DNA from: Hyphomicrobiales bacterium
GTDB taxonomy: Bacteria > Pseudomonadota > Alphaproteobacteria > Rhizobiales > Xanthobacteraceae
NCBI GenBank assembly: GCA_017305715.1
Contig: JAFKKG010000013.1
Location: 248,001 to 312,000 of the forward strand
Length of the DNA stretch: 64,000 bases
Direction of reading: 5' to 3'
In this document: one piece after another, positions 1-64,000 of the stretch
How the letters are laid out: every line of letters begins with the position of its first letter
Numbering within the stretch: position 1 is the stretch's first letter
Notes under the pieces: model-generated
Database searches by the model: none
What the model saw: only the letters and a program-made list of their open reading frames with translations
What the model was told of the DNA's origin: nothing
Program-made: the position numbers and the translations under genes

Positions 1-645
1 GATCTGCTCAACCACGCCGTCGCGCATCACCACGATCTTGTCGGCCATCGTCATCGCCTCGATCTGATCGTGGGTGACGTAGACGGTCGTGGTCTTGAGC
101 TTCTGGTGCAGCGCCTTGATTTCGGCCCGCATCGCCACGCGGAGCTTCGCGTCGAGATTGGACAGTGGCTCGTCGAACAGGAACACCTGGGGCGCGCGGA
201 CGATGGCCCGGCCCATCGCGACGCGCTGGCGCTGGCCGCCGGAGAGCTGGCGCGGATAGCGATCGAGCAACTGTCGTAGCCCGAGAATATCGGCTGCTCG
301 ATCCACGCGCGGGGCGATGTCGGCCTTCGACATCTTCTTGAGTTTGAGCGAGAAGCCCATATTGTCCGCCACTTTCATATGCGGATAGAGCGCGTAGTTC
401 TGGAAAACCATCGCGATGTCGCGATCCTTCGGCGGGAGATCGTTGACAACCTTGCTGCCGATTCTGATTTCACCGTCGCTGATGTTCTCGAGCCCGGCCA
501 GCATGCGCAGCAAGGTTGACTTCCCGCAGCCGGAGGGACCGACGAGCACGACGAACTCGCCATCGGCGATGTCGATATCGATGCCCTTGACGACTTCGAG
601 GCTGCCGAAGCGCTTTTTCAAGCCCTTGATGCTGACTGGTGCCAT
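1..645 (-). CDS. ABC transporter ATP-binding protein, MalK/UgpC type (3' end outside window)
   Basis: This is the energising subunit of a carbohydrate-type (CUT1) ABC importer. About 215 codons are visible and the gene runs off the left edge; the family is usually 350-370 residues, so the C-terminal regulatory OB domain is missing here. Visible motifs are Walker [10 protein letters not shown] near residues 36-44, the Q-loop ([12 protein letters not shown]), signature LSGGQRQR, Walker [17 protein letters not shown] and the H-loop VTHDQ. The start at 645 is preceded by AGGGGA at good spacing. It diverges from the sugar-isomerase operon at 1025, which suggests that it imports the substrate of that operon. 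The family call is firm; the sugar is unknown. Confidence 0.93.
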
Positions 646-1024
646 GCGTTTCCCCTGAGTGTGATTGGCGCATCGGCTGCCGGCGCCGGGCGCTCTGATG
701 ACCAGCGGGGGCGACCCCGTTGGTGGACAACTGCGGTAACTTTGCTAGAAAATATGTTAGTAAACTATTTGGACAACTGCCTTCAACATGTCAATAAACT
801 AAATTGAGCGACGGACCCTTCAGGCAAAAATGCCTCAGTAGCAGTGCTAAATTGCGGATTAGGGCTGCGCTTTGTAAAATTACAAGTTTGTTGACATCTT
901 GGGTGGGCTGCTCTAGTCCAAGCTTGTCGTCTGACGGGTCATTGCCCCCGGGGCCTATCTCGGTGGCAGCGATCCCGGTCGGGGCCAAGGCAAGGCGCCT
1001 GCAAACGCTTCGGAGATTTGAGAC
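646..1024. promoter_or_regulatory. Divergent intergenic region with AT-rich promoter/operator stretch
   Basis: This 379-bp gap separates the leftward ABC gene from the rightward isomerase operon. I see no convincing gene. Bases 741-810 are strikingly AT-rich for this genome and contain TAAACTA twice (761-767 and 795-801, 34 bp apart). The first copy sits in a TAGT-AA-ACTA dyad and the second in a TCAAT-N7-ATTGA dyad. This looks like the control region of the ABC operon. A TTGACA hexamer at 891-896, followed 17 bp later by TAGTCC, is a weak candidate promoter for the gene at 1025. The regulator is not in the window. Confidence 0.5.
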
Positions 1025-1930
1025 ATGCGGCTCGGCTGTATCTTCCTCGCCCCCCAATCGCTGGCGGAGCTCGATGCGATGGCTGAGACGCTCGACGTTT
1101 ACGGCTTGTCGGCCATCATCGCGCCGAAGACGTTCGGCGATTTCACTGAGGACGAGGCCCATGCCTATGGCGAGCGCGCCCGCAAGCTCGGCCTCGTCAT
1201 CGGCGAGACCGGTCTCTGGGAGAATTTCCTGACCGACGACAAGGAACTGCGCGCCAACCGGATCGAACGGTTCCGCCGCCTGCTGCGCAACGCCGATATC
1301 GCCGGGATCCGGTCCGCCAACACGCTGGTCGGCACCAAGCATGCATCGGACCGGCCGCTGTTTCCGCACGCCTACAATTTCACCAAAGAATGCCGTGCCG
1401 AGTTCCGCGAAGTCGTACTGCGCATCCTCGACGGCCTCGAACTCAAGAACACCAAATACGGCATCGAGCCCTGGTATACGACGTTCTTCTACCAGCCGGA
1501 AGACATCAAGGAGTTCATTGTCTCGGTCGGGCATCCGCGCTTCGGCCTGCACATGGACCAGGGCAACATGATCTCCCACGCCTCGTTCTACGATACGACG
1601 GCGATGATCGAGAAAACCTTTGCGCTCTTGAAGGACGACGTGGTGTCGGTCCACATCAAGGACATCCAGTGGGAGGGCGCGCATTTCGGCCTGCGCTGGA
1701 ACGAGGTGCCGCTCGGCGAGGGCACGATGGATATCACGACCTATCTGCGCCATATCGCCCGGCTCGACGCCGACATGACCTGCTATCTCGAGCATTTCTA
1801 TGAAGAGCGCGACTACGCGCTGAATTTCGCCCGGTTGCACCACATCGCGCGCGGCGCGGGCGTGTCGTTCCTGCCGCGCCAGCCGCGTGATGGCGAGCGG
1901 ATCGTCACCGGAAAATTCCCGAAGGGGTGA
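1025..1930 (+). CDS. Sugar phosphate isomerase/epimerase family TIM-barrel protein
   Basis: A 301-residue protein of the xylose-isomerase-like / AP-endonuclease-2 TIM-barrel family. Features are an acidic strand-end metal-ligand pattern: GIEPWY mid-protein (Glu), GLHMDQGN (His/Asp), SVHIKDI (His-Lys-Asp) and CYLEHFYEE near the C-terminus (Glu). Members isomerise or epimerise keto-sugars or sugar acids using a divalent metal. ATG 1025 follows GGAG (1012-1015). It is the first gene of an operon continuing with a Gfo/Idh/MocA dehydrogenase, a pairing typical of inositol or unusual-sugar catabolism. The substrate cannot be named from sequence. Confidence 0.85.
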   Translation: MRLGCIFLAPQSLAELDAMAETLDVYGLSAIIAPKTFGDFTEDEAHAYGERARKLGLVIGETGLWENFLTDDKELRANRIERFRRLLRNADIAGIRSANTLVGTKHASDRPLFPHAYNFTKECRAEFREVVLRILDGLELKNTKYGIEPWYTTFFYQPEDIKEFIVSVGHPRFGLHMDQGNMISHASFYDTTAMIEKTFALLKDDVVSVHIKDIQWEGAHFGLRWNEVPLGEGTMDITTYLRHIARLDADMTCYLEHFYEERDYALNFARLHHIARGAGVSFLPRQPRDGERIVTGKFPKG

Positions 1931-2008
1931 GCGCGACAGGACGGCTTGGGTATCGGACAACATGGCGTGTGGCGGCCGCGAAGGGCCGGCCGCCCCGAGG
2001 AGGACTGA

Positions 2009-3109
2009 ATGGAACTGCGACTTGGCATCGTCGGCTGCGGCCGTATCTCCCATGCGCACGGCATCGCCGCGCAGCGTATCGGCAAGGGCCTGCGTTTCTC
2101 GGCCTGTGCCGACGTCAACGAGGACGCGGCGCGCAGTTTCGCGACCACCTATGGCAGCAACTCGTTCTACACCGACTATGCCGAGATGCTGAAAAAGGAG
2201 CAGCTCGACGGCGTGTTGTTCGCGACCTGGCCGGCGCAGCATCGCGAACAGATCGAGACCGCGATCAAGGCCGGCGCGCGTTTTATCCTCTGCGAGAAAG
2301 CGCTGACGCTGACCGGTGAGGAGGCCGTCGAGATCTACGATCTGGCGAGGAAGCACGGCGTCACCATCGTCGAAGGCTTTATGTACACGCACCACCCGGC
2401 GATCGCGAAGCTCGACGAGTTGGTGCGTCGCGATGTCAGCGGCGCGATCGATTCGGTGCGCGCCAGCTTCCATCTGTTCCTGCCGGAGCCGGAGGGCGCC
2501 CAGCTCACCTGGCGCCAGCGCAAGGAGACCGGCGGCTCGGTGCCGTATGACCGCACCTGCTATCCCGTGAATATCTGCGCACGCTATGCGGACGCGCTGC
2601 CGGTGAAGGTCGCGGCGAGCGTCGCAGTCAGTGAGAAGCTCGGCACCATCACGCGCCTCTATGGCGAGGTGACCTACGAGAACGGCCGCGTCGCGTTGAT
2701 CGAGAGCAGCAACACCGCGGTGTTCGGCCAGGAGGTGCAGGTCACCTGCGCCAACCGCATCTATCGCCTCGCCACGCCGTTCACCATGCCGGGCGACGGC
2801 ACCGTGGTCGAGATCGAGGCGCTGAAATTCTCGCACGTCCGCGAGCACCTGCATCCCGTGAAGTCGCCGCTGCCGGTGCAGGACGATCTGCCGTCATTTC
2901 ACGCCTATCGGCCGCAGTTGGAAAACTTCGGAAAAGTGGTGTCCGGTCAGGCGAAGCATTCGCAGCCGCTGCTGGTCGAATCCGTGGTCAACAGCTTCAC
3001 TCTGGACGGGCTGGTCCGCGCCGGCCTCGAGCAGCGGGTCGTCAACATCGAGATTCCCGAACACATCAAGAAGGATTGGCGCGCGGCGAGGAAAGACGCC
3101 ATTGCGTAA
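2009..3109 (+). CDS. Gfo/Idh/MocA family NAD(P)-dependent oxidoreductase
   Basis: A 366-residue protein with an N-terminal Rossmann fold (GIVGCGRIS near residues 6-14) and the family's EKP-type motif present as LCEKALT, so the catalytic Lys is kept but the following Pro is replaced by Ala. The C-terminal alpha/beta domain carries EGFMYTHHPA. Members oxidise or reduce the ring hydroxyls of sugars, inositols or related cyclic compounds. The start at 2009 has a strong GAGGAGGA Shine-Dalgarno (1997-2004). It follows the isomerase by 78 bp and precedes the Tm-1-like pair. Family call strong, substrate unknown. Confidence 0.9.
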   Translation: MELRLGIVGCGRISHAHGIAAQRIGKGLRFSACADVNEDAARSFATTYGSNSFYTDYAEMLKKEQLDGVLFATWPAQHREQIETAIKAGARFILCEKALTLTGEEAVEIYDLARKHGVTIVEGFMYTHHPAIAKLDELVRRDVSGAIDSVRASFHLFLPEPEGAQLTWRQRKETGGSVPYDRTCYPVNICARYADALPVKVAASVAVSEKLGTITRLYGEVTYENGRVALIESSNTAVFGQEVQVTCANRIYRLATPFTMPGDGTVVEIEALKFSHVREHLHPVKSPLPVQDDLPSFHAYRPQLENFGKVVSGQAKHSQPLLVESVVNSFTLDGLVRAGLEQRVVNIEIPEHIKKDWRAARKDAIA

Positions 3110-3148
3110 CGCGCTGCTCATCAACAATATGATGCCCCGGAGGCGACG

Positions 3149-4390
3149 ATGACGGACGCCAGGCCGACGGTGATCATCGCGGCGACCCTCGATACAAAGG
3201 GGGCCGAAGTCGCTTTCGTGCGCCGTGAGTTCGAGCGGCGCGGCGTCGGCGTGACCGTGATCGATTGCGGCATCCTCGGCGAACCCGGGACCCGCGCGGA
3301 CTTCACCCGATCGGACGTCGCCCGTGCCGGCGGCGGCGACATCGCGGCGCTGCGCGCCGCACGCGACCGCGCCAACGCGATTCCGGCCATGATCCGCGGT
3401 CTCGAGGCGATCTTGCGCGATTTGCAGGGCAGGGGACGGGTCGCCGGCTATTTCGGCCTCGGCGGCGGTACCAACGCGGCGCTGGCCTCGGCGGCGTTCG
3501 CGCAGCTCCCGTTCGGCGTGCCGAAGATGCTGGTCTCGACGGTGGCCTGCGGCAACACGCGGCCGTTCATCGGCATGAAAGACGTGATGCTGGTGCATTC
3601 CGTCGTCGATATTCTCGGCCTCAACGCATTCCTCGAGGATGTCCTCGTCCGGTCCGTCACAGCGTTCTGTGCGCTGGTCGGCGTGGCGCCGGCGATGACG
3701 CGGGGCGCGGGCCGGCCTTGCATCGGCATGACGACCTTCGGCTCGACCACCGAAGGCGCCATGATCGCGCATGAACGCCTGGTCGGCGACTATGACGTGC
3801 TCTCGTTCCATGCCCGCGGCATCGGCGGCGAGGCGATGGAAGCCTTCGTGCGCGAAGGACGGATCCAGGCCGTGCTCGACCTCACGACGACGGAAGTGGC
3901 TGACGAACTCGTCGGCGGCATCTGCAGCGCCGGGCCGGGCCGTTTGTCGGCGGCGGTCGAGGCCGGGGTGCCGCAGGTGGTGCTGCCGGGCGCGATCGAC
4001 ATGGTGAATTTCGGTCCCCCGGCGACCGTGCCGGCGCGCTTCAAGGGCCGAACCTTCACCTCGCACACGCCGCACGCCACGCTGTTGCGCACAACGGCGG
4101 ACGAAAACGTCGCGATCGCCGAATTCATCGCCGCAAAGCTCAACCGGGCGCGGGGACCGGTCGCGGTGGTGCTGCCGATGCGGGGGTTTTCGGCCTACGA
4201 CATCGAGGGCGGTCCGTTCTTCGATCCGGTTGCGGATGCCGCTTTCTGCACGACGCTGGTCGCAAAGCTCGTTCCGGCGATCCAGGTCGAGCGCGTCGAC
4301 GCCCACATCAACGATCGTGCGGTGATCGACCGCGCCACCGCGCTGTTGACCGGCATGATTTCCAGTTCGAACCGTCTCGAGGCACCATGA
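3149..4390 (+). CDS. Tm-1-like ATP-binding domain protein (UPF0261)
   Basis: A 413-residue protein matching the N-terminal half of the plant Tm-1 virus-resistance protein (UPF0261). It opens with the family signature VIIAATLDTKGAE and has a glycine-rich nucleotide-binding stretch GYFGLGGGTNAALAS, then VSTVACGNTRPFIG and IGMTTFGSTTEGA. The biochemical role in bacteria is not established; sugar or sugar-acid operons are a common setting. GGAGG at 3139-3143 supports ATG 3149. The stop overlaps the start of the next gene (ATGA, 4387-4390), so the two halves of a Tm-1-like protein are translationally coupled. Confidence 0.9.
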   Translation: MTDARPTVIIAATLDTKGAEVAFVRREFERRGVGVTVIDCGILGEPGTRADFTRSDVARAGGGDIAALRAARDRANAIPAMIRGLEAILRDLQGRGRVAGYFGLGGGTNAALASAAFAQLPFGVPKMLVSTVACGNTRPFIGMKDVMLVHSVVDILGLNAFLEDVLVRSVTAFCALVGVAPAMTRGAGRPCIGMTTFGSTTEGAMIAHERLVGDYDVLSFHARGIGGEAMEAFVREGRIQAVLDLTTTEVADELVGGICSAGPGRLSAAVEAGVPQVVLPGAIDMVNFGPPATVPARFKGRTFTSHTPHATLLRTTADENVAIAEFIAAKLNRARGPVAVVLPMRGFSAYDIEGGPFFDPVADAAFCTTLVAKLVPAIQVERVDAHINDRAVIDRATALLTGMISSSNRLEAP

Positions 4391-5247
4391 GCCGCAGATT
4401 CAAGCGAAACGAAGTTCTTGCCCGCCTGAAAGCGCAGATCGAGGCGAAGAAGTCGCTTCTCGTCGTCGGCGCCGGCAATGGCCTGGTGGCGCGGTGTGCG
4501 GAGGATTCGGGCGCCGATCTCATTGTAGTCTATAACTCCGGCTATTTCCGCCTCAACGGTCATCCCAGCATGCTCGGCAATCTGCCGATCGGAAACGCCA
4601 ACGAGATCATGCTCGATCTCGGAGGCAGGTCGGTGATTCCCGTGACGCGCGACGTGCCGGTGATCGGCGGCGTGTACGGCGTCGATCCGACGCGCGACAT
4701 GGGCATGCTGTTCGAGGACATGCGCCGGGCGGGCTTCTCCGGCGTCATCAATTTCCCGACGGTCGGCCGCATCGACGGCCAGTATCGCCTCGACCTCGAG
4801 GCCGCCGGGCTGGGCTTTGGCCGAGAGGTCGAGATGGTGCGACGCGCCCGCGCCGACGACATGCTCACGATGTCCTACGTCTACAACGCGGACGACGCGC
4901 TGCGCATGATCGACGCCGGCTGCGACGTGATCGTCGGCCATTGCGGCCTCACGGAGGGCGGTGACGTCGGTTCGACCAACGCGATGGCGCTCGAAAAGGC
5001 CTTCGACGTGCTGAACGGCATCTTCGATGCCGTCCGCAAGAGCGGTTCCGATGCGATCCTGCTGTCGCATGGCGGACCGCTGTCGAGCGTGGCGGACGCC
5101 GAACTCGCCAACCTACGGACCGGCGCGGTCGGCTTTGTCGCGGCCTCCAGCGTCGAACGGATTCCGATCGAGCAGGCGTTGAAGGACGCCTGCCGCGGCT
5201 TCAAAGGCATCAAGGTCACCGGATCCGAGGCCAACTTGCGCGCCTGA
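4387..5247 (+). CDS. Phosphoenolpyruvate hydrolase-like TIM-barrel protein (Tm-1 C-terminal half)
   Basis: A 286-residue TIM-barrel protein of the family annotated as phosphoenolpyruvate hydrolase / TIM-barrel signal-transduction protein, equivalent to the C-terminal domain of plant Tm-1. Typical stretches are VVGAGNGLVARCAEDSGADL, YNSGYFR, GVYGVDPTRD, VINFPTVGRIDGQYR and HCGLTEGG. It overlaps the upstream UPF0261 gene by 4 bp, giving the two-gene form of a protein that is fused in plants. The exact reaction is not known to me. It probably acts with its neighbour in the sugar/sugar-acid pathway. Confidence 0.88.
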   Translation: MSRRFKRNEVLARLKAQIEAKKSLLVVGAGNGLVARCAEDSGADLIVVYNSGYFRLNGHPSMLGNLPIGNANEIMLDLGGRSVIPVTRDVPVIGGVYGVDPTRDMGMLFEDMRRAGFSGVINFPTVGRIDGQYRLDLEAAGLGFGREVEMVRRARADDMLTMSYVYNADDALRMIDAGCDVIVGHCGLTEGGDVGSTNAMALEKAFDVLNGIFDAVRKSGSDAILLSHGGPLSSVADAELANLRTGAVGFVAASSVERIPIEQALKDACRGFKGIKVTGSEANLRA

Positions 5248-5276
5248 CCCGTACCTGCACTCACCGAGGGAATAGT

Positions 5277-5714
5277 ATGGAAAAAGTCGTCTTCGATCAC
5301 ACCGGGTTCATCACGCCGTCGCTGGAAGGCTCGGTCCGCTTCTGGTCCGAGGTGATGGGTTTCGATCCGAAGCCGGGCGTCGAGCGCAAGGGCGATTGGG
5401 TGGCGCCGTTCACCGGGGTGCCCGGCGCCGTGCTCAAGATCGCGCATCTGTTCGGCCACGGCACCCATCTCGAATTCATCGAATTCGGAGCGGCCGGCGG
5501 CGCGGCCGATGAACCGAAGGCCAACAACGTCGGCACCGGCCATGTATGCTTCAAGGTGCAGGATTTGGATGGAACGGTGGAGCGTATCCTTGCCGGTGGC
5601 GGCAAGCTGGCGGGGCGGATCACCACGATCACCGAAGGGGCTGCCGCGGGCATCCGCGGCCTCTATCTGCGCGATCCCTTTGGTGTCCTGATCGAGCTGC
5701 TGGAATCGAAGTAG
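5277..5714 (+). CDS. VOC-superfamily (glyoxalase/bleomycin-resistance/dioxygenase fold) protein
   Basis: A 145-residue single-unit vicinal-oxygen-chelate protein. Likely metal ligands are His in FDHTGF (residue 8), Glu in LEFIEF, His in GTGHVCF and Glu in VLIELLE, an HEHE-like set that suits a lyase or epimerase such as lactoylglutathione lyase or methylmalonyl-CoA epimerase. GAGGGA at 5264-5269 supports ATG 5277. It lies 29 bp after the Tm-1-like pair and 12 bp before a D-2-hydroxyacid dehydrogenase, in the same operon. No specific reaction can be assigned. Confidence 0.85.
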   Translation: MEKVVFDHTGFITPSLEGSVRFWSEVMGFDPKPGVERKGDWVAPFTGVPGAVLKIAHLFGHGTHLEFIEFGAAGGAADEPKANNVGTGHVCFKVQDLDGTVERILAGGGKLAGRITTITEGAAAGIRGLYLRDPFGVLIELLESK

Positions 5715-5726
5715 AATCCAACCACT

Positions 5727-6731
5727 ATGACGACGATCCTCTATTCGGAAGCCGCCTTCACCGACGTCGCCTATGAGCGCGGGCTGTTTGGGCCGGACGT
5801 CGAGATCATCCGCAGGGATGTCGGCGCGCTGGCCGATCTCGCCGACGCCGATTGCGCGCGCGCTGACGGCCTGATGCTGTTCCGTCATTTCTTTCCAGCC
5901 GAACAGATGGCGCGGTTTCCGAAGCTGAAGGTCGTGGTTCGGATGGGGGTCGGCTACGACCGCATCGACCGCGCCGAAGCGGCGCGCCGGGGGATCACCG
6001 TCTGCAACTGCCCCGATTACGGCACGACGGAGGTTGCCGATCACGCCGTCGCGTTGGCAATGACGCTGCGCCGCGGCGTGTTGCTGCACCATGAGGCGCA
6101 GCGCCGCGTGCCGGCCGCCGCCTGGACGCCGATCGACGATCCCCTGGTGCGCCGTCTGTCGTCCATGACCGTCGGGGTCGTCGGCCTCGGGCGCATCGGC
6201 ACCGCCGCCGCGCTACGTTTCAAGGCGTTCGGCTGCCGCGTCGTGTTTTTCGATCCGCATTTGCCGAACGGCGTCGAACTGGCGCTCGGCCTGTCGCGCG
6301 CCGCGACGCTGGCCGATCTGCTGCGCCAGAGTGATATCCTCTCGCTGCACGTGCCGCTGACGCGCGAGACCCGCGGCATGATCGGTGCCGGTGAAATTGC
6401 GCTGTTGCCGCAAGGCGCGGTGATCGTCAACACCGCGCGTGGGCCGGTGCTGGATCTTGCGGCAGTCGAGGCGGGGCTTCGCAGCGGCCATCTCGCGGGT
6501 GCCGGTCTCGACGTCGTTCCGGTCGAACCGCCGGCCGAGCCGCTGCCCGAACTGCTGCGCGCCTATCGCGCCCGCGAAACCTGGCTGGAAGGCCGATTCA
6601 TCATCACGCCGCACAGCGCGTTCGCCTCGCCGGAGGCCTATGAGGACATCAAACGGAAATCCGCCGAGACCATGCGCGCCGTGCTGATCGACAACAGGCC
6701 GCAGAACGTCATTCCGCCTCAGGCGGATTAG
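5727..6731 (+). CDS. D-2-hydroxyacid dehydrogenase (NAD-binding)
   Basis: A 334-residue member of the D-isomer-specific 2-hydroxyacid dehydrogenase family, closest in style to C-terminal-binding-protein-like or phosphoglycerate-dehydrogenase-like enzymes. Features are a substrate domain with VVVRMGVGYDRID, the NAD fold GVVGLGRIG followed about 18 residues later by an acidic FDPHL, catalytic Arg in NTARGPVLD and catalytic His in ITPHSAFASPEAY. It would reduce a 2-keto acid or oxidise a D-2-hydroxy acid in the cytosol. It is in an operon with the VOC protein. A hairpin just after the stop (6741-6757) may end this transcript. Confidence 0.92.
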   Translation: MTTILYSEAAFTDVAYERGLFGPDVEIIRRDVGALADLADADCARADGLMLFRHFFPAEQMARFPKLKVVVRMGVGYDRIDRAEAARRGITVCNCPDYGTTEVADHAVALAMTLRRGVLLHHEAQRRVPAAAWTPIDDPLVRRLSSMTVGVVGLGRIGTAAALRFKAFGCRVVFFDPHLPNGVELALGLSRAATLADLLRQSDILSLHVPLTRETRGMIGAGEIALLPQGAVIVNTARGPVLDLAAVEAGLRSGHLAGAGLDVVPVEPPAEPLPELLRAYRARETWLEGRFIITPHSAFASPEAYEDIKRKSAETMRAVLIDNRPQNVIPPQAD

Positions 6732-6740
6732 AGCCTACCC

Positions 6741-6757
6741 AAGCAGCCCGGCTGCTT
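6741..6757 (+). terminator. Hairpin after the hydroxyacid dehydrogenase, weak terminator candidate
   Basis: AAGCAGC-CCG-GCTGCTT is a perfect 7-bp stem with a 3-base loop, 10 bp after the stop codon at 6731. It is followed by CGTTCCTAT, a poor T-tract. It may attenuate read-through into the DapA-family gene at 6825 rather than fully terminate. Confidence 0.4.
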
Positions 6758-6824
6758 CGTTCCTATCGAGCATCGGTCGCGCGCCAGCCCGGCCGCGCCG
6801 TCAACTCACCTGAAAGACATTGTC

Positions 6825-7751
6825 ATGCTCCTCGATGCTTCCGCCTCCGGCGTTTTCCCGATCGCTCCGACCCCGTTCCACCCGGACGGACGGCTCGATG
6901 AAGCCTCGATCGATCGGTTGATCGACGGTTATTTGAAAGCCGGCTCGAGCGGCGTAACGGTTTTGGGGATCATGGGCGAAGCGCCAAAGCTTGAGCCCGA
7001 GGAATCCATCGCGGTCGCGACCCGGTTCATCCGCGGCTTCGGCAAGTTGCCGGTGATAGTCGGCATCTCGGCGCCGGGATTCGCCGCGATGCGGTCTCTG
7101 GCGCGCACGGTGATGGCCAAGGGCGCCGCAGGCGTCATGATCGCGCCGGTTCCCAGCCTGCGCACCGACGATCAGATCATCGGCTACTATCACCAGGCGA
7201 TCGAGGCGATCGGTGACGACATCCCGTTCGTGATCCAGGATTATCCGCTTACCCTGTCGGTGCAGATGACACCAAAAGTGATCCGTCAGATCGTCAGCGA
7301 TCTTCGTTCATGTGTGATGCTCAAGCACGAGGATTGGCCCGGCTTGGAGAAGATATCGACGTTGCGCGCCTTCCAGGCCGAGGGTTCGCTGCGGCCGATT
7401 TCGATCCTGACCGGAAACGGCGGTCTGTTCCTCGATTTCGAGATGGAGCGCGGAGCAGACGGCGCCATGACGGGCTACGCCTTTCCGGACATGCTCTTCG
7501 AACTGGTCAAGCTGCACCGGGCCGGCCAGCGCGACCAGGCACATGATCTATTCGACGCACATCTGCCGCTACTCCGTTACGAGCAGCAGCAGGGCATCGG
7601 CCTTGCCGTCCGCAAATACGTGATGATGAAGCGCGGCTTTATCGCTTCGGATGCTCAACGAAAGCCGGGCCCGGTCCTGTCTGCCAAGGCATCGGCCGAG
7701 GTCGATTACCTGCTGTCGCGGCTAGCCAGCTCCGGCAGATCATTTCTTTGA
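6825..7751 (+). CDS. Dihydrodipicolinate synthase (DapA) family aldolase/lyase
   Basis: A 308-residue class I aldolase of the DapA/N-acetylneuraminate lyase family. It has the N-terminal FPIAPTPFHPDGRLDE signature, VLGIMGEAPKLE where DapA has the GTTGE loop, Tyr in IQDYPLTL (proton relay) and the Schiff-base Lys in CVMLKHED. Because this is a catabolic operon without other lysine genes, a keto-acid sugar aldolase or a dehydratase (KDG- or 5-keto-4-deoxyglucarate-type) is more likely than true DapA. It ends the rightward operon and faces the convergent acyl-CoA dehydrogenase gene. Confidence 0.87.
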   Translation: MLLDASASGVFPIAPTPFHPDGRLDEASIDRLIDGYLKAGSSGVTVLGIMGEAPKLEPEESIAVATRFIRGFGKLPVIVGISAPGFAAMRSLARTVMAKGAAGVMIAPVPSLRTDDQIIGYYHQAIEAIGDDIPFVIQDYPLTLSVQMTPKVIRQIVSDLRSCVMLKHEDWPGLEKISTLRAFQAEGSLRPISILTGNGGLFLDFEMERGADGAMTGYAFPDMLFELVKLHRAGQRDQAHDLFDAHLPLLRYEQQQGIGLAVRKYVMMKRGFIASDAQRKPGPVLSAKASAEVDYLLSRLASSGRSFL

Positions 7752-7818
7752 TCACCGGACGCGTCCTTCGATAGCGCCGCTGAACCTTGCCGTTTGGCGT
7801 CAGCCCGGGGCGTAGGGA

Positions 7819-8958
7819 CTATCGGAGCAGCTCCCGGGCGATCACGACGCGCTGAATCTGATTTGTCCCTTCGAATATCTGCGTCAGCTTGGCGTCGCGC
7901 ATCATGCGCTCGACCGGATAGTCCATGGTATAACCGTATCCTCCGAAGATTTGAACCGCATCGGTCGTGACCTTCATGGCCATGTCGCTGCCGATGCATT
8001 TTGCCATGCTGGCAAGGACATTCAGGCGCTTCCAGTCGCCGGCATCGCCCGCGCGGGCACATTCGTAGACCAATGCGCGCGCGGCTTCGATCTGCATGGC
8101 CATATCGGCGAGCATGAACTGTACGCCCTGGAATTCGGCGATCGCCTTCTTGAACTGCTTTCTTTCCTTCGCGTATGCGACACAGGCGTCGAGCGCGCCT
8201 TGAGCGAGCCCGACCGACTGTGCGCCGATCGTCGGACGATTAAGGTCGAGCGCGCGCATGGAAGCGCGAAACCCCTTGCCTTCCTCGCCGACGAGATTTT
8301 CGGCTGGAATTCGGACGTTGTCGAAGAAGATGGGCGTATTGGGAGCGCCACGAAAACCCATCTTGCGCTCGTGGCGGCCGAATGAAACGCCCGACATTTT
8401 TTTCGGCTCGACGATGAAGGCGCTGATTCCGTCTGCCCCTTCGCCGTCGCTCGTTCGTGCCATCACCACGACGTAGTCGGCCACGACCCCGTAGCTGCAC
8501 CACTGCTTGCGGCCATTAAGGACATAGCAGTCGCCGTCTCGGCGGGCGCGGGTGTTGATCGCCGCGACGTCGGAGCCCGCCTGCGGTTCGGAAATGGCGA
8601 TGGCTGTGACAACGCCACCCTTGGCAATGATCGGCAGATATTTCTTCCGCTGTTCTTCCGAACCGAAATGAAGCAGCGGCATGATGAACATGGTGTTGAG
8701 TGCGGCAATCGATGCGCAGGCGGGCGAAATCTTCGAGATCTCCTCGCGTGCGATGCACGCCATGGTGAGATTGCCGTTGGGGCCTCCATAGCGCTCGGGC
8801 ACCCACAGCTGCATCAGCCCCATTTCACCGAACAGCTTCACGAGCTCGGTCGGAAAGCGATCGGTTTCATCGATCTCGGCGGCGATGGGCGCCACGTGCC
8901 TGGCGGCCATCTTGCGGACGTTATCGCGGAACGCGATCTGCTCCTCGGAAAAGCTCAT
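7819..8958 (-). CDS. Acyl-CoA dehydrogenase
   Basis: A 379-residue FAD-dependent acyl-CoA dehydrogenase that introduces the first double bond in beta-oxidation-type pathways. It has the usual N-terminal helical domain ([14 protein letters not shown]), [10 protein letters not shown], the middle-domain WCSYG and the C-terminal [17 protein letters not shown]. Catalytic Glu is present in [12 protein letters not shown] place the start at 8958 because GAGGA lies just upstream. An in-frame ATG at 9009 would put the N-terminus inside the operator palindrome. It diverges from a FadR-type regulator and shares that operator. Confidence 0.92.
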
Positions 8959-9011
8959 GGGATCCTCGAACAATTTTTTTTCGCCGGATGTCCCAAAAGG
9001 GGCTTCCATTG

Positions 9012-9026
9012 AATGGGTGAACCATT
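9012..9026. promoter_or_regulatory. FadR-family operator palindrome
   Basis: AATGG-GTGAA-CCATT has perfect 5-bp arms and sits between the acyl-CoA dehydrogenase (start 8958) and the regulator (start 9041). The inner 11-mer TGGGTGAACCA fits the FadR-type consensus TGGTNNNACCA with one mismatch. A wider GGGTGAA/TTCACCC inverted repeat spans 9015-9039. The related site at 25894 has the same AATGG-N5-CCATT form. It probably autoregulates the adjacent GntR gene. Confidence 0.7.
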
Positions 9027-9040
9027 TAATAATTCACCCC

Positions 9041-9910
9041 ATGAGCACCAAGTCAAGGCCCCGTGTGGGCACACGGCAACGGAACGCCTCGTCCAACAGG
9101 CGAGAGCGGTCCGCGGACCATCGCGCGGCGAGCAGCCCCGTGCCGGTCCCTACGTTTCGCCCGATCCACACCAGGCGGGCGTTCGAGGAGATCTGCGAGC
9201 GCATTCGTGAGCAGTTGGCCCTCGGCGTCCTCAAGCCCGGTGACAAGTTGCCCCCGGAGCGAGATCTGGCTCATCAGCTCGGCGTGAGCCGAAATGTGTT
9301 GAGAGAGGCGCTGCGCAGCCTCGAGATGGCGGGTGTGCTGCGCCTGCTCAAGGGTGTCAAAGGTGGCGCCTTCATCCAGGAGGGTGACACGGGTCGCATG
9401 AACGATGTCATGCGGGACATGCTGAGCCTCGGGACGATCTCGGTTCGGGAGCTGTCGGAGGCGCGCGTCCACGTACTTGACCTCGTCGTCAGGCTTGCCT
9501 GTGTCAATGCGCGGCAGGTCGATCTGGATGCGCTCGAGGATAATATCGAGCGAACCGAACTCGCGACGAAGGAGGGGCGGTTGCTCGATCGTGTCGAATG
9601 TTCGCGCGAATTCTACAGGCTGCTGGCCAATTCGACGGGAAACAAGGTCATTGCGATGATCATGGATTCCGTAACCGAAATTCACATGCGCTTTGTCTAT
9701 GCGAAGGTGGCGTCAAGCGGCGTTGCGATGAGCAGGCTGGCGGATCGGCGGCGCCAGCTTGTCTCGGCAATAGCCGAGAAAAACGCTGCGCTGGCGAGCC
9801 GGCTGATGGGTGCGCATCTGGAAGCCGTGCAGCGAATGCTGGAGCAGGATCCGGGCGCCATGTCGCTGCATGTCGCGCTGGCGGAGGTCCGGCCGGGCAT
9901 GCGCCGGTAG
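9041..9910 (+). CDS. GntR-family transcriptional regulator, FadR/FCD subfamily
   Basis: A 289-residue regulator with an N-terminal winged helix (EICERIREQLALGVLKPGDK, then VSRNVLREALRSLEMAG) and a C-terminal all-helical FCD ligand domain, probably sensing an acyl-CoA or organic acid. A basic linker of about 45 residues precedes the HTH. I chose ATG 9041; longer in-frame starts (8885) would run through the divergent gene and the operator. No clear Shine-Dalgarno precedes 9041, so the message may be nearly leaderless. It closely resembles the regulator at 22598-23449, so the two are probable paralogues. Confidence 0.9.
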   Translation: MSTKSRPRVGTRQRNASSNRRERSADHRAASSPVPVPTFRPIHTRRAFEEICERIREQLALGVLKPGDKLPPERDLAHQLGVSRNVLREALRSLEMAGVLRLLKGVKGGAFIQEGDTGRMNDVMRDMLSLGTISVRELSEARVHVLDLVVRLACVNARQVDLDALEDNIERTELATKEGRLLDRVECSREFYRLLANSTGNKVIAMIMDSVTEIHMRFVYAKVASSGVAMSRLADRRRQLVSAIAEKNAALASRLMGAHLEAVQRMLEQDPGAMSLHVALAEVRPGMRR

Positions 9911-9955
9911 AAAACGTCATATCCACGTCGAATTGCGATAGCTAGGGAGGTAAGT

Positions 9956-10765
9956 GTGTCCAATTACGCCAAATATGAATGCCTGCGGGTTGAGGTGGCC
10001 GACAAGGTCGCGACGGTCGCGTTGAACCGGCCACAGGCGCGAAACGCGATCAATCAAAAGCTGATCCGTGAGTTGCGAACGATCTGGGATGACCTTGCGG
10101 ACGATCATGCCGTAAACGTCGTGGTCCTGACGGGCGCCGGGGATTTCTTCAGCGTGGGCGGCGACGTCAAGGCGATGTCGGAGCGACCAGGCGGCGACGT
10201 GCTCGAGGAGGGCGAAGTCCACGATCCCATGATCAGCAGGCGTGCCGTCACCCGGCAGCTCGAGCTCGACAAGCCGATCATCGCGGCCATCAACGGCGAC
10301 GCCATTGGCCTTGCAGCAACCCATGCCCTGCTCTGTGACATCACGGTCATGGCCGAGGACGCGCGTATTGGCGACACGCATGTTTCGCGCGTCGGGCTGG
10401 TTGCCGGGGATGGCGGTACGGTGATCTGGCCACTGCTCATCGGCATCAACAAGGCCAAGGAATTTCTCATCCGAGGCACCTTGCTCAAGGGCGCCGAGGC
10501 GGAGCGGATCGGACTGGTCAATCACGTCGTCCCGCGGTCCGAAGTGCTGAGCAAGGCCCGAGAAATCGCGATCGAGCTCGCGAACGGTCCGACATGGGCG
10601 ATCCGCTGGACCAAGCTGTCGATCAATCAGATCGTGAAAGATCGCGTCAACATGTTGCTCGAAGCCTCGATGGCGCTCGAACAGGTCACGTTCGAGACGG
10701 CGGACCACAAGGAAGCGACCACGTCGTTCAAGGAGAAGCGCAAGCCGAAGTTCGGCCCGTCCTAA
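9956..10765 (+). CDS. Enoyl-CoA hydratase/isomerase family protein
   Basis: A 269-residue crotonase-fold protein. It has ALNRPQARNAINQKL near the N-terminus, the oxyanion-hole stretch LTGAGDFFSVGGDVKAM, AAINGDAIGLAATHALLCD and ARIGDTHVSRVGLVAGDGG. It hydrates or isomerises an enoyl-CoA. The start is GTG 9956 with GGGAGG at 9945-9950. It follows the FadR-type regulator by 45 bp and precedes a fused acyl-CoA dehydrogenase, forming a beta-oxidation module with the CoA transferase at 13014. Confidence 0.9.
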   Translation: MSNYAKYECLRVEVADKVATVALNRPQARNAINQKLIRELRTIWDDLADDHAVNVVVLTGAGDFFSVGGDVKAMSERPGGDVLEEGEVHDPMISRRAVTRQLELDKPIIAAINGDAIGLAATHALLCDITVMAEDARIGDTHVSRVGLVAGDGGTVIWPLLIGINKAKEFLIRGTLLKGAEAERIGLVNHVVPRSEVLSKAREIAIELANGPTWAIRWTKLSINQIVKDRVNMLLEASMALEQVTFETADHKEATTSFKEKRKPKFGPS

Positions 10766-10775
10766 GACCATCGCG

Positions 10776-13004
10776 ATGGCTGCGCCGGAGACCGAGAATC
10801 TGGACGTCACTGCCATGCTTCGGGACTCCCTTCGCGGGCTACTCGAAGAACATTGGCGCGCGTCGGATGCTGGCGAGGTGGAAACCGGGACGAAGACGTC
10901 AGCGGTATGGGCCAAGCTGGTTGATCAGGGGATTTCGGTCCTCGGGGCAGATGCGGAGCAGGGCGGTCTTCGCGAGATCCTGGTGGTGATGGAGGAGCTT
11001 GGCCGCGCCGCGTGTCCCGCGCCGATGTGGTCTACGGCGCTCGCAAATCTTGTATTCGCGAATGCATCCGTCGACCTCGCGGAGGAAATGCGCGAGGCAA
11101 TGCGCGACGGCGCGGCGCGGGTTGTCTTCTCGTTCGGAGCGCTCGATCCGGACCGAGGTATCGGTTCGGTCGAACTTCGTGGGCAAGAGGTAGCTGGCTC
11201 GCTCCGCTTCGTCGAAGCCGCGGGCAGCGCGACGCATCTGCTTGTCCCGGTGAGCGTCGTAGAGCTGGCGCTCATCGATTTGCGAGGGGATCGCGTCAAT
11301 CGTACGCCCACGCGCGCGATGGGTGCGTGGGGCGGCTGGGAGCTGGTGCTGGACAAGGTTTCGGCCCGACCCATTACGCTAGGCGACATCAGCATCGACG
11401 ACCTCCGGACGATCGGCCGAACGATGCTGCTGGCGCGGGCCCATGGCGCCGCGCGCCGGGCCTTCGAGTTGGCCGTGTCATACGCCAGGGAACGGCGACA
11501 ATTTGGACAGCCGATCGGCAAGTTCCAGGCGATCCAGCACAAGCTCGCCAATTGCTTCATCGATCTGGAAGGTGTTCGTCTCATCCTGGATCATGCGGCC
11601 AAGCTTCACGACGATAAGCACCGGGAGTGGTCTTACTTCGCAAATTGCGCGATGGCTTTCGCGGGGGCCGCGCTCCGGCGTTGCTCCCTGGAGACCCAGC
11701 ATACGTTCGGCGCGATAGGCTATGCCGAGGAGCACGAAGCGCCGCGGCATTTCAAACGAGTGCATCTCGACACCATTGCGCTTGGCGGTGCGGCCTACGC
11801 CAAACGAAGCCTTGCCTCCAGATTCTTCAACGATGGCGGCATGGGGTTGCCGCAGTACGATCTGGGCGCGGCCGGCAACGAACTACGCCAGGACCTCAGA
11901 GACTGGCTCGCTCAACACTGGTCTGGGGAGAGAAAATCCCGATTCGACGAAAAGCCGTTCTCCAAGCGGGAATTCGATGCGGAGTTCGCCCTCGATATGG
12001 GCAAGACCGGATGGATCGGTCTGGGCTGGCCGCGGCAATTCGGCGGCCAGGCGCGCACGCCCCTGGAGCAAATTGCGTTCATGGAGACGATGGAACAGAA
12101 CGAAGCGCCACGTACCGGCGCGTCGATACAAGCCAACGCCCTGATGATGTTTGGCACGCCCGAGCAGCAGGCCAGCTATCTGCCGGAAATCCTTCGCGGC
12201 GAAGCCATGCACGGCATGGGCTATAGCGAACCACAGGCGGGCTCCGACCTTGCGGCCTTGCGTACCAGCGCGGTTCTAGACGGCGACCATTGGGTCATCA
12301 ACGGTCAGAAGATCTGGACCACGACCTGGTGGGGCAAGTACATGTTCCTTGCGGCGCGAACCGACAAGAGCGCCAAGCCTCCTCATGCGGGCATCAGCAT
12401 GTTCATCGTTCCGATGAACGCTCCCGGAATCACCATCCGGCCCGCGAGCACCATGTACGACGGTACGTTCGCCAACATCTTTTACGACAATGTTCGCATC
12501 CCGCTGGAAAACCTCGTCGGCCGGGTCAATGAGGGTTGGAAAGTCCTGACCGGAGCCCTGGCCTTCGAGCGCGGATTGGTCGGCGGTGGCATCGTGCTGA
12601 AGGTCGCGCATGCTTTTGAACAATTGCGCCGACACCTGATCGCCGATCCGGCTCTTGGCGGCGATCCGATTATTCGCGACAGGATGGCGACTTTCGCAAG
12701 CGAAATCGAGATCGGCCGGCTGCTCATGATGCACTGCGCCGATTTGGCGGCTGATGGGGTTACGCCACCTGAATACGGTGCGATCAGCAAGGTGTTCTCA
12801 AGCGAACTCATGGAGCGCTTCGGCGAATCCGCGCTTGAGATGCTGGGGATGCGGGCCGCGCTGTCGGAGCAGATGCCTGGCGCGATCGACAACGGGCGAT
12901 TCGAACAGAATCTGCGTCATTCGCTGATGTGGGTGATCAGCATTGGAACGAATGAAATTCAGCGTAGCCTGATTGCGCAGCGTGCGCTTGGGCTGCCGCG
13001 ATAG
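10776..13004 (+). CDS. Fused two-domain acyl-CoA dehydrogenase
   Basis: A 742-residue protein made of two acyl-CoA dehydrogenase units in tandem. Unit 1 (about 1-360) is degenerate: it keeps the RERRQFGQPIGKFQAIQHKL and IGYAEEHEAPRHFKR blocks, but the GTNEIQR block is replaced by ALGGAAYAKR. Unit 2 (about 370-742) is complete, with [21 protein letters not shown] and IGTNEIQRSLIAQ, although the residue before GT is Ile rather than the Glu that serves as base in medium-chain enzymes. It may function like the heterodimeric steroid-type dehydrogenases, but as one chain. Typical single enzymes are about 380 residues. Confidence 0.88.
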   Translation: MAAPETENLDVTAMLRDSLRGLLEEHWRASDAGEVETGTKTSAVWAKLVDQGISVLGADAEQGGLREILVVMEELGRAACPAPMWSTALANLVFANASVDLAEEMREAMRDGAARVVFSFGALDPDRGIGSVELRGQEVAGSLRFVEAAGSATHLLVPVSVVELALIDLRGDRVNRTPTRAMGAWGGWELVLDKVSARPITLGDISIDDLRTIGRTMLLARAHGAARRAFELAVSYARERRQFGQPIGKFQAIQHKLANCFIDLEGVRLILDHAAKLHDDKHREWSYFANCAMAFAGAALRRCSLETQHTFGAIGYAEEHEAPRHFKRVHLDTIALGGAAYAKRSLASRFFNDGGMGLPQYDLGAAGNELRQDLRDWLAQHWSGERKSRFDEKPFSKREFDAEFALDMGKTGWIGLGWPRQFGGQARTPLEQIAFMETMEQNEAPRTGASIQANALMMFGTPEQQASYLPEILRGEAMHGMGYSEPQAGSDLAALRTSAVLDGDHWVINGQKIWTTTWWGKYMFLAARTDKSAKPPHAGISMFIVPMNAPGITIRPASTMYDGTFANIFYDNVRIPLENLVGRVNEGWKVLTGALAFERGLVGGGIVLKVAHAFEQLRRHLIADPALGGDPIIRDRMATFASEIEIGRLLMMHCADLAADGVTPPEYGAISKVFSSELMERFGESALEMLGMRAALSEQMPGAIDNGRFEQNLRHSLMWVISIGTNEIQRSLIAQRALGLPR

Positions 13005-13013
13005 GAGTGCGTC

Positions 13014-14207
13014 ATGCAAGAGAAGCCATCGAAACCGCTCGACGGCGTCCGTGTCCTCGACTTTTCGATCATGCTCGCAGGTCCGTATTGCGCGCGTCTC
13101 CTTGCGGATGTGGGCGCGGAGGTGATCAAGATCGAACCGCCTGAAGGCGATGAGATGCGCCAGCGGGCGCCCGTTCGCGACGGCCAAAGTGCCTATTTCG
13201 GTCAGCTCAATGCCGGCAAGAAGAGCGTTGCACTCGATCTCAAATCGCCGGAAGCGATCAAGCTCGTGCATCGCATGATCGAAAGCACCGACATTCTCGT
13301 CGAGAATTTCAGGCCCGGTGTCATGGAACGCCTTGGCCTTGGATATGAAGCGCTTCACAAGATCAACCCTCGTTTGATCTATTGCTCGATATCCGGCTAT
13401 GGCCAGACGGGCTCGCGGGCCGAGCGCGCGGCCTATGCGATGATCGTCCACGCCGAGAGCGGCTTCGATCTCGCATTGGCGCGATATGCCGGGGATCGAG
13501 ATCGACCGGCGGCGGGAGCAGTTTTCGTCGCCGATATTCTCGGCGGCATATTCGGCTTCTCGGCCATTCAGACCGCGCTGGTGCAGAGGTCGCGCACCGG
13601 CGAGGGGCAGCGCATCGATGTTGCGCTGATGGACTGCATGCTGAATCTTCTGGTCTATGAGTTGCAGGAAGCGCAATTTTCCAAGCCGATGCCGCGTCCT
13701 ACTTACGGCCCGGTACGCGCCAGGGATGCAGATATTCTGATCGCGCCGGTTTCAGCACGCAACTTCGAAGCCCTGCGCGACCTGACCAAGCTGCCCGAGC
13801 TCACGTCCGACCCGCGCTTCAAGTCGGTGGCATCGCGGGGCGCCCATTGGGCCGCGATGATGGCGGTTATCGAACAATGGACGATCCAGCACAGCGCGGA
13901 TGACTGCCTAGCCGCGCTGGACAGGGCAGGTGTTCCCAGCGCCCGCTTTCGCCACCCGTCCGAGGCCCTGGAGGATACCGCTCTGGCCGAACGGGGGGCG
14001 TTCGCGCCAATTGCCGACGGCGCGGGAGACTTCAAAGGCGTCAACGCGCCGTGGCGAATGTCGGGCGCGAGCACGACGATCGGGCGGGAAATTCCGGCCA
14101 TCGGAGCCCATCGCGACGATGTCCTCGCGCGCGTACTTGGAATGTCCGGGAATGAAATCGCGGATGCGATCGCGTCCGGTGCGTTTGGAAGTTCAAAGCC
14201 GCGATAA
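13014..14207 (+). CDS. CaiB/BaiF family (class III) CoA transferase
   Basis: A 397-residue family III CoA transferase with the N-terminal GVRVLDFSIMLAGPYCARLL, ADVGAEVIKIEPPEGDE, SVALDLKSPEA and VENFRPGVMERLGLGYE blocks. The likely catalytic Asp, which forms the aspartyl-CoA anhydride, is in DVALMDCMLN. It moves CoA from a donor ester to the pathway acid, activating it without ATP. It lies 9 bp after the fused dehydrogenase and before a Bug receptor, giving uptake, activation and oxidation in one operon. Donor and acceptor are unknown. Confidence 0.92.
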   Translation: MQEKPSKPLDGVRVLDFSIMLAGPYCARLLADVGAEVIKIEPPEGDEMRQRAPVRDGQSAYFGQLNAGKKSVALDLKSPEAIKLVHRMIESTDILVENFRPGVMERLGLGYEALHKINPRLIYCSISGYGQTGSRAERAAYAMIVHAESGFDLALARYAGDRDRPAAGAVFVADILGGIFGFSAIQTALVQRSRTGEGQRIDVALMDCMLNLLVYELQEAQFSKPMPRPTYGPVRARDADILIAPVSARNFEALRDLTKLPELTSDPRFKSVASRGAHWAAMMAVIEQWTIQHSADDCLAALDRAGVPSARFRHPSEALEDTALAERGAFAPIADGAGDFKGVNAPWRMSGASTTIGREIPAIGAHRDDVLARVLGMSGNEIADAIASGAFGSSKPR

Positions 14208-14263
14208 CGAGATAACGCAAATCAAAGAGAACAAGAGAATCAATAGCGCGAGGGAGTAACGAG

Positions 14264-15232
14264 GTGATGCGAGCTTGTTTTTGGGTTCTTGCATTGGGGC
14301 TGATACTGCTCACCGGCCCGGCGACTGCGGATAACTATCCAACCCGGCCGATCCGGCTCATCGTTCCATATCCGGCAGGTGGATCGACCGACATCATGGC
14401 CCGGGCGTTGCAAGAGCCGATGGCGAAAATCCTTGGTCAATCAATTATCATCGATAACCGTGGGGGTGCTGCGGGCACGACCGGCGCCAACGAAGCTGCG
14501 CGAGCAGATGCGGATGGCTACACCTTGCTGTTTGCGAATAACGGGCCGATCTCGATTGCGCCACTGCTTCAGAAGGGTGTCGATTTCGATCCTCTGAAGA
14601 GCTTTGTGCCCGTTTCGCTCGTCTCCAAAGCGCCGCTGGTCCTGGTGGCCAACGAAAAGGTGCCGGTGAATGATGTCGCCGGCTTGATCGCTCATGCCAA
14701 ATCCCAGAACAAGCAGATGCTTTATGCGACAGCCGGACCAGGTTCCCTCGGGCATCTGAGTACGGAGCGCTTTCTGAACCAGGCGGGCTTGCAGATGGTG
14801 CATGTCCCCTACCGCGGCCAGGCACCAACGACGCTTGCGATCTTTATGGGCGAGGTCGACATCCTGCTCACGACCACGTCTGACACGCTGAACGAGCACA
14901 TCCGCTCAGGAAAGGTGAAGCTGCTCGGTGTCTCTTCGCCGGGAACCTCGCCTGTTGCGCCGGGGGCCGCGCCCATCGGCACTGCCCTGAACGGATATGC
15001 AGTGGAGACCTGGTTTGGAATACTGGCACCGACCGGCACGCCGCCCGAGATCGTCGAAAAGCTCAATGCCGCGTTGAAATCGACCTTGTCGACGCCACAG
15101 ATCCGCGATCGCTTTTTGAGTTATGGCGTGGAAGCCAGCTCGAGTACATCAGCGGAACTGACGGCCATCATCGCGGCGGAGATCCCCTTGTGGCGAAAAG
15201 TGATCCAGGAACGCAACGTCAAGGCCGAATAG
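14264..15232 (+). CDS. Bug-family tripartite tricarboxylate transporter solute receptor
   Basis: A 322-residue periplasmic solute-binding protein of the Bug (TctC-like) family. It has a Sec signal peptide (hydrophobic LALGLILLTGPATA, cleavage near ATA-D), then the signature YPTRPIRLIVPYPAGGSTDI, the second family block ADADGYTLLFANNGP and MVHVPYRG. The start is GTG 14264 or the adjacent ATG 14267, with AGGGAG upstream. Such receptors bind small carboxylates. No TctA/TctB membrane genes are in the window, so it is an orphan receptor. It faces the Bug gene on the other strand, and their stop codons share a hairpin. Confidence 0.9.
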   Translation: MMRACFWVLALGLILLTGPATADNYPTRPIRLIVPYPAGGSTDIMARALQEPMAKILGQSIIIDNRGGAAGTTGANEAARADADGYTLLFANNGPISIAPLLQKGVDFDPLKSFVPVSLVSKAPLVLVANEKVPVNDVAGLIAHAKSQNKQMLYATAGPGSLGHLSTERFLNQAGLQMVHVPYRGQAPTTLAIFMGEVDILLTTTSDTLNEHIRSGKVKLLGVSSPGTSPVAPGAAPIGTALNGYAVETWFGILAPTGTPPEIVEKLNAALKSTLSTPQIRDRFLSYGVEASSSTSAELTAIIAAEIPLWRKVIQERNVKAE

Positions 15233-15244
15233 CACGACTATTCG
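15226..15244. terminator. Hairpin spanning both stop codons of convergent Bug genes
   Basis: CGAATAG-CACGA-CTATTCG is a 7-bp stem with a 5-base loop. The left arm carries the stop of the gene ending at 15232 and the right arm the stop of the gene ending at 15238. It could act as a small bidirectional terminator, but no T-tract follows on either strand. Confidence 0.35.
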
Positions 15245-16191
15245 AGGGTGATGTTTGCCTCTTTCACCACCTTCGCCCACTTGTCGATATCGGCACGGAT
15301 GGTGGCGGCGAACTCCTCCGGCGTTGAGCTCTTCGGCTCAACGCCTAGTTTCGAAAGGGTTTCCTGCACGGATCGCGTCGCGAGTGCCCGAACGATTGCA
15401 TCGTTCAGCTTCGCGACAATCTCAGGGGGCGTGCCTGCAGGGGCGAGGACTCCGAACCAAACCACAACCTGAAATCCGGGAAGCGCCTCGTTGATAGCAG
15501 GCATGTCCGGAAACAGCGGTGAACGCGAGGCGGTGCTTATTCCGAGAGATTTGAGCGAGCCTGACTGGACCTGACCAAGGCCCTCCAGCGGCGTGATGAA
15601 GTAAGCCGAAATCTGGCCCGCCACCGTGTCGGTCGTTGCGGGCGCGCCACCGCGATACGGGATATGACGCATCTCGATTCCGGCGTGGCGCCGGAATAAT
15701 TCCGCCGTGACATGCGAAGCCGATCCAAGCCCCACCGACGCGTAAGTCAGCGCGGTCGGATCTTTTTTGCCGCGCTCAATGAGATCGGCGACGCTTTTGA
15801 TTCCGGTTGACGGCGCTGTTACGAGCAGAAAGGGCACGTCCACGACTTTCGATATCGGTACGAAATCCCGGACCGGATCGTAAGCAAGCTTTTTATAGAG
15901 ACTTGCATTCAGTGCGTTGGGTCCCAAATTGCCGAAAACGATCGTGTATCCGTCCGGTGCGGCACGAGCGGCTTCCGTCGTGCCGATGATTCCGCCGGCA
16001 CCCGACTTATTGTCGATGATGACAGGCTTTCCCAGGATTTCGGTGAGCGGCTGCAAAATCGCACGTGCAAGAATGTCGGTGGATCCTCCCGCCGGGTAGG
16101 GAACGATCATCCGGATCGTACGCTCGGGATAACCCTGGGCCAGGACGGGCGATGCAAACAGAACCGCCAACAGCAAGACGAGCGCGCGCAT
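15238..16191 (-). CDS. Bug-family tripartite tricarboxylate transporter solute receptor
   Basis: A 317-residue Bug receptor with a Sec signal (MRALVLLLAVLFASPVLAQG), YPERTIRMIVPYPAGGSTDI, PDGYTIVFGNLGPNA and MRHIPYRGGAP. The start is set at 16191 because MRALVLL begins the signal peptide and AGGGGA lies just upstream; the longer frame to 16233 would enter the MarR operator. Its promoter carries the same 14-bp palindrome as the Rieske operon, so it is probably the uptake receptor for the aromatic or carboxylate substrate of that operon. No membrane partners are visible. Confidence 0.9.
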   Translation of the reverse strand: MRALVLLLAVLFASPVLAQGYPERTIRMIVPYPAGGSTDILARAILQPLTEILGKPVIIDNKSGAGGIIGTTEAARAAPDGYTIVFGNLGPNALNASLYKKLAYDPVRDFVPISKVVDVPFLLVTAPSTGIKSVADLIERGKKDPTALTYASVGLGSASHVTAELFRRHAGIEMRHIPYRGGAPATTDTVAGQISAYFITPLEGLGQVQSGSLKSLGISTASRSPLFPDMPAINEALPGFQVVVWFGVLAPAGTPPEIVAKLNDAIVRALATRSVQETLSKLGVEPKSSTPEEFAATIRADIDKWAKVVKEANITLE

Positions 16192-16238
16192 TGATGTTTC
16201 CCCTGGTGAGCGCTCTCCGGCGCCATCTAACAATATTT

Positions 16239-16252
16239 ATACGTATACGTAT
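16239..16252. promoter_or_regulatory. MarR operator, copy 1, overlapping Bug promoter
   Basis: ATACGTATACGTAT is a perfect 14-bp palindrome, 48 bp upstream of the Bug start at 16191. On the minus strand its last bases run into TATAAA (16241-16236), a good -10 element, so bound repressor would block the promoter. An identical copy lies at 16912-16925. Confidence 0.75.
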
Positions 16253-16321
16253 CAGATGCGTGACAATAGTTCAAGCAGGGTCTTGGGGAGCATTTTTAAA
16301 AGGAGGCGAGGGTCGCCTGTC

Positions 16322-16810
16322 TCAGCTATTGGTGCTTTCCGGCGCCGATTTTGCGATCGCCAGCATGCATCGCAGAAAATGCGCACGATCATCTGGGCTC
16401 AACGGAGCAAGCATGAGCTCCTGCAGCCGGGCCGCGGCGGGAACGACCGCCATGAGCGCGTTCTTGCCCTTGACGGTAATCTGCACCTGAATGGACCGGC
16501 GGTCGTCCGGGTTGTCCTTCTTTGAAATCAGCCTGCGCTCCGCCATTCGCTTCAGCATTTCGCTCAAGGTGTTGCGATCGCAACTGATGCGATCCGCGAG
16601 CGCGGCCGCCGTCAAAGGGCCTTCCTGCAACAGCGCCATGAGCACGCCAAATTGCCGGGGGGTGATGTCGGTTTGCTTGGTCATGCTCTGATAGAGGGAG
16701 TCATACTTCGCCTCGAGAAGGCGCAGCAGAAAGCCGATCCCGTTTTCGAGCTTCCATTGGTTTGCCAAGGCGGCAACCGCCCCTGAAAACTCGTCTTCCT
16801 GGACCGGCAT
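16322..16810 (-). CDS. MarR-family transcriptional regulator
   Basis: A 162-residue winged-helix regulator. It has DITPRQFGVLMALLQEGPLT leading into the recognition helix ISCDRNTLSEMLKRMAERRL and the wing ISKKDNPDDRRSIQVQITVK, which contains the conserved D-DRR-wing. Start 16810 gives the usual MarR length, whereas the open frame continues upstream to 17191 through the promoter of the opposite operon. MarR proteins usually repress and release DNA on binding an aromatic ligand. Two identical palindromes at the two flanking promoters are its likely operators, one controlling the Bug gene and one the Rieske operon. Confidence 0.9.
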   Translation of the reverse strand: MPVQEDEFSGAVAALANQWKLENGIGFLLRLLEAKYDSLYQSMTKQTDITPRQFGVLMALLQEGPLTAAALADRISCDRNTLSEMLKRMAERRLISKKDNPDDRRSIQVQITVKGKNALMAVVPAAARLQELMLAPLSPDDRAHFLRCMLAIAKSAPESTNS

Positions 16811-16911
16811 GAACCTGTCTTCCCCGTCTGTTCCCACGAAGCCTAGGGATACAAGTACAACTGGTCGATTGCGATCACAAATGAGGCGGTTGCCAAGGAT
16901 GTCGCAATGTG

Positions 16912-16925
16912 ATACGTATACGTAT
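16912..16925. promoter_or_regulatory. MarR operator, copy 2, overlapping the Rieske-operon -10 box
   Basis: This is the same perfect palindrome, ATACGTATACGTAT. It overlaps a consensus TATAAT (16923-16928) reading right, about 40 bp before the first gene of the operon (GTG 16970). The geometry matches copy 1: each palindrome is preceded by G and runs directly into the -10 box. A repressing role is likely; the divergent MarR gene (start 16810) may be autoregulated through it. Confidence 0.78.
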
Positions 16926-16969
16926 AATATTTCGCGAACAGGCGATAGGAAGCCGTTGGGAGCCTTGCA

Positions 16970-17281
16970 GTGGATCTGCGTGCCTTGTTGTCGATTCCCT
17001 ATTTGCTGGAGGCGGAGGCCGTCGAGGCCGAGCCTGGGCAGTGGCTCGTCCGTCTCGCCTATCCGGAACTGCCTGGTTGCGCTGCGGAGGGCGCCGTCAT
17101 CGAGGATGTACTGGCAGCCCTGGAGCGGCGTCGAATCGAGATGATCGTCGGACTCGTCGAGGCCGGGAAGCAGCCGCCGATTCCGCGGCAACCACTTTCC
17201 ACATCCGACCCGCTTTGGACGGCCCGTGATCTCGGACTGTCGGAACGCATCACCGCGCTGCTGGCGCGGGTGCCGACATAA
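16970..17281 (+). CDS. HicB-like small protein, no HicA partner
   Basis: A 103-residue protein with the HicB-antitoxin-like fold pattern: a W-V-R-L-A-YPELPGCAAEG strand block, then VIEDVLAALERRRIEMIVGL and AGKQPPIPRQP. True HicB antitoxins pair with a small HicA toxin, but none is found next to it. The start is GTG 16970 with GGGAG upstream. It is the first gene of the MarR-controlled operon, 37 bp before the Rieske oxygenase, so it is more likely an accessory or regulatory protein of this operon than an antitoxin. Function unproven. Confidence 0.7.
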   Translation: MDLRALLSIPYLLEAEAVEAEPGQWLVRLAYPELPGCAAEGAVIEDVLAALERRRIEMIVGLVEAGKQPPIPRQPLSTSDPLWTARDLGLSERITALLARVPT

Positions 17282-17318
17282 GCGTCAAAACGCAGGACCT
17301 ACGATCGAGGAGAAGAGT

Positions 17319-18638
17319 ATGCTCTCGCACGAAGACAATGAACGGCTGGTAAGGGTCGGCAAGGGCACGCCGCTGGGGGAGCTATTCCGCCTCTACTGGA
17401 TTCCGTTTCTGCCGTCAGCCGATCTGGCGCGGGATGGTCAGCCAAAGCGCATCCGGTTGCTGGGCGAAGATCTGGTGGCCTTCAGGGATACGGAGGGTCA
17501 GGTCGGCCTTGTCGACCAGGCTTGCCCCCACCGGGGCGCGCCGTTGATTTTCGGGCGCAATGAGGATTGCGGTCTGCGTTGCGTGTATCACGGCTGGAAG
17601 TTCGACGTGACGGGCGCGGTGACCGACATGCCGGCCGAACCGGCCCGGAGCCGCCTGAAGGAGAAGGTGCGGATCAAGGCCTATTCCTGTCGTGAGCGCA
17701 ACGGAATGATCTGGACCTACATGGGTCCGGACCAGGCGAATCCTCCGCCGTTGCCGAACGTGGAGTGGAACCTTGTCCCGGAAGAACAGGTCCACATCTC
17801 CGTGCGCGTGCAGGAGTGCAACTGGCTGCAGGCCGTCGAAGGCGAGATCGATTCGGCCCATGCGCCGCTCCTGCACGGCCGGCTCGACGCGCAGGGCACG
17901 ACGAGCGCCTGGATCCAGAAGCGCGACCTTCGTCCGACGTTTGAATGCGTCAAGCAGGATTTCGGGATGAGCATCGCAGCGCGGCGGAATTACGACGCCA
18001 ATACGCTCTACTGGCGCGTCAATCAGTTCATGCTGCCGTTCTACACGCTCGTTCCGCCCCTCTCGCCATTCCCGGACCTGAGCGGTCATGCCTGGGTGCC
18101 GATCGACGACGAGAACACGCTCTGCATCATGTTTTCATATCATCCGTCGCAACCGCTGCTGGCCAAGACCCGTCAGGTCTTCTCGGAAGGCCATAAGGGC
18201 CGCGAGAGCGGCCACGCCAGCCGCCATGCGCTTGCCCCGCGGCCGGTGACGGTGCCCTACGCCGACTACTGGACCAAGTACAATCCCGAGAACGGGTTCC
18301 AGTTCGACTACGAAGCGCAACAAACCACATGGTTCTCCGGCCTGCCGGGCCTGTGGGTTCAGGATGGCGCTTGCCAGAGCGGCGTATCGCCGATTTTCGA
18401 TCGTACCAGGGAGAATCTGTGTTCGAGTGATACCGGCATTGCGATGGCCAGGCGGTTTATCCTCGAGGCACTCGGCGCCCATCGCGATCATGGCACCAGG
18501 CCGAAGGGCGTGACCGATCCCGACGTGTTCATGGTGAGGGCGGTGTCGCTCCGGCTGCCGCCAGAGGATTCGTGGGTCGATGTCGGAGCGCCGTTCATGC
18601 GGGCAACGCTCGGCGCGGACTTCGGCTACGAGCTCTGA
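17319..18638 (+). CDS. Rieske non-haem iron oxygenase, phthalate-dioxygenase-like large subunit
   Basis: A 439-residue ring-hydroxylating oxygenase component. The Rieske 2Fe-2S ligands are Cys69-X-His71 and Cys88-X2-His91 (CPH...CVYHG). The mononuclear iron site has Asp178, His181 and His186 (DSAHAPLLH). Length and layout fit the phthalate 4,5-dioxygenase / O-demethylase branch, which lacks a beta subunit. Start 17319 has GAGGAGAAG directly upstream. A matching one-component reductase follows 7 bp later, so electrons go from NAD(P)H through FMN and plant-type 2Fe-2S to this enzyme. The substrate is probably an aromatic carboxylate, imported by the co-regulated Bug receptor (inference). Confidence 0.92.
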   Translation: MLSHEDNERLVRVGKGTPLGELFRLYWIPFLPSADLARDGQPKRIRLLGEDLVAFRDTEGQVGLVDQACPHRGAPLIFGRNEDCGLRCVYHGWKFDVTGAVTDMPAEPARSRLKEKVRIKAYSCRERNGMIWTYMGPDQANPPPLPNVEWNLVPEEQVHISVRVQECNWLQAVEGEIDSAHAPLLHGRLDAQGTTSAWIQKRDLRPTFECVKQDFGMSIAARRNYDANTLYWRVNQFMLPFYTLVPPLSPFPDLSGHAWVPIDDENTLCIMFSYHPSQPLLAKTRQVFSEGHKGRESGHASRHALAPRPVTVPYADYWTKYNPENGFQFDYEAQQTTWFSGLPGLWVQDGACQSGVSPIFDRTRENLCSSDTGIAMARRFILEALGAHRDHGTRPKGVTDPDVFMVRAVSLRLPPEDSWVDVGAPFMRATLGADFGYEL

Positions 18639-18645
18639 GCGCACG

Positions 18646-19611
18646 ATGGTGGCCGGCGATCTCTGGAAAGTGCGGGTGAAGCGCATCAGCTACGAAGCGG
18701 AGAACATCAATTCATATGAATTGGCGCTTCCCGATGGTGGCGATCTCGCGCCGTTCACCGCCGGCAGCCATATCGACCTGCATTTGCAAAATGGAATGGT
18801 CCGCAGCTATTCGCTCGTGAACGACCAGAACGAACGGCATCGTTACGTCATTGCGGTCAACAAGGATGCATCGAGCCGTGGTGGCTCCAGCTTCGTCCAT
18901 GACACCATCAAGACCGGTGACATCATTGCGATATCCGCGCCTCGCAACAACTTCGCGCTCTGCGAAGATGCAGAGCATTCCGTGCTCGTTGCCGGAGGCA
19001 TCGGCATCACGCCGCTGATGTCCATGATTCGCCGCCTGGAGACGCTCGCGCGCCCGTGGAAGCTCTTCTATGCGGCACGGACACGGAAGGCTGCCGCATT
19101 TCTCGACGATCTTGCTGCGATCAAGCCGGATGCTCATCTTGATGTGCACCTTGACTTCGACGACGAACGCGCAGGACAAACGTTCGATCTCGCTGCCATC
19201 GTCGCGAACGTCCCGGCCGCGGCGCATCTTTATTGCTGCGGTCCGCTGCCGATGCTCGAGGCCTTTGAGCGAGCCACGGCCGGCCGGCCAGCAGGCCAGG
19301 TCCATGTCGAATATTTTCAGGCCAGGGAAACGCCGGCCCTTGACGGTGGATTCGAGGTCAGGCTGGCGCGCAGCAACCGTACAATCGCAATCGAGCCCGG
19401 AAAAACCATTCTCGATACGGTGCTCGATGCCGGGGTATCGGCGAATTTCTCGTGCAGCGAGGGAGTTTGCGGGACCTGCGAAACGCGGGTGATCGACGGC
19501 ATTCCCGATCACCGGGATCAATTCCTGAGTCCCGAAGAAAGGGCTGCGAACAAGTCCATCATGATCTGCTGTTCGGGATCGAAGTCCCGTACGCTCGTGC
19601 TTGACCTCTAA
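18646..19611 (+). CDS. Phthalate-dioxygenase-reductase-type oxidoreductase (FMN, NADH, 2Fe-2S)
   Basis: A 321-residue electron-transfer partner of the Rieske oxygenase. Domain order is flavin domain with RSYSL (residues 53-57), NAD domain with GGIGITPL (117-124) and C-terminal plant-type 2Fe-2S domain with Cys270-X4-Cys275-X2-Cys278-X29-Cys308. This order is diagnostic of the PDR/VanB class IA reductases. The ATG at 18646 is the natural start; the open frame extends upstream only into the oxygenase gene. It is followed by a CoA transferase in the same operon. Confidence 0.93.
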   Translation: MVAGDLWKVRVKRISYEAENINSYELALPDGGDLAPFTAGSHIDLHLQNGMVRSYSLVNDQNERHRYVIAVNKDASSRGGSSFVHDTIKTGDIIAISAPRNNFALCEDAEHSVLVAGGIGITPLMSMIRRLETLARPWKLFYAARTRKAAAFLDDLAAIKPDAHLDVHLDFDDERAGQTFDLAAIVANVPAAAHLYCCGPLPMLEAFERATAGRPAGQVHVEYFQARETPALDGGFEVRLARSNRTIAIEPGKTILDTVLDAGVSANFSCSEGVCGTCETRVIDGIPDHRDQFLSPEERAANKSIMICCSGSKSRTLVLDL

Positions 19612-19634
19612 CCGGACCGCCGAAGGAAAAATCA

Positions 19635-20936
19635 ATGGGTGCAAAGATGCTGGACCAACTCGAAGCGGAGTTTCCCGAGCATACGCCGCGTCCTTCGCAG
19701 GCGCCGACGGCTCTGGACGGGATCAGGGTTGTGGACTTCTCACACTTTATCGCGGGGCCGTTCGCAACAATGATCCTCGCCGACATGGGCGCTGAAGTCA
19801 TCAAGATCGAAGCGCCCGGGCGAGGCGACGATCTGCGTCGCTATCCGCCGGTCGATGCGAGGCTGAAGCATGGCGCGCCGTTCCTTTGGACCAACAGGAA
19901 CAAGCGAAGCGTCGCGATCGATTTGAAATCGCCGGAAGGCGTGGAGGTTGCACGCGATCTTATCCGTACGGCGGACGTCGTCGTCGAAAACTTCTCCACC
20001 GGCGTCATGGATCGGTTTGGGCTCGGTTACGACGCTTGCCGCAAGATCAATCCGTCAATCATTTATTGCTCAGTATCCGCCTACGGACGCGAAGGATCGT
20101 TTTCGGATCGGCTGGGCTTCGATCCGATCGCGCAGGTCGAAAGCGGCTTTGTTTCCATGAATGGCTATTCCGACCGCGAGGGCGTGCGCGCGCTGTCACC
20201 GGTCATGGACATCAGCACGGCGATGATGGCCTGCAATGCCGTCCTCGGGGCGCTCGTCGCGCGCGGACGCACGGGCGCGGGTCAGTCGGTCGAAGTCTCG
20301 CTCTTTGACAATGCGGTCCTGATGACCGGGTACGCTTCAATGCAGCAATTATTTACCGGTGTGGATCCGCAACGTCATGGCAACACCAGTCCGGACACCT
20401 GCCCCTCGGGTGTATTTCAGGCCAAGGATGGTGCCTTTTACATCAACTGTGGCAACGACAAGATCTTCCAGCGCCTGATGGCGCAGGTGATCGATCGGCC
20501 CGATCTTGCGTCGTCCGAGCTCTATGCAACCCCGCCTGACCGCATACGGCGCAGGGAGGAAATATTCGCGATCCTTGGCGATACATTTTCGCAGCATCCC
20601 TGGTCACACTGGCAATCCAGGATGCGCGAGGCGGGTGTACCCTGCGGAAAGGTCCGGACCGTAGGTGAAGCGATTCGCTCTCCCGAAGCCCGCGAACGCG
20701 GCATCGTCACGCGCATTCCCCACGATGTGCTCGGATGGGTACCGAATGTGAACCTGCCGATCCGCTACTCGCACACACCTGTCGTCGATCCCGTCGCTGC
20801 GCCCGCCGTTGGCCAGCATACCGACAGCGTTCTCCGGGATCTGCTCGGCTATGATGACGAGCGCCTCGCGCGGCTCGCTCGCTCCGGCGCGTTCGGCGCC
20901 GCTGTTCCGGAAAAATCTCAGGTCGCCAAAGTCTGA
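19635..20936 (+). CDS. CaiB/BaiF family (class III) CoA transferase
   Basis: A 433-residue family III CoA transferase with GIRVVDFSHFIAGPFATMIL, ADMGAEVIKIEAPGRGDD, RSVAIDLKSPEGVE and VENFSTGVMDRFGLGYD. The likely catalytic Asp is in VEVSLFDNAVL. An N-terminal tail of about 25 residues precedes the domain. Its last base overlaps the start of the thiolase-like gene (TGATG at 20934-20938), so the two are coupled. In this operon it presumably activates an acid formed after, or before, ring oxidation. It differs clearly from the CoA transferase at 13014. Confidence 0.92.
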   Translation: MGAKMLDQLEAEFPEHTPRPSQAPTALDGIRVVDFSHFIAGPFATMILADMGAEVIKIEAPGRGDDLRRYPPVDARLKHGAPFLWTNRNKRSVAIDLKSPEGVEVARDLIRTADVVVENFSTGVMDRFGLGYDACRKINPSIIYCSVSAYGREGSFSDRLGFDPIAQVESGFVSMNGYSDREGVRALSPVMDISTAMMACNAVLGALVARGRTGAGQSVEVSLFDNAVLMTGYASMQQLFTGVDPQRHGNTSPDTCPSGVFQAKDGAFYINCGNDKIFQRLMAQVIDRPDLASSELYATPPDRIRRREEIFAILGDTFSQHPWSHWQSRMREAGVPCGKVRTVGEAIRSPEARERGIVTRIPHDVLGWVPNVNLPIRYSHTPVVDPVAAPAVGQHTDSVLRDLLGYDDERLARLARSGAFGAAVPEKSQVAKV

Positions 20937-22129
20937 TGGCAAGGGCACCAAGCGAACGCACACTCCGTGGCCGCGTGGCCGTGATCGGGATTGGCGAGAC
21001 CGAATACTATCGCCACGGCGCATCGCCCGATCCGGAATTCAAGCTGGCCCTCAAGGCGATCCTGGCTGCCTGCAACGACGCTGGACTCGACCCACGCGAA
21101 ATCGATGGCTTCTCTTCCTACAGTGACGACCGCAGCGAGGCCTCGCGGCTGGCGGCTGCGCTGGGGACGCACCGGTTGCGTACCGCCACGATGCAATGGG
21201 GCGGGGGAGGCGGCGGCTGTTGTGCGGCGGTTGCCAACGCCGCCGCCTCGATCGTGGCGGGCCTTGCGGATTGCGTCGTCGTGTTTCGCTCCCTGGCGCA
21301 AGGGCAGTACGGACGCTTCGGGCAGACCGACGGCATCACCACGATTTCCGGCGAGCGGGCCTATCTCATGCCCTACGGCGTGCTGGCCCCGCCGCAACGC
21401 TTCGCAATGCGGGTGCAACGCTACATGCATGAGCACGGGGTAAAGCAGGAGGCCATGCAGGCGATTGCGCTGGCGTCATACCATCACGCGCAATCGAACC
21501 CCCGCGCAGTGATGTTCGGCAAACCCCTTGATGCAGCCAAATACGATTCCTCGCGCTGGATCACCGAGCCGTTTCATCTGTACGATTGCTGCATGGAAAA
21601 TGATGGGGCCGCCGCCCTCATTCTTGTGCCAGAGGAGCGGGCCGGAGAGTTTCGCAACAAGCCGGCTTATCTACTCGGTGCGGCCGTCGGGGCCGGATAT
21701 CGCAGCGGTGCCATACCGCACAATTCACCGCGCTATGCGAGCGCGAGTTTTGAGGCGCTCGCGCCGGCTCTCTACAGCATGGCGAAGGTCGGGCCATCCG
21801 ACGTCGGCGTGGTCCAGAGCTATGAGAATTTTACCGGCGGCGTGGTGATGGCGCTGGCGGAGCACGGGTTTTTCAAGCCCGAGGAGGCCAACGAATATCT
21901 CACGCTCGATAATCTCATTGCGCCGGCCGGTCGGCTGCCGCTCAACACCAGCGGCGGCAATCTGGCCGAATGCTACATGCACGGCTTCGAACTGGTGATC
22001 GAGGCGGTGCGCCAGATACGCGGTCAATCGGTGAATCAAGCCATACGAAGCGACGTAGCGCTGGTGATTGGCGGCCCGATGGTGACGCCGGCCAGCAACC
22101 TTCTTCTGGGATCGGGAGCAACGCTATGA
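20936..22129 (+). CDS. Thiolase-superfamily protein, SCP2/Ltp2 aldolase-like
   Basis: A 397-residue thiolase-fold protein of the lipid-transfer/SCP2 branch. In place of the usual thiolase Cys motif it has WGGGGGGCCAAVANAAAS. The C-terminal block reads TSGGNLAECYMHGFELVIEA rather than the thiolase G-HP-GAS. The Tyr in AECYMHG matches the position used by Ltp2-type side-chain-cleaving aldolases, which require a DUF35 partner. Just such a partner follows with an ATGA overlap (22126). I therefore favour a retro-aldol C-C cleaving acyl-CoA enzyme over a true thiolase. Family call firm, reaction inferred. Confidence 0.85.
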   Translation: MARAPSERTLRGRVAVIGIGETEYYRHGASPDPEFKLALKAILAACNDAGLDPREIDGFSSYSDDRSEASRLAAALGTHRLRTATMQWGGGGGGCCAAVANAAASIVAGLADCVVVFRSLAQGQYGRFGQTDGITTISGERAYLMPYGVLAPPQRFAMRVQRYMHEHGVKQEAMQAIALASYHHAQSNPRAVMFGKPLDAAKYDSSRWITEPFHLYDCCMENDGAAALILVPEERAGEFRNKPAYLLGAAVGAGYRSGAIPHNSPRYASASFEALAPALYSMAKVGPSDVGVVQSYENFTGGVVMALAEHGFFKPEEANEYLTLDNLIAPAGRLPLNTSGGNLAECYMHGFELVIEAVRQIRGQSVNQAIRSDVALVIGGPMVTPASNLLLGSGATL

Positions 22130-22584
22130 ACGACGCATCGCGTGTTGCCTATCTTCCCTCTGGTTTGCCGATCCCGGTACCCGAGCCCGACGGACTATCG
22201 GCGCCATACTGGGCAGGATTACAGCAGAACCGGCTGCTGGTGCAGCGCTGCGCGCAGTGCGGGTCCTGGCAATTCGGGCCCGAATGGCTCTGCCATGGTT
22301 GCCATTCCTTCGAAGTTCAATGGACCGCCGTCGAGCCGCGCGGCCGTATCTTCAGCTGGGAGCGTGTCTGGAGTCCATCCCACAAGGCCCTGCGCGACCA
22401 TGGACCGTATCTTGCGGTCCTGGTGGAATTGCCGGATGCCGGGAATGTCCGAATGGTGGGTAATCTTCTCGGCGATCCCTTGCAGGCTGTCACGATCGGG
22501 GCTTTTGTCGAGGGCGAGTTCGAGCACCATCCCGAATCCCGGCCGCCATATTCGCTGTTGCACTGGCGGCCCACCGCCGCCTGA
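22126..22584 (+). CDS. Zn-ribbon/OB-fold (DUF35) acyl-CoA-associated protein
   Basis: A 152-residue protein with an N-terminal rubredoxin-like zinc ribbon (CAQCGSW ... CHGC) and a C-terminal OB fold (RGRIFSWERVW, LAVLVELPDAG, VRMVGNLLG, GAFVEGEFE). It is the obligate small partner of Ltp2-like thiolase-fold aldolases, completing their active site and binding acyl-CoA. Its ATG overlaps the thiolase-like stop (ATGA), which supports a 1:1 complex. It is the last gene of the MarR-controlled operon; the next gene is convergent. Confidence 0.88.
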   Translation: MNDASRVAYLPSGLPIPVPEPDGLSAPYWAGLQQNRLLVQRCAQCGSWQFGPEWLCHGCHSFEVQWTAVEPRGRIFSWERVWSPSHKALRDHGPYLAVLVELPDAGNVRMVGNLLGDPLQAVTIGAFVEGEFEHHPESRPPYSLLHWRPTAA

Positions 22585-22597
22585 CGCCAGTACCCGG

Positions 22598-23449
22598 TCA
22601 GGCCAGCGCCCGCGGCCGCCGGCGGGCATCGTTGCGGAGCCGGGCTTTCTCGGTGTTGAGCAGGTGGTCGTTCAACTTGGTGAGGTAGCTGCGCATCGTC
22701 TCGCAAGCGCCGGCGGTATCTTTCGCCTTGATCTGTTCGATCAATCGCAACCGCGAGGCAATCACGGGGTCATGGGCCGGTGGTCCGGCAATCAGGACAA
22801 ACCGGCGGATCACGGATGCCATCGCTTCCAGGATCGCCGACATCACCTGATTTCCGGTTGAGTTCGCCAGCAAGGTGCTGAACTGCACGGCCTTCAGTGT
22901 CCGCTCTTCATAGCGGCCCTGCCTGGTCAGTTCGACCGTCTCAGCCACGTTTCTACTCAATCTTTCGATATCCGCTGCGCTCGCGCGTTCGCATGCCGAG
23001 CGAACCACCGCGTCCATGACGAGCAATCTCGCCTCCAGCAGCGTGGCGAGCGAGACGCGGCCGAAATCGAGCATGTCGCTAAACGTGCGGGTGACTTGTC
23101 CGACACCGCTTTCGGTGATGAAGGCGCCGCCTTTGCTGCCTTTTCTCATTTCGACGATGCCGGCGATTTCGAGCGTGCGAATCGCCTCGCGGAGCGCGGT
23201 GCGGCTTACGTCGAGCATCTCCGAAAGCTCGCGTTCCGACGGCAGACGATCGCCGGCCTTCAGTTCGCCGCTGACCAGCTTCTCGCGGATCGCATCGCAG
23301 ATTTCCTCGAAGATCCGGCGGGTCTTGACGGGACGAAACGTTCTGCCGTCGGAACGCGCCTCTTTGCGGTCGTCAGCCGCTGCCGCCGACGCTTTCCCCG
23401 CGTGCTTCCCGCCGGACCGCGGCGTCGGCTTCGATCGCTGTTGCGGCAT
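22598..23449 (-). CDS. GntR-family transcriptional regulator, FadR/FCD subfamily
   Basis: A 283-residue FadR-type regulator with a winged helix (EICDAIREKLVSGELKAGDR, then VSRTALREAIRTLEIAG) and an FCD effector domain. It shares long identical stretches with the regulator at 9041 (FRP-TRR-FEEIC, LP-ERE-L, GSKGGAFI), so the two are paralogues with probably related operators. Start 23449 (MPQQRSKP, basic leader) has GGGGA upstream. It is the last gene of the leftward thiolase/OB-fold/SDR operon whose promoter carries the palindrome at 25894, consistent with autoregulation. Confidence 0.9.
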   Translation of the reverse strand: MPQQRSKPTPRSGGKHAGKASAAAADDRKEARSDGRTFRPVKTRRIFEEICDAIREKLVSGELKAGDRLPSERELSEMLDVSRTALREAIRTLEIAGIVEMRKGSKGGAFITESGVGQVTRTFSDMLDFGRVSLATLLEARLLVMDAVVRSACERASAADIERLSRNVAETVELTRQGRYEERTLKAVQFSTLLANSTGNQVMSAILEAMASVIRRFVLIAGPPAHDPVIASRLRLIEQIKAKDTAGACETMRSYLTKLNDHLLNTEKARLRNDARRRPRALA

Positions 23450-23519
23450 GAATCGTCCCCGGGTTGTCAGGCCTTCATCCGCCTCCGCCGGTCGCTTTGC
23501 AAGGGTTTCCACCGCTCGG

Positions 23520-24287
23520 TCAGATGGAAATGTGGAAACCGCCGTTGACCGCCAAATGCTGGCCGGTGATGTAGGTGGCCGCGTCGGAGAGCAGGAAGCA
23601 TACTGGCTGCACCACTTCCTCAGGCTGTGCCCAGCGTCCCATCGGGATGCGGGCCAGTATCCCATCACGGAATTTGTCGCCGCGAATTGTTTCGGTCATC
23701 GGCGTCTCGACCACGCCGAAGCAGACCGAATTGGTCCGGATTCCGAACTTCGACCATTCCTTGGCTGACGTCATTGTCATGCCGAGCATGCCGCTTTTGG
23801 CGGCGGCATAATTGATCTGGCCCATCGAACCCGCCCGACCCGCGTCGGAGGAAATGTTGACGATGGAACCGACATTGGTTTCGCCGCCCTTTGCGCGCTT
23901 CAGCATCGTACGCCCTACCGCCTGGGTCCACAGGAACGCGCCGGTCAAATGCACCTCGATGACGGCGTTCCATTGCGCGAGCGTCATCTTCTCCGACATG
24001 GCCGGCCGCGTGATGCCGGCGTTGTTGACGAGACCGTGGATCGCACCGAAACGCTCGACGATCTTCTCGACCGCGTCCGTTGCGAAAGCCTCATCCGTCA
24101 CGCTGCCGGTGATCGTCATCAACTGGCGGTCGGACGTGTCGTAGGTGGATAGCGTCTCACGGTTGAGATCGATCGCAACCGCGTTGGCGCCGAGTTCTCT
24201 CGCCAGGTTGATGGTCGCGCGGCCGATACCCTGCCCAGCGCCGGTGACGACGACGGTTTTGCCTTCCAGAGAAACAATGTTGCGCAT
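23520..24287 (-). CDS. Short-chain dehydrogenase/reductase (FabG-like)
   Basis: A 255-residue classical SDR with the cofactor motif TGAGQGIG near residues 15-22, LVNNAGI, the catalytic Ser in VNISSDAG and Tyr-X3-Lys in NYAAAKSG, and the C-terminal YITGQHLAVNGG. An Asp at the end of the second strand (AIDLNRE) favours NAD. It most likely oxidises a 3-hydroxyacyl-CoA or a related hydroxy intermediate in this beta-oxidation-like cluster. It lies 27 bp after the OB-fold gene and 70 bp before the regulator, in the same operon. Confidence 0.9.
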   Translation of the reverse strand: MRNIVSLEGKTVVVTGAGQGIGRATINLARELGANAVAIDLNRETLSTYDTSDRQLMTITGSVTDEAFATDAVEKIVERFGAIHGLVNNAGITRPAMSEKMTLAQWNAVIEVHLTGAFLWTQAVGRTMLKRAKGGETNVGSIVNISSDAGRAGSMGQINYAAAKSGMLGMTMTSAKEWSKFGIRTNSVCFGVVETPMTETIRGDKFRDGILARIPMGRWAQPEEVVQPVCFLLSDAATYITGQHLAVNGGFHISI

Positions 24288-24314
24288 GGCGTTGCGTCCT
24301 TGGGTGAGTTTTTT

Positions 24315-24695
24315 TCAGATCACGGTGAACATCGGCGCCGGTGTGCCGTCGGCGCCCGGGCGAACGACCAGTCGCACGTGAGCGCCATTCGACAGCGCAT
24401 TGACGGGACTGTCGACGATGGAGGTCATGAGCGTCGGTCCTTCCGAGAGGGTGACGTAGGCAAGGACCGGCAGGTCCTTCGCCGAGCGTAGCACGCTGTA
24501 GGCATAGATCGTTCCGGTGCCGTTGCATTCCAGCCAGTCCGTCGAAGCGGAAAAGCAGAACGGACAGCCTGCGCGCGGATAAAAATGAACCTGTCCGCAT
24601 TGCCGGCAGGTCTTGATCAACAGCTTGCCGTCGCGAAGGGCGTCGAAATAGGGTTTGGTTTCCGGATTCTCCGACGGGGCGGGGGCTTGCGACAC
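24315..24695 (-). CDS. Zn-ribbon/OB-fold (DUF35) acyl-CoA-associated protein
   Basis: A DUF35 protein of 126 residues with a zinc ribbon (CRQCGQVHFYPRAGCPFC) and an OB fold (GTGTIYAYSVL, LPVLAYVTLSEG, AHVRLVVRPGADG). I choose GTG 24695, just after the thiolase stop at 24700 and with AAAGGCAG upstream. An ATG at 24734 would add 13 residues and overlap the thiolase gene. It forms the second thiolase/OB-fold pair of the window and is distinct from 22126. Partner role as for that gene. Confidence 0.83.
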   Translation of the reverse strand: MSQAPAPSENPETKPYFDALRDGKLLIKTCRQCGQVHFYPRAGCPFCFSASTDWLECNGTGTIYAYSVLRSAKDLPVLAYVTLSEGPTLMTSIVDSPVNALSNGAHVRLVVRPGADGTPAPMFTVI

Positions 24696-24699
24696 AGGA

Positions 24700-25860
24700 C
24701 TACTGCCTTTCCAGGATAACGGTGGCGCTGCCATGACGGGTTCCGAGTGAACCGCCTGTGCCATGTGCCAGAGCAAGCGCGCAGTTGGGCACCTGTACGG
24801 CCGGATGGGCTTCGCCGCGCAACTGGCGCACGGCCTCAAGCACCTTGGTCATGCCGCCGCGATTGCCGGGGTGATTGTTGCAGAGACCGCCGCCATCGGT
24901 GTTGAAGGGCAGCTTTCCCTGCCTCGAGATCAAATTGCCGTCGGCCACGAACCGGCCGCCGCTGCCCTTGGCGCAGAAGCCCAGATCCTCGAGCGTCATC
25001 AGCACCGTGATGGTGAAACTGTCGTAGATCGAGACGTACTGGATGTCCGAGGGGCGTACGCCGGCCTCTTCAAATGCGCGCGGTCCCGACCAGACCGCAC
25101 CGCTATAGGTGAGGTCGACCCGGCCGCCCGCGGAATGCTTGATCGCTTCGCCGGCCCCGCGAATACTGACGACCGGTCTCTTGAGGCTTCGCGCGACGTC
25201 TGGCGCGACGAGTACGATGGCGCCGCCGCCATCGCTGATCACGCAGCAGTCGAGACGATGCAGGGGATCCGCCACCATCGGCGAATTCAGCACATCTTCT
25301 ACCGTAACGACGTTCCGCAGCATGGCCTGCGGATTGTGCTGGGCATGATGGGACGCCGCGACCTTGATCCAGGCGAGCTGTTCCGACGTGGTGCCGAACT
25401 CGTACATGTGGCGATTGGCGACCGCGCCGTACATGGTCGCAATGACGGGATTGAACGGTGCCTCGAACGGCGCATCTGCGGTTGCGGCCGGCGCCGGACG
25501 GACCTGGTTCTGGCCGGCAGCCCGAGGCCGCCCGGCCAGGGTGATCAGCGCGACGCTGCATTTTCCAAGCGCGATAGCGGCGGCGGCATGACCGACCGCC
25601 AGGACATAGGAGGACCCACCGGTATCCGTCGAATCGACATGGCGCGGCTTCAGGTTGAGGTACTCGACCATGTTCATCGGGCCGAGGCCCGGCGCGTCGC
25701 CGGCACAGAAATAGCCGTCGACGTCGTCCTTGCTGAGGCCCGCGTCGGCCAGCGCGCCGCGCGCGACTTCGGCGTGAATCTGGGCAAGCGACAGGCCGTC
25801 GGCTTTCCGTGTCGGGTGCTCGTAGATGCCGGCGATGCAGGCCTTGCCCCGGATGCTCAA
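24700..25860 (-). CDS. Thiolase-superfamily protein (SCP2-like), non-canonical active site
   Basis: A 386-residue thiolase-fold protein. The position of the nucleophilic Cys reads DTGGSSYVLAVGHAAAAIA, with no Cys, while the C-terminal block keeps His in GGGLCNNHPGNRGG. The lack of the acyl-carrying Cys argues against classical thiolysis and suggests an aldolase, a Claisen-type or a CoA-binding role together with the adjacent OB-fold protein. It is the first gene of the leftward operon, starting 34 bp from the TAATGG-N5-CCATTA operator. It differs from 20936, which instead carries the Tyr motif. Confidence 0.83.
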   Translation of the reverse strand: MSIRGKACIAGIYEHPTRKADGLSLAQIHAEVARGALADAGLSKDDVDGYFCAGDAPGLGPMNMVEYLNLKPRHVDSTDTGGSSYVLAVGHAAAAIALGKCSVALITLAGRPRAAGQNQVRPAPAATADAPFEAPFNPVIATMYGAVANRHMYEFGTTSEQLAWIKVAASHHAQHNPQAMLRNVVTVEDVLNSPMVADPLHRLDCCVISDGGGAIVLVAPDVARSLKRPVVSIRGAGEAIKHSAGGRVDLTYSGAVWSGPRAFEEAGVRPSDIQYVSIYDSFTITVLMTLEDLGFCAKGSGGRFVADGNLISRQGKLPFNTDGGGLCNNHPGNRGGMTKVLEAVRQLRGEAHPAVQVPNCALALAHGTGGSLGTRHGSATVILERQ

Positions 25861-25893
25861 AGGCGTCTTCCTTCGGCTATTGGACTATTGATC

Positions 25894-25910
25894 TAATGGT
25901 CAGTCCATTA
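25894..25910. promoter_or_regulatory. FadR-type operator palindrome between divergent operons
   Basis: TAATGG-TCAGT-CCATTA has perfect 6-bp arms. Its inner TGGTCAGTCCA fits TGGTNNNACCA with one mismatch, and the AATGG-N5-CCATT outline equals that of the site at 9012. It lies between the thiolase operon (start 25860) and the CoA-ligase operon (start 25961). An overlapping TGGACT/AGTCCA inverted repeat spans 25881-25907. The regulator at 22598, encoded by the leftward operon, is the likely ligand. Confidence 0.75.
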
Positions 25911-25960
25911 TATTCAGGCCGATGTCAAGCCGGGCCATAGACCCGGGGACGGGAGGAACG

Positions 25961-27463
25961 ATGGGCGGCGATACCGGGACCATAGTCGTCGGCGAACGCA
26001 TCTGCTCGAAGGGCGAACTGCTGGCGCGCGGGCGTCGGGCAGCCACCGGGCTTGCCGGGCTCGGGGTGCGTGAAAACGATGCCGTCGCGCTGTTGCTGCG
26101 CAACGACTTTGCCTTTCTCGAAGCGACCCATGCTGCGAACCTCATCGGCGCCTATGCGGTGCCGTTGAACTGGCACGCCAGCGTCGAAGAGATCGTCTAC
26201 ATGCTCGGCGACTCCAGGCCGAAGGCGCTCATCGTGCATGCCGATCTGCTCGGACCCGTGCGCCACGTCATTCCGGCAGGATGCGAGACGATCGTGGTGC
26301 CGAGCGCCGACGCCGCGACGGCGGACGCCGACCGGGAGTGGGACCGGTGGCTGGCCGCATATGCGGAGTGGGATCGGCCTCCGCTGCCGCCGCGGTCGTC
26401 CTGGATCTACACTTCGGGAACCACGGGCCGTCCCAAAGGCGTGCGACGCCAACCGGCGACGCCGCAGCAGGCGGTCGCCATGCGGGATCTATTTCAGACT
26501 GTCTATGGCTGCCGCGAGGGTATGCGCGGATACGTCGGCGGGCCGCTCTATCATGCCTCACCCAACGCATTTGCGCGGCAGGGCCTGGCGATGGCCGACA
26601 TCCTCGTGCTGTCGTCGCGCTTTGATCCCGAAGAGTTGCTCCGGCAGATCGAGCGCTATCGCTTGACGACACTGGTGATGGTGCCGACATTCTTCGTGCG
26701 GTTGCTCAAGCTGCCGGAGGAAGTACGCCGCAAATACGACGTGTCTTCGCTCGAACTGGTGCTGCACACCGGCGCGCCTTGTCCTCCAGACGTCAAGCGG
26801 GCGATGATCGCCTGGTGGGGCCCGGTTCTGGTCGAAACCTACGGCGGATCCGAAACCGGCATTGCCACCGTGTGCACCTCGCAGGACTGGCTTGCGCGGC
26901 CGGGCACGGTGGGGCGTGTTGCTCCCGGCGGCACGATCAAGATTTTCGACGAGCACCGCCGGGAGCTGCCGCCAGGCGTCAGCGGCGAAATCTACGCACG
27001 CACGCCAGCCTATCCGGATTTCAGCTACCACGGCCGCGAGGACGATCGCCGTTCCGTCGAGATCGACGGGCTGATCACCTGCGGCGACGTCGGCTATCTC
27101 GATGCCGACGGCTATTTGTTCCTCAACGACCGCAAGCGGGACATGATCATCTCGGGCGGTGTGAATATCTATCCCGCCGAAATCGAAGGTGTGCTTCAAA
27201 GCTGCCCAGGCGTTCACGATTGCGCGGTCTTCGGCATTCCCGACGACGAGTTCGGCGAGCGCATCTACGCCGCCGTTCAACCCGATGCGGGCGCGGCGCT
27301 GACCGAGGACGACATCAGGCATTTCGTGCGCGAGCGGCTGGCGGCCTTCAAGGTGCCACGCGAGGTTGTTTTCCACGACACATTGCCGCGTGAAGAAAGC
27401 GGCAAGATATTCAAGCGAAAGCTGCGCGAACCGTTCTGGGCCGGACGTTCAACACAAATTTGA
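25961..27463 (+). CDS. AMP-forming acyl-CoA synthetase/ligase
   Basis: A 500-residue ANL-superfamily adenylating enzyme. It has the P-loop-like YTSGTTGRPKGV, YGGSETG, the hinge region LNDRKRDMIISGGVNIYPAE and the C-terminal catalytic Lys in REESGKIFKRKLR. It converts a carboxylic acid plus ATP and CoA to acyl-CoA. I choose ATG 25961 (MGGDTGTI) because GGGAGGA directly precedes it; the upstream ATG 25922 has no ribosome site and lies next to the operator. It heads a rightward operon with a Bug receptor and a MaoC hydratase, giving uptake, activation and hydration. Confidence 0.9.
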   Translation: MGGDTGTIVVGERICSKGELLARGRRAATGLAGLGVRENDAVALLLRNDFAFLEATHAANLIGAYAVPLNWHASVEEIVYMLGDSRPKALIVHADLLGPVRHVIPAGCETIVVPSADAATADADREWDRWLAAYAEWDRPPLPPRSSWIYTSGTTGRPKGVRRQPATPQQAVAMRDLFQTVYGCREGMRGYVGGPLYHASPNAFARQGLAMADILVLSSRFDPEELLRQIERYRLTTLVMVPTFFVRLLKLPEEVRRKYDVSSLELVLHTGAPCPPDVKRAMIAWWGPVLVETYGGSETGIATVCTSQDWLARPGTVGRVAPGGTIKIFDEHRRELPPGVSGEIYARTPAYPDFSYHGREDDRRSVEIDGLITCGDVGYLDADGYLFLNDRKRDMIISGGVNIYPAEIEGVLQSCPGVHDCAVFGIPDDEFGERIYAAVQPDAGAALTEDDIRHFVRERLAAFKVPREVVFHDTLPREESGKIFKRKLREPFWAGRSTQI

Positions 27464-27471
27464 GAGGGATC

Positions 27472-28434
27472 ATGATCACGCGACGCACATTCGTGAAGGG
27501 AGCCGCCGGTCTTGCAACCATTGCCGTCACGCCCGCGCTGGCGCAGACGGCACCCTGGCCCAGCCGCCTGACGAAGGTCGTCGTGCCGCTGCCGCCGGGG
27601 GGCGTGATGGACGGCCTGACGCGCATCGTCGCCGACCGCCTGGCCCAGCGCCTGGGCCAGTCCGTCATCGTCGAAAACAAGCCGGGCGCCAACGGCATGA
27701 TCGCTGCAAGCGCTGTCGCTGGTGCGGACGCGGACGGTTACACCATTCTTTCCACCATGAGCTCGATCGTGCAGAACGTGTCGCTGCACAAATCGCCGTC
27801 CTACAAGATGTCGGATCTGTTGCCCTTGGCGCCTCTCGGCCGTCTGCCGATCGCGTTCATCGTGCCCAAGACACTTGGCGTTTCGACATTGCGGGAATTC
27901 GTCGAGAAGGCGCGAAGCAGCTCCAGACCACTGAGTTTCGGAACCTACGGCCTCGGCTCCAGCGCGCACATCATCGGCGAGGTGCTGATGAAGAATACCG
28001 GCATCAAGCTCCTGCAGGTGCCGTATCGCGGAGAAGCCCCGGCGCTGACGGCGATCCTTGGCGGCGAAGTCGATAGCGCCTTCGTCTCCGTCGGTGGCGC
28101 GATGGCCCAGGACGAAAAGGCAAAAACCCTTGCGATCGCCAATCCCGCGCGCATGCGACGTTATCCCGATATACCGACATTCGACGAGTCGGGATTTCCG
28201 GTGCTCGGTCTGACCGGATTCAGCGGCTTCTTTGCGCCGGCAGCCATACCGAAGGCCGTCGCCGAACGGCTTACCAGGGAATTGCGGGAAATCGTTTCGT
28301 TGCCCGACGTCAATTCCAAGCTCCTCGACTTCGGCTTCGAGGATATGAGCGACGTCACGAATTTTCCGGCCTTCGTCGACGACGAGGTCAGGCGCTGGTC
28401 GTCTGTGATCCGCGAATTCAACATCAGCATCTAG
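27472..28434 (+). CDS. Bug-family solute receptor with twin-arginine signal
   Basis: A 320-residue Bug receptor. Unlike the others here, its N-terminus (TRRTFVKGAAGLATIAVTPA) is a twin-arginine signal, suggesting Tat export of a folded protein. Family blocks are LTKVVVPLPPGGVMDGLTRI, ADADGYTILSTMSS and LLQVPYRGEAP; the usual PYPAGG loop is altered to PLPPGG. ATG 27472 follows GAGAGGG, 8 bp after the CoA ligase stop. It is orphan of TctA/TctB in this window. It presumably delivers the acid activated by the upstream ligase. Confidence 0.88.
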   Translation: MITRRTFVKGAAGLATIAVTPALAQTAPWPSRLTKVVVPLPPGGVMDGLTRIVADRLAQRLGQSVIVENKPGANGMIAASAVAGADADGYTILSTMSSIVQNVSLHKSPSYKMSDLLPLAPLGRLPIAFIVPKTLGVSTLREFVEKARSSSRPLSFGTYGLGSSAHIIGEVLMKNTGIKLLQVPYRGEAPALTAILGGEVDSAFVSVGGAMAQDEKAKTLAIANPARMRRYPDIPTFDESGFPVLGLTGFSGFFAPAAIPKAVAERLTRELREIVSLPDVNSKLLDFGFEDMSDVTNFPAFVDDEVRRWSSVIREFNISI

Positions 28435-28442
28435 GCACGGCG

Positions 28443-29306
28443 GTGGCCATCAATCTCGAGGCGCTCCAGGCGCTGGAACTCACCGACATGCGCTTCGCAT
28501 ATGGCGAGCGCGAGACCATGCTGTACGCGCTCAGCATCGGCATGGGACGCGATCCGCTCGATGGGCGTGAACTTTCGTTCGTCTTTGAGGGCGGCGGACT
28601 GCAGGCGGTTCCGACCATGGCGGTGGTGCTCGCATCGACCGGAATCATCCGCAAGACCGGCGTCGATTTCGCAAAGATCCTCCACGGCGAACAGCGGCTG
28701 GTCCTGCACCGTCAGCTTCCAGTCGCCGCCGAATTGCTGGCGAATTCACGCGTCGCGGGCGTGTACGACAAGGGGGCCGGCAAGGGCGCCGTGATATTGC
28801 TCGAGACGACCGCGCGATCTGCGGCTGATGGCACGCCGCTTTTTACCTTCACCATGACGATCATGGCGCGTGGCGACGGGGGATTTGGCGGGCCGGAAGG
28901 GACCGGTCCTGAGCCACATCGGCTTCCCGAGAGGATACCGGACCAGACCGAAGTAAGCGAAACCCGCCCGGAGGCGGCGTTACTCTATCGTCTGAACGGA
29001 GATCGCAATCCCCTCCATGCCGATCCGAAGGTGGCGGCCCGTGCCGGGTTCAAAAGTCCGATCCTTCATGGGCTGGCGACGTACGGCATCGCTTGCCGTG
29101 CACTGTTGCGGACCGTTTGCGACTATGATGCGGGGCTGATGCGATCGTTCGATGCGCGCTTCTCCGCGCCGGTTTATCCCGGCGACGAGATCGCTACCGA
29201 CATTTGGCGCGACGGCGACGTCGTGTCATTCAGATGCCGGGTCCCTGCGCGCGATAATGCGATCGTTCTCAACAACGGGCGATGCCATTTGGCAGCGGCG
29301 CCCTGA
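28443..29306 (+). CDS. MaoC/hydratase-2 type double hot-dog dehydratase
   Basis: A 287-residue (R)-specific enoyl-CoA hydratase of the peroxisomal hydratase-2 kind, with two hot-dog folds. The C-terminal catalytic motif is YRLNGDRNPLHADPKVA (Asp and His catalytic), followed by SPILHGLATYG. The N-terminal half (RFAYGERETMLYALSIGMG) is the substrate-accommodating fold. The start is GTG 28443, 8 bp after the Bug stop. It hydrates a 2-enoyl-CoA to the (R)-3-hydroxyacyl-CoA, which the SDR at 23520 could oxidise. It ends the operon, facing the convergent patatin gene. Confidence 0.9.
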   Translation: MAINLEALQALELTDMRFAYGERETMLYALSIGMGRDPLDGRELSFVFEGGGLQAVPTMAVVLASTGIIRKTGVDFAKILHGEQRLVLHRQLPVAAELLANSRVAGVYDKGAGKGAVILLETTARSAADGTPLFTFTMTIMARGDGGFGGPEGTGPEPHRLPERIPDQTEVSETRPEAALLYRLNGDRNPLHADPKVAARAGFKSPILHGLATYGIACRALLRTVCDYDAGLMRSFDARFSAPVYPGDEIATDIWRDGDVVSFRCRVPARDNAIVLNNGRCHLAAAP

Positions 29307-29384
29307 TCTCGGCAATGGGGCCCTGTACCGAAGCGGCTTGCTGCCGAACTGCGCGCGATCCCGCCGACGTAGCCGGTATGTTGT

Positions 29385-31238
29385 TCAGGGTCTGGCCGCT
29401 GCGCGACCGGCAAGAATCGCGGCAATCGCCGGATTGCCGTCGGCCTCGAGCGCTGCGAGGCGCTCGCGCGCCCAAAGATAGGCCGTGTCAAAGATCTCGG
29501 TGTGACGTTCGAATTCGGTGATGCCGACGCCATGCGGTATCGGTGGCCGCATGACGTAGTCGAGCGGCGCGGCGGGAATCGTATCGTAACGCTGATGGGC
29601 GACGAGACTTCGCCACAGCACATTGACTGCGCTCGGGGCGGCCGGAAGCAGCTTCTTGCGAAACGGCATCAGCATTGCGGTAGCCAGCTCCAACCGGCCA
29701 GGCAACGCGGCATAATCGACGTCAAACGTCTCGACTGAGGGGCCGCCGAAATGCACCACCAGATTGGGGCCGCTTTTCAGTTGATGCATCGGATCCAGCG
29801 GAACATTGTCGATCAGACATCCATCGACCAGCATCGCGCCTTCCTTGGTGTAGAGCGGCGGCAACAGGCCCGGAATGGCGCTCGATGCGCGGACCGCCTG
29901 CCACAACAGGCCCGACCGGATCAGCTCTAGGCCGTGGGTGGACAAATTGGTTGCGACCGCCGCGAACGGCCGCCAGCAATCCTCGATCCGGCATTGCGCA
30001 CCGTATTGGTCGGCGAGCGCGCGATCGAACGCCTTGTGGTCCAGCAACGCGTATCTCGGCCAGGTCGGCCGGCGAAAGCTGCGGCTCTTCACGAAGATCT
30101 CGTGCGTGCCGCGCTCGAGGCGATCGGCCTCGTAGTTCTTGGCGAAACCGGCGGCCATGGCGGAGCCGACGCTGGTTCCGATGAAGATATCGAAAATCAC
30201 GCCGCGTTCGCGAAACGCCTTGTAGATGCCGGCATGCGCCGATCCGAAACTGCCGCCGCCGGCCGCCACAAATCCGATCGCGCGCCCGGACAGGAAACGG
30301 ATCAGGCTGTCGATGTCGGCCTGATCCTCGAGCGCGACGTGGTGGTGCATGAAGCAGGGCAGGCGAACAAGCCAGGCTGCGGTGCCGCTGACTTCACCAT
30401 TGCGCCGGTCGTGAACGCGTACGATGCGCCGCGCCGACACCGGATGTACCTTGCAAGCGAAGGCCTCGATCTCGGTCAGACCTTCCGCCGGCGCATCGCC
30501 GCGGCACGCCAACGCGACCATGTCGGCCTGCCGAATGGCTTTCCGAGTCCATTCCGGCACCTCGCCACTGCCGAGATAGATCACGAGCGGCGAGACCTGT
30601 TCCAGCTTGTTGAGCCAGTCGGTGACTTCGGGGGCGTCCAGCGCCCGGCCGGGAAACATCGAACTGACACGGGCGGGATCGACGATCTGGGCGTCGGTCC
30701 TGGCGAGACCCTCGCGTATGCGGCGGTAAAAAGCCGCCGGAATGGGCTCGCGCCCTCCATCGATGAGGGCCACCGTTCGCGCGGTCGGTGAGGTGCGCGT
30801 TGTTGGAATCTGCTCCGTTCGCTTTGCGAACCGCAGCGCGAGCGCCGCCAGCAACGCCTCGGCAATCGCCGGAGTGCCTTCCGCAAGTTTCTGGTAAGCA
30901 GCCCGTGTCAGCACGAGCACGCTGGTGTCGCGGATTGCGATGACGTTGGCGGTGCGGGTCAGGCTGGCGAAGAAGCCGACTTCACCGATCAGTTCGCCGG
31001 CACGGAGTTCGGCGATCGGCAGCGTCTCACCGCTGCGGCGCACGGCGAGCGCGCCGTGCAGCACGATATAGAGGGAATCGGCTGGATCTCCCTGCGCGAC
31101 CAGCGTTTCGCCGCGGACGAGGTCCTGCCGGACCATGGCGTCAAAGGTCTTGAACCGCTGCTCAGGCGTGAGCGCCTTGAACAGCGCGAGGTCCTCCGAC
31201 AAGCTCCCCCACGCAAATACCGGACCTGGCTTACTCAT
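29385..31238 (-). CDS. Patatin-like phospholipase with N-terminal cyclic-nucleotide-binding domain
   Basis: A 617-residue NTE-like lipase. The N-terminus (about 15-130) is a cNMP-binding fold (LVAQGDPADSLYIVLHGALA, GELIGEVGFFASLTRTANV). The C-terminal patatin domain has AGGGSFGSAHAG (oxyanion loop), the catalytic Ser in GTSVGSAM and the Asp in VDGCLIDNVP, where DGC stands in for the usual DGG/DGA. Such enzymes are serine lysophospholipases or esterases, usually membrane-associated. It lies 276 bp downstream of the Gly-rich peptide gene, past a terminator, on the same strand as the exporter operon. A link to the peptide system is possible but unproven. Confidence 0.9.
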   Translation of the reverse strand: MSKPGPVFAWGSLSEDLALFKALTPEQRFKTFDAMVRQDLVRGETLVAQGDPADSLYIVLHGALAVRRSGETLPIAELRAGELIGEVGFFASLTRTANVIAIRDTSVLVLTRAAYQKLAEGTPAIAEALLAALALRFAKRTEQIPTTRTSPTARTVALIDGGREPIPAAFYRRIREGLARTDAQIVDPARVSSMFPGRALDAPEVTDWLNKLEQVSPLVIYLGSGEVPEWTRKAIRQADMVALACRGDAPAEGLTEIEAFACKVHPVSARRIVRVHDRRNGEVSGTAAWLVRLPCFMHHHVALEDQADIDSLIRFLSGRAIGFVAAGGGSFGSAHAGIYKAFRERGVIFDIFIGTSVGSAMAAGFAKNYEADRLERGTHEIFVKSRSFRRPTWPRYALLDHKAFDRALADQYGAQCRIEDCWRPFAAVATNLSTHGLELIRSGLLWQAVRASSAIPGLLPPLYTKEGAMLVDGCLIDNVPLDPMHQLKSGPNLVVHFGGPSVETFDVDYAALPGRLELATAMLMPFRKKLLPAAPSAVNVLWRSLVAHQRYDTIPAAPLDYVMRPPIPHGVGITEFERHTEIFDTAYLWARERLAALEADGNPAIAAILAGRAAARP

Positions 31239-31463
31239 CGACGATTTCCACTGCGACGACAGGATGTTATCGCCAGCCGTGTCCGGCGGCGAGCGATATC
31301 AGGCCCTGTTGGGCACGCAATTGCGGTATTCCGCGGCCATGGGCCGGTTGGCGAAGCCGGGCAATCCGGAACACGGCTCATTGCTGCACAGCAAAACGGG
31401 ATGCGGCATGCCTGTGCCACGTCCCGCTTCGACACGGACGGACCAGGACCGTCCCAAAAACAA
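31239..31463. other. Intergenic stretch between terminator and patatin gene
   Basis: These 225 bp between the terminator downstream of the peptide gene and the patatin start hold no gene I can support. On the minus strand, TGGCGATAACAT near 31260-31271 resembles an extended -10 element that could serve the patatin gene. A 36-codon minus-strand frame (31299-31409) was considered and rejected. Confidence 0.4.
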
Positions 31464-31490
31464 AAGAGACCACCGTTGGGGCGGTCTCTT
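31464..31490 (-). terminator. Rho-independent terminator of the Gly-rich peptide gene
   Basis: Arms AAGAGACC (31464-31471) and GGTCTCTT (31483-31490) pair perfectly over 8 bp. Reading leftwards they are followed by TTGTTTTTGGG, a good T-tract for this GC-rich genome. The terminator begins 24 bp after the stop of the 54-residue peptide gene and separates it from the patatin gene. Confidence 0.8.
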
Positions 31491-31514
31491 CCGTGCGGTA
31501 AACGCCGTCAGTGC

Positions 31515-31679
31515 TCAGAAGCGGAAAATGCCCCGGAGCAGGTTGCGCAGCCAGCCGAGGCCGTCGCCGCCGCCGGTGCCCTTGCCGCCGCCGCCGCCGG
31601 TGCCGCCACCGGTACCGTCGCCATGCGCGCCGCCGTTAACGATGGAAAGCTGTTCGTCATTGAGAAGGTCGTGGTTCAT
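31515..31679 (-). CDS. Gly-rich double-glycine-leader peptide (bacteriocin/microcin-like precursor)
   Basis: A 54-residue gene read directly from the sequence. Leader residues 1-17 (MNHDLLNDEQLSIVNGG) have the class II bacteriocin pattern: hydrophobics at -12 (Leu6), -7 (Leu11) and -4 (Val14) and Gly16-Gly17 at the cut site. The predicted 37-residue core has 17 Gly, no Cys, no Ser and three Thr. It ends in LGWLRNLLRGIFRF, an amphipathic helix with Arg45, Arg49 and Arg53 four residues apart. AGGAG lies just before ATG 31679. The C39-peptidase exporter, second ABC and HlyD genes are immediately upstream on the same strand. I find no modification enzyme nearby, so an unmodified peptide is likely. 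Target and activity are unknown. Confidence 0.85.
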   Translation of the reverse strand: MNHDLLNDEQLSIVNGGAHGDGTGGGTGGGGGKGTGGGDGLGWLRNLLRGIFRF

Positions 31680-31756
31680 GTCGTCTCCTGTTCTAGAGAA
31701 GGGGGAATCCGCTTCATCTATGGGCAGGAAGTTACGAGTGGCATCGGCATGGCGCA

Positions 31757-31770
31757 GTGATTGGAGTCAC
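31757..31770. promoter_or_regulatory. CRP/FNR-like palindrome upstream of peptide gene (proximal)
   Basis: GTGA-TTGGAG-TCAC has the half-sites and 6-bp spacing of the CRP consensus TGTGA-N6-TCACA. It is centred about 84 bp upstream of the peptide ATG (31679), in the 127-bp gap after the second ABC gene. A second box is 37 bp further upstream. Confidence 0.5.
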
Positions 31771-31793
31771 GTTGCCAAAGATCCTTTTCCGAC

Positions 31794-31807
31794 GTGATCC
31801 AAATCAC
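31794..31807. promoter_or_regulatory. CRP/FNR-like palindrome upstream of peptide gene (distal)
   Basis: GTGA-TCCAAA-TCAC, which on the minus strand reads GTGATTTGGATCAC, also fits the FNR-type core TGAT-N4-ATCA. It touches the stop codon of the second ABC gene. Two such boxes in tandem suggest that the peptide has its own regulated promoter, separate from the exporter operon. Confidence 0.5.
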
Positions 31808-34713
31808 TAAAGCAATTGGCGTTTGGCGAACGAAGCGAACATTCCCGGCGTGTTGCTGAGTTCATCATAGCTTCCGGTCTGCACCACCTTGCCGTCGACG
31901 AGAACGATAATGCGATCCGCCTGACGCACGGTTGAGAGCCGATGCGCGATGATGATCCGCGTCACATTGAGGTTGCCGAGCGAGTTGCTCACGATCGCCT
32001 GCGACTGGTTGTCGAGGGCACTGGTCGCCTCATCGAACAGCAGGATCCGGGGGCGGCGCGCGACGGCGCGGGCGATCATGATCCGCTGCCGCTGGCCGCC
32101 GGACAGCGTGTTGACGCCTTCGGAGACCACGGTGTTCATGCCCATCGGCATCGCCTTGATGTCGTCTTCCAGACCGGCGAGCCGTGCCGCCTCCCAGGCC
32201 AATTCAAGAGGCAGCTGAACGCCGCCGCAGATATTGTCGTAGAGGCTGCCGGTTGCGAGCTTGCCGTTCTGCAGAACGACGCCAAGCTGGCGGCGCACCG
32301 CGCTGATGTCGAGCGTGTCGATGGCCTTGCCGTCGAGGAACACCGTGCCGGATTCCGCCTTCTCGAATCCCAGCAACAGCCGGAACAGCGAGGATTTGCC
32401 GCTGCCGGAAGGGCCGACAATGGCGACGTACTCGCCCTGGGCAATTCTCAAGGAAACATTCTCGAGCACCGGCGGGCCACTTTGCGAATAGCGGAAGGTG
32501 ACACGGGACAATTCGACCGTTCCGGACAGCTCGCCCGGGGATTTCCGTTCGTCCGACAGTTCGGCTTCGCCTGAAATCAGTGGGCGCAGACGGGTGATGC
32601 GCGGGATCGCAATCAAGGATTCGCTGATGCCCGAAGCCCATGAGCCGATGGACGACATCGATTGTCCGAATGCGGCAAAGAAGGCGAGGAAGCCGCCGAC
32701 ATCCAGCAGCATTTTGCTGTTCAGGTACGTCGCTGCCGCGAAAATGATCAGGGTGGCGATCAGCGGAAACGCCGTCTCGAATACACCGAGGGCGTTGGAC
32801 GCCTTTTGCGACGAGATGAAATTGCGCTTCTGTGCCGCGAATTGCTTCGACCAAACGGCGAGCGCACGCGCGGTCGCATCGGCAACGCGGAGCTTCCCGA
32901 TGCCGGCGATCAGTTGCAGCACAAAGCCGCCGATCTTGCCCTGCTCGGTGAAGTACTTGTTCTCGTAATAGAGCCGTAACCCGCTGGTCGCGATAATCAG
33001 CAGCGCCCGGATCAACGTCAGCAGCAGCGCGATCAATCCGAGCTTGAGATCGTAATAGAGCATCAGGGCAATGCTGAACCAGGCGAACACGCCCATCAGC
33101 ATGCTGCGCAGCGCACGCCCGGTGAAGACCCGGCGCGCCGCGTCGATGCCCATCGATCGATCGACGAAATCGCCGACAGTGTATTCCCGGAATAGCGACG
33201 TCGGTAGTCTAAGCATCCGGTCGATCACCGCCGCCTGCAGCCGCCAATCCATCAGGCCTTCGACCTTCAGCATCGCCAGTCCTTCCATGGTCTGGATACT
33301 GGCGGTGGCGATGGCCGTGACGGCGAGGGCGAGCGCACAAAATACCAGCTGATCGAGTTCGCTGCGCGGAATGACGGAATTGACGAGCAGGCTGGTGATC
33401 TGGGGCGTCACCAGCGAGAGCAGCCCGATTGCAATGATCGCGATCACGATCCGCAGGAAGCTTCCGGTGGAATGCTTGAACGCGAAGGTCAACAGATCCC
33501 GGAACCGGAGCGGGCGTGCGGGAAGGGCCGGATAGAACGACACGGCTTCCGGTGCCAGTTCCATCGCGAGCGCCCGATCGACGGTGCGCTGGGTCCCCGT
33601 CGTGGTGTCCAGCATCACATAGCGGCGGGCGCCCCGGCGAATGAGCGCGACTGGATTTCGTGCCTCGCCATGCCAGGCAACGAGCGGGCCGGCGTCTTGT
33701 TGCCACCATTCGCCCCGCAACAACGTCCGGCGAACGCGCAGCCGGGCTGCCCGGGCGATCTCGACGGCGCCGTTAAATCCAGGTTCGGCGTGCAGCGGGC
33801 GGGGCGGGATGGCGAATGGCATCCGGATCGCCTCCACGACGATCCGGCAGGCGTTGAACAGCGGATCCGCTGAGTCCGTTGCGATCACGGTATGGCCCGT
33901 GCGCTGTACGACGACGTTGGAAAGGCGCTCAAAGGATTCCGCGGTCTGCGCCGCAATCAACTCACGGCGCAGAACGAGACGCCGTGCTTCCCGCTCGGCG
34001 TCGTAAGCCAGATATTCCCGGACACAACTGGCAACGCCGAGATGGAATTGATCGACGGCGCGCCACAATTGGTCGGCATCCGGTATCGCCTCGGAGCCAA
34101 GCATGTTGCAGCCTGATGCGCCCGTCTCGATCCACATGCCTGATGTGAGCGGCAAGGGCGGACTGCCCGGCGCGATCGCCGGATCCAGGCCCATTGGCTT
34201 CGCCGCGCCGGCTTCAAGAGTAACCCACACGATGCTGCGGGCCGGACCACGGCGCCGTTCACTCGGCGGTACGGCAGCGGCGTCCTCGGTCGGCACTTCG
34301 AGCATGTCCCAACTCGGGTTGGGTCCTGCGATCAGCCGCGCAAGCCGCCTGATCCATGTGGTGACGGGATCGGTGGACTGAATGTCCGCCCGCGGCACGA
34401 GCAATGCTTCGGCGCCGAGGCTTCCGACCGCGAGCACCTGCACTTGGGCGTCCGAACGATTAAAACCTGACTGCAGGTCGAGAAGGATCTCTCCGCTTTC
34501 GACCCGGAACAGATGATGCCGGGCGCCTTCGGTACTGCCTTCGACCAGTCTGACCGCGAATACGTCGACATGTCCCGCCGTGACCTGAAGCGCGTGGCCG
34601 TGATGATCGAGGAGCCTTGGGTGACGGCCATCGAATACGATTTGTCCCGCGGTGCGGGCGCTCGCTTCCTGATTGGCCGCCGGCCCGGCCGCCTGGATGA
34701 GAGATTCGCTCAT
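31807..34713 (-). CDS. NHLP/NHLM-type bacteriocin export ABC transporter without peptidase
   Basis: A 968-residue ABC exporter half with a large N-terminal domain of about 400 residues that is neither C39 nor transmembrane, as in the NHLM-system ATP-binding proteins. The membrane domain begins near FLRIVIAIIAIGLLSLVTPQ. The nucleotide domain (about 733-968) has Walker A GPSGSGKSS (767-775), [19 protein letters not shown] and AHRLSTV. ATG 34713 overlaps the stop of the peptidase-ABC gene (ATGA), so the two are coupled and probably form one export complex. The peptide gene follows after 127 bp. Confidence 0.9.
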   Translation of the reverse strand: MSESLIQAAGPAANQEASARTAGQIVFDGRHPRLLDHHGHALQVTAGHVDVFAVRLVEGSTEGARHHLFRVESGEILLDLQSGFNRSDAQVQVLAVGSLGAEALLVPRADIQSTDPVTTWIRRLARLIAGPNPSWDMLEVPTEDAAAVPPSERRRGPARSIVWVTLEAGAAKPMGLDPAIAPGSPPLPLTSGMWIETGASGCNMLGSEAIPDADQLWRAVDQFHLGVASCVREYLAYDAEREARRLVLRRELIAAQTAESFERLSNVVVQRTGHTVIATDSADPLFNACRIVVEAIRMPFAIPPRPLHAEPGFNGAVEIARAARLRVRRTLLRGEWWQQDAGPLVAWHGEARNPVALIRRGARRYVMLDTTTGTQRTVDRALAMELAPEAVSFYPALPARPLRFRDLLTFAFKHSTGSFLRIVIAIIAIGLLSLVTPQITSLLVNSVIPRSELDQLVFCALALAVTAIATASIQTMEGLAMLKVEGLMDWRLQAAVIDRMLRLPTSLFREYTVGDFVDRSMGIDAARRVFTGRALRSMLMGVFAWFSIALMLYYDLKLGLIALLLTLIRALLIIATSGLRLYYENKYFTEQGKIGGFVLQLIAGIGKLRVADATARALAVWSKQFAAQKRNFISSQKASNALGVFETAFPLIATLIIFAAATYLNSKMLLDVGGFLAFFAAFGQSMSSIGSWASGISESLIAIPRITRLRPLISGEAELSDERKSPGELSGTVELSRVTFRYSQSGPPVLENVSLRIAQGEYVAIVGPSGSGKSSLFRLLLGFEKAESGTVFLDGKAIDTLDISAVRRQLGVVLQNGKLATGSLYDNICGGVQLPLELAWEAARLAGLEDDIKAMPMGMNTVVSEGVNTLSGGQRQRIMIARAVARRPRILLFDEATSALDNQSQAIVSNSLGNLNVTRIIIAHRLSTVRQADRIIVLVDGKVVQTGSYDELSNTPGMFASFAKRQLL

Positions 34714-36938
34714 TCCTGGGCCACGAGCTTTGCATAGGCACCGCCGAGTGCCATCAGCTGTTCATGGGTTCCTCGCTCGACGATCTTGCCCAATTGCAGC
34801 ACGATGATCTCGTCGCAATCGCGGATGGTGCTGAGACGGTGCGCGATGATGATGCAGGTGCAGCCGCGCCGCCGCAGATTGTCGTCGATGATCTTTTCGG
34901 TGATCGGATCGAGCGCACCGGTGGCCTCGTCGAGCACGAGGACGGAGGGATTTGAAACCAGCGCCCGGGCGATTTCGATCCGCTGGCGCTGGCCGCCGCT
35001 GAAATTGGTGCCGCCTTCGTTGACATAGCAATCGTAATTTCCCGTCCGCGTCGCGATGTCCTCATGGATCACGGCATCGTGCAGCGCCTGCGAAAGGTCG
35101 GCCTCGGTGACGGTCGTGTCCCACAAAGTGAGGTTCTCGCGGGCCGTTCCCTCGAACAGGAAGATGTCCTGGTCGACATAGGTGACCGAGTTGGCAAATA
35201 CTTGCGGCGGGATTTCCGGCAATGGCCAGCCATCGATGCGAACGTCGCCTGCCCACGGTCTGTAGAGCCCGCAAATCAGCTTTCCGAGCGTCGATTTTCC
35301 GCTGCCGGAGGCGCCGACAAGGGCGACCCGTGAACCCGGATGGATATTGATGGAGATGTCATCCAGCAGCGGCGCCTCCAGGATGGAGTAGCCGAACTTG
35401 ATATTGCTGAGTTCGACCTTGCCGGTGAGTTTTGGCGGGAAGCGCTCCGGCGCGGCGGGAGACTTTTCCGACTTGTCGAGCGGGTAATTGTAGACGTCTT
35501 CCAGGCGTTCGAGCCCGCCCTTGATGGTCTGCAGGCTGCCGACATAATTGACGAGTTCGTTGACGGGTTCGGAAAAACTCGCCATCAGCGATTGGAAGGC
35601 CACGAGGCCGCCGAGCGTCAGGGATCCCTCGATCACGCGCAGCCCGCCGACGCCGAGGATGGCCGCAACGGTCAATCCCGTAAACAGCGTCGGCAGCATA
35701 TCGAGATAGATCGAGGAAGCGCCCAGTTCCTGTTCGGCGTTCAAGGCCTTGGCCTGGATCCCGGCCCATTGCCCGAAGGCTTCGTCCTCCAGCCCGCTCG
35801 CTTTCAGGGTTTCGATGCTGCGGACGGCGCCGACCGTCGAGCCGACGAGTTTGCCTTGCTCCAGTGCAAGACTGCGGCTCAGGTCCTCCCGGCGCTCGCT
35901 GATGAATTTCAACGCCAGCACGTTCACGAGCGTCATGCTCACGCCAATGATGGTCAGTGGCAGATCGTAAATGGCCATGGCGGCGGCGAAGAACACGATC
36001 GATGTCAGATTGAGCGCATTCGACGCCACACCGCTCGAGAGCAGGCGCCCGATCTGCTCGTTGGCGCCGACGCGGTTGGAAATGTCGCCGGCATGCCGCT
36101 GGGTAAAGAATTCGATCGGCAGCGACATGACGTGCCAGAGAAAGCGGCTGACCATCACGACCGAAAGCTTGGTCTGCAGCCGCAGCAGCAGCGACTGGCG
36201 CACCAGTGTCAAAAGCGCGCGGATGATCGCGGTCAGGCCCATGCCGATCAGCAGCGGAATAAGCCAACTGCCGGTACGCTGGATCAGGATGTGGTCGATG
36301 AATATCTTGGAGAAGCCGGCGGCGACGATGGCCGGCACCACCAGCGCGAGGCTCACGAGCACCAGCAGGGCAACGGGGGTCTTGGATGAGCGCAATTCGC
36401 GCAGCAGCAGCCGCATTCCCAGCGGCTTGCTGCCTGACCGCCGAAACCCGGCGGTCGGCTCCATGGTAAGTGCAACGCCGGTGAAGGAAAGGTCGAGTTC
36501 GACCATGTCGGTGCGGCGGCGCCCGACCGCGGGGTCGTTGATATAGACGTCGCCGCCGTCGATCCCTTCCAGCACCACGAAATGATTGAAATTCCAGTGT
36601 ATGATGCAGGGCATCGGCAGTTCATGCAGCGTCGTCGGCTCCTTGCGGAAACCCTTGGCGTCGAAACCGAAGGTGCGCGCCGCTCTGACGATGTTGCTGG
36701 CCTTGCTGCCGTCGCGCGAGACACCGCACGAAACGCGAAGCTGTTCGAGCGGAATCCACGCGCCGTGATGTGCGAGCACCATCGCCAGCGCGGCGGCGCC
36801 GCACTCGACGGCTTCCATCTGCAGGATGGTCGGCGTCTTCTTGACGTTCCGGCGCCAGAACATCCTGCGGAACCGGTGCCACAGCGATGGCGGCTGGACC
36901 TCGGGCAGAGGCGGTTGCTGCGATGAAGCGTTATCCAT
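34710..36938 (-). CDS. Peptidase-containing ABC transporter (C39 protease) of NHLP bacteriocin system
   Basis: A 742-residue PCAT. The N-terminal C39 peptidase carries oxyanion Gln40, catalytic Cys46 (LQMEAVECGAAALAM), His119 (NFNHFVVLEG) and Asp135 (INDPAVG), all intact. It would cut after the double glycine of the leader while exporting the core. The membrane domain spans roughly 185-460. The nucleotide domain has Walker A GASGSGKST (542-550), FSGGQRQR and VLVLDEATGALD. It overlaps HlyD by 8 bp upstream and the second ABC by 4 bp downstream. The substrate is most likely the 54-residue Gly-rich peptide at 31515. Confidence 0.94.
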   Translation of the reverse strand: MDNASSQQPPLPEVQPPSLWHRFRRMFWRRNVKKTPTILQMEAVECGAAALAMVLAHHGAWIPLEQLRVSCGVSRDGSKASNIVRAARTFGFDAKGFRKEPTTLHELPMPCIIHWNFNHFVVLEGIDGGDVYINDPAVGRRRTDMVELDLSFTGVALTMEPTAGFRRSGSKPLGMRLLLRELRSSKTPVALLVLVSLALVVPAIVAAGFSKIFIDHILIQRTGSWLIPLLIGMGLTAIIRALLTLVRQSLLLRLQTKLSVVMVSRFLWHVMSLPIEFFTQRHAGDISNRVGANEQIGRLLSSGVASNALNLTSIVFFAAAMAIYDLPLTIIGVSMTLVNVLALKFISERREDLSRSLALEQGKLVGSTVGAVRSIETLKASGLEDEAFGQWAGIQAKALNAEQELGASSIYLDMLPTLFTGLTVAAILGVGGLRVIEGSLTLGGLVAFQSLMASFSEPVNELVNYVGSLQTIKGGLERLEDVYNYPLDKSEKSPAAPERFPPKLTGKVELSNIKFGYSILEAPLLDDISINIHPGSRVALVGASGSGKSTLGKLICGLYRPWAGDVRIDGWPLPEIPPQVFANSVTYVDQDIFLFEGTARENLTLWDTTVTEADLSQALHDAVIHEDIATRTGNYDCYVNEGGTNFSGGQRQRIEIARALVSNPSVLVLDEATGALDPITEKIIDDNLRRRGCTCIIIAHRLSTIRDCDEIIVLQLGKIVERGTHEQLMALGGAYAKLVAQE

Positions 36939-38199
36939 CGAGGCCGGTGTACTTCTTGAGCAGCGGCACCACCAGATCGAGCGGGCGTTGCCGCCGTGTG
37001 GTGATTTCCGCGCGCGTCAGCGTGCCGCTGGTGAGGCGGACAGGCGGCCCACTTCCCACCGCCCAGCGGTAGCCGCTGACGGTCGCCGGATCCGGCTCCA
37101 GGCTGACGGTCGCCGCGTAGGCGGCGCCTTCCTTTGAGAAGCGGGTGACCAGATTGTCGTTATGGAGGACGGCCGCCATGCCTTGCGGCGTCATCGGGAA
37201 ATCGGAGATCGTCACGACGGTGCCGACCATGGTCCCGAACTCTTCACGCTTCACCGTAGAGGGCTCGATGCGAACCGGCATCCCGACCTTCACGTTCTTG
37301 CCGCGTTCGGCCGGAATATAGATCAGGGCTTCGAGCTTCTGGCCCTCGCTCTCGATGGCGACCACCGGCGCGCCGACCGCGAGCACGGCGCCGGCGGAGA
37401 CCTTGACTTCGAGCACGCGGCCCTCGACGGGGCTGACGACCTGGGTGTTCTGGGTGAGCAGGCTTGCCGCGGATTCCATCTGCCGGCGGGCGTCATTGAG
37501 CGCAAACTCGGATGTCTGGGTCTCGCGTTCGCGCTGGGTTTCCAGATCGGTCTGTGAAGTTCGCAGCTTGAGGATTTCGTTGAACGTATCTTCCTTGCGC
37601 TGCTGGGCGTCGGTGAGATCACGTCGTCGCTCTTCAAGCGTGCGCCGGGTCGTCAATCCCTTCGCCATCAGATCTTCGAGCGTCTTGACGTCGTTGGTCA
37701 GATACTCGATCCGCTGCGTGGTCGCCTTGATCACCTGGTTGAAGGCGGCTTCGAGCTTGCTGAGATTCTGGGCCTTCACCACCAGTTCGCGCTTGGTCTT
37801 CTCGATCAGGTCGGCGTGCTGGCGCTCCTTCTCGCGAAACACTTCGACGGCGGCGGCGTGGCGCTGCTGGATGTCGGTTTGAACGATCTCGGCGATCGGT
37901 TGCCCCTGGGTGACGCGATCGCCGACCATGACGTTGATCGTCGCCAGTCTTCCGGCGGCGGACGAGGCGGCCTCGACGACGCGGCCGCCGCCGCTGATCA
38001 GGATGCCCTGGCCTTCGGCGCGGGTAGGGACGCGCCCGACGACGCCCCATGTGACCGCTGCGACAAGGGCGATGCAGATGGCGAATACCAGCATCCAGTC
38101 GAACGGCCGGGTAATGCGGACGAGATGGTCAAGTTGTTCGGGCGAGGCGGCGCGTTGCAGCGCCACGGCGCGAAATGTCCGCTGCGTAAGATCGCTCAT
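36931..38199 (-). CDS. HlyD-family periplasmic adaptor of NHLP bacteriocin export system
   Basis: A 422-residue membrane-fusion protein. It has a single transmembrane helix near residues 34-55 (FDWMLVFAICIALVAAVTWG), a lipoyl half-motif, a long coiled coil at about 110-235 (LSKLEAAFNQ, LEERRRDLTDAQQRKEDTF) and a second lipoyl half (VVSPVEGRVLEVKVSAGAVL). It bridges the inner-membrane ABC exporter to an outer-membrane channel; no TolC homologue is in the window. It is the first gene of the three-gene operon and overlaps the peptidase-ABC gene by 8 bp. Confidence 0.92.
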   Translation of the reverse strand: MSDLTQRTFRAVALQRAASPEQLDHLVRITRPFDWMLVFAICIALVAAVTWGVVGRVPTRAEGQGILISGGGRVVEAASSAAGRLATINVMVGDRVTQGQPIAEIVQTDIQQRHAAAVEVFREKERQHADLIEKTKRELVVKAQNLSKLEAAFNQVIKATTQRIEYLTNDVKTLEDLMAKGLTTRRTLEERRRDLTDAQQRKEDTFNEILKLRTSQTDLETQRERETQTSEFALNDARRQMESAASLLTQNTQVVSPVEGRVLEVKVSAGAVLAVGAPVVAIESEGQKLEALIYIPAERGKNVKVGMPVRIEPSTVKREEFGTMVGTVVTISDFPMTPQGMAAVLHNDNLVTRFSKEGAAYAATVSLEPDPATVSGYRWAVGSGPPVRLTSGTLTRAEITTRRQRPLDLVVPLLKKYTGLDG

Positions 38200-38455
38200 T
38201 TTTCTCGGTCCGTATTCGTACCGAGGAGCGTCCCCCCAGACGCGAGCAGTCGATGATTTTGTCGATCACGCACAGCTCTGTTCCTCTTGCGGCCGGATCA
38301 TACACGAAAGCCGCCCCGGAACAACCAAACGGGCCGGGCGGTCCGTGCCGGATCGCGCGCTCGCCGTGCAAAAATGACGCAGGCCGTGCTCTGACGACCC
38401 TAGCAGTGCGCGCCATGGCGAACTATGCTTGCCGGCTATGGTCGAGGTTGATCCA
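38200..38455. promoter_or_regulatory. Divergent intergenic region upstream of the export operon
   Basis: These 256 bp separate the leftward HlyD operon from the rightward secreted-protein gene. Promoters for both should lie here, but I find no clear -35/-10 pair or palindrome of the types seen elsewhere in the window, and no short gene with a ribosome site. Confidence 0.35.
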
Positions 38456-39028
38456 ATGGGCGTGTCCGCCGTCAGGAAGTTGGTCGGGAGCAAGACACGA
38501 CCCATCTGCGTGCCGGCCAGGCGTTCCGTGGCTGGCCCGCGCCGGCGGTGGATCGGATCGCTCGCGATTGGCGCTGTGATGCTCGCGCTGGCGCCCGGTA
38601 TCTCGCGTAGCGGCGTCCTGAGCGAAAGCGACTTCAAGAAAGTCGAGACCATAAAGCCGCTGTTCCAGAACTTGATGATCGATCTCGTCCAGACCTCGAA
38701 ACGATCGGATATTTCCAGCGGCGACGCCGATTGTGTCATGTCTACCATCCGTGAACTTCTTCAGATATCCGAGGAGCTTTCGAGTTACGAATATCTGATC
38801 ACAATCGAAAAGGAGATCACCGATTCCGGGGACAACAGTCCGATTAAAGGCGTCGTGAAGTTTGCGATCGAAAAGTCCAATACGATTCTTGCGGAGGAAC
38901 GGAAACGATTGCTTCAAGTGTCGGACCGATGCTCGCGGTTTCCGTTGGCCTTCAGCAAGAACCAGCAGGCACTGCAATTCATCGACACGACGACCAACCT
39001 TCTCAATTCCATTCAAGTCCGTCTGTGA
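38456..39028 (+). CDS. Secreted/periplasmic protein of unknown function divergent from export operon
   Basis: A protein of about 190 residues that I do not recognise. An Arg-rich N-terminus (PRRRW) precedes a hydrophobic segment (IGSLAIGAVMLALAPGIS) that looks like a signal peptide or signal anchor. The rest is helical, with two Cys (in SGDADCVMST and SDRCSRF). GAGG at 38444-38447 supports ATG 38456; in-frame TTG 38429 and ATG 38438 are alternatives. Its divergent position from the HlyD operon suggests an accessory or self-protection role for the peptide system, but there is no motif to prove this. Confidence 0.65.
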   Translation: MGVSAVRKLVGSKTRPICVPARRSVAGPRRRWIGSLAIGAVMLALAPGISRSGVLSESDFKKVETIKPLFQNLMIDLVQTSKRSDISSGDADCVMSTIRELLQISEELSSYEYLITIEKEITDSGDNSPIKGVVKFAIEKSNTILAEERKRLLQVSDRCSRFPLAFSKNQQALQFIDTTTNLLNSIQVRL

Positions 39029-39071
39029 ACCAGTCCACTGGCGCCAGACTACAGCGCCAAATCACCGCCAC

Positions 39072-39087
39072 TGTGATGCGTGTCACA
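39072..39087. promoter_or_regulatory. Consensus CRP-type palindrome
   Basis: TGTGA-TGCGTG-TCACA matches the CRP consensus TGTGA-N6-TCACA at every conserved position. It lies 44 bp after the secreted-protein gene and about 190 bp before the PrpF start at 39265, in a 236-bp gap with no supported gene. It might activate the PrpF gene. Confidence 0.55.
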
Positions 39088-39209
39088 AACGACTGGCCGG
39101 AGATGCGTTTCGGCCATTTGAGACGTGCACCCACCCCGGCGTGTGGGTGTCGACGTCGGCATCGCCATCGAAGGCGAACGTGGATTCGGCCGCGTCGATG
39201 ATGGAGTGC

Positions 39210-39224
39210 ATTGTTGACAGTTGA
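39210..39224. promoter_or_regulatory. GntR-type operator, TGTTGACAGTT form (site 1 of 4)
   Basis: ATTGTTGACAGTTGA carries the right half ACAGTT and an imperfect left half TTGT. Its core TGTTGACAGTT equals the reverse complement of the core at 63731. It lies about 45 bp before the PrpF ATG (39265). The open frame could start at TTG 39211, inside this site, which argues for the later ATG. Confidence 0.6.
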
Positions 39225-39264
39225 CGATCGGCTGCGATACGCATTCGCCGGGAGCATCAGTTCA

Positions 39265-40449
39265 ATGGCCCGTCAGATCAGATGCGTGATAATGCGCGGA
39301 GGCACCAGCAAGGCCGTTTTCCTCAAGGAAAGCGATCTTCCCACCGACGAAGCTGAACGGAGCCGCACGATCCTTTCGATATTCGGCTCGCCCGATCGCC
39401 GGCAGATCGACGGACTGGGCGGCGCCGATCCGCTGACCAGCAAGCTTGCTATCATCGGCCCTGTCCGGACCGACGAGACGCGGGCGGCCGGTACGCATCT
39501 CACCTACACGTTCGGTCAGGTCGAGATTGCACATCCCGAAATCGATTGGTTGAGCCTGTGCGGCAACATCAGTTCGGCGGTCGGCGCATTCGCGGTCTAC
39601 GAAGGATATGTCACGCCCAGCGAGCCGCTGACGCAGGTACGTGTGTTCAACACCAATCTAAAGCGCGTGCTGACGATCGAGGTGCCGGTGAAGCAAGGAC
39701 GTCCCGTCGAACAGGGATCGTATTCAGTTCCTGGCGTCCCCGGAACCGGAGCGAAAATACTCATCGATTTTTCCGACACGGCGGGCGCCGCCACGGGCGC
39801 GTTGCTGCCCACCGGACGGCCGATTGATCGGCTCGATATTCCCGGCATCGGCGAGATCGATGCCTCGCTGGTGGATATCGGCAACGCGCATGTGTTCGTG
39901 CGCGCAAGTGATTTGGGTTTGCGCGGCACGGAAGGCGCTGCACAGCTCGATGCCGACCACGAGCTGCGCGCGCGTCTCGAGCGCATCCGGGGTGTCGCGG
40001 CCGAGCGTATGGGCATGGTTACGGATGCGGCGCGCTCGCGCGAAGACTCGCCTGCCACCCCGATTCTCGGGATCGTCAGCCCGCCGGCTTCCTATCGCGA
40101 CGAAAACGGTGGTTCTGTCGTGAACGAGAATGAGGTCGATCTCGTTTCCCGTCTAATGTTCATGCAGCAGACTCACAAGACCTATGCGGGGACCAGCACG
40201 GTGTGCACCGGTGTCGCCAGCCGCCTCGCGGGAACCCTCGTGCACGAGGTCACGCGAATGCAAATGCGCGGCGCTGACACGGTGCGTATCGGACATCCCG
40301 CGGGAGTGATCGAGACCGAAACCCGGGTCGAACAGACAGCGGCCAACGGATACGTCGTCCGGCGCGCGACGCTGGGGCGCACCGCGCGTCGCATCATGGA
40401 AGGTTATGTCTTCGTACCGGACGCGTCGGAGTTGGCTGAACATCATTGA
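39265..40449 (+). CDS. PrpF-family isomerase (aconitate/oxalomesaconate isomerase-like)
   Basis: A 394-residue diaminopimelate-epimerase-fold protein of the PrpF family. It has RCVIMRGGTSKAVFL at the N-terminus, GSPDRRQIDGLGGADPLTSK, the CGNISSAVGAFAV block (Cys likely the catalytic base) and the C-terminal RIGHPAGVIE. Members isomerise unsaturated tricarboxylates such as 2-methylaconitate or 4-oxalomesaconate. GGGAG (39250-39254) supports ATG 39265. It stands alone, tail-to-tail with an MmgE/PrpD gene. A second PrpF is at 57112; both have upstream sites of the same operator type. Confidence 0.9.
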   Translation: MARQIRCVIMRGGTSKAVFLKESDLPTDEAERSRTILSIFGSPDRRQIDGLGGADPLTSKLAIIGPVRTDETRAAGTHLTYTFGQVEIAHPEIDWLSLCGNISSAVGAFAVYEGYVTPSEPLTQVRVFNTNLKRVLTIEVPVKQGRPVEQGSYSVPGVPGTGAKILIDFSDTAGAATGALLPTGRPIDRLDIPGIGEIDASLVDIGNAHVFVRASDLGLRGTEGAAQLDADHELRARLERIRGVAAERMGMVTDAARSREDSPATPILGIVSPPASYRDENGGSVVNENEVDLVSRLMFMQQTHKTYAGTSTVCTGVASRLAGTLVHEVTRMQMRGADTVRIGHPAGVIETETRVEQTAANGYVVRRATLGRTARRIMEGYVFVPDASELAEHH

Positions 40450-40464
40450 CGCGGCGGGACGATG

Positions 40465-41841
40465 CTACGCCAGCATCGCCATCAAGGGGCGAACCGGAAA
40501 ATCGTCTGCCGTGACGATCGCGCGCTCGATCGCAGCCGTCTTTGGAGAGCCAAGCACACCGCCAAACAACGCACGGATCTTCTCCATCACCCGTTCTGCC
40601 GGCACGGGCCGGCTCCAGCTGCCGAGCGGCGCATCGCATCGCCGACGGATCATCGTGCCGTCGTCGAGCTCAATCTCGATTTCGACATGCATCTGATCGA
40701 AACGGCCGGAGATCGTTGGGTCATTGACGAGAACTGTCCGGTTGAGCAGCGCGACGGCATCTGCCGCAAAACGCCGCGAATCTTCAAAACTGTCCGGCAC
40801 GACCTTGCCGTCCAGCAGCGCGATGGCGGCGGTGTATTGCCAGGAAAATTTGCCGTCGAGGCCCGATTGCGGCTGCGGCCGGTCGATATAGGGCATCGCC
40901 GGCGTGTGCAATGTCACCCGCGTAATCCTGTTTGGTGCTCGATCCCCCATGCCATCGCGGGCGGCCAGCGCGGCGGTGATGGCGAAATGGGTCGCAAATT
41001 GCGACGGGAACAGCTTCCAGGCCGGACCCGGGTTGAGCGCGCGACCTTGACCGATGGGCGCGACCAAATGCTCCTGCTCGAATGTCGGGCCGAACAGCGC
41101 GGCACCCCAGCCGCGCGGGCTCCCCAACGCGTCCGCATCCGCCGTAAAGCCTTCGGCCGCGAGTTGGGCTGCCTGCACGCCGTTCGCGGCGGCGTCCCCG
41201 CAATGCAGGGCCTTGGTCATCGAGCCGACATTGGCGAGAAGTCCCCCAGAGCGCGAGCTGGCGATGCCGACCGCCGCCGCCAATCGCTCGCCCTGCAGGC
41301 CCAGCAGATCGCCGCATGCCAGCGCCGTTGCCAGCGGTCCAACCGCACCTGGCGGATGCATCGACAGTTTGGCGGGTTCGATCTGCCCGGACGCAAGACG
41401 CAGCCGGCCCTGCGCCTCGACGCCCTTTGCGATCGCGCGCAGCACGGCCCGTCCCTGCGGGCCGCTGCCTTCGCGTTCGCGCTGTTCCGCCAGCGCGAGC
41501 AGCGCAGGCAATAACGGAGAGAGGGCGTGGTTCGGCGGATTCCACATCGGTTCGAAATCCAGCACGTGCATCGCCATGCCGTTGACGCGCGCGGCATTGG
41601 CAACGCTCGTCGTGAACCCCTGACCGATCACGGTCGACGGGCCATCGGGAGATTCGGATCTGGCTTGGGCAGCCATCAGGCCCGGTCCGCGCTCGGCGGC
41701 CGCACCGGCCACCGCGACGGCGAGGCCATCGAGCAGCAGCAGCCGGCATCGATCCAGCAATGCGGGATCATCCGCTGGCCACGCCGACAACAGGTCCGTG
41801 AATTGGCGCGTCAGGGACATCGCCGGCGCATCGGCGGTCAT
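40465..41841 (-). CDS. MmgE/PrpD family protein
   Basis: A 458-residue MmgE/PrpD-fold protein, the family of 2-methylcitrate dehydratase and cis-aconitate decarboxylase. Matching blocks are LLLDGLAVAVAGAAAERG, ARVNGMAMHVLDFEPMW, GLLANVGSMTKALHCGDAAA and WKLFPSQFATHF. I start at ATG 41841 (GGAG upstream), which gives the normal length; the open frame to 41967 would run into the regulator's operator. It diverges from the GntR at 42028, which may control it. Substrate unknown; one of three PrpD paralogues in the window. Confidence 0.88.
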   Translation of the reverse strand: MTADAPAMSLTRQFTDLLSAWPADDPALLDRCRLLLLDGLAVAVAGAAAERGPGLMAAQARSESPDGPSTVIGQGFTTSVANAARVNGMAMHVLDFEPMWNPPNHALSPLLPALLALAEQREREGSGPQGRAVLRAIAKGVEAQGRLRLASGQIEPAKLSMHPPGAVGPLATALACGDLLGLQGERLAAAVGIASSRSGGLLANVGSMTKALHCGDAAANGVQAAQLAAEGFTADADALGSPRGWGAALFGPTFEQEHLVAPIGQGRALNPGPAWKLFPSQFATHFAITAALAARDGMGDRAPNRITRVTLHTPAMPYIDRPQPQSGLDGKFSWQYTAAIALLDGKVVPDSFEDSRRFAADAVALLNRTVLVNDPTISGRFDQMHVEIEIELDDGTMIRRRCDAPLGSWSRPVPAERVMEKIRALFGGVLGSPKTAAIERAIVTADDFPVRPLMAMLA

Positions 41842-41973
41842 TCCAGAGCTCCGCCGCGACCTGCGGAGGAACTGCACGGCTCGCCCGGCAGGACGCCTCC
41901 ATGCTTCGCTTTGCAAAAACGCCTGGGCTGATATCTCGGCACTTTTCCCCCAAATTTCTCTTTGCATATCTTT

Positions 41974-41989
41974 GTATACCTAGTTATAC
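41974..41989. promoter_or_regulatory. Imperfect palindrome between MmgE/PrpD and GntR genes
   Basis: GTATACCTAGTTATAC matches its own reverse complement at 14 of 16 positions and is centred on CTAG. It sits 133 bp from the PrpD start and just before the GntR coding start, in AT-rich sequence. It is a plausible operator of the adjacent GntR regulator and differs from the other three operator types here. Confidence 0.55.
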
Positions 41990-42027
41990 GCAGGGGAAAG
42001 CCCGATCTGGGTTTCTGGGAGGCCGCT

Positions 42028-42786
42028 ATTTCCGGTTCCGACGACGCTGAGGACGAGACGCTGTTGATCTGGCCGGGCCCCGCCGCTTCGCGGGCGGCGG
42101 GCGGGCTCGCCGAGCACGCCTATCGGGCAATCCGCAATGCGATCCAGGAAGGCCAGCTCGAAGCCGGTCAACGCGTCCTCGAACTGGAGCTCTGTTCCTG
42201 GCTCAAGGTCAGCCGCACGCCGATCCGCGAAGCGATGCGGCGCCTGCAATCCGACGGGATGCTGGTCCATGCGCCGGGTGGCGGCCTGTCGGTCGCGCAA
42301 CATGATTTGCGCGCGGTAGCCGAACTCTACGATGTGCGCGAACGTCTTGAAGGAACGGCGGCGGCGCTGGCCGCGCGTTTCGCCGACGCAACCGAAATCC
42401 ACATGCTGCAGGCGATGGTGGATTCGCACCGGCAACTGCCCGATGACCCGAAGGTCCACGCCCGCGAAAACACGCTCTTCCACGAGCAGATCTACCGCGC
42501 CGCGCATAATCGTTTTCTGCTGAAGAGCCTGCAGGACCTGCATGACTCCGTCGTGCTGCTGGGCCGCACCACTTTCGCGGCACCTGGACGTATCGCCGAA
42601 GCGCTGGCCGAACATCAGGCGATCGTCGCCGCCATCGCGCGCCGCGACGAGGCCGCGGCCGAGGAACTCGCCCGCCGTCACGTTCGCCGTGGCTATGAAC
42701 TGCGCCTTGCCGCGATGGCCGAGGCCGCCCGCGCCGGCTCGCAACATCGGATCGATAGCCGGAAGGAACCGTCCGACAAGAAATAA
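42028..42786 (+). CDS. GntR-family regulator, FCD subfamily; unusual start codon
   Basis: A regulator of about 252 residues with a winged helix (LAEHAYRAIRNAIQEGQLEA, then VSRTPIREAMRRLQSDG) and an FCD domain (DVRERLEGTAAALAAR, FHEQIYRAAHN, EHQAIVAAIARRDEAAAEE). No ATG or GTG occurs in frame before the HTH. I place the start at ATT 42028, five bases after a perfect GGGAGG (42017-42022). Alternatives are TTG 41962, inside the palindrome, or TTG 42064. It probably regulates the divergent PrpD and the downstream ABC/PrpD/TcuA genes. Confidence 0.82.
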   Translation: MSGSDDAEDETLLIWPGPAASRAAGGLAEHAYRAIRNAIQEGQLEAGQRVLELELCSWLKVSRTPIREAMRRLQSDGMLVHAPGGGLSVAQHDLRAVAELYDVRERLEGTAAALAARFADATEIHMLQAMVDSHRQLPDDPKVHARENTLFHEQIYRAAHNRFLLKSLQDLHDSVVLLGRTTFAAPGRIAEALAEHQAIVAAIARRDEAAAEELARRHVRRGYELRLAAMAEAARAGSQHRIDSRKEPSDKK

Positions 42787-42840
42787 GGGCACCTGCCCAA
42801 ACAAGACGCGGCAAGCCGCGCCGATAATAGGGAACGATCC

Positions 42841-43905
42841 ATGACGAATGCCGGAGATCATGACATTACGCGCCGGGCCGCATTGGCAGGCCTTGGGGCA
42901 ACGATGGCGCTGGGCGCACTGGCGCCGTCACGTGCGGCGGCCGCCGAGGATTGGCCGGCGGTCCAGGCTGCGGCGGCCAAGGAAGGCAAGCTCAGCTTCT
43001 ATCACAACCTTCGCCCGCAAGGCGTCGAGCAACTGCTCGTCGAATTCCGCAAGGCCAATCCCGGTATCCAGACCGAACAGATCCGGCTTGGCAGCGCGCC
43101 CTTGATCGAGCGTTTTTCGACAGAATTCAATGCCGGCCGCAATATCGCCGACGTCATGCTCACCTTTCCCGATGACGCCATGTTTGCCGGCGTGGACAAG
43201 GGTGGGTGGGCGCTCGAATGGACGCCGCCGGAACTGTCCGCGTTCAAGCCGGTCGTCAACCGCGGCAACAAGACCTTTGCCGTCCACACCTCCCGCAACG
43301 TCATCATCTACAACAAGCAGCGCGTGAAACCGGCCGATGCGCCGAAGGAATGGACCGACCTCTGGGATCCCCGCTGGAAGGGCAAGGTCGGCATGGACCC
43401 GCCGTGGCGCTCGATCGCGGTGCAGGGCTTGATCGCGCTGTGGGTCAAGAACGGCATCGCCGACGCCGCACAAAAGCTGAAAGCCAATGACGTGCGGTTC
43501 TTCGAGGGGTCTGCCGGGGTGTTTCAGGCCGTGCTGCGCGGTGACGTGATGGTGGCGACGTTGGCCGACCTGCCGCTGGAGCCCGGACTTGAGGATGGCG
43601 CGCCGATCGGCTTCGTCTATCCAAAATCCGGCACCGCCACCAATGACGGCTACGTCATGGTGAGCGCCCGCGCGCCGCACCCCAACGCCGGCAAGGTCTT
43701 CGTCAACTGGCTGATGAGCGCACCGGGACAACTCGTGCTGCAGGAGCAGGGCGGACTGCCCGTGACCCGCCCCGGCGTGACGCCGACGAAGTTCGTGCCG
43801 GCGACGTCAGCACTGTCCAACGCGGTCGACTCGATCACGATCGTCAACGGACCCGAGCAAAGCAGAACGATCGAAGTATGGCGTGAAACGTTCGGTATTC
43901 GTTGA
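42841..43905 (+). CDS. Periplasmic substrate-binding protein, iron(III)/AfuA-like family 1
   Basis: A 354-residue extracellular solute-binding protein. The N-terminus ITRRAALAGLGATMALGALA is a twin-arginine signal. The mature part has LSFYHNLRPQGVEQLLVEFR, SAPLIERFSTEFNAGRNIAD, GMDPPWRSIAVQGL and GTATNDGYVMVSARAPHPN, typical of the FbpA/AfuA branch, whose members import ferric iron, thiamine or small organic ligands. It is first of a complete importer with the fused permease at 43911 and the ATPase at 45695. Since it neighbours tricarballylate-type genes, an organic acid or its metal chelate is as likely as iron. Confidence 0.88.
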   Translation: MTNAGDHDITRRAALAGLGATMALGALAPSRAAAAEDWPAVQAAAAKEGKLSFYHNLRPQGVEQLLVEFRKANPGIQTEQIRLGSAPLIERFSTEFNAGRNIADVMLTFPDDAMFAGVDKGGWALEWTPPELSAFKPVVNRGNKTFAVHTSRNVIIYNKQRVKPADAPKEWTDLWDPRWKGKVGMDPPWRSIAVQGLIALWVKNGIADAAQKLKANDVRFFEGSAGVFQAVLRGDVMVATLADLPLEPGLEDGAPIGFVYPKSGTATNDGYVMVSARAPHPNAGKVFVNWLMSAPGQLVLQEQGGLPVTRPGVTPTKFVPATSALSNAVDSITIVNGPEQSRTIEVWRETFGIR

Positions 43906-43910
43906 GATCG

Positions 43911-45680
43911 ATGTCGATACTGCAGAGTTCAAGCGTGGATCGGGGCGAGGAAGGGTTTCGGCTGGAAACGCCGGCCGTTCGCGTTCGCCCCAATACCATC
44001 AGGCGCGCGGCTGCGAATGGCGGCGTCCTGATCGGGCTCTATGTTGTGGTCTTTGCGGTGGTCGCGTTTCTCGCTTTGGTTCCGCTCGCGGCCTTGGTGA
44101 TCGGGAGCCTGCGCGACACCTCGCCGGGAATGCCGGGACAGTGGACGCTGGCGAATTGGGCCAATCTGGTTTCGCCCGGCGTCGTCGAGACCTTGTTGAC
44201 GACGCTTGCGGTCGCGGGCTTGAGCACCGCCTTTGCGATGGCGATCGGCACGGCGCTCGCGCTGGTGATCCATCGCACCGATTTCCGCTGGCCCAACGCC
44301 ATGACGGGAATGCTGGCGCTCAGCTTCTATTTCCCATCCTTCATCCTGGCGATGGCCTGGATCGTCATCGGCTCGCCCGGCGGCGTCATCAACGACATCC
44401 TGCGTGAATTCCTCAATATCGAGTCATTTTCGGTCGACATCTACAGTGTGACCGGCATCATCTTCGTGATGGTCCTGCATCAGGTGCCATTTGTGTACCT
44501 CACGATCCGCGGTCCGATCATGGGGATGGACCCGAGTTATGAGGAGGCCGCGCGCACGGCCGGCGCCTCGCCGTGGCGCATGCTTCGCCGCGTTACGCTG
44601 CCGATGCTGGCCTATGCGCTGGCATCCAGCGCGCTGCTCTGCCTGGTGCTGACGCTGGAGCAGTTCGGCATCCCGGTCCTGATCGGCGTGCCCGGCCATG
44701 TTACGGTGCTCGCGACGCAGATCTATCTGCTCTGTCGGTTTCCGCCGACCGCCTATGGCCTCGCGGCCGCAATCGGCCTTACGCTCGCGGCAATCACGAG
44801 CGTTGCCATCCTGCTGCAGCGGCGTCTCGCGCGCGGCGACCGTTCGGTGACGACGACGGGCAAGGCCGGCAAGATCACGCCGATTCCGCTGGGCGTCTGG
44901 CGCTGGCCGGTCAATCTGATGTGCGGCTTCTACATCGCGGTCAGTCTGGTTCTTCCGGGCCTGATCCTGCTCTACACGTCGCTGATCAAATTCTTCACCG
45001 CAAACCCCTTCGACGCCACCTTCACGTTCCGGAACTATCTCTACATCTGGAACTCCGAAGAGACGCAGCGCGCCATCATCAACACCATCATCGTCTCCGG
45101 CGGCGGTGCGCTGGTCGGCGTGCTGCTTGGGGTCGCCTGCAGTTACTACGTCGTGCGGCTGCGCCCGACCGGCTATCGCGTGCTCGACGCGCTGGTGATG
45201 CTGCCGTTTGGCGTCCCCGGAATCGTCCTGGGGCTTGGGCTGCTCTGGGCCTATGCCTATCTGCCGTTGCCGCTCTACGGCACGCTGACCCTGATCGTGC
45301 TGGCCTATGTGACGCGTTTTCTGCCCTATGCGGCTGAAACCGCCGGCGCGCGTTTCGTGCAGCTCGACCGCAGCCTGGAGGAGGCGGCTTGGACCGCGGG
45401 CGCCAGCCGGCTTTCCGGCGTGTGGCGCATCCTGATGCCGCTGAGCCTGCCGTCGCTGCAGAGCAGCTACTTCCTGCTGTTCATGGCGTTCTTCCGCGAG
45501 ATCTCCGCCACGATCCTGATCTTCACGGCATCCACATCGGTGTTGTCGGTTTCGATCTGGTCGTCGTTCGAGCAGGCCAATTGGGGCTTCGCAAGCGCGC
45601 TCTCCATCCTGGCCATGGTTCTGATGGTCGCCATGATGTCCCTGCTGCTCTGGGCAATGCCCGGCGCGCGCAGGCGATAG
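43911..45680 (+). CDS. ABC transporter permease, fused double domain (FbpB type)
   Basis: A 589-residue inner-membrane permease with about 12 helices and two copies of the ATPase-docking EAA loop: EEAARTAGASPWRMLRRVTL in the first half and EEAAWTAGASRLSGVWRILM in the second. This fused layout is usual for iron(III)-type importers. ATG 43911 lies 5 bp after the binding-protein stop; an in-frame TTG 43902 overlaps that stop. It works with the proteins at 42841 and 45695. Confidence 0.92.
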   Translation: MSILQSSSVDRGEEGFRLETPAVRVRPNTIRRAAANGGVLIGLYVVVFAVVAFLALVPLAALVIGSLRDTSPGMPGQWTLANWANLVSPGVVETLLTTLAVAGLSTAFAMAIGTALALVIHRTDFRWPNAMTGMLALSFYFPSFILAMAWIVIGSPGGVINDILREFLNIESFSVDIYSVTGIIFVMVLHQVPFVYLTIRGPIMGMDPSYEEAARTAGASPWRMLRRVTLPMLAYALASSALLCLVLTLEQFGIPVLIGVPGHVTVLATQIYLLCRFPPTAYGLAAAIGLTLAAITSVAILLQRRLARGDRSVTTTGKAGKITPIPLGVWRWPVNLMCGFYIAVSLVLPGLILLYTSLIKFFTANPFDATFTFRNYLYIWNSEETQRAIINTIIVSGGGALVGVLLGVACSYYVVRLRPTGYRVLDALVMLPFGVPGIVLGLGLLWAYAYLPLPLYGTLTLIVLAYVTRFLPYAAETAGARFVQLDRSLEEAAWTAGASRLSGVWRILMPLSLPSLQSSYFLLFMAFFREISATILIFTASTSVLSVSIWSSFEQANWGFASALSILAMVLMVAMMSLLLWAMPGARRR

Positions 45681-45694
45681 AAGGAACTCCGATC

Positions 45695-46786
45695 ATGGGC
45701 ATATCCGTCAAGAACCTCGTCAAATCCTTCGGCACGCACACCGTCATCCATTCGATATCGTTCGATGTCGCCGACGGCGAGTTCGTGACCCTGCTGGGTC
45801 CGAGCGGCTGCGGCAAGACCACGACGCTGCGCTGCATCGCCGGCCTCGATACGCCGAGCACCGGCACCATCGCGATCAATGGCGAGACCGTCTCCGATCC
45901 GGCCAATAATCTGTTCGTGCCCCCGCATGAGCGCGACCTCGGTATGGTGTTCCAGTCCTACGCCGTCTGGCCTCATCTGACGGTCGCCGAAAACGTCGCG
46001 TTTCCGCTCACCGTGAAGGGCGATCGCGACGTCGCGGCCGGCGTTGCCTGGGCGCTCGATATCGTCGGGATGAGCAAGCTGGCACAACGCCGGCCTTCGG
46101 AATTGTCCGGCGGCCAGCAGCAGCGCGTTGCGCTGGCGCGCGCCATCGCTGCCCGCCCGCAATTGCTGCTGTTCGACGAGCCGCTGTCGAATCTCGACGC
46201 GCGTTTACGCGATCGCACCCGGCTGGAGATCAGTCGGATTCAGCGCGAGCTGAAAGTGCCCGCGCTCTATGTGACCCATGACCAGACCGAGGCCTTGTCG
46301 ATGTCGGATCGGGTCATTGTGATGGAGGCAGGTCGGATCGTGCAGGAAGGCGATCCGCGCGAGCTCTATCAGAAGCCGGTTAATCGCTTTGTCGCCGACT
46401 TCATCGGCGGCGCCAATTTCCTGCATGTGCAGCGCGTCGGGCGCCAGTGGCAGCTCGAGAACGGCTCGCCGCTTGCCGTCGATCCCACCACCGACCGGGA
46501 CGACGGCCGCTCCAAGATCGCGTTGCTTCGTCCCGAGGCGATCCGTCTCGATGAACCATCCGTGCCCACACCCACCGGTCAGAACCGGCTGACCGGCCGG
46601 GTGGTTGGCGGAATGTATCTCGGACCGCACGTCGAATACATCGTCGAGGTCGGCGCCGACCGCCTTCGCGCCTATTCCCGCAGCGCATTGTCGCCGGGCA
46701 GCCCCGCCATTCTCACCTTCGACGCGTGCGACTGCCGCCTCGTGGACGATACTCCCTTAACCGAAGCGAGATCTCACCATGCTTGA
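45695..46786 (+). CDS. ABC transporter ATP-binding protein (FbpC/PotA type)
   Basis: A 363-residue ATPase with Walker A GPSGCGKTT, Q-loop MVFQSYAVWPHLT, LSGGQQQRVALARAIA, Walker [17 protein letters not shown] and H-loop VTHDQTEALS. A C-terminal TOBE domain follows (LLRPEAIRL, GRVVGGMYLGPHVEYIVEV). ATG 45695 follows AAGGA (45681-45685); the open frame extends upstream only into the permease gene. Its end overlaps the next MmgE/PrpD gene by 8 bp, tying the importer to catabolism of a PrpD substrate. Confidence 0.94.
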   Translation: MGISVKNLVKSFGTHTVIHSISFDVADGEFVTLLGPSGCGKTTTLRCIAGLDTPSTGTIAINGETVSDPANNLFVPPHERDLGMVFQSYAVWPHLTVAENVAFPLTVKGDRDVAAGVAWALDIVGMSKLAQRRPSELSGGQQQRVALARAIAARPQLLLFDEPLSNLDARLRDRTRLEISRIQRELKVPALYVTHDQTEALSMSDRVIVMEAGRIVQEGDPRELYQKPVNRFVADFIGGANFLHVQRVGRQWQLENGSPLAVDPTTDRDDGRSKIALLRPEAIRLDEPSVPTPTGQNRLTGRVVGGMYLGPHVEYIVEVGADRLRAYSRSALSPGSPAILTFDACDCRLVDDTPLTEARSHHA

Positions 46787-48188
46787 CAGTGTTTCCTCCC
46801 CGACTGCGCTGACGACGCCGGCTCGTCGGCTGGCCGAATTTGCCGCCGACCTTGCCTTCGAGGATATCCCGACGCCGGTGTTTGATCGCGGCAAGCTGTT
46901 GATCCTCGACGCGCTCGGCTGTGGCCTCGCCTCCAATGCCTATGGTTTCGCCGAGGTCGCGGTTGCCGGTGCCACCGCGCTGGGCGGTGAGGGGACATGC
47001 AGCGTGATCGGCCGCAATGTGCGCCTGCCGGTGCGGGATGCTGCGCTCGCCAACGGCATGCTGATCCACGGCCTCGACTTCGACGACACCCATCTCAACA
47101 GCATCATTCATGCCACCGCCGCCTGCCTTCCCTGCGCGCTGAGTTTTGGGGAATCCCGCGGCATCGACGGCAAAACCCTTCTGATCGCCTACGCCGCCGG
47201 CATGGAAACGGCGATCCGCGTCGGCGCGGCGGTCAAGGGCGGCTTCCACCATGCCGGCTTTCACGCCACCGGGCTGGTTGCGCATTTCAGCTCCGCCGTC
47301 GTGGCCGCGCGCATTCTTGGGCTGCCGACCGAGGGCATAGTCGCGGCGCAGGGTATCGCGGCGAGCACGGCTTCGGGCGTGCAGGTCTTCCTCGAGGAGG
47401 GCGCCTGGACCAAAAGGATGCATCCCGGCTGGGCCGCCGTTGCCGGTATCACCGCGGCAGTCCTTGCCGAAAAAGGTTTCAAGGCCCCGACGCGTCCCTA
47501 TGAAGGGCGGTTTGGTTTCTTCGACACGCATATCCAGCACCCCGAAAAGCCCATCGACCTTGGCGCCGAACTGAACAGCCTTGGCGAGGTCTGGGAGCTC
47601 GCGGTGACCGCGATCAAACCCTATCCGGTCTGCCATTTCATTCATGGCTGCGCGGACGGGGCGATCGAGCTGCATGCCGAAGTCAATCACGCCGATATTG
47701 CCAGCGTCGAGGCGTTCCTGCCGCGCGACACGATGCCGATTGTCGCCGAGCCGGCTGCGGCCAAGACCAATCCCACCAACGAGTATGAAGCCAAGTTCAG
47801 CGCGCAATTCGTCATCGCCACCTGTCTCATCAAGGGTGCGTTCGGTCTTGCGGACCTGCTGCCGGCGGCGCTGAAAGACCCCGTCGTGCTGGACCTCACG
47901 CGGCGCGTCACCTGCGCGATCGATCCCGATACGGCGTTCCCGACCTATTTCTCCGGCGGCGTCCGCGTCACGCTCAAGGACGGACGCAGCCTGTTCCGGC
48001 ACATCCGCATCAACAGCGGCGCCGGCGAGCGCGCGCTGGATGAAGCCGCCGTGTCCAAGAAGTTTCTCGCCTCTGCCACGATGTCGATCCCGTCTTCGCA
48101 AGCCGAGCGCATTCGCGACGCCGTACTGAGGCTTGAAAATCATTCCGTCACCGAGATCGCCGCCTTGCTGCGGTCCTCGTCCAACTAA
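46779..48188 (+). CDS. MmgE/PrpD family protein
   Basis: A 469-residue MmgE/PrpD-fold protein with LLILDALGCGLASNAYGFAE, LANGMLIHGLDFDDTHLNSI, AVKGGFHHAGFHATGLVAHF and KPYPVCHFIHGCADGAIEL. Family members dehydrate 2-methylcitrate-like acids or decarboxylate cis-aconitate. The 8-bp overlap with the ABC ATPase gene and the 20-bp gap to a TcuA-like dehydrogenase suggest that it acts on the imported tricarboxylate or its oxidation product. It is clearly different in sequence from the paralogues at 40465 and 49716. Confidence 0.9.
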   Translation: MLDSVSSPTALTTPARRLAEFAADLAFEDIPTPVFDRGKLLILDALGCGLASNAYGFAEVAVAGATALGGEGTCSVIGRNVRLPVRDAALANGMLIHGLDFDDTHLNSIIHATAACLPCALSFGESRGIDGKTLLIAYAAGMETAIRVGAAVKGGFHHAGFHATGLVAHFSSAVVAARILGLPTEGIVAAQGIAASTASGVQVFLEEGAWTKRMHPGWAAVAGITAAVLAEKGFKAPTRPYEGRFGFFDTHIQHPEKPIDLGAELNSLGEVWELAVTAIKPYPVCHFIHGCADGAIELHAEVNHADIASVEAFLPRDTMPIVAEPAAAKTNPTNEYEAKFSAQFVIATCLIKGAFGLADLLPAALKDPVVLDLTRRVTCAIDPDTAFPTYFSGGVRVTLKDGRSLFRHIRINSGAGERALDEAAVSKKFLASATMSIPSSQAERIRDAVLRLENHSVTEIAALLRSSSN

Positions 48189-48208
48189 TCCCATCAGGAG
48201 AGAAGAGT

Positions 48209-49693
48209 ATGAAGCAGTATGATGTTATCGTGGTTGGCGCCGGCAACGCGGCTTTGGCCGCGGCCGTGTCGGCCAAGGAAAACGGTGCCCAGCGCGTCGT
48301 CGTGATCGAAAAGGCGCCGCGGGAGATGCGCGGTGGCAACACCCATTGGAGCGGCGGCGTGCTGCGCTTTGCTTTCGACGATCCCCGCGAGATCGGCGAA
48401 TTGCTGCCCAATGTCGAGGAAGAATTCGAGAATTTCTATGATGGCGTGTCGCCGTACTCGAAAGAAGACTTTCACGGCGATCTGATGCGCGTCACCAGCG
48501 GACGCACCGATCCCGTGTTGTCGAAACTGCTGGTGCACAATTCGTTCGACACCGTGAAGTGGATGAAGAAGGTCGGCGGCATCAAGATGGAGCCGGCGAT
48601 CACGCTTTCCGCGGTCAAGAAGGACAACGTCATGGTGTGGGCGCGCGGCCTCGTGGTGCGCGCCGAACACGAAGGCGTCGGCTTGTCGCGCAGCTGGTTC
48701 GCGACCGCTGAAAAGCTCGGCATCGAAATCCGCTACGGCACGGCCGCGACTGAAATCCTCGTCGGTGACGACGGCCGGGTCAACGGCGTCAAGGTCCGCG
48801 ATGATGACGGGATGTCGGTGCTCAATGCACGCTCGGTGGTGCTCGGTTGTGGCGGCTTCGAAGCCAACGTTCAGATGCGCACCCAGCATATCGGTCCACT
48901 CGTCGGCGCCGCCAAGGTGCGGGGCACGCCGCATAATCAGGGCGACGGTCTGCGCATGGCGATGAATGTCGGCGCGATGCCGTGGGGACAGTGGAGCGGG
49001 TGCCACGCCACGCCGATCAGCGCCGACTGGGGTGAATTCGCGCCGCGCGAACTCACCGACCGCAGCAACCGGCTGAGCTACGTCTATGGCGTCATGCTGA
49101 ACCGCAAAGGCCGACGCTTCGTCGACGAAGGCGAAGACGGCGCGCTCTTTACTTACGCCAAGTTCGGCCGCGCCATCCTGGCCGAGCCCGGCGCAAAAGC
49201 CTGGCAGATATTCGACTCTCGCGTGGTTCACCTGCTCGAACCGCGCTACCAGACCAGCAAGCCGATTACCGCCCATAGCCTGGAAGAACTCGTCGAGAAG
49301 CTCGACTTCGACGACAAGGATCAGGCGCTCAAAACGCTCGACGAATACAATGCCTGCGCGCGCGAGATGGACGACGGCTTCGACCCGACCAAGAAGGATG
49401 GCCTGTCCAGCAAGGGCCTGGCGATGGAGAAGACCAATTGGGCGCTCAAGATCGCCAAGCCGCCATTCTATGCCTATAGCGCCACCGGCGGCATCACCTT
49501 CACCTTCGGCGGATTGAAGGTGAATGAGACGGCGCAGGTGATCGGCACCGATTGGCGGCCGATCAAGGGCCTGTTCTGTTGCGGCGAAATGGTCGGTGGG
49601 CTGTTCTACGACAACTATCCGGCAGGCACCGGTCTGGTATCCGGCGCGACGTTCGGACGGATCGCAGGACGCAGCGCTGCAGCGGCGGACTAA
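48209..49693 (+). CDS. tcuA: FAD-dependent tricarballylate dehydrogenase-like protein (TcuA family)
   Basis: A 494-residue flavoprotein of the fumarate-reductase/succinate-dehydrogenase class. It has the N-terminal dinucleotide fold DVIVVGAGNAALAAAVSAKE, the RGGNTHWSGGVLR block, NRKGRRFVDEGED (substrate loop with catalytic-type Arg), and the C-terminal YSATGGITFTFGGLKVN and YPAGTGLVSGATFGR. TcuA oxidises tricarballylate to cis-aconitate. Here it lies between two MmgE/PrpD genes, and I see no TcuB (haem/Fe-S) partner. The exact substrate could be another saturated polycarboxylate. Confidence 0.85.
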   Translation: MKQYDVIVVGAGNAALAAAVSAKENGAQRVVVIEKAPREMRGGNTHWSGGVLRFAFDDPREIGELLPNVEEEFENFYDGVSPYSKEDFHGDLMRVTSGRTDPVLSKLLVHNSFDTVKWMKKVGGIKMEPAITLSAVKKDNVMVWARGLVVRAEHEGVGLSRSWFATAEKLGIEIRYGTAATEILVGDDGRVNGVKVRDDDGMSVLNARSVVLGCGGFEANVQMRTQHIGPLVGAAKVRGTPHNQGDGLRMAMNVGAMPWGQWSGCHATPISADWGEFAPRELTDRSNRLSYVYGVMLNRKGRRFVDEGEDGALFTYAKFGRAILAEPGAKAWQIFDSRVVHLLEPRYQTSKPITAHSLEELVEKLDFDDKDQALKTLDEYNACAREMDDGFDPTKKDGLSSKGLAMEKTNWALKIAKPPFYAYSATGGITFTFGGLKVNETAQVIGTDWRPIKGLFCCGEMVGGLFYDNYPAGTGLVSGATFGRIAGRSAAAAD

Positions 49694-49715
49694 AGCTGAC
49701 ACAAGGAGAATAAAA

Positions 49716-51215
49716 ATGAGTGCTGTTTCGTCGTCGAAGACCAGTCCGGAAGCTGCGAGCGTTGAACTCACGCTTCTGCAACAGCTGGCAGAGCGGGTCC
49801 ATGCCTTTGAGAAGCGTCAGCTGACCAAGAAGGCGGTCGCGCAAGCCAAGGCCTGCATCCTCGACGCGATCGGCGTGACGCTGGCAGGCTACCCGGAACC
49901 CTGCACGCAAATTCTCCTGAAAACCCCAGGCGTCGCGACGGCGCCTGGGCCGGCTCTGGTTTTCGGATCGGCACGGCGCACCAGTGCGCTGGACGCCGCG
50001 CTGATCAACGGCACCGCCTCGCACGCGCTCGATTTCGATGATTTCAGCGGCATCATGGGTGGTCATCACTCGGTGCCGCTGGTGTCGATGCTGTTTGCGC
50101 TGGCCGAGGAACGCGGCGGCACCGGCGAAGACCTCATTGCCGCCTACGTGATCGGTGTCGAGGTCGAGATCCGGCTGGCGCGCGCGGTCAATTTTCATCA
50201 TTACGACAAGGGCTGGCACCCGACCGCGACGCTCGGCATCTTCGGGACCGCGGCCGCCGCCTGCCATTTCATGAAGCTCGATCGCGCCCGGACGACGATG
50301 GCGCTGTGCATCGCGGCCTCGCTCGCCAGCGGCCTCAAGGCGAATTTCGGCACCATGACGAAGCCGCTTCATATCGGCCAGTGCTGCCGCAACGGCCTGC
50401 TCGCGGCGTTGCTGGCCGAGCAGGGATTTGATGCGGCGACCGATGTGTTCGAGCATCAGCAGGGTTTTCTCAACGTCTTCAACGGGCCCGGCACCTTCGA
50501 CATTGCAAAACTGTTCGAGAATTGGGGAGCGCCTTGGGAGATCGAGGCCAAATCGATCGCGCTCAAGCAGTTCCCGTGCTGCGGCAGCACGCATCCTGCC
50601 ATCAACATGGCGCTCCAGTTGCGGCGCGAGGACAAAATCAAGCCGGAGGAAATCAGCCGCATCGAGGTTCTGCCGCACGGCCGGCGCCTGCGCCATACCA
50701 ACACGCCGCATCCACAGACGCCGCTGGAAGCAAAATTCAGCGTGCAATATGTCGTGGCGCGCGCGCTGCGCTACGGCATCCTCCGGCTGAAAGATTTCGA
50801 AGGCGAGGCGCATTTTGATCCGGAGATCCAGCGCCTGCTCGACCTGACGACGGCAAGCGCGCATCCCGATATGGCCGACGACGCCGAGGAGCAATGGGGC
50901 GCGGAAGTGATCGTGACACTGAAGGACGGTCGCCGCCTGGCGCGCCGTGTCGACAATCTGGTCGGACGCGGCGGCGACAATCCCATGAGCAGCAGCGAGC
51001 TTTGGGACAAGTTCGACGATTGCGCGACCCGCAGCCTGCCGCGGGAGCAGATCGCGCCGCTGTTCGAACGGCTCGAAACGCTGGAAAAAGTCACCGAGAT
51101 CGCCCAGGTCACGCGGCTGCTGGAAGTCAGCGAGTTGCACAAGCCGCCGGCGAAGAAGGTCGTATTCGCGCCGCGCGGCGCGCATGAGGCCCAGGAGACC
51201 ACCTGGGTGCCCTAG
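49716..51215 (+). CDS. MmgE/PrpD family protein
   Basis: A 499-residue MmgE/PrpD-fold protein with ACILDAIGVTLAGYPEPC, LINGTASHALDFDDFSGIMG, GLKANFGTMTKPLHIGQCC and LKQFPCCGSTHPAINMALQL. AAGGAG (49703-49708) fixes the start at ATG 49716. It is the third PrpD paralogue in the window and follows the TcuA-like gene by 22 bp, so one unit encodes importer, PrpD, TcuA and PrpD. The two PrpD proteins flanking TcuA may handle different stereoisomers or sequential steps (inference). Confidence 0.9.
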   Translation: MSAVSSSKTSPEAASVELTLLQQLAERVHAFEKRQLTKKAVAQAKACILDAIGVTLAGYPEPCTQILLKTPGVATAPGPALVFGSARRTSALDAALINGTASHALDFDDFSGIMGGHHSVPLVSMLFALAEERGGTGEDLIAAYVIGVEVEIRLARAVNFHHYDKGWHPTATLGIFGTAAAACHFMKLDRARTTMALCIAASLASGLKANFGTMTKPLHIGQCCRNGLLAALLAEQGFDAATDVFEHQQGFLNVFNGPGTFDIAKLFENWGAPWEIEAKSIALKQFPCCGSTHPAINMALQLRREDKIKPEEISRIEVLPHGRRLRHTNTPHPQTPLEAKFSVQYVVARALRYGILRLKDFEGEAHFDPEIQRLLDLTTASAHPDMADDAEEQWGAEVIVTLKDGRRLARRVDNLVGRGGDNPMSSSELWDKFDDCATRSLPREQIAPLFERLETLEKVTEIAQVTRLLEVSELHKPPAKKVVFAPRGAHEAQETTWVP

Positions 51216-51373
51216 GGCGTCCCGCCCGGCGGCATCGAAGACGCCGTCGCTCAATCGCAAAGGGACAATGAAGCCGCGCCCTCTGGCCGGTTAGCGCTGA
51301 AGACGTGGTCGGCGGACCCACCAGGAAAACGCCGAACGGGAAAACACTGCAAGAAGAAACTGAAGGAAATGAA

Positions 51374-52531
51374 ATGCCGTTGTTCAACGATTTTGGCTTC
51401 ACCGACGAGCAAAAGCTGATGCGCCAGAGCCTGCTGGCTCTGGTCGAACAGCATCTGCCGGTGGAGAAAATCCGTCAGATCGATCGTGAGGGCGGCTGGC
51501 CCACCGAGGCCTATCAGGCGATGGCCAAGGGCGGCTGGTTGGGTCTGCCCTATCCCGAAGAGTATGGCGGGCTCGGTGGCAGCTACAAGGACATGGCGAT
51601 CCTGCTCGAGACGCTGTCCTATCATTATGCATGCCTCGGCACGACCTACATGACGAGCGCGATCTATTCCGGGCTGCAACTGCTCTACAACGGCAGCGAA
51701 TATCTGAAGCAGACCTACATGGTGCCGATGATCAAGGGCGACGTCTACATCGCCTTCGCGCTGACCGAGCCGCAGACCGGCTCGGACGCCGCCTCGATCA
51801 AGACCCATGCGGTGCGCGACGGCGACGACTACGTCATCCGTGGCCAGAAATGGTTCATCACTTCCGCCCATATGGCCGATTACCTCGTGCTGGTGGTCAA
51901 GACCAATCCGTCCGCAAAACCGGCGCATGACGGCTTCAGCCTGTTCCTGGTCGACGCCAGGGCGAAGGGTGTCTCGATAAAGCCGATCGAAACCATGGGA
52001 AGGCACACGACGCATACCAACCAGATATTCTTCGACGAGGTGAGGGTGCCGGCGCGCAATCTGATCGGCGAGGAGAACCGCGGCTGGCGCATCCTGATGC
52101 GCGGCTTGAATCTCGAACGCATGGCGATCGCTGCCTGCGGCGCCGGCAACGCGCAAAAGGCGATCGACATCGCGCAGGACTACGCGATGCAGCGCATCCA
52201 GTTCGACCGCCCGATCAGCAAATTCCAGGTCATCTCGCACAAGCTCGCGGATATGCGCATCAAGGCCGAGATCGCGCGTCTCGTCACCTACCGGACCGCA
52301 GAGATGATGGATGCCGGTTACGACACGCGGATGGAAACCGCGATCGCCAAGATCGTCGCCACCGACAATGATTTTGAATGCGCGAACATCGGGATGCAGG
52401 TGATGGGCGGCGCCGGCTTCTCGATGGAGCATGACATGCAGCGCCTGTTCCGGGATTCGCGGCTCGGTCCGATCGGCGGTGGCAGTAACGAAATCCAGCG
52501 CAACATCATCGCCAAGCTGATGGGCCTCTGA
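51374..52531 (+). CDS. Acyl-CoA dehydrogenase
   Basis: A 385-residue FAD acyl-CoA dehydrogenase with the blocks FGFTDEQKLMRQSLLAL, FALTEPQTGSDAASI, IRGQKWFITSA, RIQFDRPISKFQVISHKLAD and GGAGFSMEHDMQRLFRD. The family's usual EGTNEIQR reads IGGGSNEIQR, so the medium-chain-type catalytic Glu is absent at that position; the base may lie elsewhere, as in isovaleryl-type enzymes. AAGGA (51363-51367) supports ATG 51374. It is followed by a MaoC-type dehydratase and a Bug receptor. Confidence 0.9.
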   Translation: MPLFNDFGFTDEQKLMRQSLLALVEQHLPVEKIRQIDREGGWPTEAYQAMAKGGWLGLPYPEEYGGLGGSYKDMAILLETLSYHYACLGTTYMTSAIYSGLQLLYNGSEYLKQTYMVPMIKGDVYIAFALTEPQTGSDAASIKTHAVRDGDDYVIRGQKWFITSAHMADYLVLVVKTNPSAKPAHDGFSLFLVDARAKGVSIKPIETMGRHTTHTNQIFFDEVRVPARNLIGEENRGWRILMRGLNLERMAIAACGAGNAQKAIDIAQDYAMQRIQFDRPISKFQVISHKLADMRIKAEIARLVTYRTAEMMDAGYDTRMETAIAKIVATDNDFECANIGMQVMGGAGFSMEHDMQRLFRDSRLGPIGGGSNEIQRNIIAKLMGL

Positions 52532-52546
52532 AGGCAAAGGGTGACG

Positions 52547-53017
52547 ATGATGACGGATATTCCGGCCCCGCGCGGCATGTATTTCGAGGATTTCGAGATT
52601 GGTCAAAGCCTGCAAACAGGCCGCCGCACCATCACGGCGACGGACATCGTGAACTTCGCCTGTCTTTCCGGCGATTTCAACGACGTCCACACCAACCATG
52701 AATACTGCAAGACCACGCCGTTCGGTGAACCGATCGCACATGGGCCGCTGGTGTTCGCCGTCGCCGCCGGGCTGAACTACGCCTCCGGGGTCAACCACGG
52801 CACGCTGATTGCGCTGCTCGGCATCGACAAATGGCGGATGAAGAAGCCGGTCAAGCATGGCGATACCATCTTCGTGCGCACCACCGTGCTGGCCAAACGC
52901 GAGACCAGCCAGCCCGACCGCGGTGTCGTCACCTTTGCCCGGGCCTTCGTCAACCAGCACGGCGAGGAAGTGCAGGAGATGGAGGTCACGATCATGTACC
53001 GGCGACGGCCCAAATAA
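52547..53017 (+). CDS. MaoC-family dehydratase (single hot-dog)
   Basis: A 156-residue hot-dog protein with the hydratase-type motif NFACLSGDFNDVHTNHEYCK (catalytic Asp and His), then FGEPIAHGPLVFAVAAGLNY. It hydrates an enoyl-CoA produced by the neighbouring dehydrogenase, whose stop is 15 bp upstream. ATG 52547 is chosen with AAAGG upstream; GTG 52541 is in frame and also possible. Next comes a Bug receptor after 66 bp. Confidence 0.9.
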   Translation: MMTDIPAPRGMYFEDFEIGQSLQTGRRTITATDIVNFACLSGDFNDVHTNHEYCKTTPFGEPIAHGPLVFAVAAGLNYASGVNHGTLIALLGIDKWRMKKPVKHGDTIFVRTTVLAKRETSQPDRGVVTFARAFVNQHGEEVQEMEVTIMYRRRPK

Positions 53018-53083
53018 CGACTTCGAGAGAACCGTCGGCATCGTCGCCGCGGTCAGCCACCAAGAAAAACAGGGGAGAAAACC

Positions 53084-54067
53084 ATGAAGGCAGGCCAGAC
53101 TTTTCGGGCGTTGCTGCTCGGACTAGGCGCGATCCTGGCGGCGCCAGCCGCCAGCGCACAGGATTACCCCAACAAGCCCGTCAAGCTGATCGTGGGGTTC
53201 GCGGCGGGCGGCACGATCGACGTCGTTGCACGGATCATCGGCGAAAGCCTCAGCAGCAAGCTCGGCAAGCCGTTCATCGTCGAGAACCGGACCGGAGCCA
53301 ATGGCATGATCGCCGCCACGGCGGTGGCCCAGGCGGATCCGGACGGCTACACCGTCTTTGTCAGCAACAGCAGCACGATCACGCTCAATCCGACGCTGTT
53401 CAAGGATATCAAATACAATCCCGCACGGGATTTCGCGCCGGTGACCACGGCGGTCTCGGTGCCGCTGATTCTGGCGGTCGATGCCGGCAATCCAAAAACC
53501 GCCGGCATCAAGAACCTGTCCGACTTCATTGCGCTGGCGAAGCAGAAGCCGGAGAACGTGATCTACGGATCGGCGGGCAACGGCAACATCACGCACCTTG
53601 CGTTCGAACTGCTCAGCCAGAAGGCGGGCGTAAAAATGCTGCACGTCCCCTATCGCGGCGCCGCGGCGGCACAAACGGGGCTGCTCGGAAACGAGGTGAT
53701 GGCGGTGTTCGACACCATGGCCGCCGTTCAGCAGGTGCAGGCCGGCAAATTCCGCGCGCTGGGGGTATCCTCGACCGAGCGGTTGCCGGCGCTCCCGGAT
53801 GTGCCGACGGTGGCCGAGCAGGGTTATCCCGGCTTCGATATCACCTTCTGGGTCGGCTTTTTCGTTCCGAAGGCCACGCCGGCGGCGATCGTCGATTTGC
53901 TGAACAAGGAGATCGTCAATGCCGCAAAGGATCCGGCCGTGCGCGCGCGCCTGGAGCCCCAGGGCACCGTCCTGACGATGTCGCGGGCGGAATTCAGCGC
54001 GAAGATTGAAAGGGAGACCAAGGAATTGGCCGAGGTGGTCGCGAAGTCGAATATCACCGCTGAATGA
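53084..54067 (+). CDS. Bug-family tripartite tricarboxylate transporter solute receptor
   Basis: A 327-residue Bug receptor with a Sec signal peptide (ALLLGLGAILAAPAASAQ) and the family blocks YPNKPVKLIVGFAAGGTIDV, ADPDGYTVFVSNSSTI and MLHVPYRGAAA. The usual PYPAGG loop is changed to GFAAGG, as often seen in Bug proteins. It is the fourth orphan Bug receptor of the window and the last gene of the rightward unit, ended by a strong hairpin at 54076-54101. Confidence 0.91.
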   Translation: MKAGQTFRALLLGLGAILAAPAASAQDYPNKPVKLIVGFAAGGTIDVVARIIGESLSSKLGKPFIVENRTGANGMIAATAVAQADPDGYTVFVSNSSTITLNPTLFKDIKYNPARDFAPVTTAVSVPLILAVDAGNPKTAGIKNLSDFIALAKQKPENVIYGSAGNGNITHLAFELLSQKAGVKMLHVPYRGAAAAQTGLLGNEVMAVFDTMAAVQQVQAGKFRALGVSSTERLPALPDVPTVAEQGYPGFDITFWVGFFVPKATPAAIVDLLNKEIVNAAKDPAVRARLEPQGTVLTMSRAEFSAKIERETKELAEVVAKSNITAE

Positions 54068-54075
54068 GACGCAAA

Positions 54076-54101
54076 CGGCCGGATCAGCAATGATCCGGCC
54101 G
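54076..54101. terminator. Strong bidirectional hairpin between convergent genes
   Basis: CGGCCGGATCA-GCAA-TGATCCGGCCG is a perfect 11-bp stem with a GCAA (GNRA-type) tetraloop, 8 bp after the Bug stop and 26 bp before the end of the convergent reductase gene. T-tracts are weak on both sides. It most likely ends both transcripts. Confidence 0.75.
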
Positions 54102-54127
54102 CGCTTCGTCCTGCTTGAAGGGCCCGA

Positions 54128-55009
54128 TCAGGCCGGCTTGGCCCAGTTCTGGTACATCGCCAGCAGGGCCACGATATCCTGGCCACGAAAGCCTTCGGCC
54201 AACGCAAGGGCGTAGAGTTCGCGCGTGGCGGAAGCCGACGGCGTCGGCATCTTCGTCATGCGGCCGAGTTCGACGGCGAGCGCCAGGTCCTTTTCGCCAA
54301 GCTCCATCTTGAATCCCGGCGCGAAGTCACCCTTGATCGCGTTTGGAAAACGCTTGGTGAAATGATGCGAACGTCCGCCGCTGACCGACAGCACGTCATA
54401 GAGCTTGTCCGGTTCGACGCCGGCGGCTACGCCAAGCGCGAACGCTTCGGCGGCGACCAGCACGTTGCCCATCGACATCATGTTGTTGACGATCTTCACG
54501 ACCTTGGCGGTTCCGACCGGGCCGGTATATTTCCAGTCGTTGCCGAGCAGCTTCAGGATCGGCTCGGCCCGCGTCACGTCGGCCTTCTCGCCGCCGGCGA
54601 TGAGAATCAGCTTGCCGGCGCGCGCCTCGTTCGGGCTGCCGCTGACCGGACAATCGACCACCGCAATTCCCTTGGCTGCGGCCGCCTCGGCGGCTTGCTT
54701 CATGGTGTGCGGGTCGATGGTGCTGAGCTCGATGCAGAGCGTGCCCTTGGCCGCATGGGCGACGATGCCGTTGGCGCCGAGCCAGGCTTCGGTCACGGCT
54801 TTCGGGTCGGGCAGGCTGGTCAGCACGATCGAGCGGCCGGCGAGCGCTTCAGCAATGCTCGATGCCATCCGAAAACCGTCCTGGGTGAGGCGTGCGCGCT
54901 GGTCGGCGTTGACGTCATAGCCGACGACGTCGAGATTGGATTCCCGCAAACGCCCGGCCATCCCCGATCCCATCTGCCCCATCCCGATGACCGCAATCTT
55001 CTCAGACAT
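54128..55009 (-). CDS. NAD(P)-dependent beta-hydroxyacid dehydrogenase (GarR/3-hydroxyisobutyrate dehydrogenase type)
   Basis: A 293-residue reductase with GMGQMGSGMAGRL (cofactor fold), the substrate loop DCPVSGSPNEARAGKL, KVVKIVNNMMSMGNVLVAAE (catalytic Lys and Asn) and KDLALAVELG near the C-terminus. It interconverts a 3-hydroxy acid and a semialdehyde, for example tartronate or methylmalonate semialdehyde. GGGAGAAG supports ATG 55009 (MSEKIAVIG). It diverges from the epimerase operon; the shared region carries the perfect palindrome at 55159. Confidence 0.9.
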   Translation of the reverse strand: MSEKIAVIGMGQMGSGMAGRLRESNLDVVGYDVNADQRARLTQDGFRMASSIAEALAGRSIVLTSLPDPKAVTEAWLGANGIVAHAAKGTLCIELSTIDPHTMKQAAEAAAAKGIAVVDCPVSGSPNEARAGKLILIAGGEKADVTRAEPILKLLGNDWKYTGPVGTAKVVKIVNNMMSMGNVLVAAEAFALGVAAGVEPDKLYDVLSVSGGRSHHFTKRFPNAIKGDFAPGFKMELGEKDLALAVELGRMTKMPTPSASATRELYALALAEGFRGQDIVALLAMYQNWAKPA

Positions 55010-55313
55010 GTATTCTTCTCCCGGTTTGTTGTTGCGAGGCTTTGCCGAGCCGTCGCTGAAGCAGACTCTTCGATCACCTCTATACAGAGGGGCTGGCGCC
55101 AAGGCGACGGCGCAGCCCCGCAGGCGGCGCAACGGTGTGCGCCGGGGTCGCATAATGAAAACTGTAGACAGTTTAGGGCCAGAGCGCTAGCGTCCATCTG
55201 GCCGGCCGTCATCGCGTCTTTCACGAATGGCCGGCATCGGTTCGACAGACGATCAACGGGAGCGAAACTTTGAGAAAGCCTGTGCTGCCATTTGCCGCGG
55301 CGTGCGAGCGTCC
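55010..55313. promoter_or_regulatory. Divergent intergenic region of reductase and epimerase operons
   Basis: This 304-bp region holds no supported gene. It contains the perfect GntR-type operator at 55159-55174 and a small CCTCT-ATAC-AGAGG inverted repeat at 55077-55090. Part of the right end (from ATG 55227) may be coding if the epimerase uses its longer start. Confidence 0.5.
55159..55174. promoter_or_regulatory. GntR-type operator, perfect palindrome AAACTGT-AG-ACAGTTT (site 2 of 4)
   Basis: This is the best copy of the four-site family, with perfect 7-bp arms around AG. It lies between the GarR-like gene (start 55009) and the epimerase/lactonase/PrpF/OYE operon. The inner TGTAGACAGTT recurs exactly at 60239, just before the GntR gene at 60368, which is therefore the likely binder. 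Confidence 0.75.
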
Positions 55314-56297
55314 ATGAAAATCGCCCAGGGGAAATTTGTCGTGACCGGCGGCGCCAGCCTGATCGGATCGCATGTGGCGGAACAATTGCTGAGCCAGGGC
55401 GCGCGGGAAGTCGTCCTGCTCGATAATTACGCGCTGGGGAGCCCGGACACGGTCAAGTCGCTGCTCGGCGACAAGCGCGTCAAGTTGCTGCGCGGCGATA
55501 TCCTGCGCATCAACGAGCTCTACGATGCCTTCGAGGGCTGCGACGGCGTATTCGCGATCGCCGGCTTCCTGACGCTGCCGCTCAGCCAGAATCCGAGCCT
55601 CGGGCTCGCGGTCAATGTCGAGGGGCAGGTCAATATCTTCGAAGCCTGCCGCTATCGCGACGTCAAGAAGGTGGTGTTCTCGTCGTCGATTGCGGTGTAC
55701 GGCGATCCGGCGCCGGGGCTGATCGACGAATCCGCTCCCGCCCAGCTCGGCACGTTCCAGCCAGCGACCGCGCTCTACGCCTGCACCAAGCTGATCGGCG
55801 AGAATCTCTGCCGTCTCTACAGCGCCAAGCACGGCATCCAGGGGATTGCGCTCCGATACGCAACGGTTTACGGCGAGCGCCAGCATTATCGCGGCGTCAA
55901 TGCGCTCTACATCATGGAGAACTACGACCGCATCATGCGCGGCCAGCCGCCGGAGATTCCGGACGACGGCAGCGAGGTGCATGATTACGTCCACGTCGCC
56001 GACGTCGCCCGCGCCAACGTGATGGCGATGGCGTCCGACGTGACCGCCGAAAGCTTTACCATCGCCTCGGGCGTTGCAACCGATCTCAACCGGGTGGTGG
56101 CGCTGCTGCTGAAGTTCACCGGCAGCGATCTCAAGCCGGTCTACAAATCGGCCACGTCAAGCGTGCGGTCGAGCGTGACCAAGCAGCTCGATTTCAGCAT
56201 CGCCAAGGCCGAGAGGATGCTGGGCTGGAAGCCCGAGGTTTCCATCGAGGATGGGATTCGCCGGCTGCTGGAATGGCGCAAGGCGCAGCCGCACTGA
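55314..56297 (+). CDS. NAD-dependent epimerase/dehydratase (extended SDR)
   Basis: A 327-residue extended SDR with the cofactor motif VTGGASLIGSHVAE, Asp in LLDNYALG, the Ser block FSSSIAVYG, Tyr-X3-Lys in ALYACTKLIGE and GWKPEVSIEDGIRRLLEW at the C-terminus. Members act on nucleotide sugars or on uronates. ATG 55314 directly precedes the Rossmann strand; in-frame ATG 55227 would add 29 residues with no known domain. It heads a four-gene operon (lactonase, PrpF, OYE) downstream of operator 55159. In this catabolic context a sugar-acid dehydrogenase role is also possible. Confidence 0.88.
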   Translation: MKIAQGKFVVTGGASLIGSHVAEQLLSQGAREVVLLDNYALGSPDTVKSLLGDKRVKLLRGDILRINELYDAFEGCDGVFAIAGFLTLPLSQNPSLGLAVNVEGQVNIFEACRYRDVKKVVFSSSIAVYGDPAPGLIDESAPAQLGTFQPATALYACTKLIGENLCRLYSAKHGIQGIALRYATVYGERQHYRGVNALYIMENYDRIMRGQPPEIPDDGSEVHDYVHVADVARANVMAMASDVTAESFTIASGVATDLNRVVALLLKFTGSDLKPVYKSATSSVRSSVTKQLDFSIAKAERMLGWKPEVSIEDGIRRLLEWRKAQPH

Positions 56298-56306
56298 GGA
56301 GAGGTG

Positions 56307-57098
56307 ATGTCGGAATACGAAATTCTCGCGGTTCGCTATGCCCATAATGCCGAGCGAAAAGCTTCCGAAAATTTCATCGGCGGCGACCCGCATGACGGGC
56401 CGATGCCGATGGATTTCTTTGTCTGGGTGCTGAAAGGCGATGGCCAGACCATCATTGTCGATACCGGCTTTGATGCCGACATGGCCAAACGGCGGGCGCG
56501 GAAGCTGACACGACCGGTTGCCGAAGGTCTGAAGATGGCGGGCGTCGATCTGGCGGGCGTCAAGGACGTCGTCCTGACCCACATGCATTACGACCACGCC
56601 GGCAACCACGACATCTTCCCGAACGCGCGTTATCACATCCAGGATCGCGAGATGGAATACTGCACCGGCCGGTGCATGTGCCATTCCAACCTGCGCCACC
56701 CGTTCGAGGCCGACGACGTCACCGCGATGGTGCGCAAGCTGTTTCAGGGGCGCGTGAAATTCCACAACGGGTCCAGCGATATTGCGGACGGCGTGTCGGT
56801 TCATCTGGTGGGCGGGCATTCGCGCGGACTGCAGTTCCTGCGTGTCCGCACCCGGCGGGGATGGGTCGTGCTCGCCTCCGACGCCTCGCATTACTATGCG
56901 AATTTCGAACAGTACCGGCCGTTTCCGGTGGTGGTCGACGTCAGCGAGACCCTCGAAGGCTATGATGCGATGCGCAAGCAGGCGTCGTCGCTGGCGCACA
57001 TCGTGCCCGGCCACGACCCGCTCGTGCTACAACGCTATCCGGCGCAGCCGGGTGGACCTGCGGACATCATCCGCCTCGACGCCGAGCCACTGAAATAG
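56307..57098 (+). CDS. Metallo-beta-lactamase-fold hydrolase, N-acyl-homoserine-lactonase-like
   Basis: A 263-residue MBL-fold protein with the zinc motif HMHYDHAGNHD (H-X-H-X-D-H), a later His in VGGHSRGLQ, Asp in LASDASHYY and His in IVPGHDPL. This pattern is that of the AiiA/lactonase group. GAGGAGAGG supports ATG 56307. Being inside a catabolic operon between an epimerase and PrpF, it more likely opens a lactone intermediate than quenches quorum signals, though the latter cannot be excluded. Confidence 0.88.
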   Translation: MSEYEILAVRYAHNAERKASENFIGGDPHDGPMPMDFFVWVLKGDGQTIIVDTGFDADMAKRRARKLTRPVAEGLKMAGVDLAGVKDVVLTHMHYDHAGNHDIFPNARYHIQDREMEYCTGRCMCHSNLRHPFEADDVTAMVRKLFQGRVKFHNGSSDIADGVSVHLVGGHSRGLQFLRVRTRRGWVVLASDASHYYANFEQYRPFPVVVDVSETLEGYDAMRKQASSLAHIVPGHDPLVLQRYPAQPGGPADIIRLDAEPLK

Positions 57099-57111
57099 GA
57101 CGGGAGCGGCC

Positions 57112-58257
57112 ATGGCAAATGCGCGACTTCGTGCGGTATTCATGCGGGGCGGCACTTCCAAGGCGGTGATGTTCCGCAGGGACGATCTGCCCGCGAACCC
57201 CAAGGATTGGGATCCGATCTTTTTGGAAGTGATGGGCTCACCCGATCCCAACGGCCGGCAGCTCGACGGCATGGGCGGCGGAATATCGTCGCTGTCAAAG
57301 ATCTGCATCATCGGACCGCCGAGCCGCCCTGATGCGGATGTCGATTACACCTTTGCGCAGATCGGCGTACGCGACACTTTTGTGGACTACGGCGCCAATT
57401 GCGGCAACATGTCCTCGGCCGTCGGGCCGTTCGCGCTCGACGAAGGACTGGTGACGGCGCCGGCCGATGGCGAAGCCACGGTACGGATTCACAACACCAA
57501 TACGTCGAAGATCATCATTTCCCGCTTCCCGGTCGAGCAGGGTGCGTTGGCGGCAACCGGCGACATCGAAATCGATGGAATCGCCGGCAAGGCCGCGCCG
57601 ATCCGGCTGGAGTTCCTCGAGCCCGGCGGCGCGCGGACAGGCAAATTGCTGCCGACCGGCAATCCAGTCGACGATCTCGACCTCGGCGGGCAGGGCACCG
57701 TGAAAGCGTCATGCGTCGATGCCGCGAACCCTTGCGTCTTTGTCGCAGCGAGCGCGGTCGGCAAGTCAGGCGATGAACTGCCCGACGTGCTCGACAATGA
57801 CGCCGCCTTCCTGCAGCGCATGGAAGCGATCCGTTGCGCGGCGTCGGTCAAGATGGGCATTGCGCCCGACCTCGATAAGGCACGGCAGATGACCGGCATT
57901 CCCAAGGTTGCAATGGTGACGGGGCCGAGGGCCGGGAAGACGCTATCGGGACGCGCGCTTGCAGCAGCGGATGCCGATATCTGGGTCCGCATGATCTCGG
58001 TGGGATTGCCGCACCGCGCTACGCCCATCACCGGCGCGATTTGCCTCGCCGTGGCGTCGCGGATTCCCGGAAGCATTCCGGCCGGCCTCGCCAAATCCGA
58101 TGGGCCGATCCGGATCGCGCATCCGTCTGGCGTTACGCTGGTCGATGCCGGCGTTTCGTCGTCTGGCGGTGGCGCCGTGAAAGCCGACTACGGCGCGGTC
58201 TATCGCACCGCCCGCCGGCTGTTCGAAGGCAACGTCGTCTATCGAACATCAAAATAG
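57112..58257 (+). CDS. PrpF-family isomerase (oxalomesaconate/methylaconitate isomerase-like)
   Basis: A 381-residue PrpF-fold protein with AVFMRGGTSKAVMFRRDDLP, MGSPDPNGRQLDGMGGGISS, NCGNMSSAVGPFAL (Cys catalytic) and RIAHPSGVTLVDAG. It follows the lactonase by 13 bp and precedes the OYE-like enzyme by 19 bp. With the lactonase this resembles ring-fission pathways in which a pyrone or muconolactone-type product is opened and tautomerised, but no substrate is proven. It is paralogous to 39265. Confidence 0.91.
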   Translation: MANARLRAVFMRGGTSKAVMFRRDDLPANPKDWDPIFLEVMGSPDPNGRQLDGMGGGISSLSKICIIGPPSRPDADVDYTFAQIGVRDTFVDYGANCGNMSSAVGPFALDEGLVTAPADGEATVRIHNTNTSKIIISRFPVEQGALAATGDIEIDGIAGKAAPIRLEFLEPGGARTGKLLPTGNPVDDLDLGGQGTVKASCVDAANPCVFVAASAVGKSGDELPDVLDNDAAFLQRMEAIRCAASVKMGIAPDLDKARQMTGIPKVAMVTGPRAGKTLSGRALAAADADIWVRMISVGLPHRATPITGAICLAVASRIPGSIPAGLAKSDGPIRIAHPSGVTLVDAGVSSSGGGAVKADYGAVYRTARRLFEGNVVYRTSK

Positions 58258-58276
58258 GCAACGACCAAATAACCGG

Positions 58277-60235
58277 GTGGTGAACGTGTCAAAATTTCCG
58301 AAATTGTTCGCACCCGGCAGGATCGGCTCGCTTGGGCTGCCGAACCGCATCGTATTCGCGGCGACCAGCTCGGAGCTTGCCGACAAGGACGGCTTTGTCG
58401 GTGACGATCTCGTCGAGTATTACGCCGAACGCGCACGGGGCGGCACGGGGCTGCTCGTCCTCGAAGCCACCTATGTGGAGCAGGAAGGCAAGCGGCTGCA
58501 TCATAATGCGATGCTGCACGAGGATTGCTTCATCCCGGGCATGCGGAAAGTGGTCGAAGCTGTTCATGCCGAGGGCGCGAAGATCGCCATCCAGCTCAAT
58601 CATGGCGGCCGCGAATCGATTCCGCATGTTTCAGGCTCCATCCCACTGGCGCCTTCGCCGATCCCCTCGCAGTTTACCGGTGTCGGCGACGCCGTCGTGC
58701 CGAAGGAACTGAGCGTCGGCGAGATCGACCGGATCGTCGAACGGTTTGCGGAGGCGGCGCGGCGATCGCGCGACGCGGGCTTTGACGCCGTGGAGCTGCA
58801 TGGCGCGCACGGCTACCTGATCGGCGAGTTCATCTCGCCCGATGCCAACAAGCGCGAGGATGAATACGGTGGAAGCGTGCAGGGCCGTGCGTATTTCTGC
58901 GTGCGGCTGATAAGAGCGATCAAGGCCAGGCTTGGCGCGGATTATCCGGTCATCGTGCGCATGAATGGCCGCGATCATGTCAAGCATGGCCTCGAGCTCG
59001 ACGATGCCGTCGAGATGGCCGCCATGTTCGAGGCCGCCGGCGCGGACTCGATCAGCGTGTCCGGCGGCGTGCACGCGTCACGGCCCTACATGGTCGTTCC
59101 CGGCATGTCGGTCGACCGCGGTTGTTACGTAAGCTACGGCGACGCCATCCGCCGGCGGGTCAAGGTCCCCGTGATGGTCGTCGGACGGATCAATACGCCT
59201 GAGCTTGCCGAGCAGATCCTTCGCGATGAACAGGCCGACTACATCTGTCTCAGCCGGGCCCTGATTGCCGACCCGCATTTCCCAGCCAAGGCGAAGGCCG
59301 GCCTTGTCGAGACCATCGCCCCCTGCATCGCCTGCAACGAATGCATCGCCACCGTTCACCGCCACAAGGGGCTCGCCTGCACCGTCAATCCAATGGTCAG
59401 CCGCGAGCTGGAACTAAAGGCTTTGCTCGCGCGCAAGCCCGAGGCCAGGCGCGTCGTCGTGGTCGGCAGCGGCGCGGCGGGCCTGTCCGCTGCGGTGGCG
59501 GCGGCCCGGCGCGGTCATGACGTCCATCTGTTCGAAAAGGAAAGCGCGATCGGCGGCCAACTGTTGCTGGCGCACCAGCCGCCGCATCGCGGCGAAATCA
59601 GGAACGCGCTGCGGTATTTCACCTCCGAGGTCGAGCGTCTCGGCATCCCGGTCAGCCTCAACCGCTCGTTCTCGGCCGATGACGCGCGAGCGCTCAAGCC
59701 TGATTCCATCATCGTGGCCACCGGCGCTTCACCGGTCCAGCCGCGCATTCCCGGCGCTGATCTCCCCCATGTCCTGAGCGGATGGCGGGTGATTGCCGGT
59801 CTCGACAAGCCGGGCCAGACCTGTGTCGTCGTCGGCGGCGGTCTGGTCGGGATCGAGGTCGCGGATTACCTGGCCGAGCAGGGCAAGAAGGTCATCATGA
59901 TCGTGCGGTCGGAACTCCTGAAAAAGGCGGTTCATGCCGATCGCGTCTATTATCTCGACCGCATTGAAGAGCACGGCATCGAGGTGCTGGCGAACATGGA
60001 GCTGCTGGCGGTGGGCCCGGACTGGGTCGAAATTCGGCCCGAAGGTCGCGTCCGGCGCACGCTCCATGACGTCGACAATGTGATCTTTTGTACCGGATAC
60101 GTCTCGCGAAAGGCCGAAACCGATGGCCTCGAGGGGCTCGGCATTCCCGTTCACTATGCCGGCGACGTGGGCGGCCCGCGAAAATTCTTCCAGGCCATCG
60201 AGGAGGGGACCCTGGCGGCGCTCAGAATCGCTTAG
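58277..60235 (+). CDS. NADH:flavin oxidoreductase of the 2,4-dienoyl-CoA reductase / trimethylamine dehydrogenase family
   Basis: A 652-residue three-part enzyme. The N-terminal OYE-type TIM barrel (about 1-345) has ELHGAHGYLIGEFISPDANK and GGSVQGRAYF. The 4Fe-4S cluster is ligated by CIACNEC and a later Cys (LACTVNP). The C-terminal FAD/NAD domains have VVVVGSGAAGLSAAVAAARR and CVVVGGGLVGIEVADYL. It reduces an unsaturated CoA ester or acid, or demethylates an amine. The start is one of the tandem GTG codons at 58277/58280. Its stop overlaps operator site 3. Confidence 0.9.
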   Translation: MVNVSKFPKLFAPGRIGSLGLPNRIVFAATSSELADKDGFVGDDLVEYYAERARGGTGLLVLEATYVEQEGKRLHHNAMLHEDCFIPGMRKVVEAVHAEGAKIAIQLNHGGRESIPHVSGSIPLAPSPIPSQFTGVGDAVVPKELSVGEIDRIVERFAEAARRSRDAGFDAVELHGAHGYLIGEFISPDANKREDEYGGSVQGRAYFCVRLIRAIKARLGADYPVIVRMNGRDHVKHGLELDDAVEMAAMFEAAGADSISVSGGVHASRPYMVVPGMSVDRGCYVSYGDAIRRRVKVPVMVVGRINTPELAEQILRDEQADYICLSRALIADPHFPAKAKAGLVETIAPCIACNECIATVHRHKGLACTVNPMVSRELELKALLARKPEARRVVVVGSGAAGLSAAVAAARRGHDVHLFEKESAIGGQLLLAHQPPHRGEIRNALRYFTSEVERLGIPVSLNRSFSADDARALKPDSIIVATGASPVQPRIPGADLPHVLSGWRVIAGLDKPGQTCVVVGGGLVGIEVADYLAEQGKKVIMIVRSELLKKAVHADRVYYLDRIEEHGIEVLANMELLAVGPDWVEIRPEGRVRRTLHDVDNVIFCTGYVSRKAETDGLEGLGIPVHYAGDVGGPRKFFQAIEEGTLAALRIA

Positions 60236-60248
60236 TTGTAGACAGTTG
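60235..60248. promoter_or_regulatory. GntR-type operator (site 3 of 4), upstream of the GntR gene
   Basis: GTTGTAGACAGTTG shares the exact 11-mer TGTAGACAGTT with site 2. It abuts the stop codon of the OYE-like gene (60235) and lies 120 bp upstream of the GntR start at 60368, so the regulator is probably autoregulated. Confidence 0.68.
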
Positions 60249-60367
60249 CGGGAACGCAGGTTTCCACGATTGATTGTCCTCGACGAAGGGACATACTAAT
60301 AGATACAAGGGCTTGGCTGAGGCGCGACCCGGTTGGGCGCCAGGAATGTGGTTCTCGAAAGGCTTTC

Positions 60368-61162
60368 ATGAACGGCATATTGAACCATAAGGTTTCTGCG
60401 CAGTCGCTGGTGGATGCGCTTGCCGAGCGTATTGAGGCCGCGATCATCAGCGGAGACCTGCAGCCGGGCAGCAAGATCAGCGAGCAGGCGCTGGCCGCCT
60501 CGCTCGGCGTCAGCCGCGGTCCGCTGCGCGAAGCGATCCGGCGGCTCGAAGGCCGGAAATTGCTCCAGCGCACGCCCAATATCGGGGTCCGCGTCGCCAG
60601 CCTGTCGCCCAGCGATCTCTATGAAGTGCTGCAGGTCCGCGAGGCGCTGGAGGGTTTGGCGTGCGGGCTCGCCGCCCAGCATATGACGGATGAGGAACTG
60701 GAGGCGCTTTCCGAACTGCTGGATCAGCACCAGCAGCAGAAGAGCGTCCAGGAAGGCACCGGCTATTATCAGGAATCAAAGGACTTCGATTTCCATTTCC
60801 GCATCGTGAAGGGCAGCCGCAATGCGCGCCTCGTCCAGATGCTCTGCGAGGACCTCTATTATCTGCTTCGCGTCTATCGCTACAAATCGAGCACGAAACC
60901 GGGGCGGGCCAAGCAGGCGCTGCGTGAGCACAAGGATATCGTCGCGGCGTTGATACGGCGGGATCCCGTGGAAGCCGAAAGGAAGATGCGCCTGCATATC
61001 AGCAACGCCCGCCAATATGTCGAAGAGCAGATGCGCGAAGCGGCCGTCCGGGAAGAAGTCGCGCCGCCCGCCGCCAAGAAGGCTTCAAAGGCGACCGCTA
61101 CGAAGGCCACGGCTTCCTGGGGCGGCCGGCGCAGCCGGGCCACGCTTCAGCCGCGTAGATAG
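60368..61162 (+). CDS. GntR-family transcriptional regulator, FCD subfamily
   Basis: A 264-residue regulator with a winged helix (ALAERIEAAIISGDLQPGSK, then VSRGPLREAIRRLEGRK), an FCD domain with likely metal ligands in DFDFHFRIV, REHKDIV and RLHISNA, and a Lys/Ala/Arg-rich tail of about 30 residues. It is flanked by operator site 3. Three more copies of the same site lie before PrpF (39265), between 55009 and 55314, and between 63661 and 63870, so I infer that it controls this whole tricarboxylate/lactone region. Confidence 0.9.
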   Translation: MNGILNHKVSAQSLVDALAERIEAAIISGDLQPGSKISEQALAASLGVSRGPLREAIRRLEGRKLLQRTPNIGVRVASLSPSDLYEVLQVREALEGLACGLAAQHMTDEELEALSELLDQHQQQKSVQEGTGYYQESKDFDFHFRIVKGSRNARLVQMLCEDLYYLLRVYRYKSSTKPGRAKQALREHKDIVAALIRRDPVEAERKMRLHISNARQYVEEQMREAAVREEVAPPAAKKASKATATKATASWGGRRSRATLQPRR

Positions 61163-61202
61163 GCTGGAAATCGCGCAGTCGGCGGGTCAATCCATAGGCC
61201 TT

Positions 61203-62129
61203 TCAATCAACGCGTCTCTGCGGCATTCCCTCGGGTGTAATCGACGTGATGATCGATGAATCGAGCGCTTCATACTCGTGGTAGCCGATGGTGGCGTAGA
61301 GTTCGGCGCGGGTTTGCATGCGGTCGATCAGGCGGTGGGTGCCGCCGTCCCTGCGGATGCCCTCGTACAACTCGACCTGTGCCTTGGCGGCCATGCGGAG
61401 CGCGCTGACCGGCCAGATCACCATCTTGTAGCCGAGGGCTTCGAATTCCGATGACGTCAGGAACGGCGTTCGCCCGAACTCGGTCATGTTGGCGAGCAGC
61501 GGTACCTTGATGGTTTCGGAGAATTTGCGGAACGCTTCGGGGTCGTGCAGCGCTTCGGGGAAGATGGCGTCGGCGCCGGCTTCGACGTAAAGCCTGGCAC
61601 GGTTGATGGCGCTGTCGAGCCCTTCATCGGCGGCGGCATCGGTGCGGGCCACGATATAGAGATGCCGGCGCGCCTTGGCGGCCGCGGCGATCTTTGCGGC
61701 CATGTCCTCTGGCGCGATCAGCTTCTTGTCGTTGAGGTGGCCGCATTTCTTCGGCAGGATCTGGTCTTCGATCTGGACTGCCGCGGCGCCCGAATCCTCG
61801 AACGCGCGAACCATGTTCATCACGTTCAGCGCTTCGCCAAAGCCGGTATCGCCATCCACCAGCACGGGAAGTTGCGAGGCGCGGGAAACCTGCCGGACGA
61901 AGAAACAGACATCCTCGATCGTGAGGATGCCGAGGTCCGGCAACCCCATGGATGCCGACATCGCCGCTCCCGACAGATACAGTGCCTCGAACTGCGCAGC
62001 CTTGGCCTGCAACGCGGCGAGGCCGCAATGGGCCCCCGGGATCTGCAGGATGCCGGGACGCTCCAGCAGCTTTCGAAAACGCTCACCGGCGCTGAGGGCC
62101 GGCAGATCATTGGCGACCAGATAGGTCAT
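61203..62129 (-). CDS. Isocitrate lyase/PEP mutase family protein (PrpB-like)
   Basis: A 308-residue TIM-barrel lyase with the family motif PKKCGHLNDKKLI (KKCGH), the metal block VLVDGDTGFGEALNVM and VQIEDQ, ARTDAAADEGLDSAI and KMVIWPVSALRMAAKAQVEL. PrpB cleaves 2-methylisocitrate into pyruvate and succinate. Here it lies near PrpF and PrpD paralogues but without PrpC, so it may act on a related C-C cleavage substrate. It is convergent with the GntR gene and 53 bp downstream of the aldehyde dehydrogenase on the same strand, in a probable two-gene operon. Confidence 0.88.
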   Translation of the reverse strand: MTYLVANDLPALSAGERFRKLLERPGILQIPGAHCGLAALQAKAAQFEALYLSGAAMSASMGLPDLGILTIEDVCFFVRQVSRASQLPVLVDGDTGFGEALNVMNMVRAFEDSGAAAVQIEDQILPKKCGHLNDKKLIAPEDMAAKIAAAAKARRHLYIVARTDAAADEGLDSAINRARLYVEAGADAIFPEALHDPEAFRKFSETIKVPLLANMTEFGRTPFLTSSEFEALGYKMVIWPVSALRMAAKAQVELYEGIRRDGGTHRLIDRMQTRAELYATIGYHEYEALDSSIITSITPEGMPQRRVD

Positions 62130-62182
62130 TTGGTCTTTGCCTGTGTTGTGGCTTCGCTGATCATATCCCGAAATTGCCCTGC

Positions 62183-63661
62183 TTATGCTTTAACCGCAAA
62201 CGGATCGCGCGTTTCATCGGAAAAATCGATCATCACGTTCTTGCTCACGGTGAATTCCAGCAGGCCCTGTTCGCCGCGTTCACGCCCGAAGCCGCTGTCC
62301 TTGACGCCACCGAAGGGGGCCTGCGCGGTGACCATGCGATAGGTATTGACCCAGACCAGGCCGCTTTGCATCGCGCGGATCATTCGCATGGCACGGGACA
62401 GGTTCTGGGTCCAGACGCCGCAGGCGAGACCATACGCCGTATCGTTGCCGATTTCGACGGCTTCCGCTTCCTCGTCGAAGGGGATGACGGACAGCACCGG
62501 CCCGAAGATCTCCTCACGAGCAACGCGCATGCCATTGTCGACATCGGCGAAGATCGTCGGCTTGATGAACAGGCCCTTGCTCAGTTCGCCGCCGCGGGCG
62601 GGTTCGCCGCCTGTCACCAGCCTTGCGCCGTCCTTACGGGCGACGTCGATGTAGTCGAGAATACGCCGGAACTGGGGTTCGTTGGCGGCGGTGCCCATTT
62701 CGGTGGCGGTGTTCCGGGGATCGCCGAGCACGATTTTCTGAGCGCGTTCGGCGAGCCGTTCGATGATCTGTTTGTAGATCGGGCGCTGCACCAGGAGGCG
62801 CGAGCCGGCGATGCAGGTTTGGCCGGTCGCCGCAAAAATCCCGGCCAGCGCGCCGACCACAGCCTTGTCGATGTCGGCGTCGGCAAAGATGATGTTCGGC
62901 GATTTGCCGCCCAGTTCCAGCGTGACCGGACGCAAATTTCGTCCCGCCGTAGCCGCGATCTCGCGGCCGACGCCGGGGCTGCCCGTAAAACTGATCTTGT
63001 CGACGCCGCTGTCGTCGACAAGAGCCCGGCCGACCTTGCCGTCGCCGGTGACGACATTGACCACGCCGGCGGGAAAACCGGCTTTCTCGACCAGCTTGCA
63101 GAACTCCAGCGTGGTCGCCGACGCATGCTCCGAGGGCTTGATGACGACGCAATTGCCGGCTGCGAGGGCAGCCGGGAGCTTGTTGGCAAGCAGCGAAATT
63201 GGAGAATTCCAGGCGGTGATGATGGCGATCACGCCATAGGGCTCACGCATCGCAAAATCGAACATCTGTGGCTGATCGAGCGGGATGACATTGCCCCAGA
63301 TCTTGTCGGCATAGCCGGCAAAGAAGCGGCAGACGCGGGCCGCGAAGAACATTTGCGACCGGGTTTCGCGGATGATCTTGCCGTTGTCGGTCGTCTCGAG
63401 CAGCGACATGCGGTCGGCGTTTTCCTCGAGCAGGCCGGCGAGGCGGTGGAGCAGTGTGGCCCGCTCCAGTCCATTGGTGTGACGCCAGGTTTTCTCGTAG
63501 GCGCGGCGGGCTGCCGCGATCGCAGATTTCACATCCGTGTCGGTGGCTTGCGGAATCTCGGCCCAGACTTCCTGGTTGAACGGGTTCAGCGCCGGGAAAG
63601 TCGCGCCGTCCGAACTGCTTGCCCACTGGCCGTCGATGAAAAGTCTGTAGGCGTCTGGCAT
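62183..63661 (-). CDS. NAD(P)-dependent aldehyde dehydrogenase
   Basis: A 492-residue ALDH-superfamily enzyme with FNQEVWAEIPQATDTDVKSA, the cofactor segment TAWNSPISLLANKLPAALAA, GSPGVGREIA, catalytic Glu in LELGGKSPN and catalytic Cys in ATGQTCIAGSRLL. It oxidises an aldehyde or semialdehyde to the acid, possibly the product of the PrpB-like or GarR-like enzyme. GAGGA supports ATG 63661. It heads the leftward unit with the PrpB-like gene; operator site 4 lies 70 bp upstream. Confidence 0.93.
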   Translation of the reverse strand: MPDAYRLFIDGQWASSSDGATFPALNPFNQEVWAEIPQATDTDVKSAIAAARRAYEKTWRHTNGLERATLLHRLAGLLEENADRMSLLETTDNGKIIRETRSQMFFAARVCRFFAGYADKIWGNVIPLDQPQMFDFAMREPYGVIAIITAWNSPISLLANKLPAALAAGNCVVIKPSEHASATTLEFCKLVEKAGFPAGVVNVVTGDGKVGRALVDDSGVDKISFTGSPGVGREIAATAGRNLRPVTLELGGKSPNIIFADADIDKAVVGALAGIFAATGQTCIAGSRLLVQRPIYKQIIERLAERAQKIVLGDPRNTATEMGTAANEPQFRRILDYIDVARKDGARLVTGGEPARGGELSKGLFIKPTIFADVDNGMRVAREEIFGPVLSVIPFDEEAEAVEIGNDTAYGLACGVWTQNLSRAMRMIRAMQSGLVWVNTYRMVTAQAPFGGVKDSGFGRERGEQGLLEFTVSKNVMIDFSDETRDPFAVKA

Positions 63662-63730
63662 CCGCGCGTCCTCGTGATGGGGCGCAACGTCGCGCCCTTT
63701 GGTGCAGGCGATGTTTCCAACAGCAGCGCC

Positions 63731-63747
63731 AAACTGTCAACAGTTGA
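63731..63747. promoter_or_regulatory. GntR-type operator (site 4 of 4)
   Basis: AAACTGT-CA-ACAGTTGA has perfect AACTGT/ACAGTT arms. It is placed between the aldehyde dehydrogenase (start 63661, leftward) and the ABC binding-protein gene (start 63870, rightward), so it can control both. Its reverse-complement core TGTTGACAGTT equals that of site 1. Confidence 0.7.
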
Positions 63748-63869
63748 CTTTAGCCATTTCGCTACGTAGGTTCCTTGGGCCGGTCGCCGCAAAGGCTGAC
63801 GGAACGAAACAACACAGCAATCGGAAAGGGGCCGGCAGCAACGGCTCCTCGATATCAGGGAGATGGCCC

Positions 63870-64000
63870 ATGCGTGGATTCTTGAAGGTGGCGCTGCTTT
63901 CGACGGCTTGCGCTGCTCTGTCATTCCCGGCCGCGGCGCAGACATTGAAGCTCGGCGTGCTCGCGACCCTGTCGGGAGCCGGAACCGCCTGGGGCATCGC
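63870..64000 (+). CDS. Branched-chain-amino-acid-type ABC substrate-binding protein (5' end only)
   Basis: Only 43 codons are visible before the window ends. They encode a Sec signal peptide (FLKVALLSTACAALSFPAAA, cleavage near AQ) followed by TLKLGVLATLSGAGTAWGI, the typical first strand of LivK/type-1 periplasmic binding proteins. AGGGAG (63857-63862) supports ATG 63870. It likely begins a Liv-type importer that supplies the substrate of the operons sharing operator sites 1-4. Confidence 0.8.
   Translation, partial: MRGFLKVALLSTACAALSFPAAAQTLKLGVLATLSGAGTAWGI

Follow-up and report, generated by a model that had tools for sequence, protein, structure and literature searches.

A glycine-rich double-glycine peptide gene behind an NHLM-type exporter looks like one of about 27 precursors dispersed over a Bradyrhizobium genome

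In the NHLM/NHLP bacteriocin export systems, as set out in the available part of Haft et al. 2010 (PMC2887384), an exporter gene trio (TIGR03794, TIGR03796 and TIGR03797) is accompanied by precursors with a common leader and hypervariable cores, of which some species carry many per genome, some of them far from the exporter. The cyanobacterial bacteriocin clusters described by Wang et al. 2011 (PMC3140520) combine a C39-ABC, an ABC and an HlyD gene with several varied-core double-glycine (GG) precursors per cluster; in the part of that paper available to us, Bradyrhizobium is named twice, each time as a tree outgroup. Small GG-motif proteins are also secreted with the aid of a C39 transporter in Synechococcus elongatus, in which PteB is needed for efficient secretion of the four co-transcribed EbfG1-4 proteins and EbfG enables biofilm, according to the available text (PMC4997328). 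The Bradyrhizobium locus analysed here has the exporter trio in common with the NHLM/NHLP systems, and its precursors likewise have a common leader and hypervariable cores, are many per genome and in some cases lie far from the exporter. Unlike the precursors of the cyanobacterial clusters in the part of that paper available, most of them are distant from the exporter, and they match no NHLP or N11P model where tested; unlike EbfG1-4, the set is dispersed and variable. They resemble class II GG microcins and bacteriocins (PF10439, TIGR01847 and TIGR03949) in having a short GG leader and a small core without known modification, with the differences that the exporter-adjacent precursor, P0001, scored below the PF10439 gathering cut-off (18.5 vs 27.1 bits) and that no immunity gene was recognised.

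The locus lies in a 64-kb window (the whole stretch of DNA that was analysed) and comprises the following features.

31460 to 31494, minus strand: terminator-like 15-bp hairpin with a U-rich 3' side directly after P0001, from folding against shuffles
31515 to 31679, minus strand: P0001, GG-leader precursor gene of 54 aa with an ATG start (leader 31629-31679, core 31518-31628)
31685 to 31689, minus strand: Shine-Dalgarno sequence AGGAG, 5 nt before the P0001 ATG
31807 to 34713, minus strand: ABC2, peptidase-free second ABC transporter (NHLM_micro_ABC2; TIGR03797, 860.9 bits, cut-off 709.4)
34710 to 36938, minus strand: ABC1, C39 peptidase/permease/ATPase (NHLM_micro_ABC1; TIGR03796, 1060.2 bits, cut-off 853.3)
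36931 to 38199, minus strand: HlyD-type adaptor (NHLM_micro_HlyD; TIGR03794, 292.6 bits, cut-off 156.2)
38429 to 39028, plus strand: P0006, divergent partner gene, likely start 38456

The HlyD/C39-ABC/ABC cassette passed all three NHLM exporter models above their curated cut-offs, and its genes overlap on the same strand by 8 nt (hlyD and C39-ABC) and 4 nt (C39-ABC and ABC2), with P0001 sitting 127 nt behind. The C39 domain of ABC1 covers residues 35-163 (PF03412, E 2e-36, profile positions 2-132 of 133) and retains Q40, C46, H119 and D135, which we take to be the catalytic residues; the peptidase is thus intact by sequence, and a PF03412 search of the genome returned ABC1 as the sole C39 peptidase match.

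Leaders of class II double-glycine bacteriocins and microcins follow a rule of hydrophobic residues at -12, -7 and -4 and GG at -2/-1. The 17-aa leader of P0001, MNHDLLNDEQLSIVNGG, satisfies this rule with L at -12, L at -7, V at -4 and GG at -2/-1. Its 37-aa core contains 17 Gly, 3 Thr, 4 Lys/Arg and 2 Asp and has neither Cys nor Ser. The C-terminal segment GLGWLRNLLRGIFRF, whose boundaries were picked by eye, has a hydrophobic moment of 0.735, a value reached by 129 of 20,000 shuffles. An earlier note on this DNA had called the 54-aa precursor with its leader positions and Shine-Dalgarno sequence, the glycine-rich core free of Cys and Ser, the amphipathic C-terminal segment, the overlapping same-strand exporter genes of NHLM type with an intact C39 domain, and the lack of a modification enzyme nearby, all of which our analysis bears out, the last among the 10 flanking proteins tested. 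Its view that the peptide differs from nitrile-hydratase-leader peptides also holds, P0001 being neither an NHLP nor a Nif11-type precursor (no NCBIfam match at E<=0.001, and a leader of 17 aa), as does its distinction from lanthipeptides; the residues of the core and ten flanking proteins without such an enzyme set P0001 apart from lanthipeptides and azole-modified peptides alike.

A strict ORF scan requiring a GG leader, two acidic residues and a Shine-Dalgarno sequence returned one match in the window, against a mean of 0.02 per simulated window (2 of the 100 control windows had one). The stretch holding the hairpin (31445-31514) folded with a z of -3.11 and was equalled in stability by none of 200 shuffles; a consensus terminator scan (8 terminator-like sites vs 5.7 expected) did not list the hairpin, probably because the stem takes up the U run. 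A consensus promoter scan found two sites against 1.7 expected, both on the plus strand within ABC1. P0001 recurs at the corresponding position of four further Bradyrhizobium genomes (L009-L012), with 80-85% identity. Across its core dN is about 0.107 vs a dS of 0.31-0.42, on small counts (8 non-synonymous and 8-10 synonymous changes), and the same comparison gave no sign of constraint on the leader (3-5 non-synonymous, 0-1 synonymous). P0001 is a genuine gene whose product is very probably a secreted peptide.

The P0001 family is a Gly/Thr-rich tract joined to an amphipathic helix, with a paralogue on another contig of the same genome. Full-length P0001-type genes were present in only 5 of the 14 genomes of one search, and one genome (G481) holds broken copies. 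A second search found a readable Gly/Thr-rich member in 11 of 16 genomes (our own, G300, G479, G220, G481, G431, G390, G541, G534, G425 and G540) and nothing readable in G429; the G472 peptide diverges from the family inside the core, the G426 match is a different peptide family, the G470 match is limited to the leader, and the member in G354, a genome without the exporter, has an internal stop. GG-leader ORFs were convincing by eye at 31 of 42 scanned exporter loci (among which L058 and L059 repeat L012 and L009) and not at the other 11 (L015, L016, L063, L079, L081, L082, L086 and L088-L091), of which at least two (L016 and L081) stop at the exporter genes or close to them, which leaves the precursor place out of view; a first short-flank scan, with loci reaching only 1.5 kb past ABC1, printed no GG candidate. 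Conservation of the small ORF beside related exporters, which the earlier note had made the check on its reading, therefore held in part: the gene stands behind the exporter in five genomes, our own included, and the flanks of more distant loci hold other GG peptides or none recognised.

A leader model built from 31 rows from exporter genomes, five of them from our own, gave 30 matches in the P0001 genome. Three (L156, L157 and L158) fall within long proteins and were left out, and 27 were read as GG precursors with varied cores. For 19 of the 24 dispersed ORFs looked at, the selected start scores 5/6 or more against AGGAGA, a count in which starts were chosen for that match and no shuffled control was used. 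Plainly, the contig-18 core and a peptide adjoining the exporter in L067 are of one family, and the contig-25 core, by eye, resembles exporter-adjacent peptides in L067, L070, L071, L073, L074 and L076. P0001 thus looks like one of about 27 peptides scattered over the genome with a common export machine. A shared upstream regulatory word for 24 of our own GG ORFs was judged too weak: the best 8-mer occurred in 5 of 24, and the maxima in 50 shuffles were 3 (41 times), 4 (8 times) and 2 (once), none reaching 5.

The same association appears across the genus. We surveyed 265 Bradyrhizobium genomes, 70 with the exporter and 195 without it at a 1e-150 threshold, below which weaker GG exporters may exist. 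Leaders matched in 60 of the 70 exporter genomes (381 matches; the other 10 gave none) vs 7 of the 195 (7 matches), a co-occurrence count that is biased upward because the genomes are related by descent and the model was trained on exporter genomes. The earlier note had described a self-contained system. That description fails because a single C39 peptidase was found and about 26 more precursors are dispersed over the genome; P0006, too, is linked to the system. A bacteriocin with one exporter and one peptide, the other GG-leader ORFs being unrelated or dead, would suit the position of P0001, which is co-directional with the exporter, lies after it and precedes a terminator-like hairpin, but we consider it very improbable in view of the lone C39 peptidase, the co-occurrence of leaders and exporter across the genus, and the kinship of the contig-18 and contig-25 cores with exporter-adjacent peptides elsewhere.

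Three of ten sister peptides tested pass a curated bacteriocin model and seven match none above cut-off. The contig-41 peptide passes TIGR03949 (class IIb; 26.7 bits, cut-off 21.5) and the contig-17 peptide the TIGR01847 leader model (15.9 bits, cut-off 15.7); the contig-18 peptide, scored as a protein, passes PF10439 (27.2 bits, cut-off 27.1), marginally so because the genome search scored the same place at 26.3 bits, below the cut-off, and PF10439 also gave weak signals in 8 of 14 control genomes. The likeliest reading is that the NHLM cassette cleaves and exports a set of unmodified peptides resembling class II microcins; we put the probability of this whole explanation (dispersed GG peptides through one exporter, with bacteriocin-like cores) at roughly 0.55. 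The C39 domain of ABC1 would cut P0001 after Gly17, and ABC1, ABC2 and HlyD, together with an outer-membrane channel encoded elsewhere, would export the unmodified 37-aa core, whose putatively flexible Gly/Thr tract leads into a cationic amphipathic helix. Some 26 further GG-leader peptides from around the genome may leave by the same cassette, which would make the locus an export hub for a dispersed, fast-changing peptide set. We infer this export from the exporter families and the co-occurrence. The cores would most probably act outside the cell on related bacteria as membrane-active, class II microcin- or bacteriocin-like peptides. The bacteriocin side is favoured by the amphipathic C-terminal segments, the different peptides at related exporters, the broken copies in G481 and the three model passes; against it stand the PF10439 score of P0001 and the lack of a recognised immunity gene beside the precursors. 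Around 24 dispersed precursors no immunity-like family recurs, a comparison that would miss one-off immunity genes, and the recurrent neighbours are repeats, sister peptides, a dehydrogenase and an ATPase domain. If the explanation is right, a widespread nitrogen-fixing soil genus holds a hidden store of many secreted peptides from very small genes, the whole set could be reached through one gene deletion, and rhizobial peptide competition for roots and nodules becomes directly testable.

The absence of recognised immunity genes and the seven sister peptides without a model match would also fit secreted matrix or colonisation factors rather than antibiotics; the Gly/Thr tract would then contribute a segment of matrix or fibre and the helix would serve as an anchor. 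Their models would be EbfG1-4, GG-motif proteins that depend on the C39 Cys of PteB in the part of the source available (PMC4997328). We think this rather unlikely: varied cores, exchanged at related exporters, are more in keeping with arms races than with a conserved function in a matrix, and three sister peptides pass a bacteriocin model. Still less probable, in our judgement, are cell-to-cell signals or plant-host-directed peptides for kin recognition or symbiosis, akin to Gram-positive peptide pheromones. The exporter is of ComA's general type (entries 8hf4, 8hf6 and 8hf7 are named competence factor transporter), and the contig-17 leader weakly resembles ComC (PF03047, 14.4 bits, cut-off 20.4), but about 27 mostly unrelated cores per genome are many for signals, and the 10 flanking proteins tested serve metabolism or transport, and none of them is a receptor or two-component system.

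The export-hub reading gains a candidate partner in P0006, which is present in 60 of the 70 exporter genomes of the Bradyrhizobium survey vs none of the 195 others. By our reading its N-terminus is signal-like; a four-helix bundle is predicted after it, and two Cys are invariant in 24 of 24 aligned sequences. A comparison of the fold with the PDB gave no match at E<=0.001, and those listed are mostly generic helical bundles, so we read no function from it. P0006 may be an accessory protein of the periplasm or one that gives general protection, and for immunity it is a candidate only. A bolder proposal, which we hold to be doubtful, is that one C39 exporter and an obligatory periplasmic P0006 serve dozens of unlinked precursors, each built as a shared upstream region and leader plus an interchangeable core, and that P0006 acts as a general protector or chaperone in place of peptide-specific immunity, so that cores change freely. 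Should the export-hub explanation itself be right, P0006 would already serve to mark the system and might represent a novel mode of self-protection. This tightly linked gene was missing from the list in the earlier note.

We also considered the neighbouring gene P0005 (29385-31238) as a part of the system and rejected it: with 27 of 70 exporter genomes vs 63 of 195 others carrying it (p 0.38), it lacks the link to the exporter that the leaders have. It encodes a patatin and a cyclic-nucleotide domain and has a partial match (41.4 bits, cut-off 161.05) to the 'bacteriocin-type transport-associated' model TIGR03896.

The peptide gene proposed in the earlier note, P0001, is borne out by an ORF of 54 amino acids that starts with ATG, carries AGGAG 5 bases upstream of the start and encodes a double-glycine (GG) leader of 17 residues followed by a 37-residue core containing 17 Gly but neither Cys nor Ser. 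A strict ORF scan gave one match in the window, against a mean of 0.02 per simulated window (n = 100), and the hydrophobic moment of the amphipathic C-terminal segment of P0001 was equalled in 129 of 20,000 shuffles. The gene lies 127 nt downstream of three overlapping same-strand exporter genes, whose NHLM type, likewise claimed earlier, is upheld by products scoring above the TIGR03797, TIGR03796 and TIGR03794 models. The P0001 stop codon is followed by a hairpin of 15 bp, U-rich on one side, which is not among the sites found by a consensus terminator scan of the window. The features are as follows.

29385–31238 (−), P0005, patatin and cyclic-nucleotide-binding protein adjoining the peptide gene
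31515–31679 (−), P0001, Gly-rich GG-leader precursor
31807–34713 (−), ABC2, peptidase-free ABC protein
34710–36938 (−), ABC1, C39 peptidase ABC protein
36931–38199 (−), hlyD
38429–39028 (+), P0006, divergent from hlyD

Four further genomes (L009–L012) have P0001 in the corresponding position, at 80–85% identity. Its core has a dN of about 0.107 and a dS of 0.31–0.42 (four mutually non-independent comparisons), derived from small counts of 8 non-synonymous and 8–10 synonymous changes; the leader has 3–5 and 0–1, respectively. For comparison, ABC2 gave a dN of 0.063–0.067 and a dS of 0.64–0.65 (two comparisons). On the basis of the core and leader counts and dN/dS, purifying selection on P0001 is visible in the core only, where it is mild. 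A profile of the five sequences (E ≤ 0.01) matched 14 of 265 Bradyrhizobium genomes, among which full-length P0001-type genes are limited to the five that supplied the profile. Widening the profile with a paralogue on contig 35 and with L069 gave matches in 16 of the 265 genomes; of these 16, 15 carry the exporter and 11 a readable Gly/Thr-rich member. These members begin with GDG, continue with a Gly/Thr-rich tract and finish in a hydrophobic amphipathic end. The genome holding the window (7.45 Mb; closest named relatives, Bradyrhizobium) has two family members, P0001 and the contig-35 paralogue (MTNLKDELSMDQLDIACGG / KDGDGNGTGTGKGDGLGWLRRLGGEIVGAVKSIFGL). The additional Gly-rich peptide copies of genome G481 (L125, L126, L127 and L112) are disrupted or out of frame, which suggests that peptide genes are recently born and lost.

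In other genomes the exporter is accompanied by GG-leader peptides of quite another kind, frequently several per locus and flanking it on both sides; judged by eye, such peptides are present at 31 of 42 loci and absent from 11. The genome with the closest ABC1, G470 (94% across residues 1–561, where its contig ends), encodes on a different contig a peptide (L123, 4457–4612 (−)) that joins the leader MNRDLLNDDQLSIVNGG, almost identical to that of P0001, to an unrelated core. DNA similarity between this locus and the window covers the leader and the region upstream of it (31629–31737); the BLAST match stops at the final base of the GG codons. Such a boundary, seen in this single case, would be expected of a leader cassette whose cores can be exchanged.

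A 31-row leader model spanning 17 positions (5 rows from the window's own genome, 1 from G470 and 25 from exporter loci) gave, at E ≤ 10, 30 matches in the own genome, of which 27, by reading, would be small GG precursors and three pieces of long proteins. One extra GG ORF, adjoining L144, lies beyond these 30. The chosen start is preceded by at least five of six matches to AGGAGA in 19 of 24 ORFs, the starts having been selected for that match. The contig-18 core and a peptide adjoining the L067 exporter are clearly members of one family, and on visual comparison the contig-25 core (NWLGDIGRW...) looks similar to the NWLGDAFRAIGG peptides found at L067, L070, L071, L073, L074 and L076.

At these six loci GG peptides come in pairs, F[IF]NDGGCIGPWIV.. 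with NWLGDA[FL]RAIGGAI.., placed to one side of the exporter or to both, like two-peptide bacteriocins. The motif NPQPLPP recurs in otherwise dissimilar GG-peptide cores at L120 (2030–2218 (−)) and L131 (1396–1659 (−), contig 35 of the own genome), and likewise in GG-leader peptides of L114 and L062. Near four dispersed peptide genes (L134, L140, L144 and L150), mutually matching ORFs overlie an apparent repeated intergenic element.

ABC1 is present in 70 of the 265 Bradyrhizobium genomes (E ≤ 1e-150). At E ≤ 0.02, the leader model gave 381 matches in 60 of these 70, and one match each in 7 of the 195 genomes without the exporter. Weighing against this association, the model was itself trained on exporter genomes, the genomes counted are related by descent, and 10 exporter genomes had no match. 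P0005, as a control, showed no exporter linkage (27 of 70 versus 63 of 195, p 0.38).

C39 transporters cleave after GG and export the core. The C39 domain of ABC1 is matched by PF03412 across its length, and solved structures that align to the protein from peptidase through ATPase include 8vp3, 4ry2 and ComA (8hf4). By extension from the established transporters, ABC1 would cut P0001. It probably also acts on the other GG precursors of the own genome, because it is the only C39 peptidase found there (PF03412 search, E ≤ 0.01). A single exporter serving many precursors is already known in kind: Haft et al. 2010 (PMC2887384) describe the same exporter with precursors of hypervariable core, some distant from it, and Wang et al. 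2011 (PMC3140520) describe cyanobacteria with numerous varied GG precursors. Among the open-access matches listed, no title or abstract opening described a GG-peptide set of this kind in Bradyrhizobium.

P0001 and its sister peptides would most likely have a class II microcin-like role, as suggested by the amphipathic C-terminal segment, the exchange of peptides, the broken copies and the three of ten sister peptides above curated bacteriocin cut-offs (TIGR03949, TIGR01847 and PF10439). Counting against this role, P0001 itself falls below the PF10439 cut-off, the PF10439 pass of the sister peptide is borderline (26.3 bits, below cut-off, in the genome search), the other seven sister peptides pass none, and immunity-like families do not recur next to the dispersed GG genes; the proposals that the peptides may serve biofilm, in the manner of EbfG as described in PMC4997328, or signalling remain rivals.

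P0006, absent from the earlier note, likely starts at 38456. It was detected (E ≤ 1e-10) in 60 of the 265 genomes, comprising 60 of the 70 with the exporter and 0 of the 195 without. In 58 of the 60, no more than 6 kb separates it from ABC1; in the remaining two the genes are on separate contigs. Of the ten exporter genomes without P0006, two had a leader match, and leaders there may diverge from the model. P0006 had no match in NCBIfam or Pfam, and a PDB fold search of it gave none at E ≤ 0.001. The AlphaFold model (mean pLDDT 74.6) has a confidently predicted bundle made up of four long helices; the N-terminus ahead of it is predicted poorly (residues 1–51 below 50), and we read it as a signal peptide. 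Two cysteines are kept in all 24 aligned P0006 proteins.
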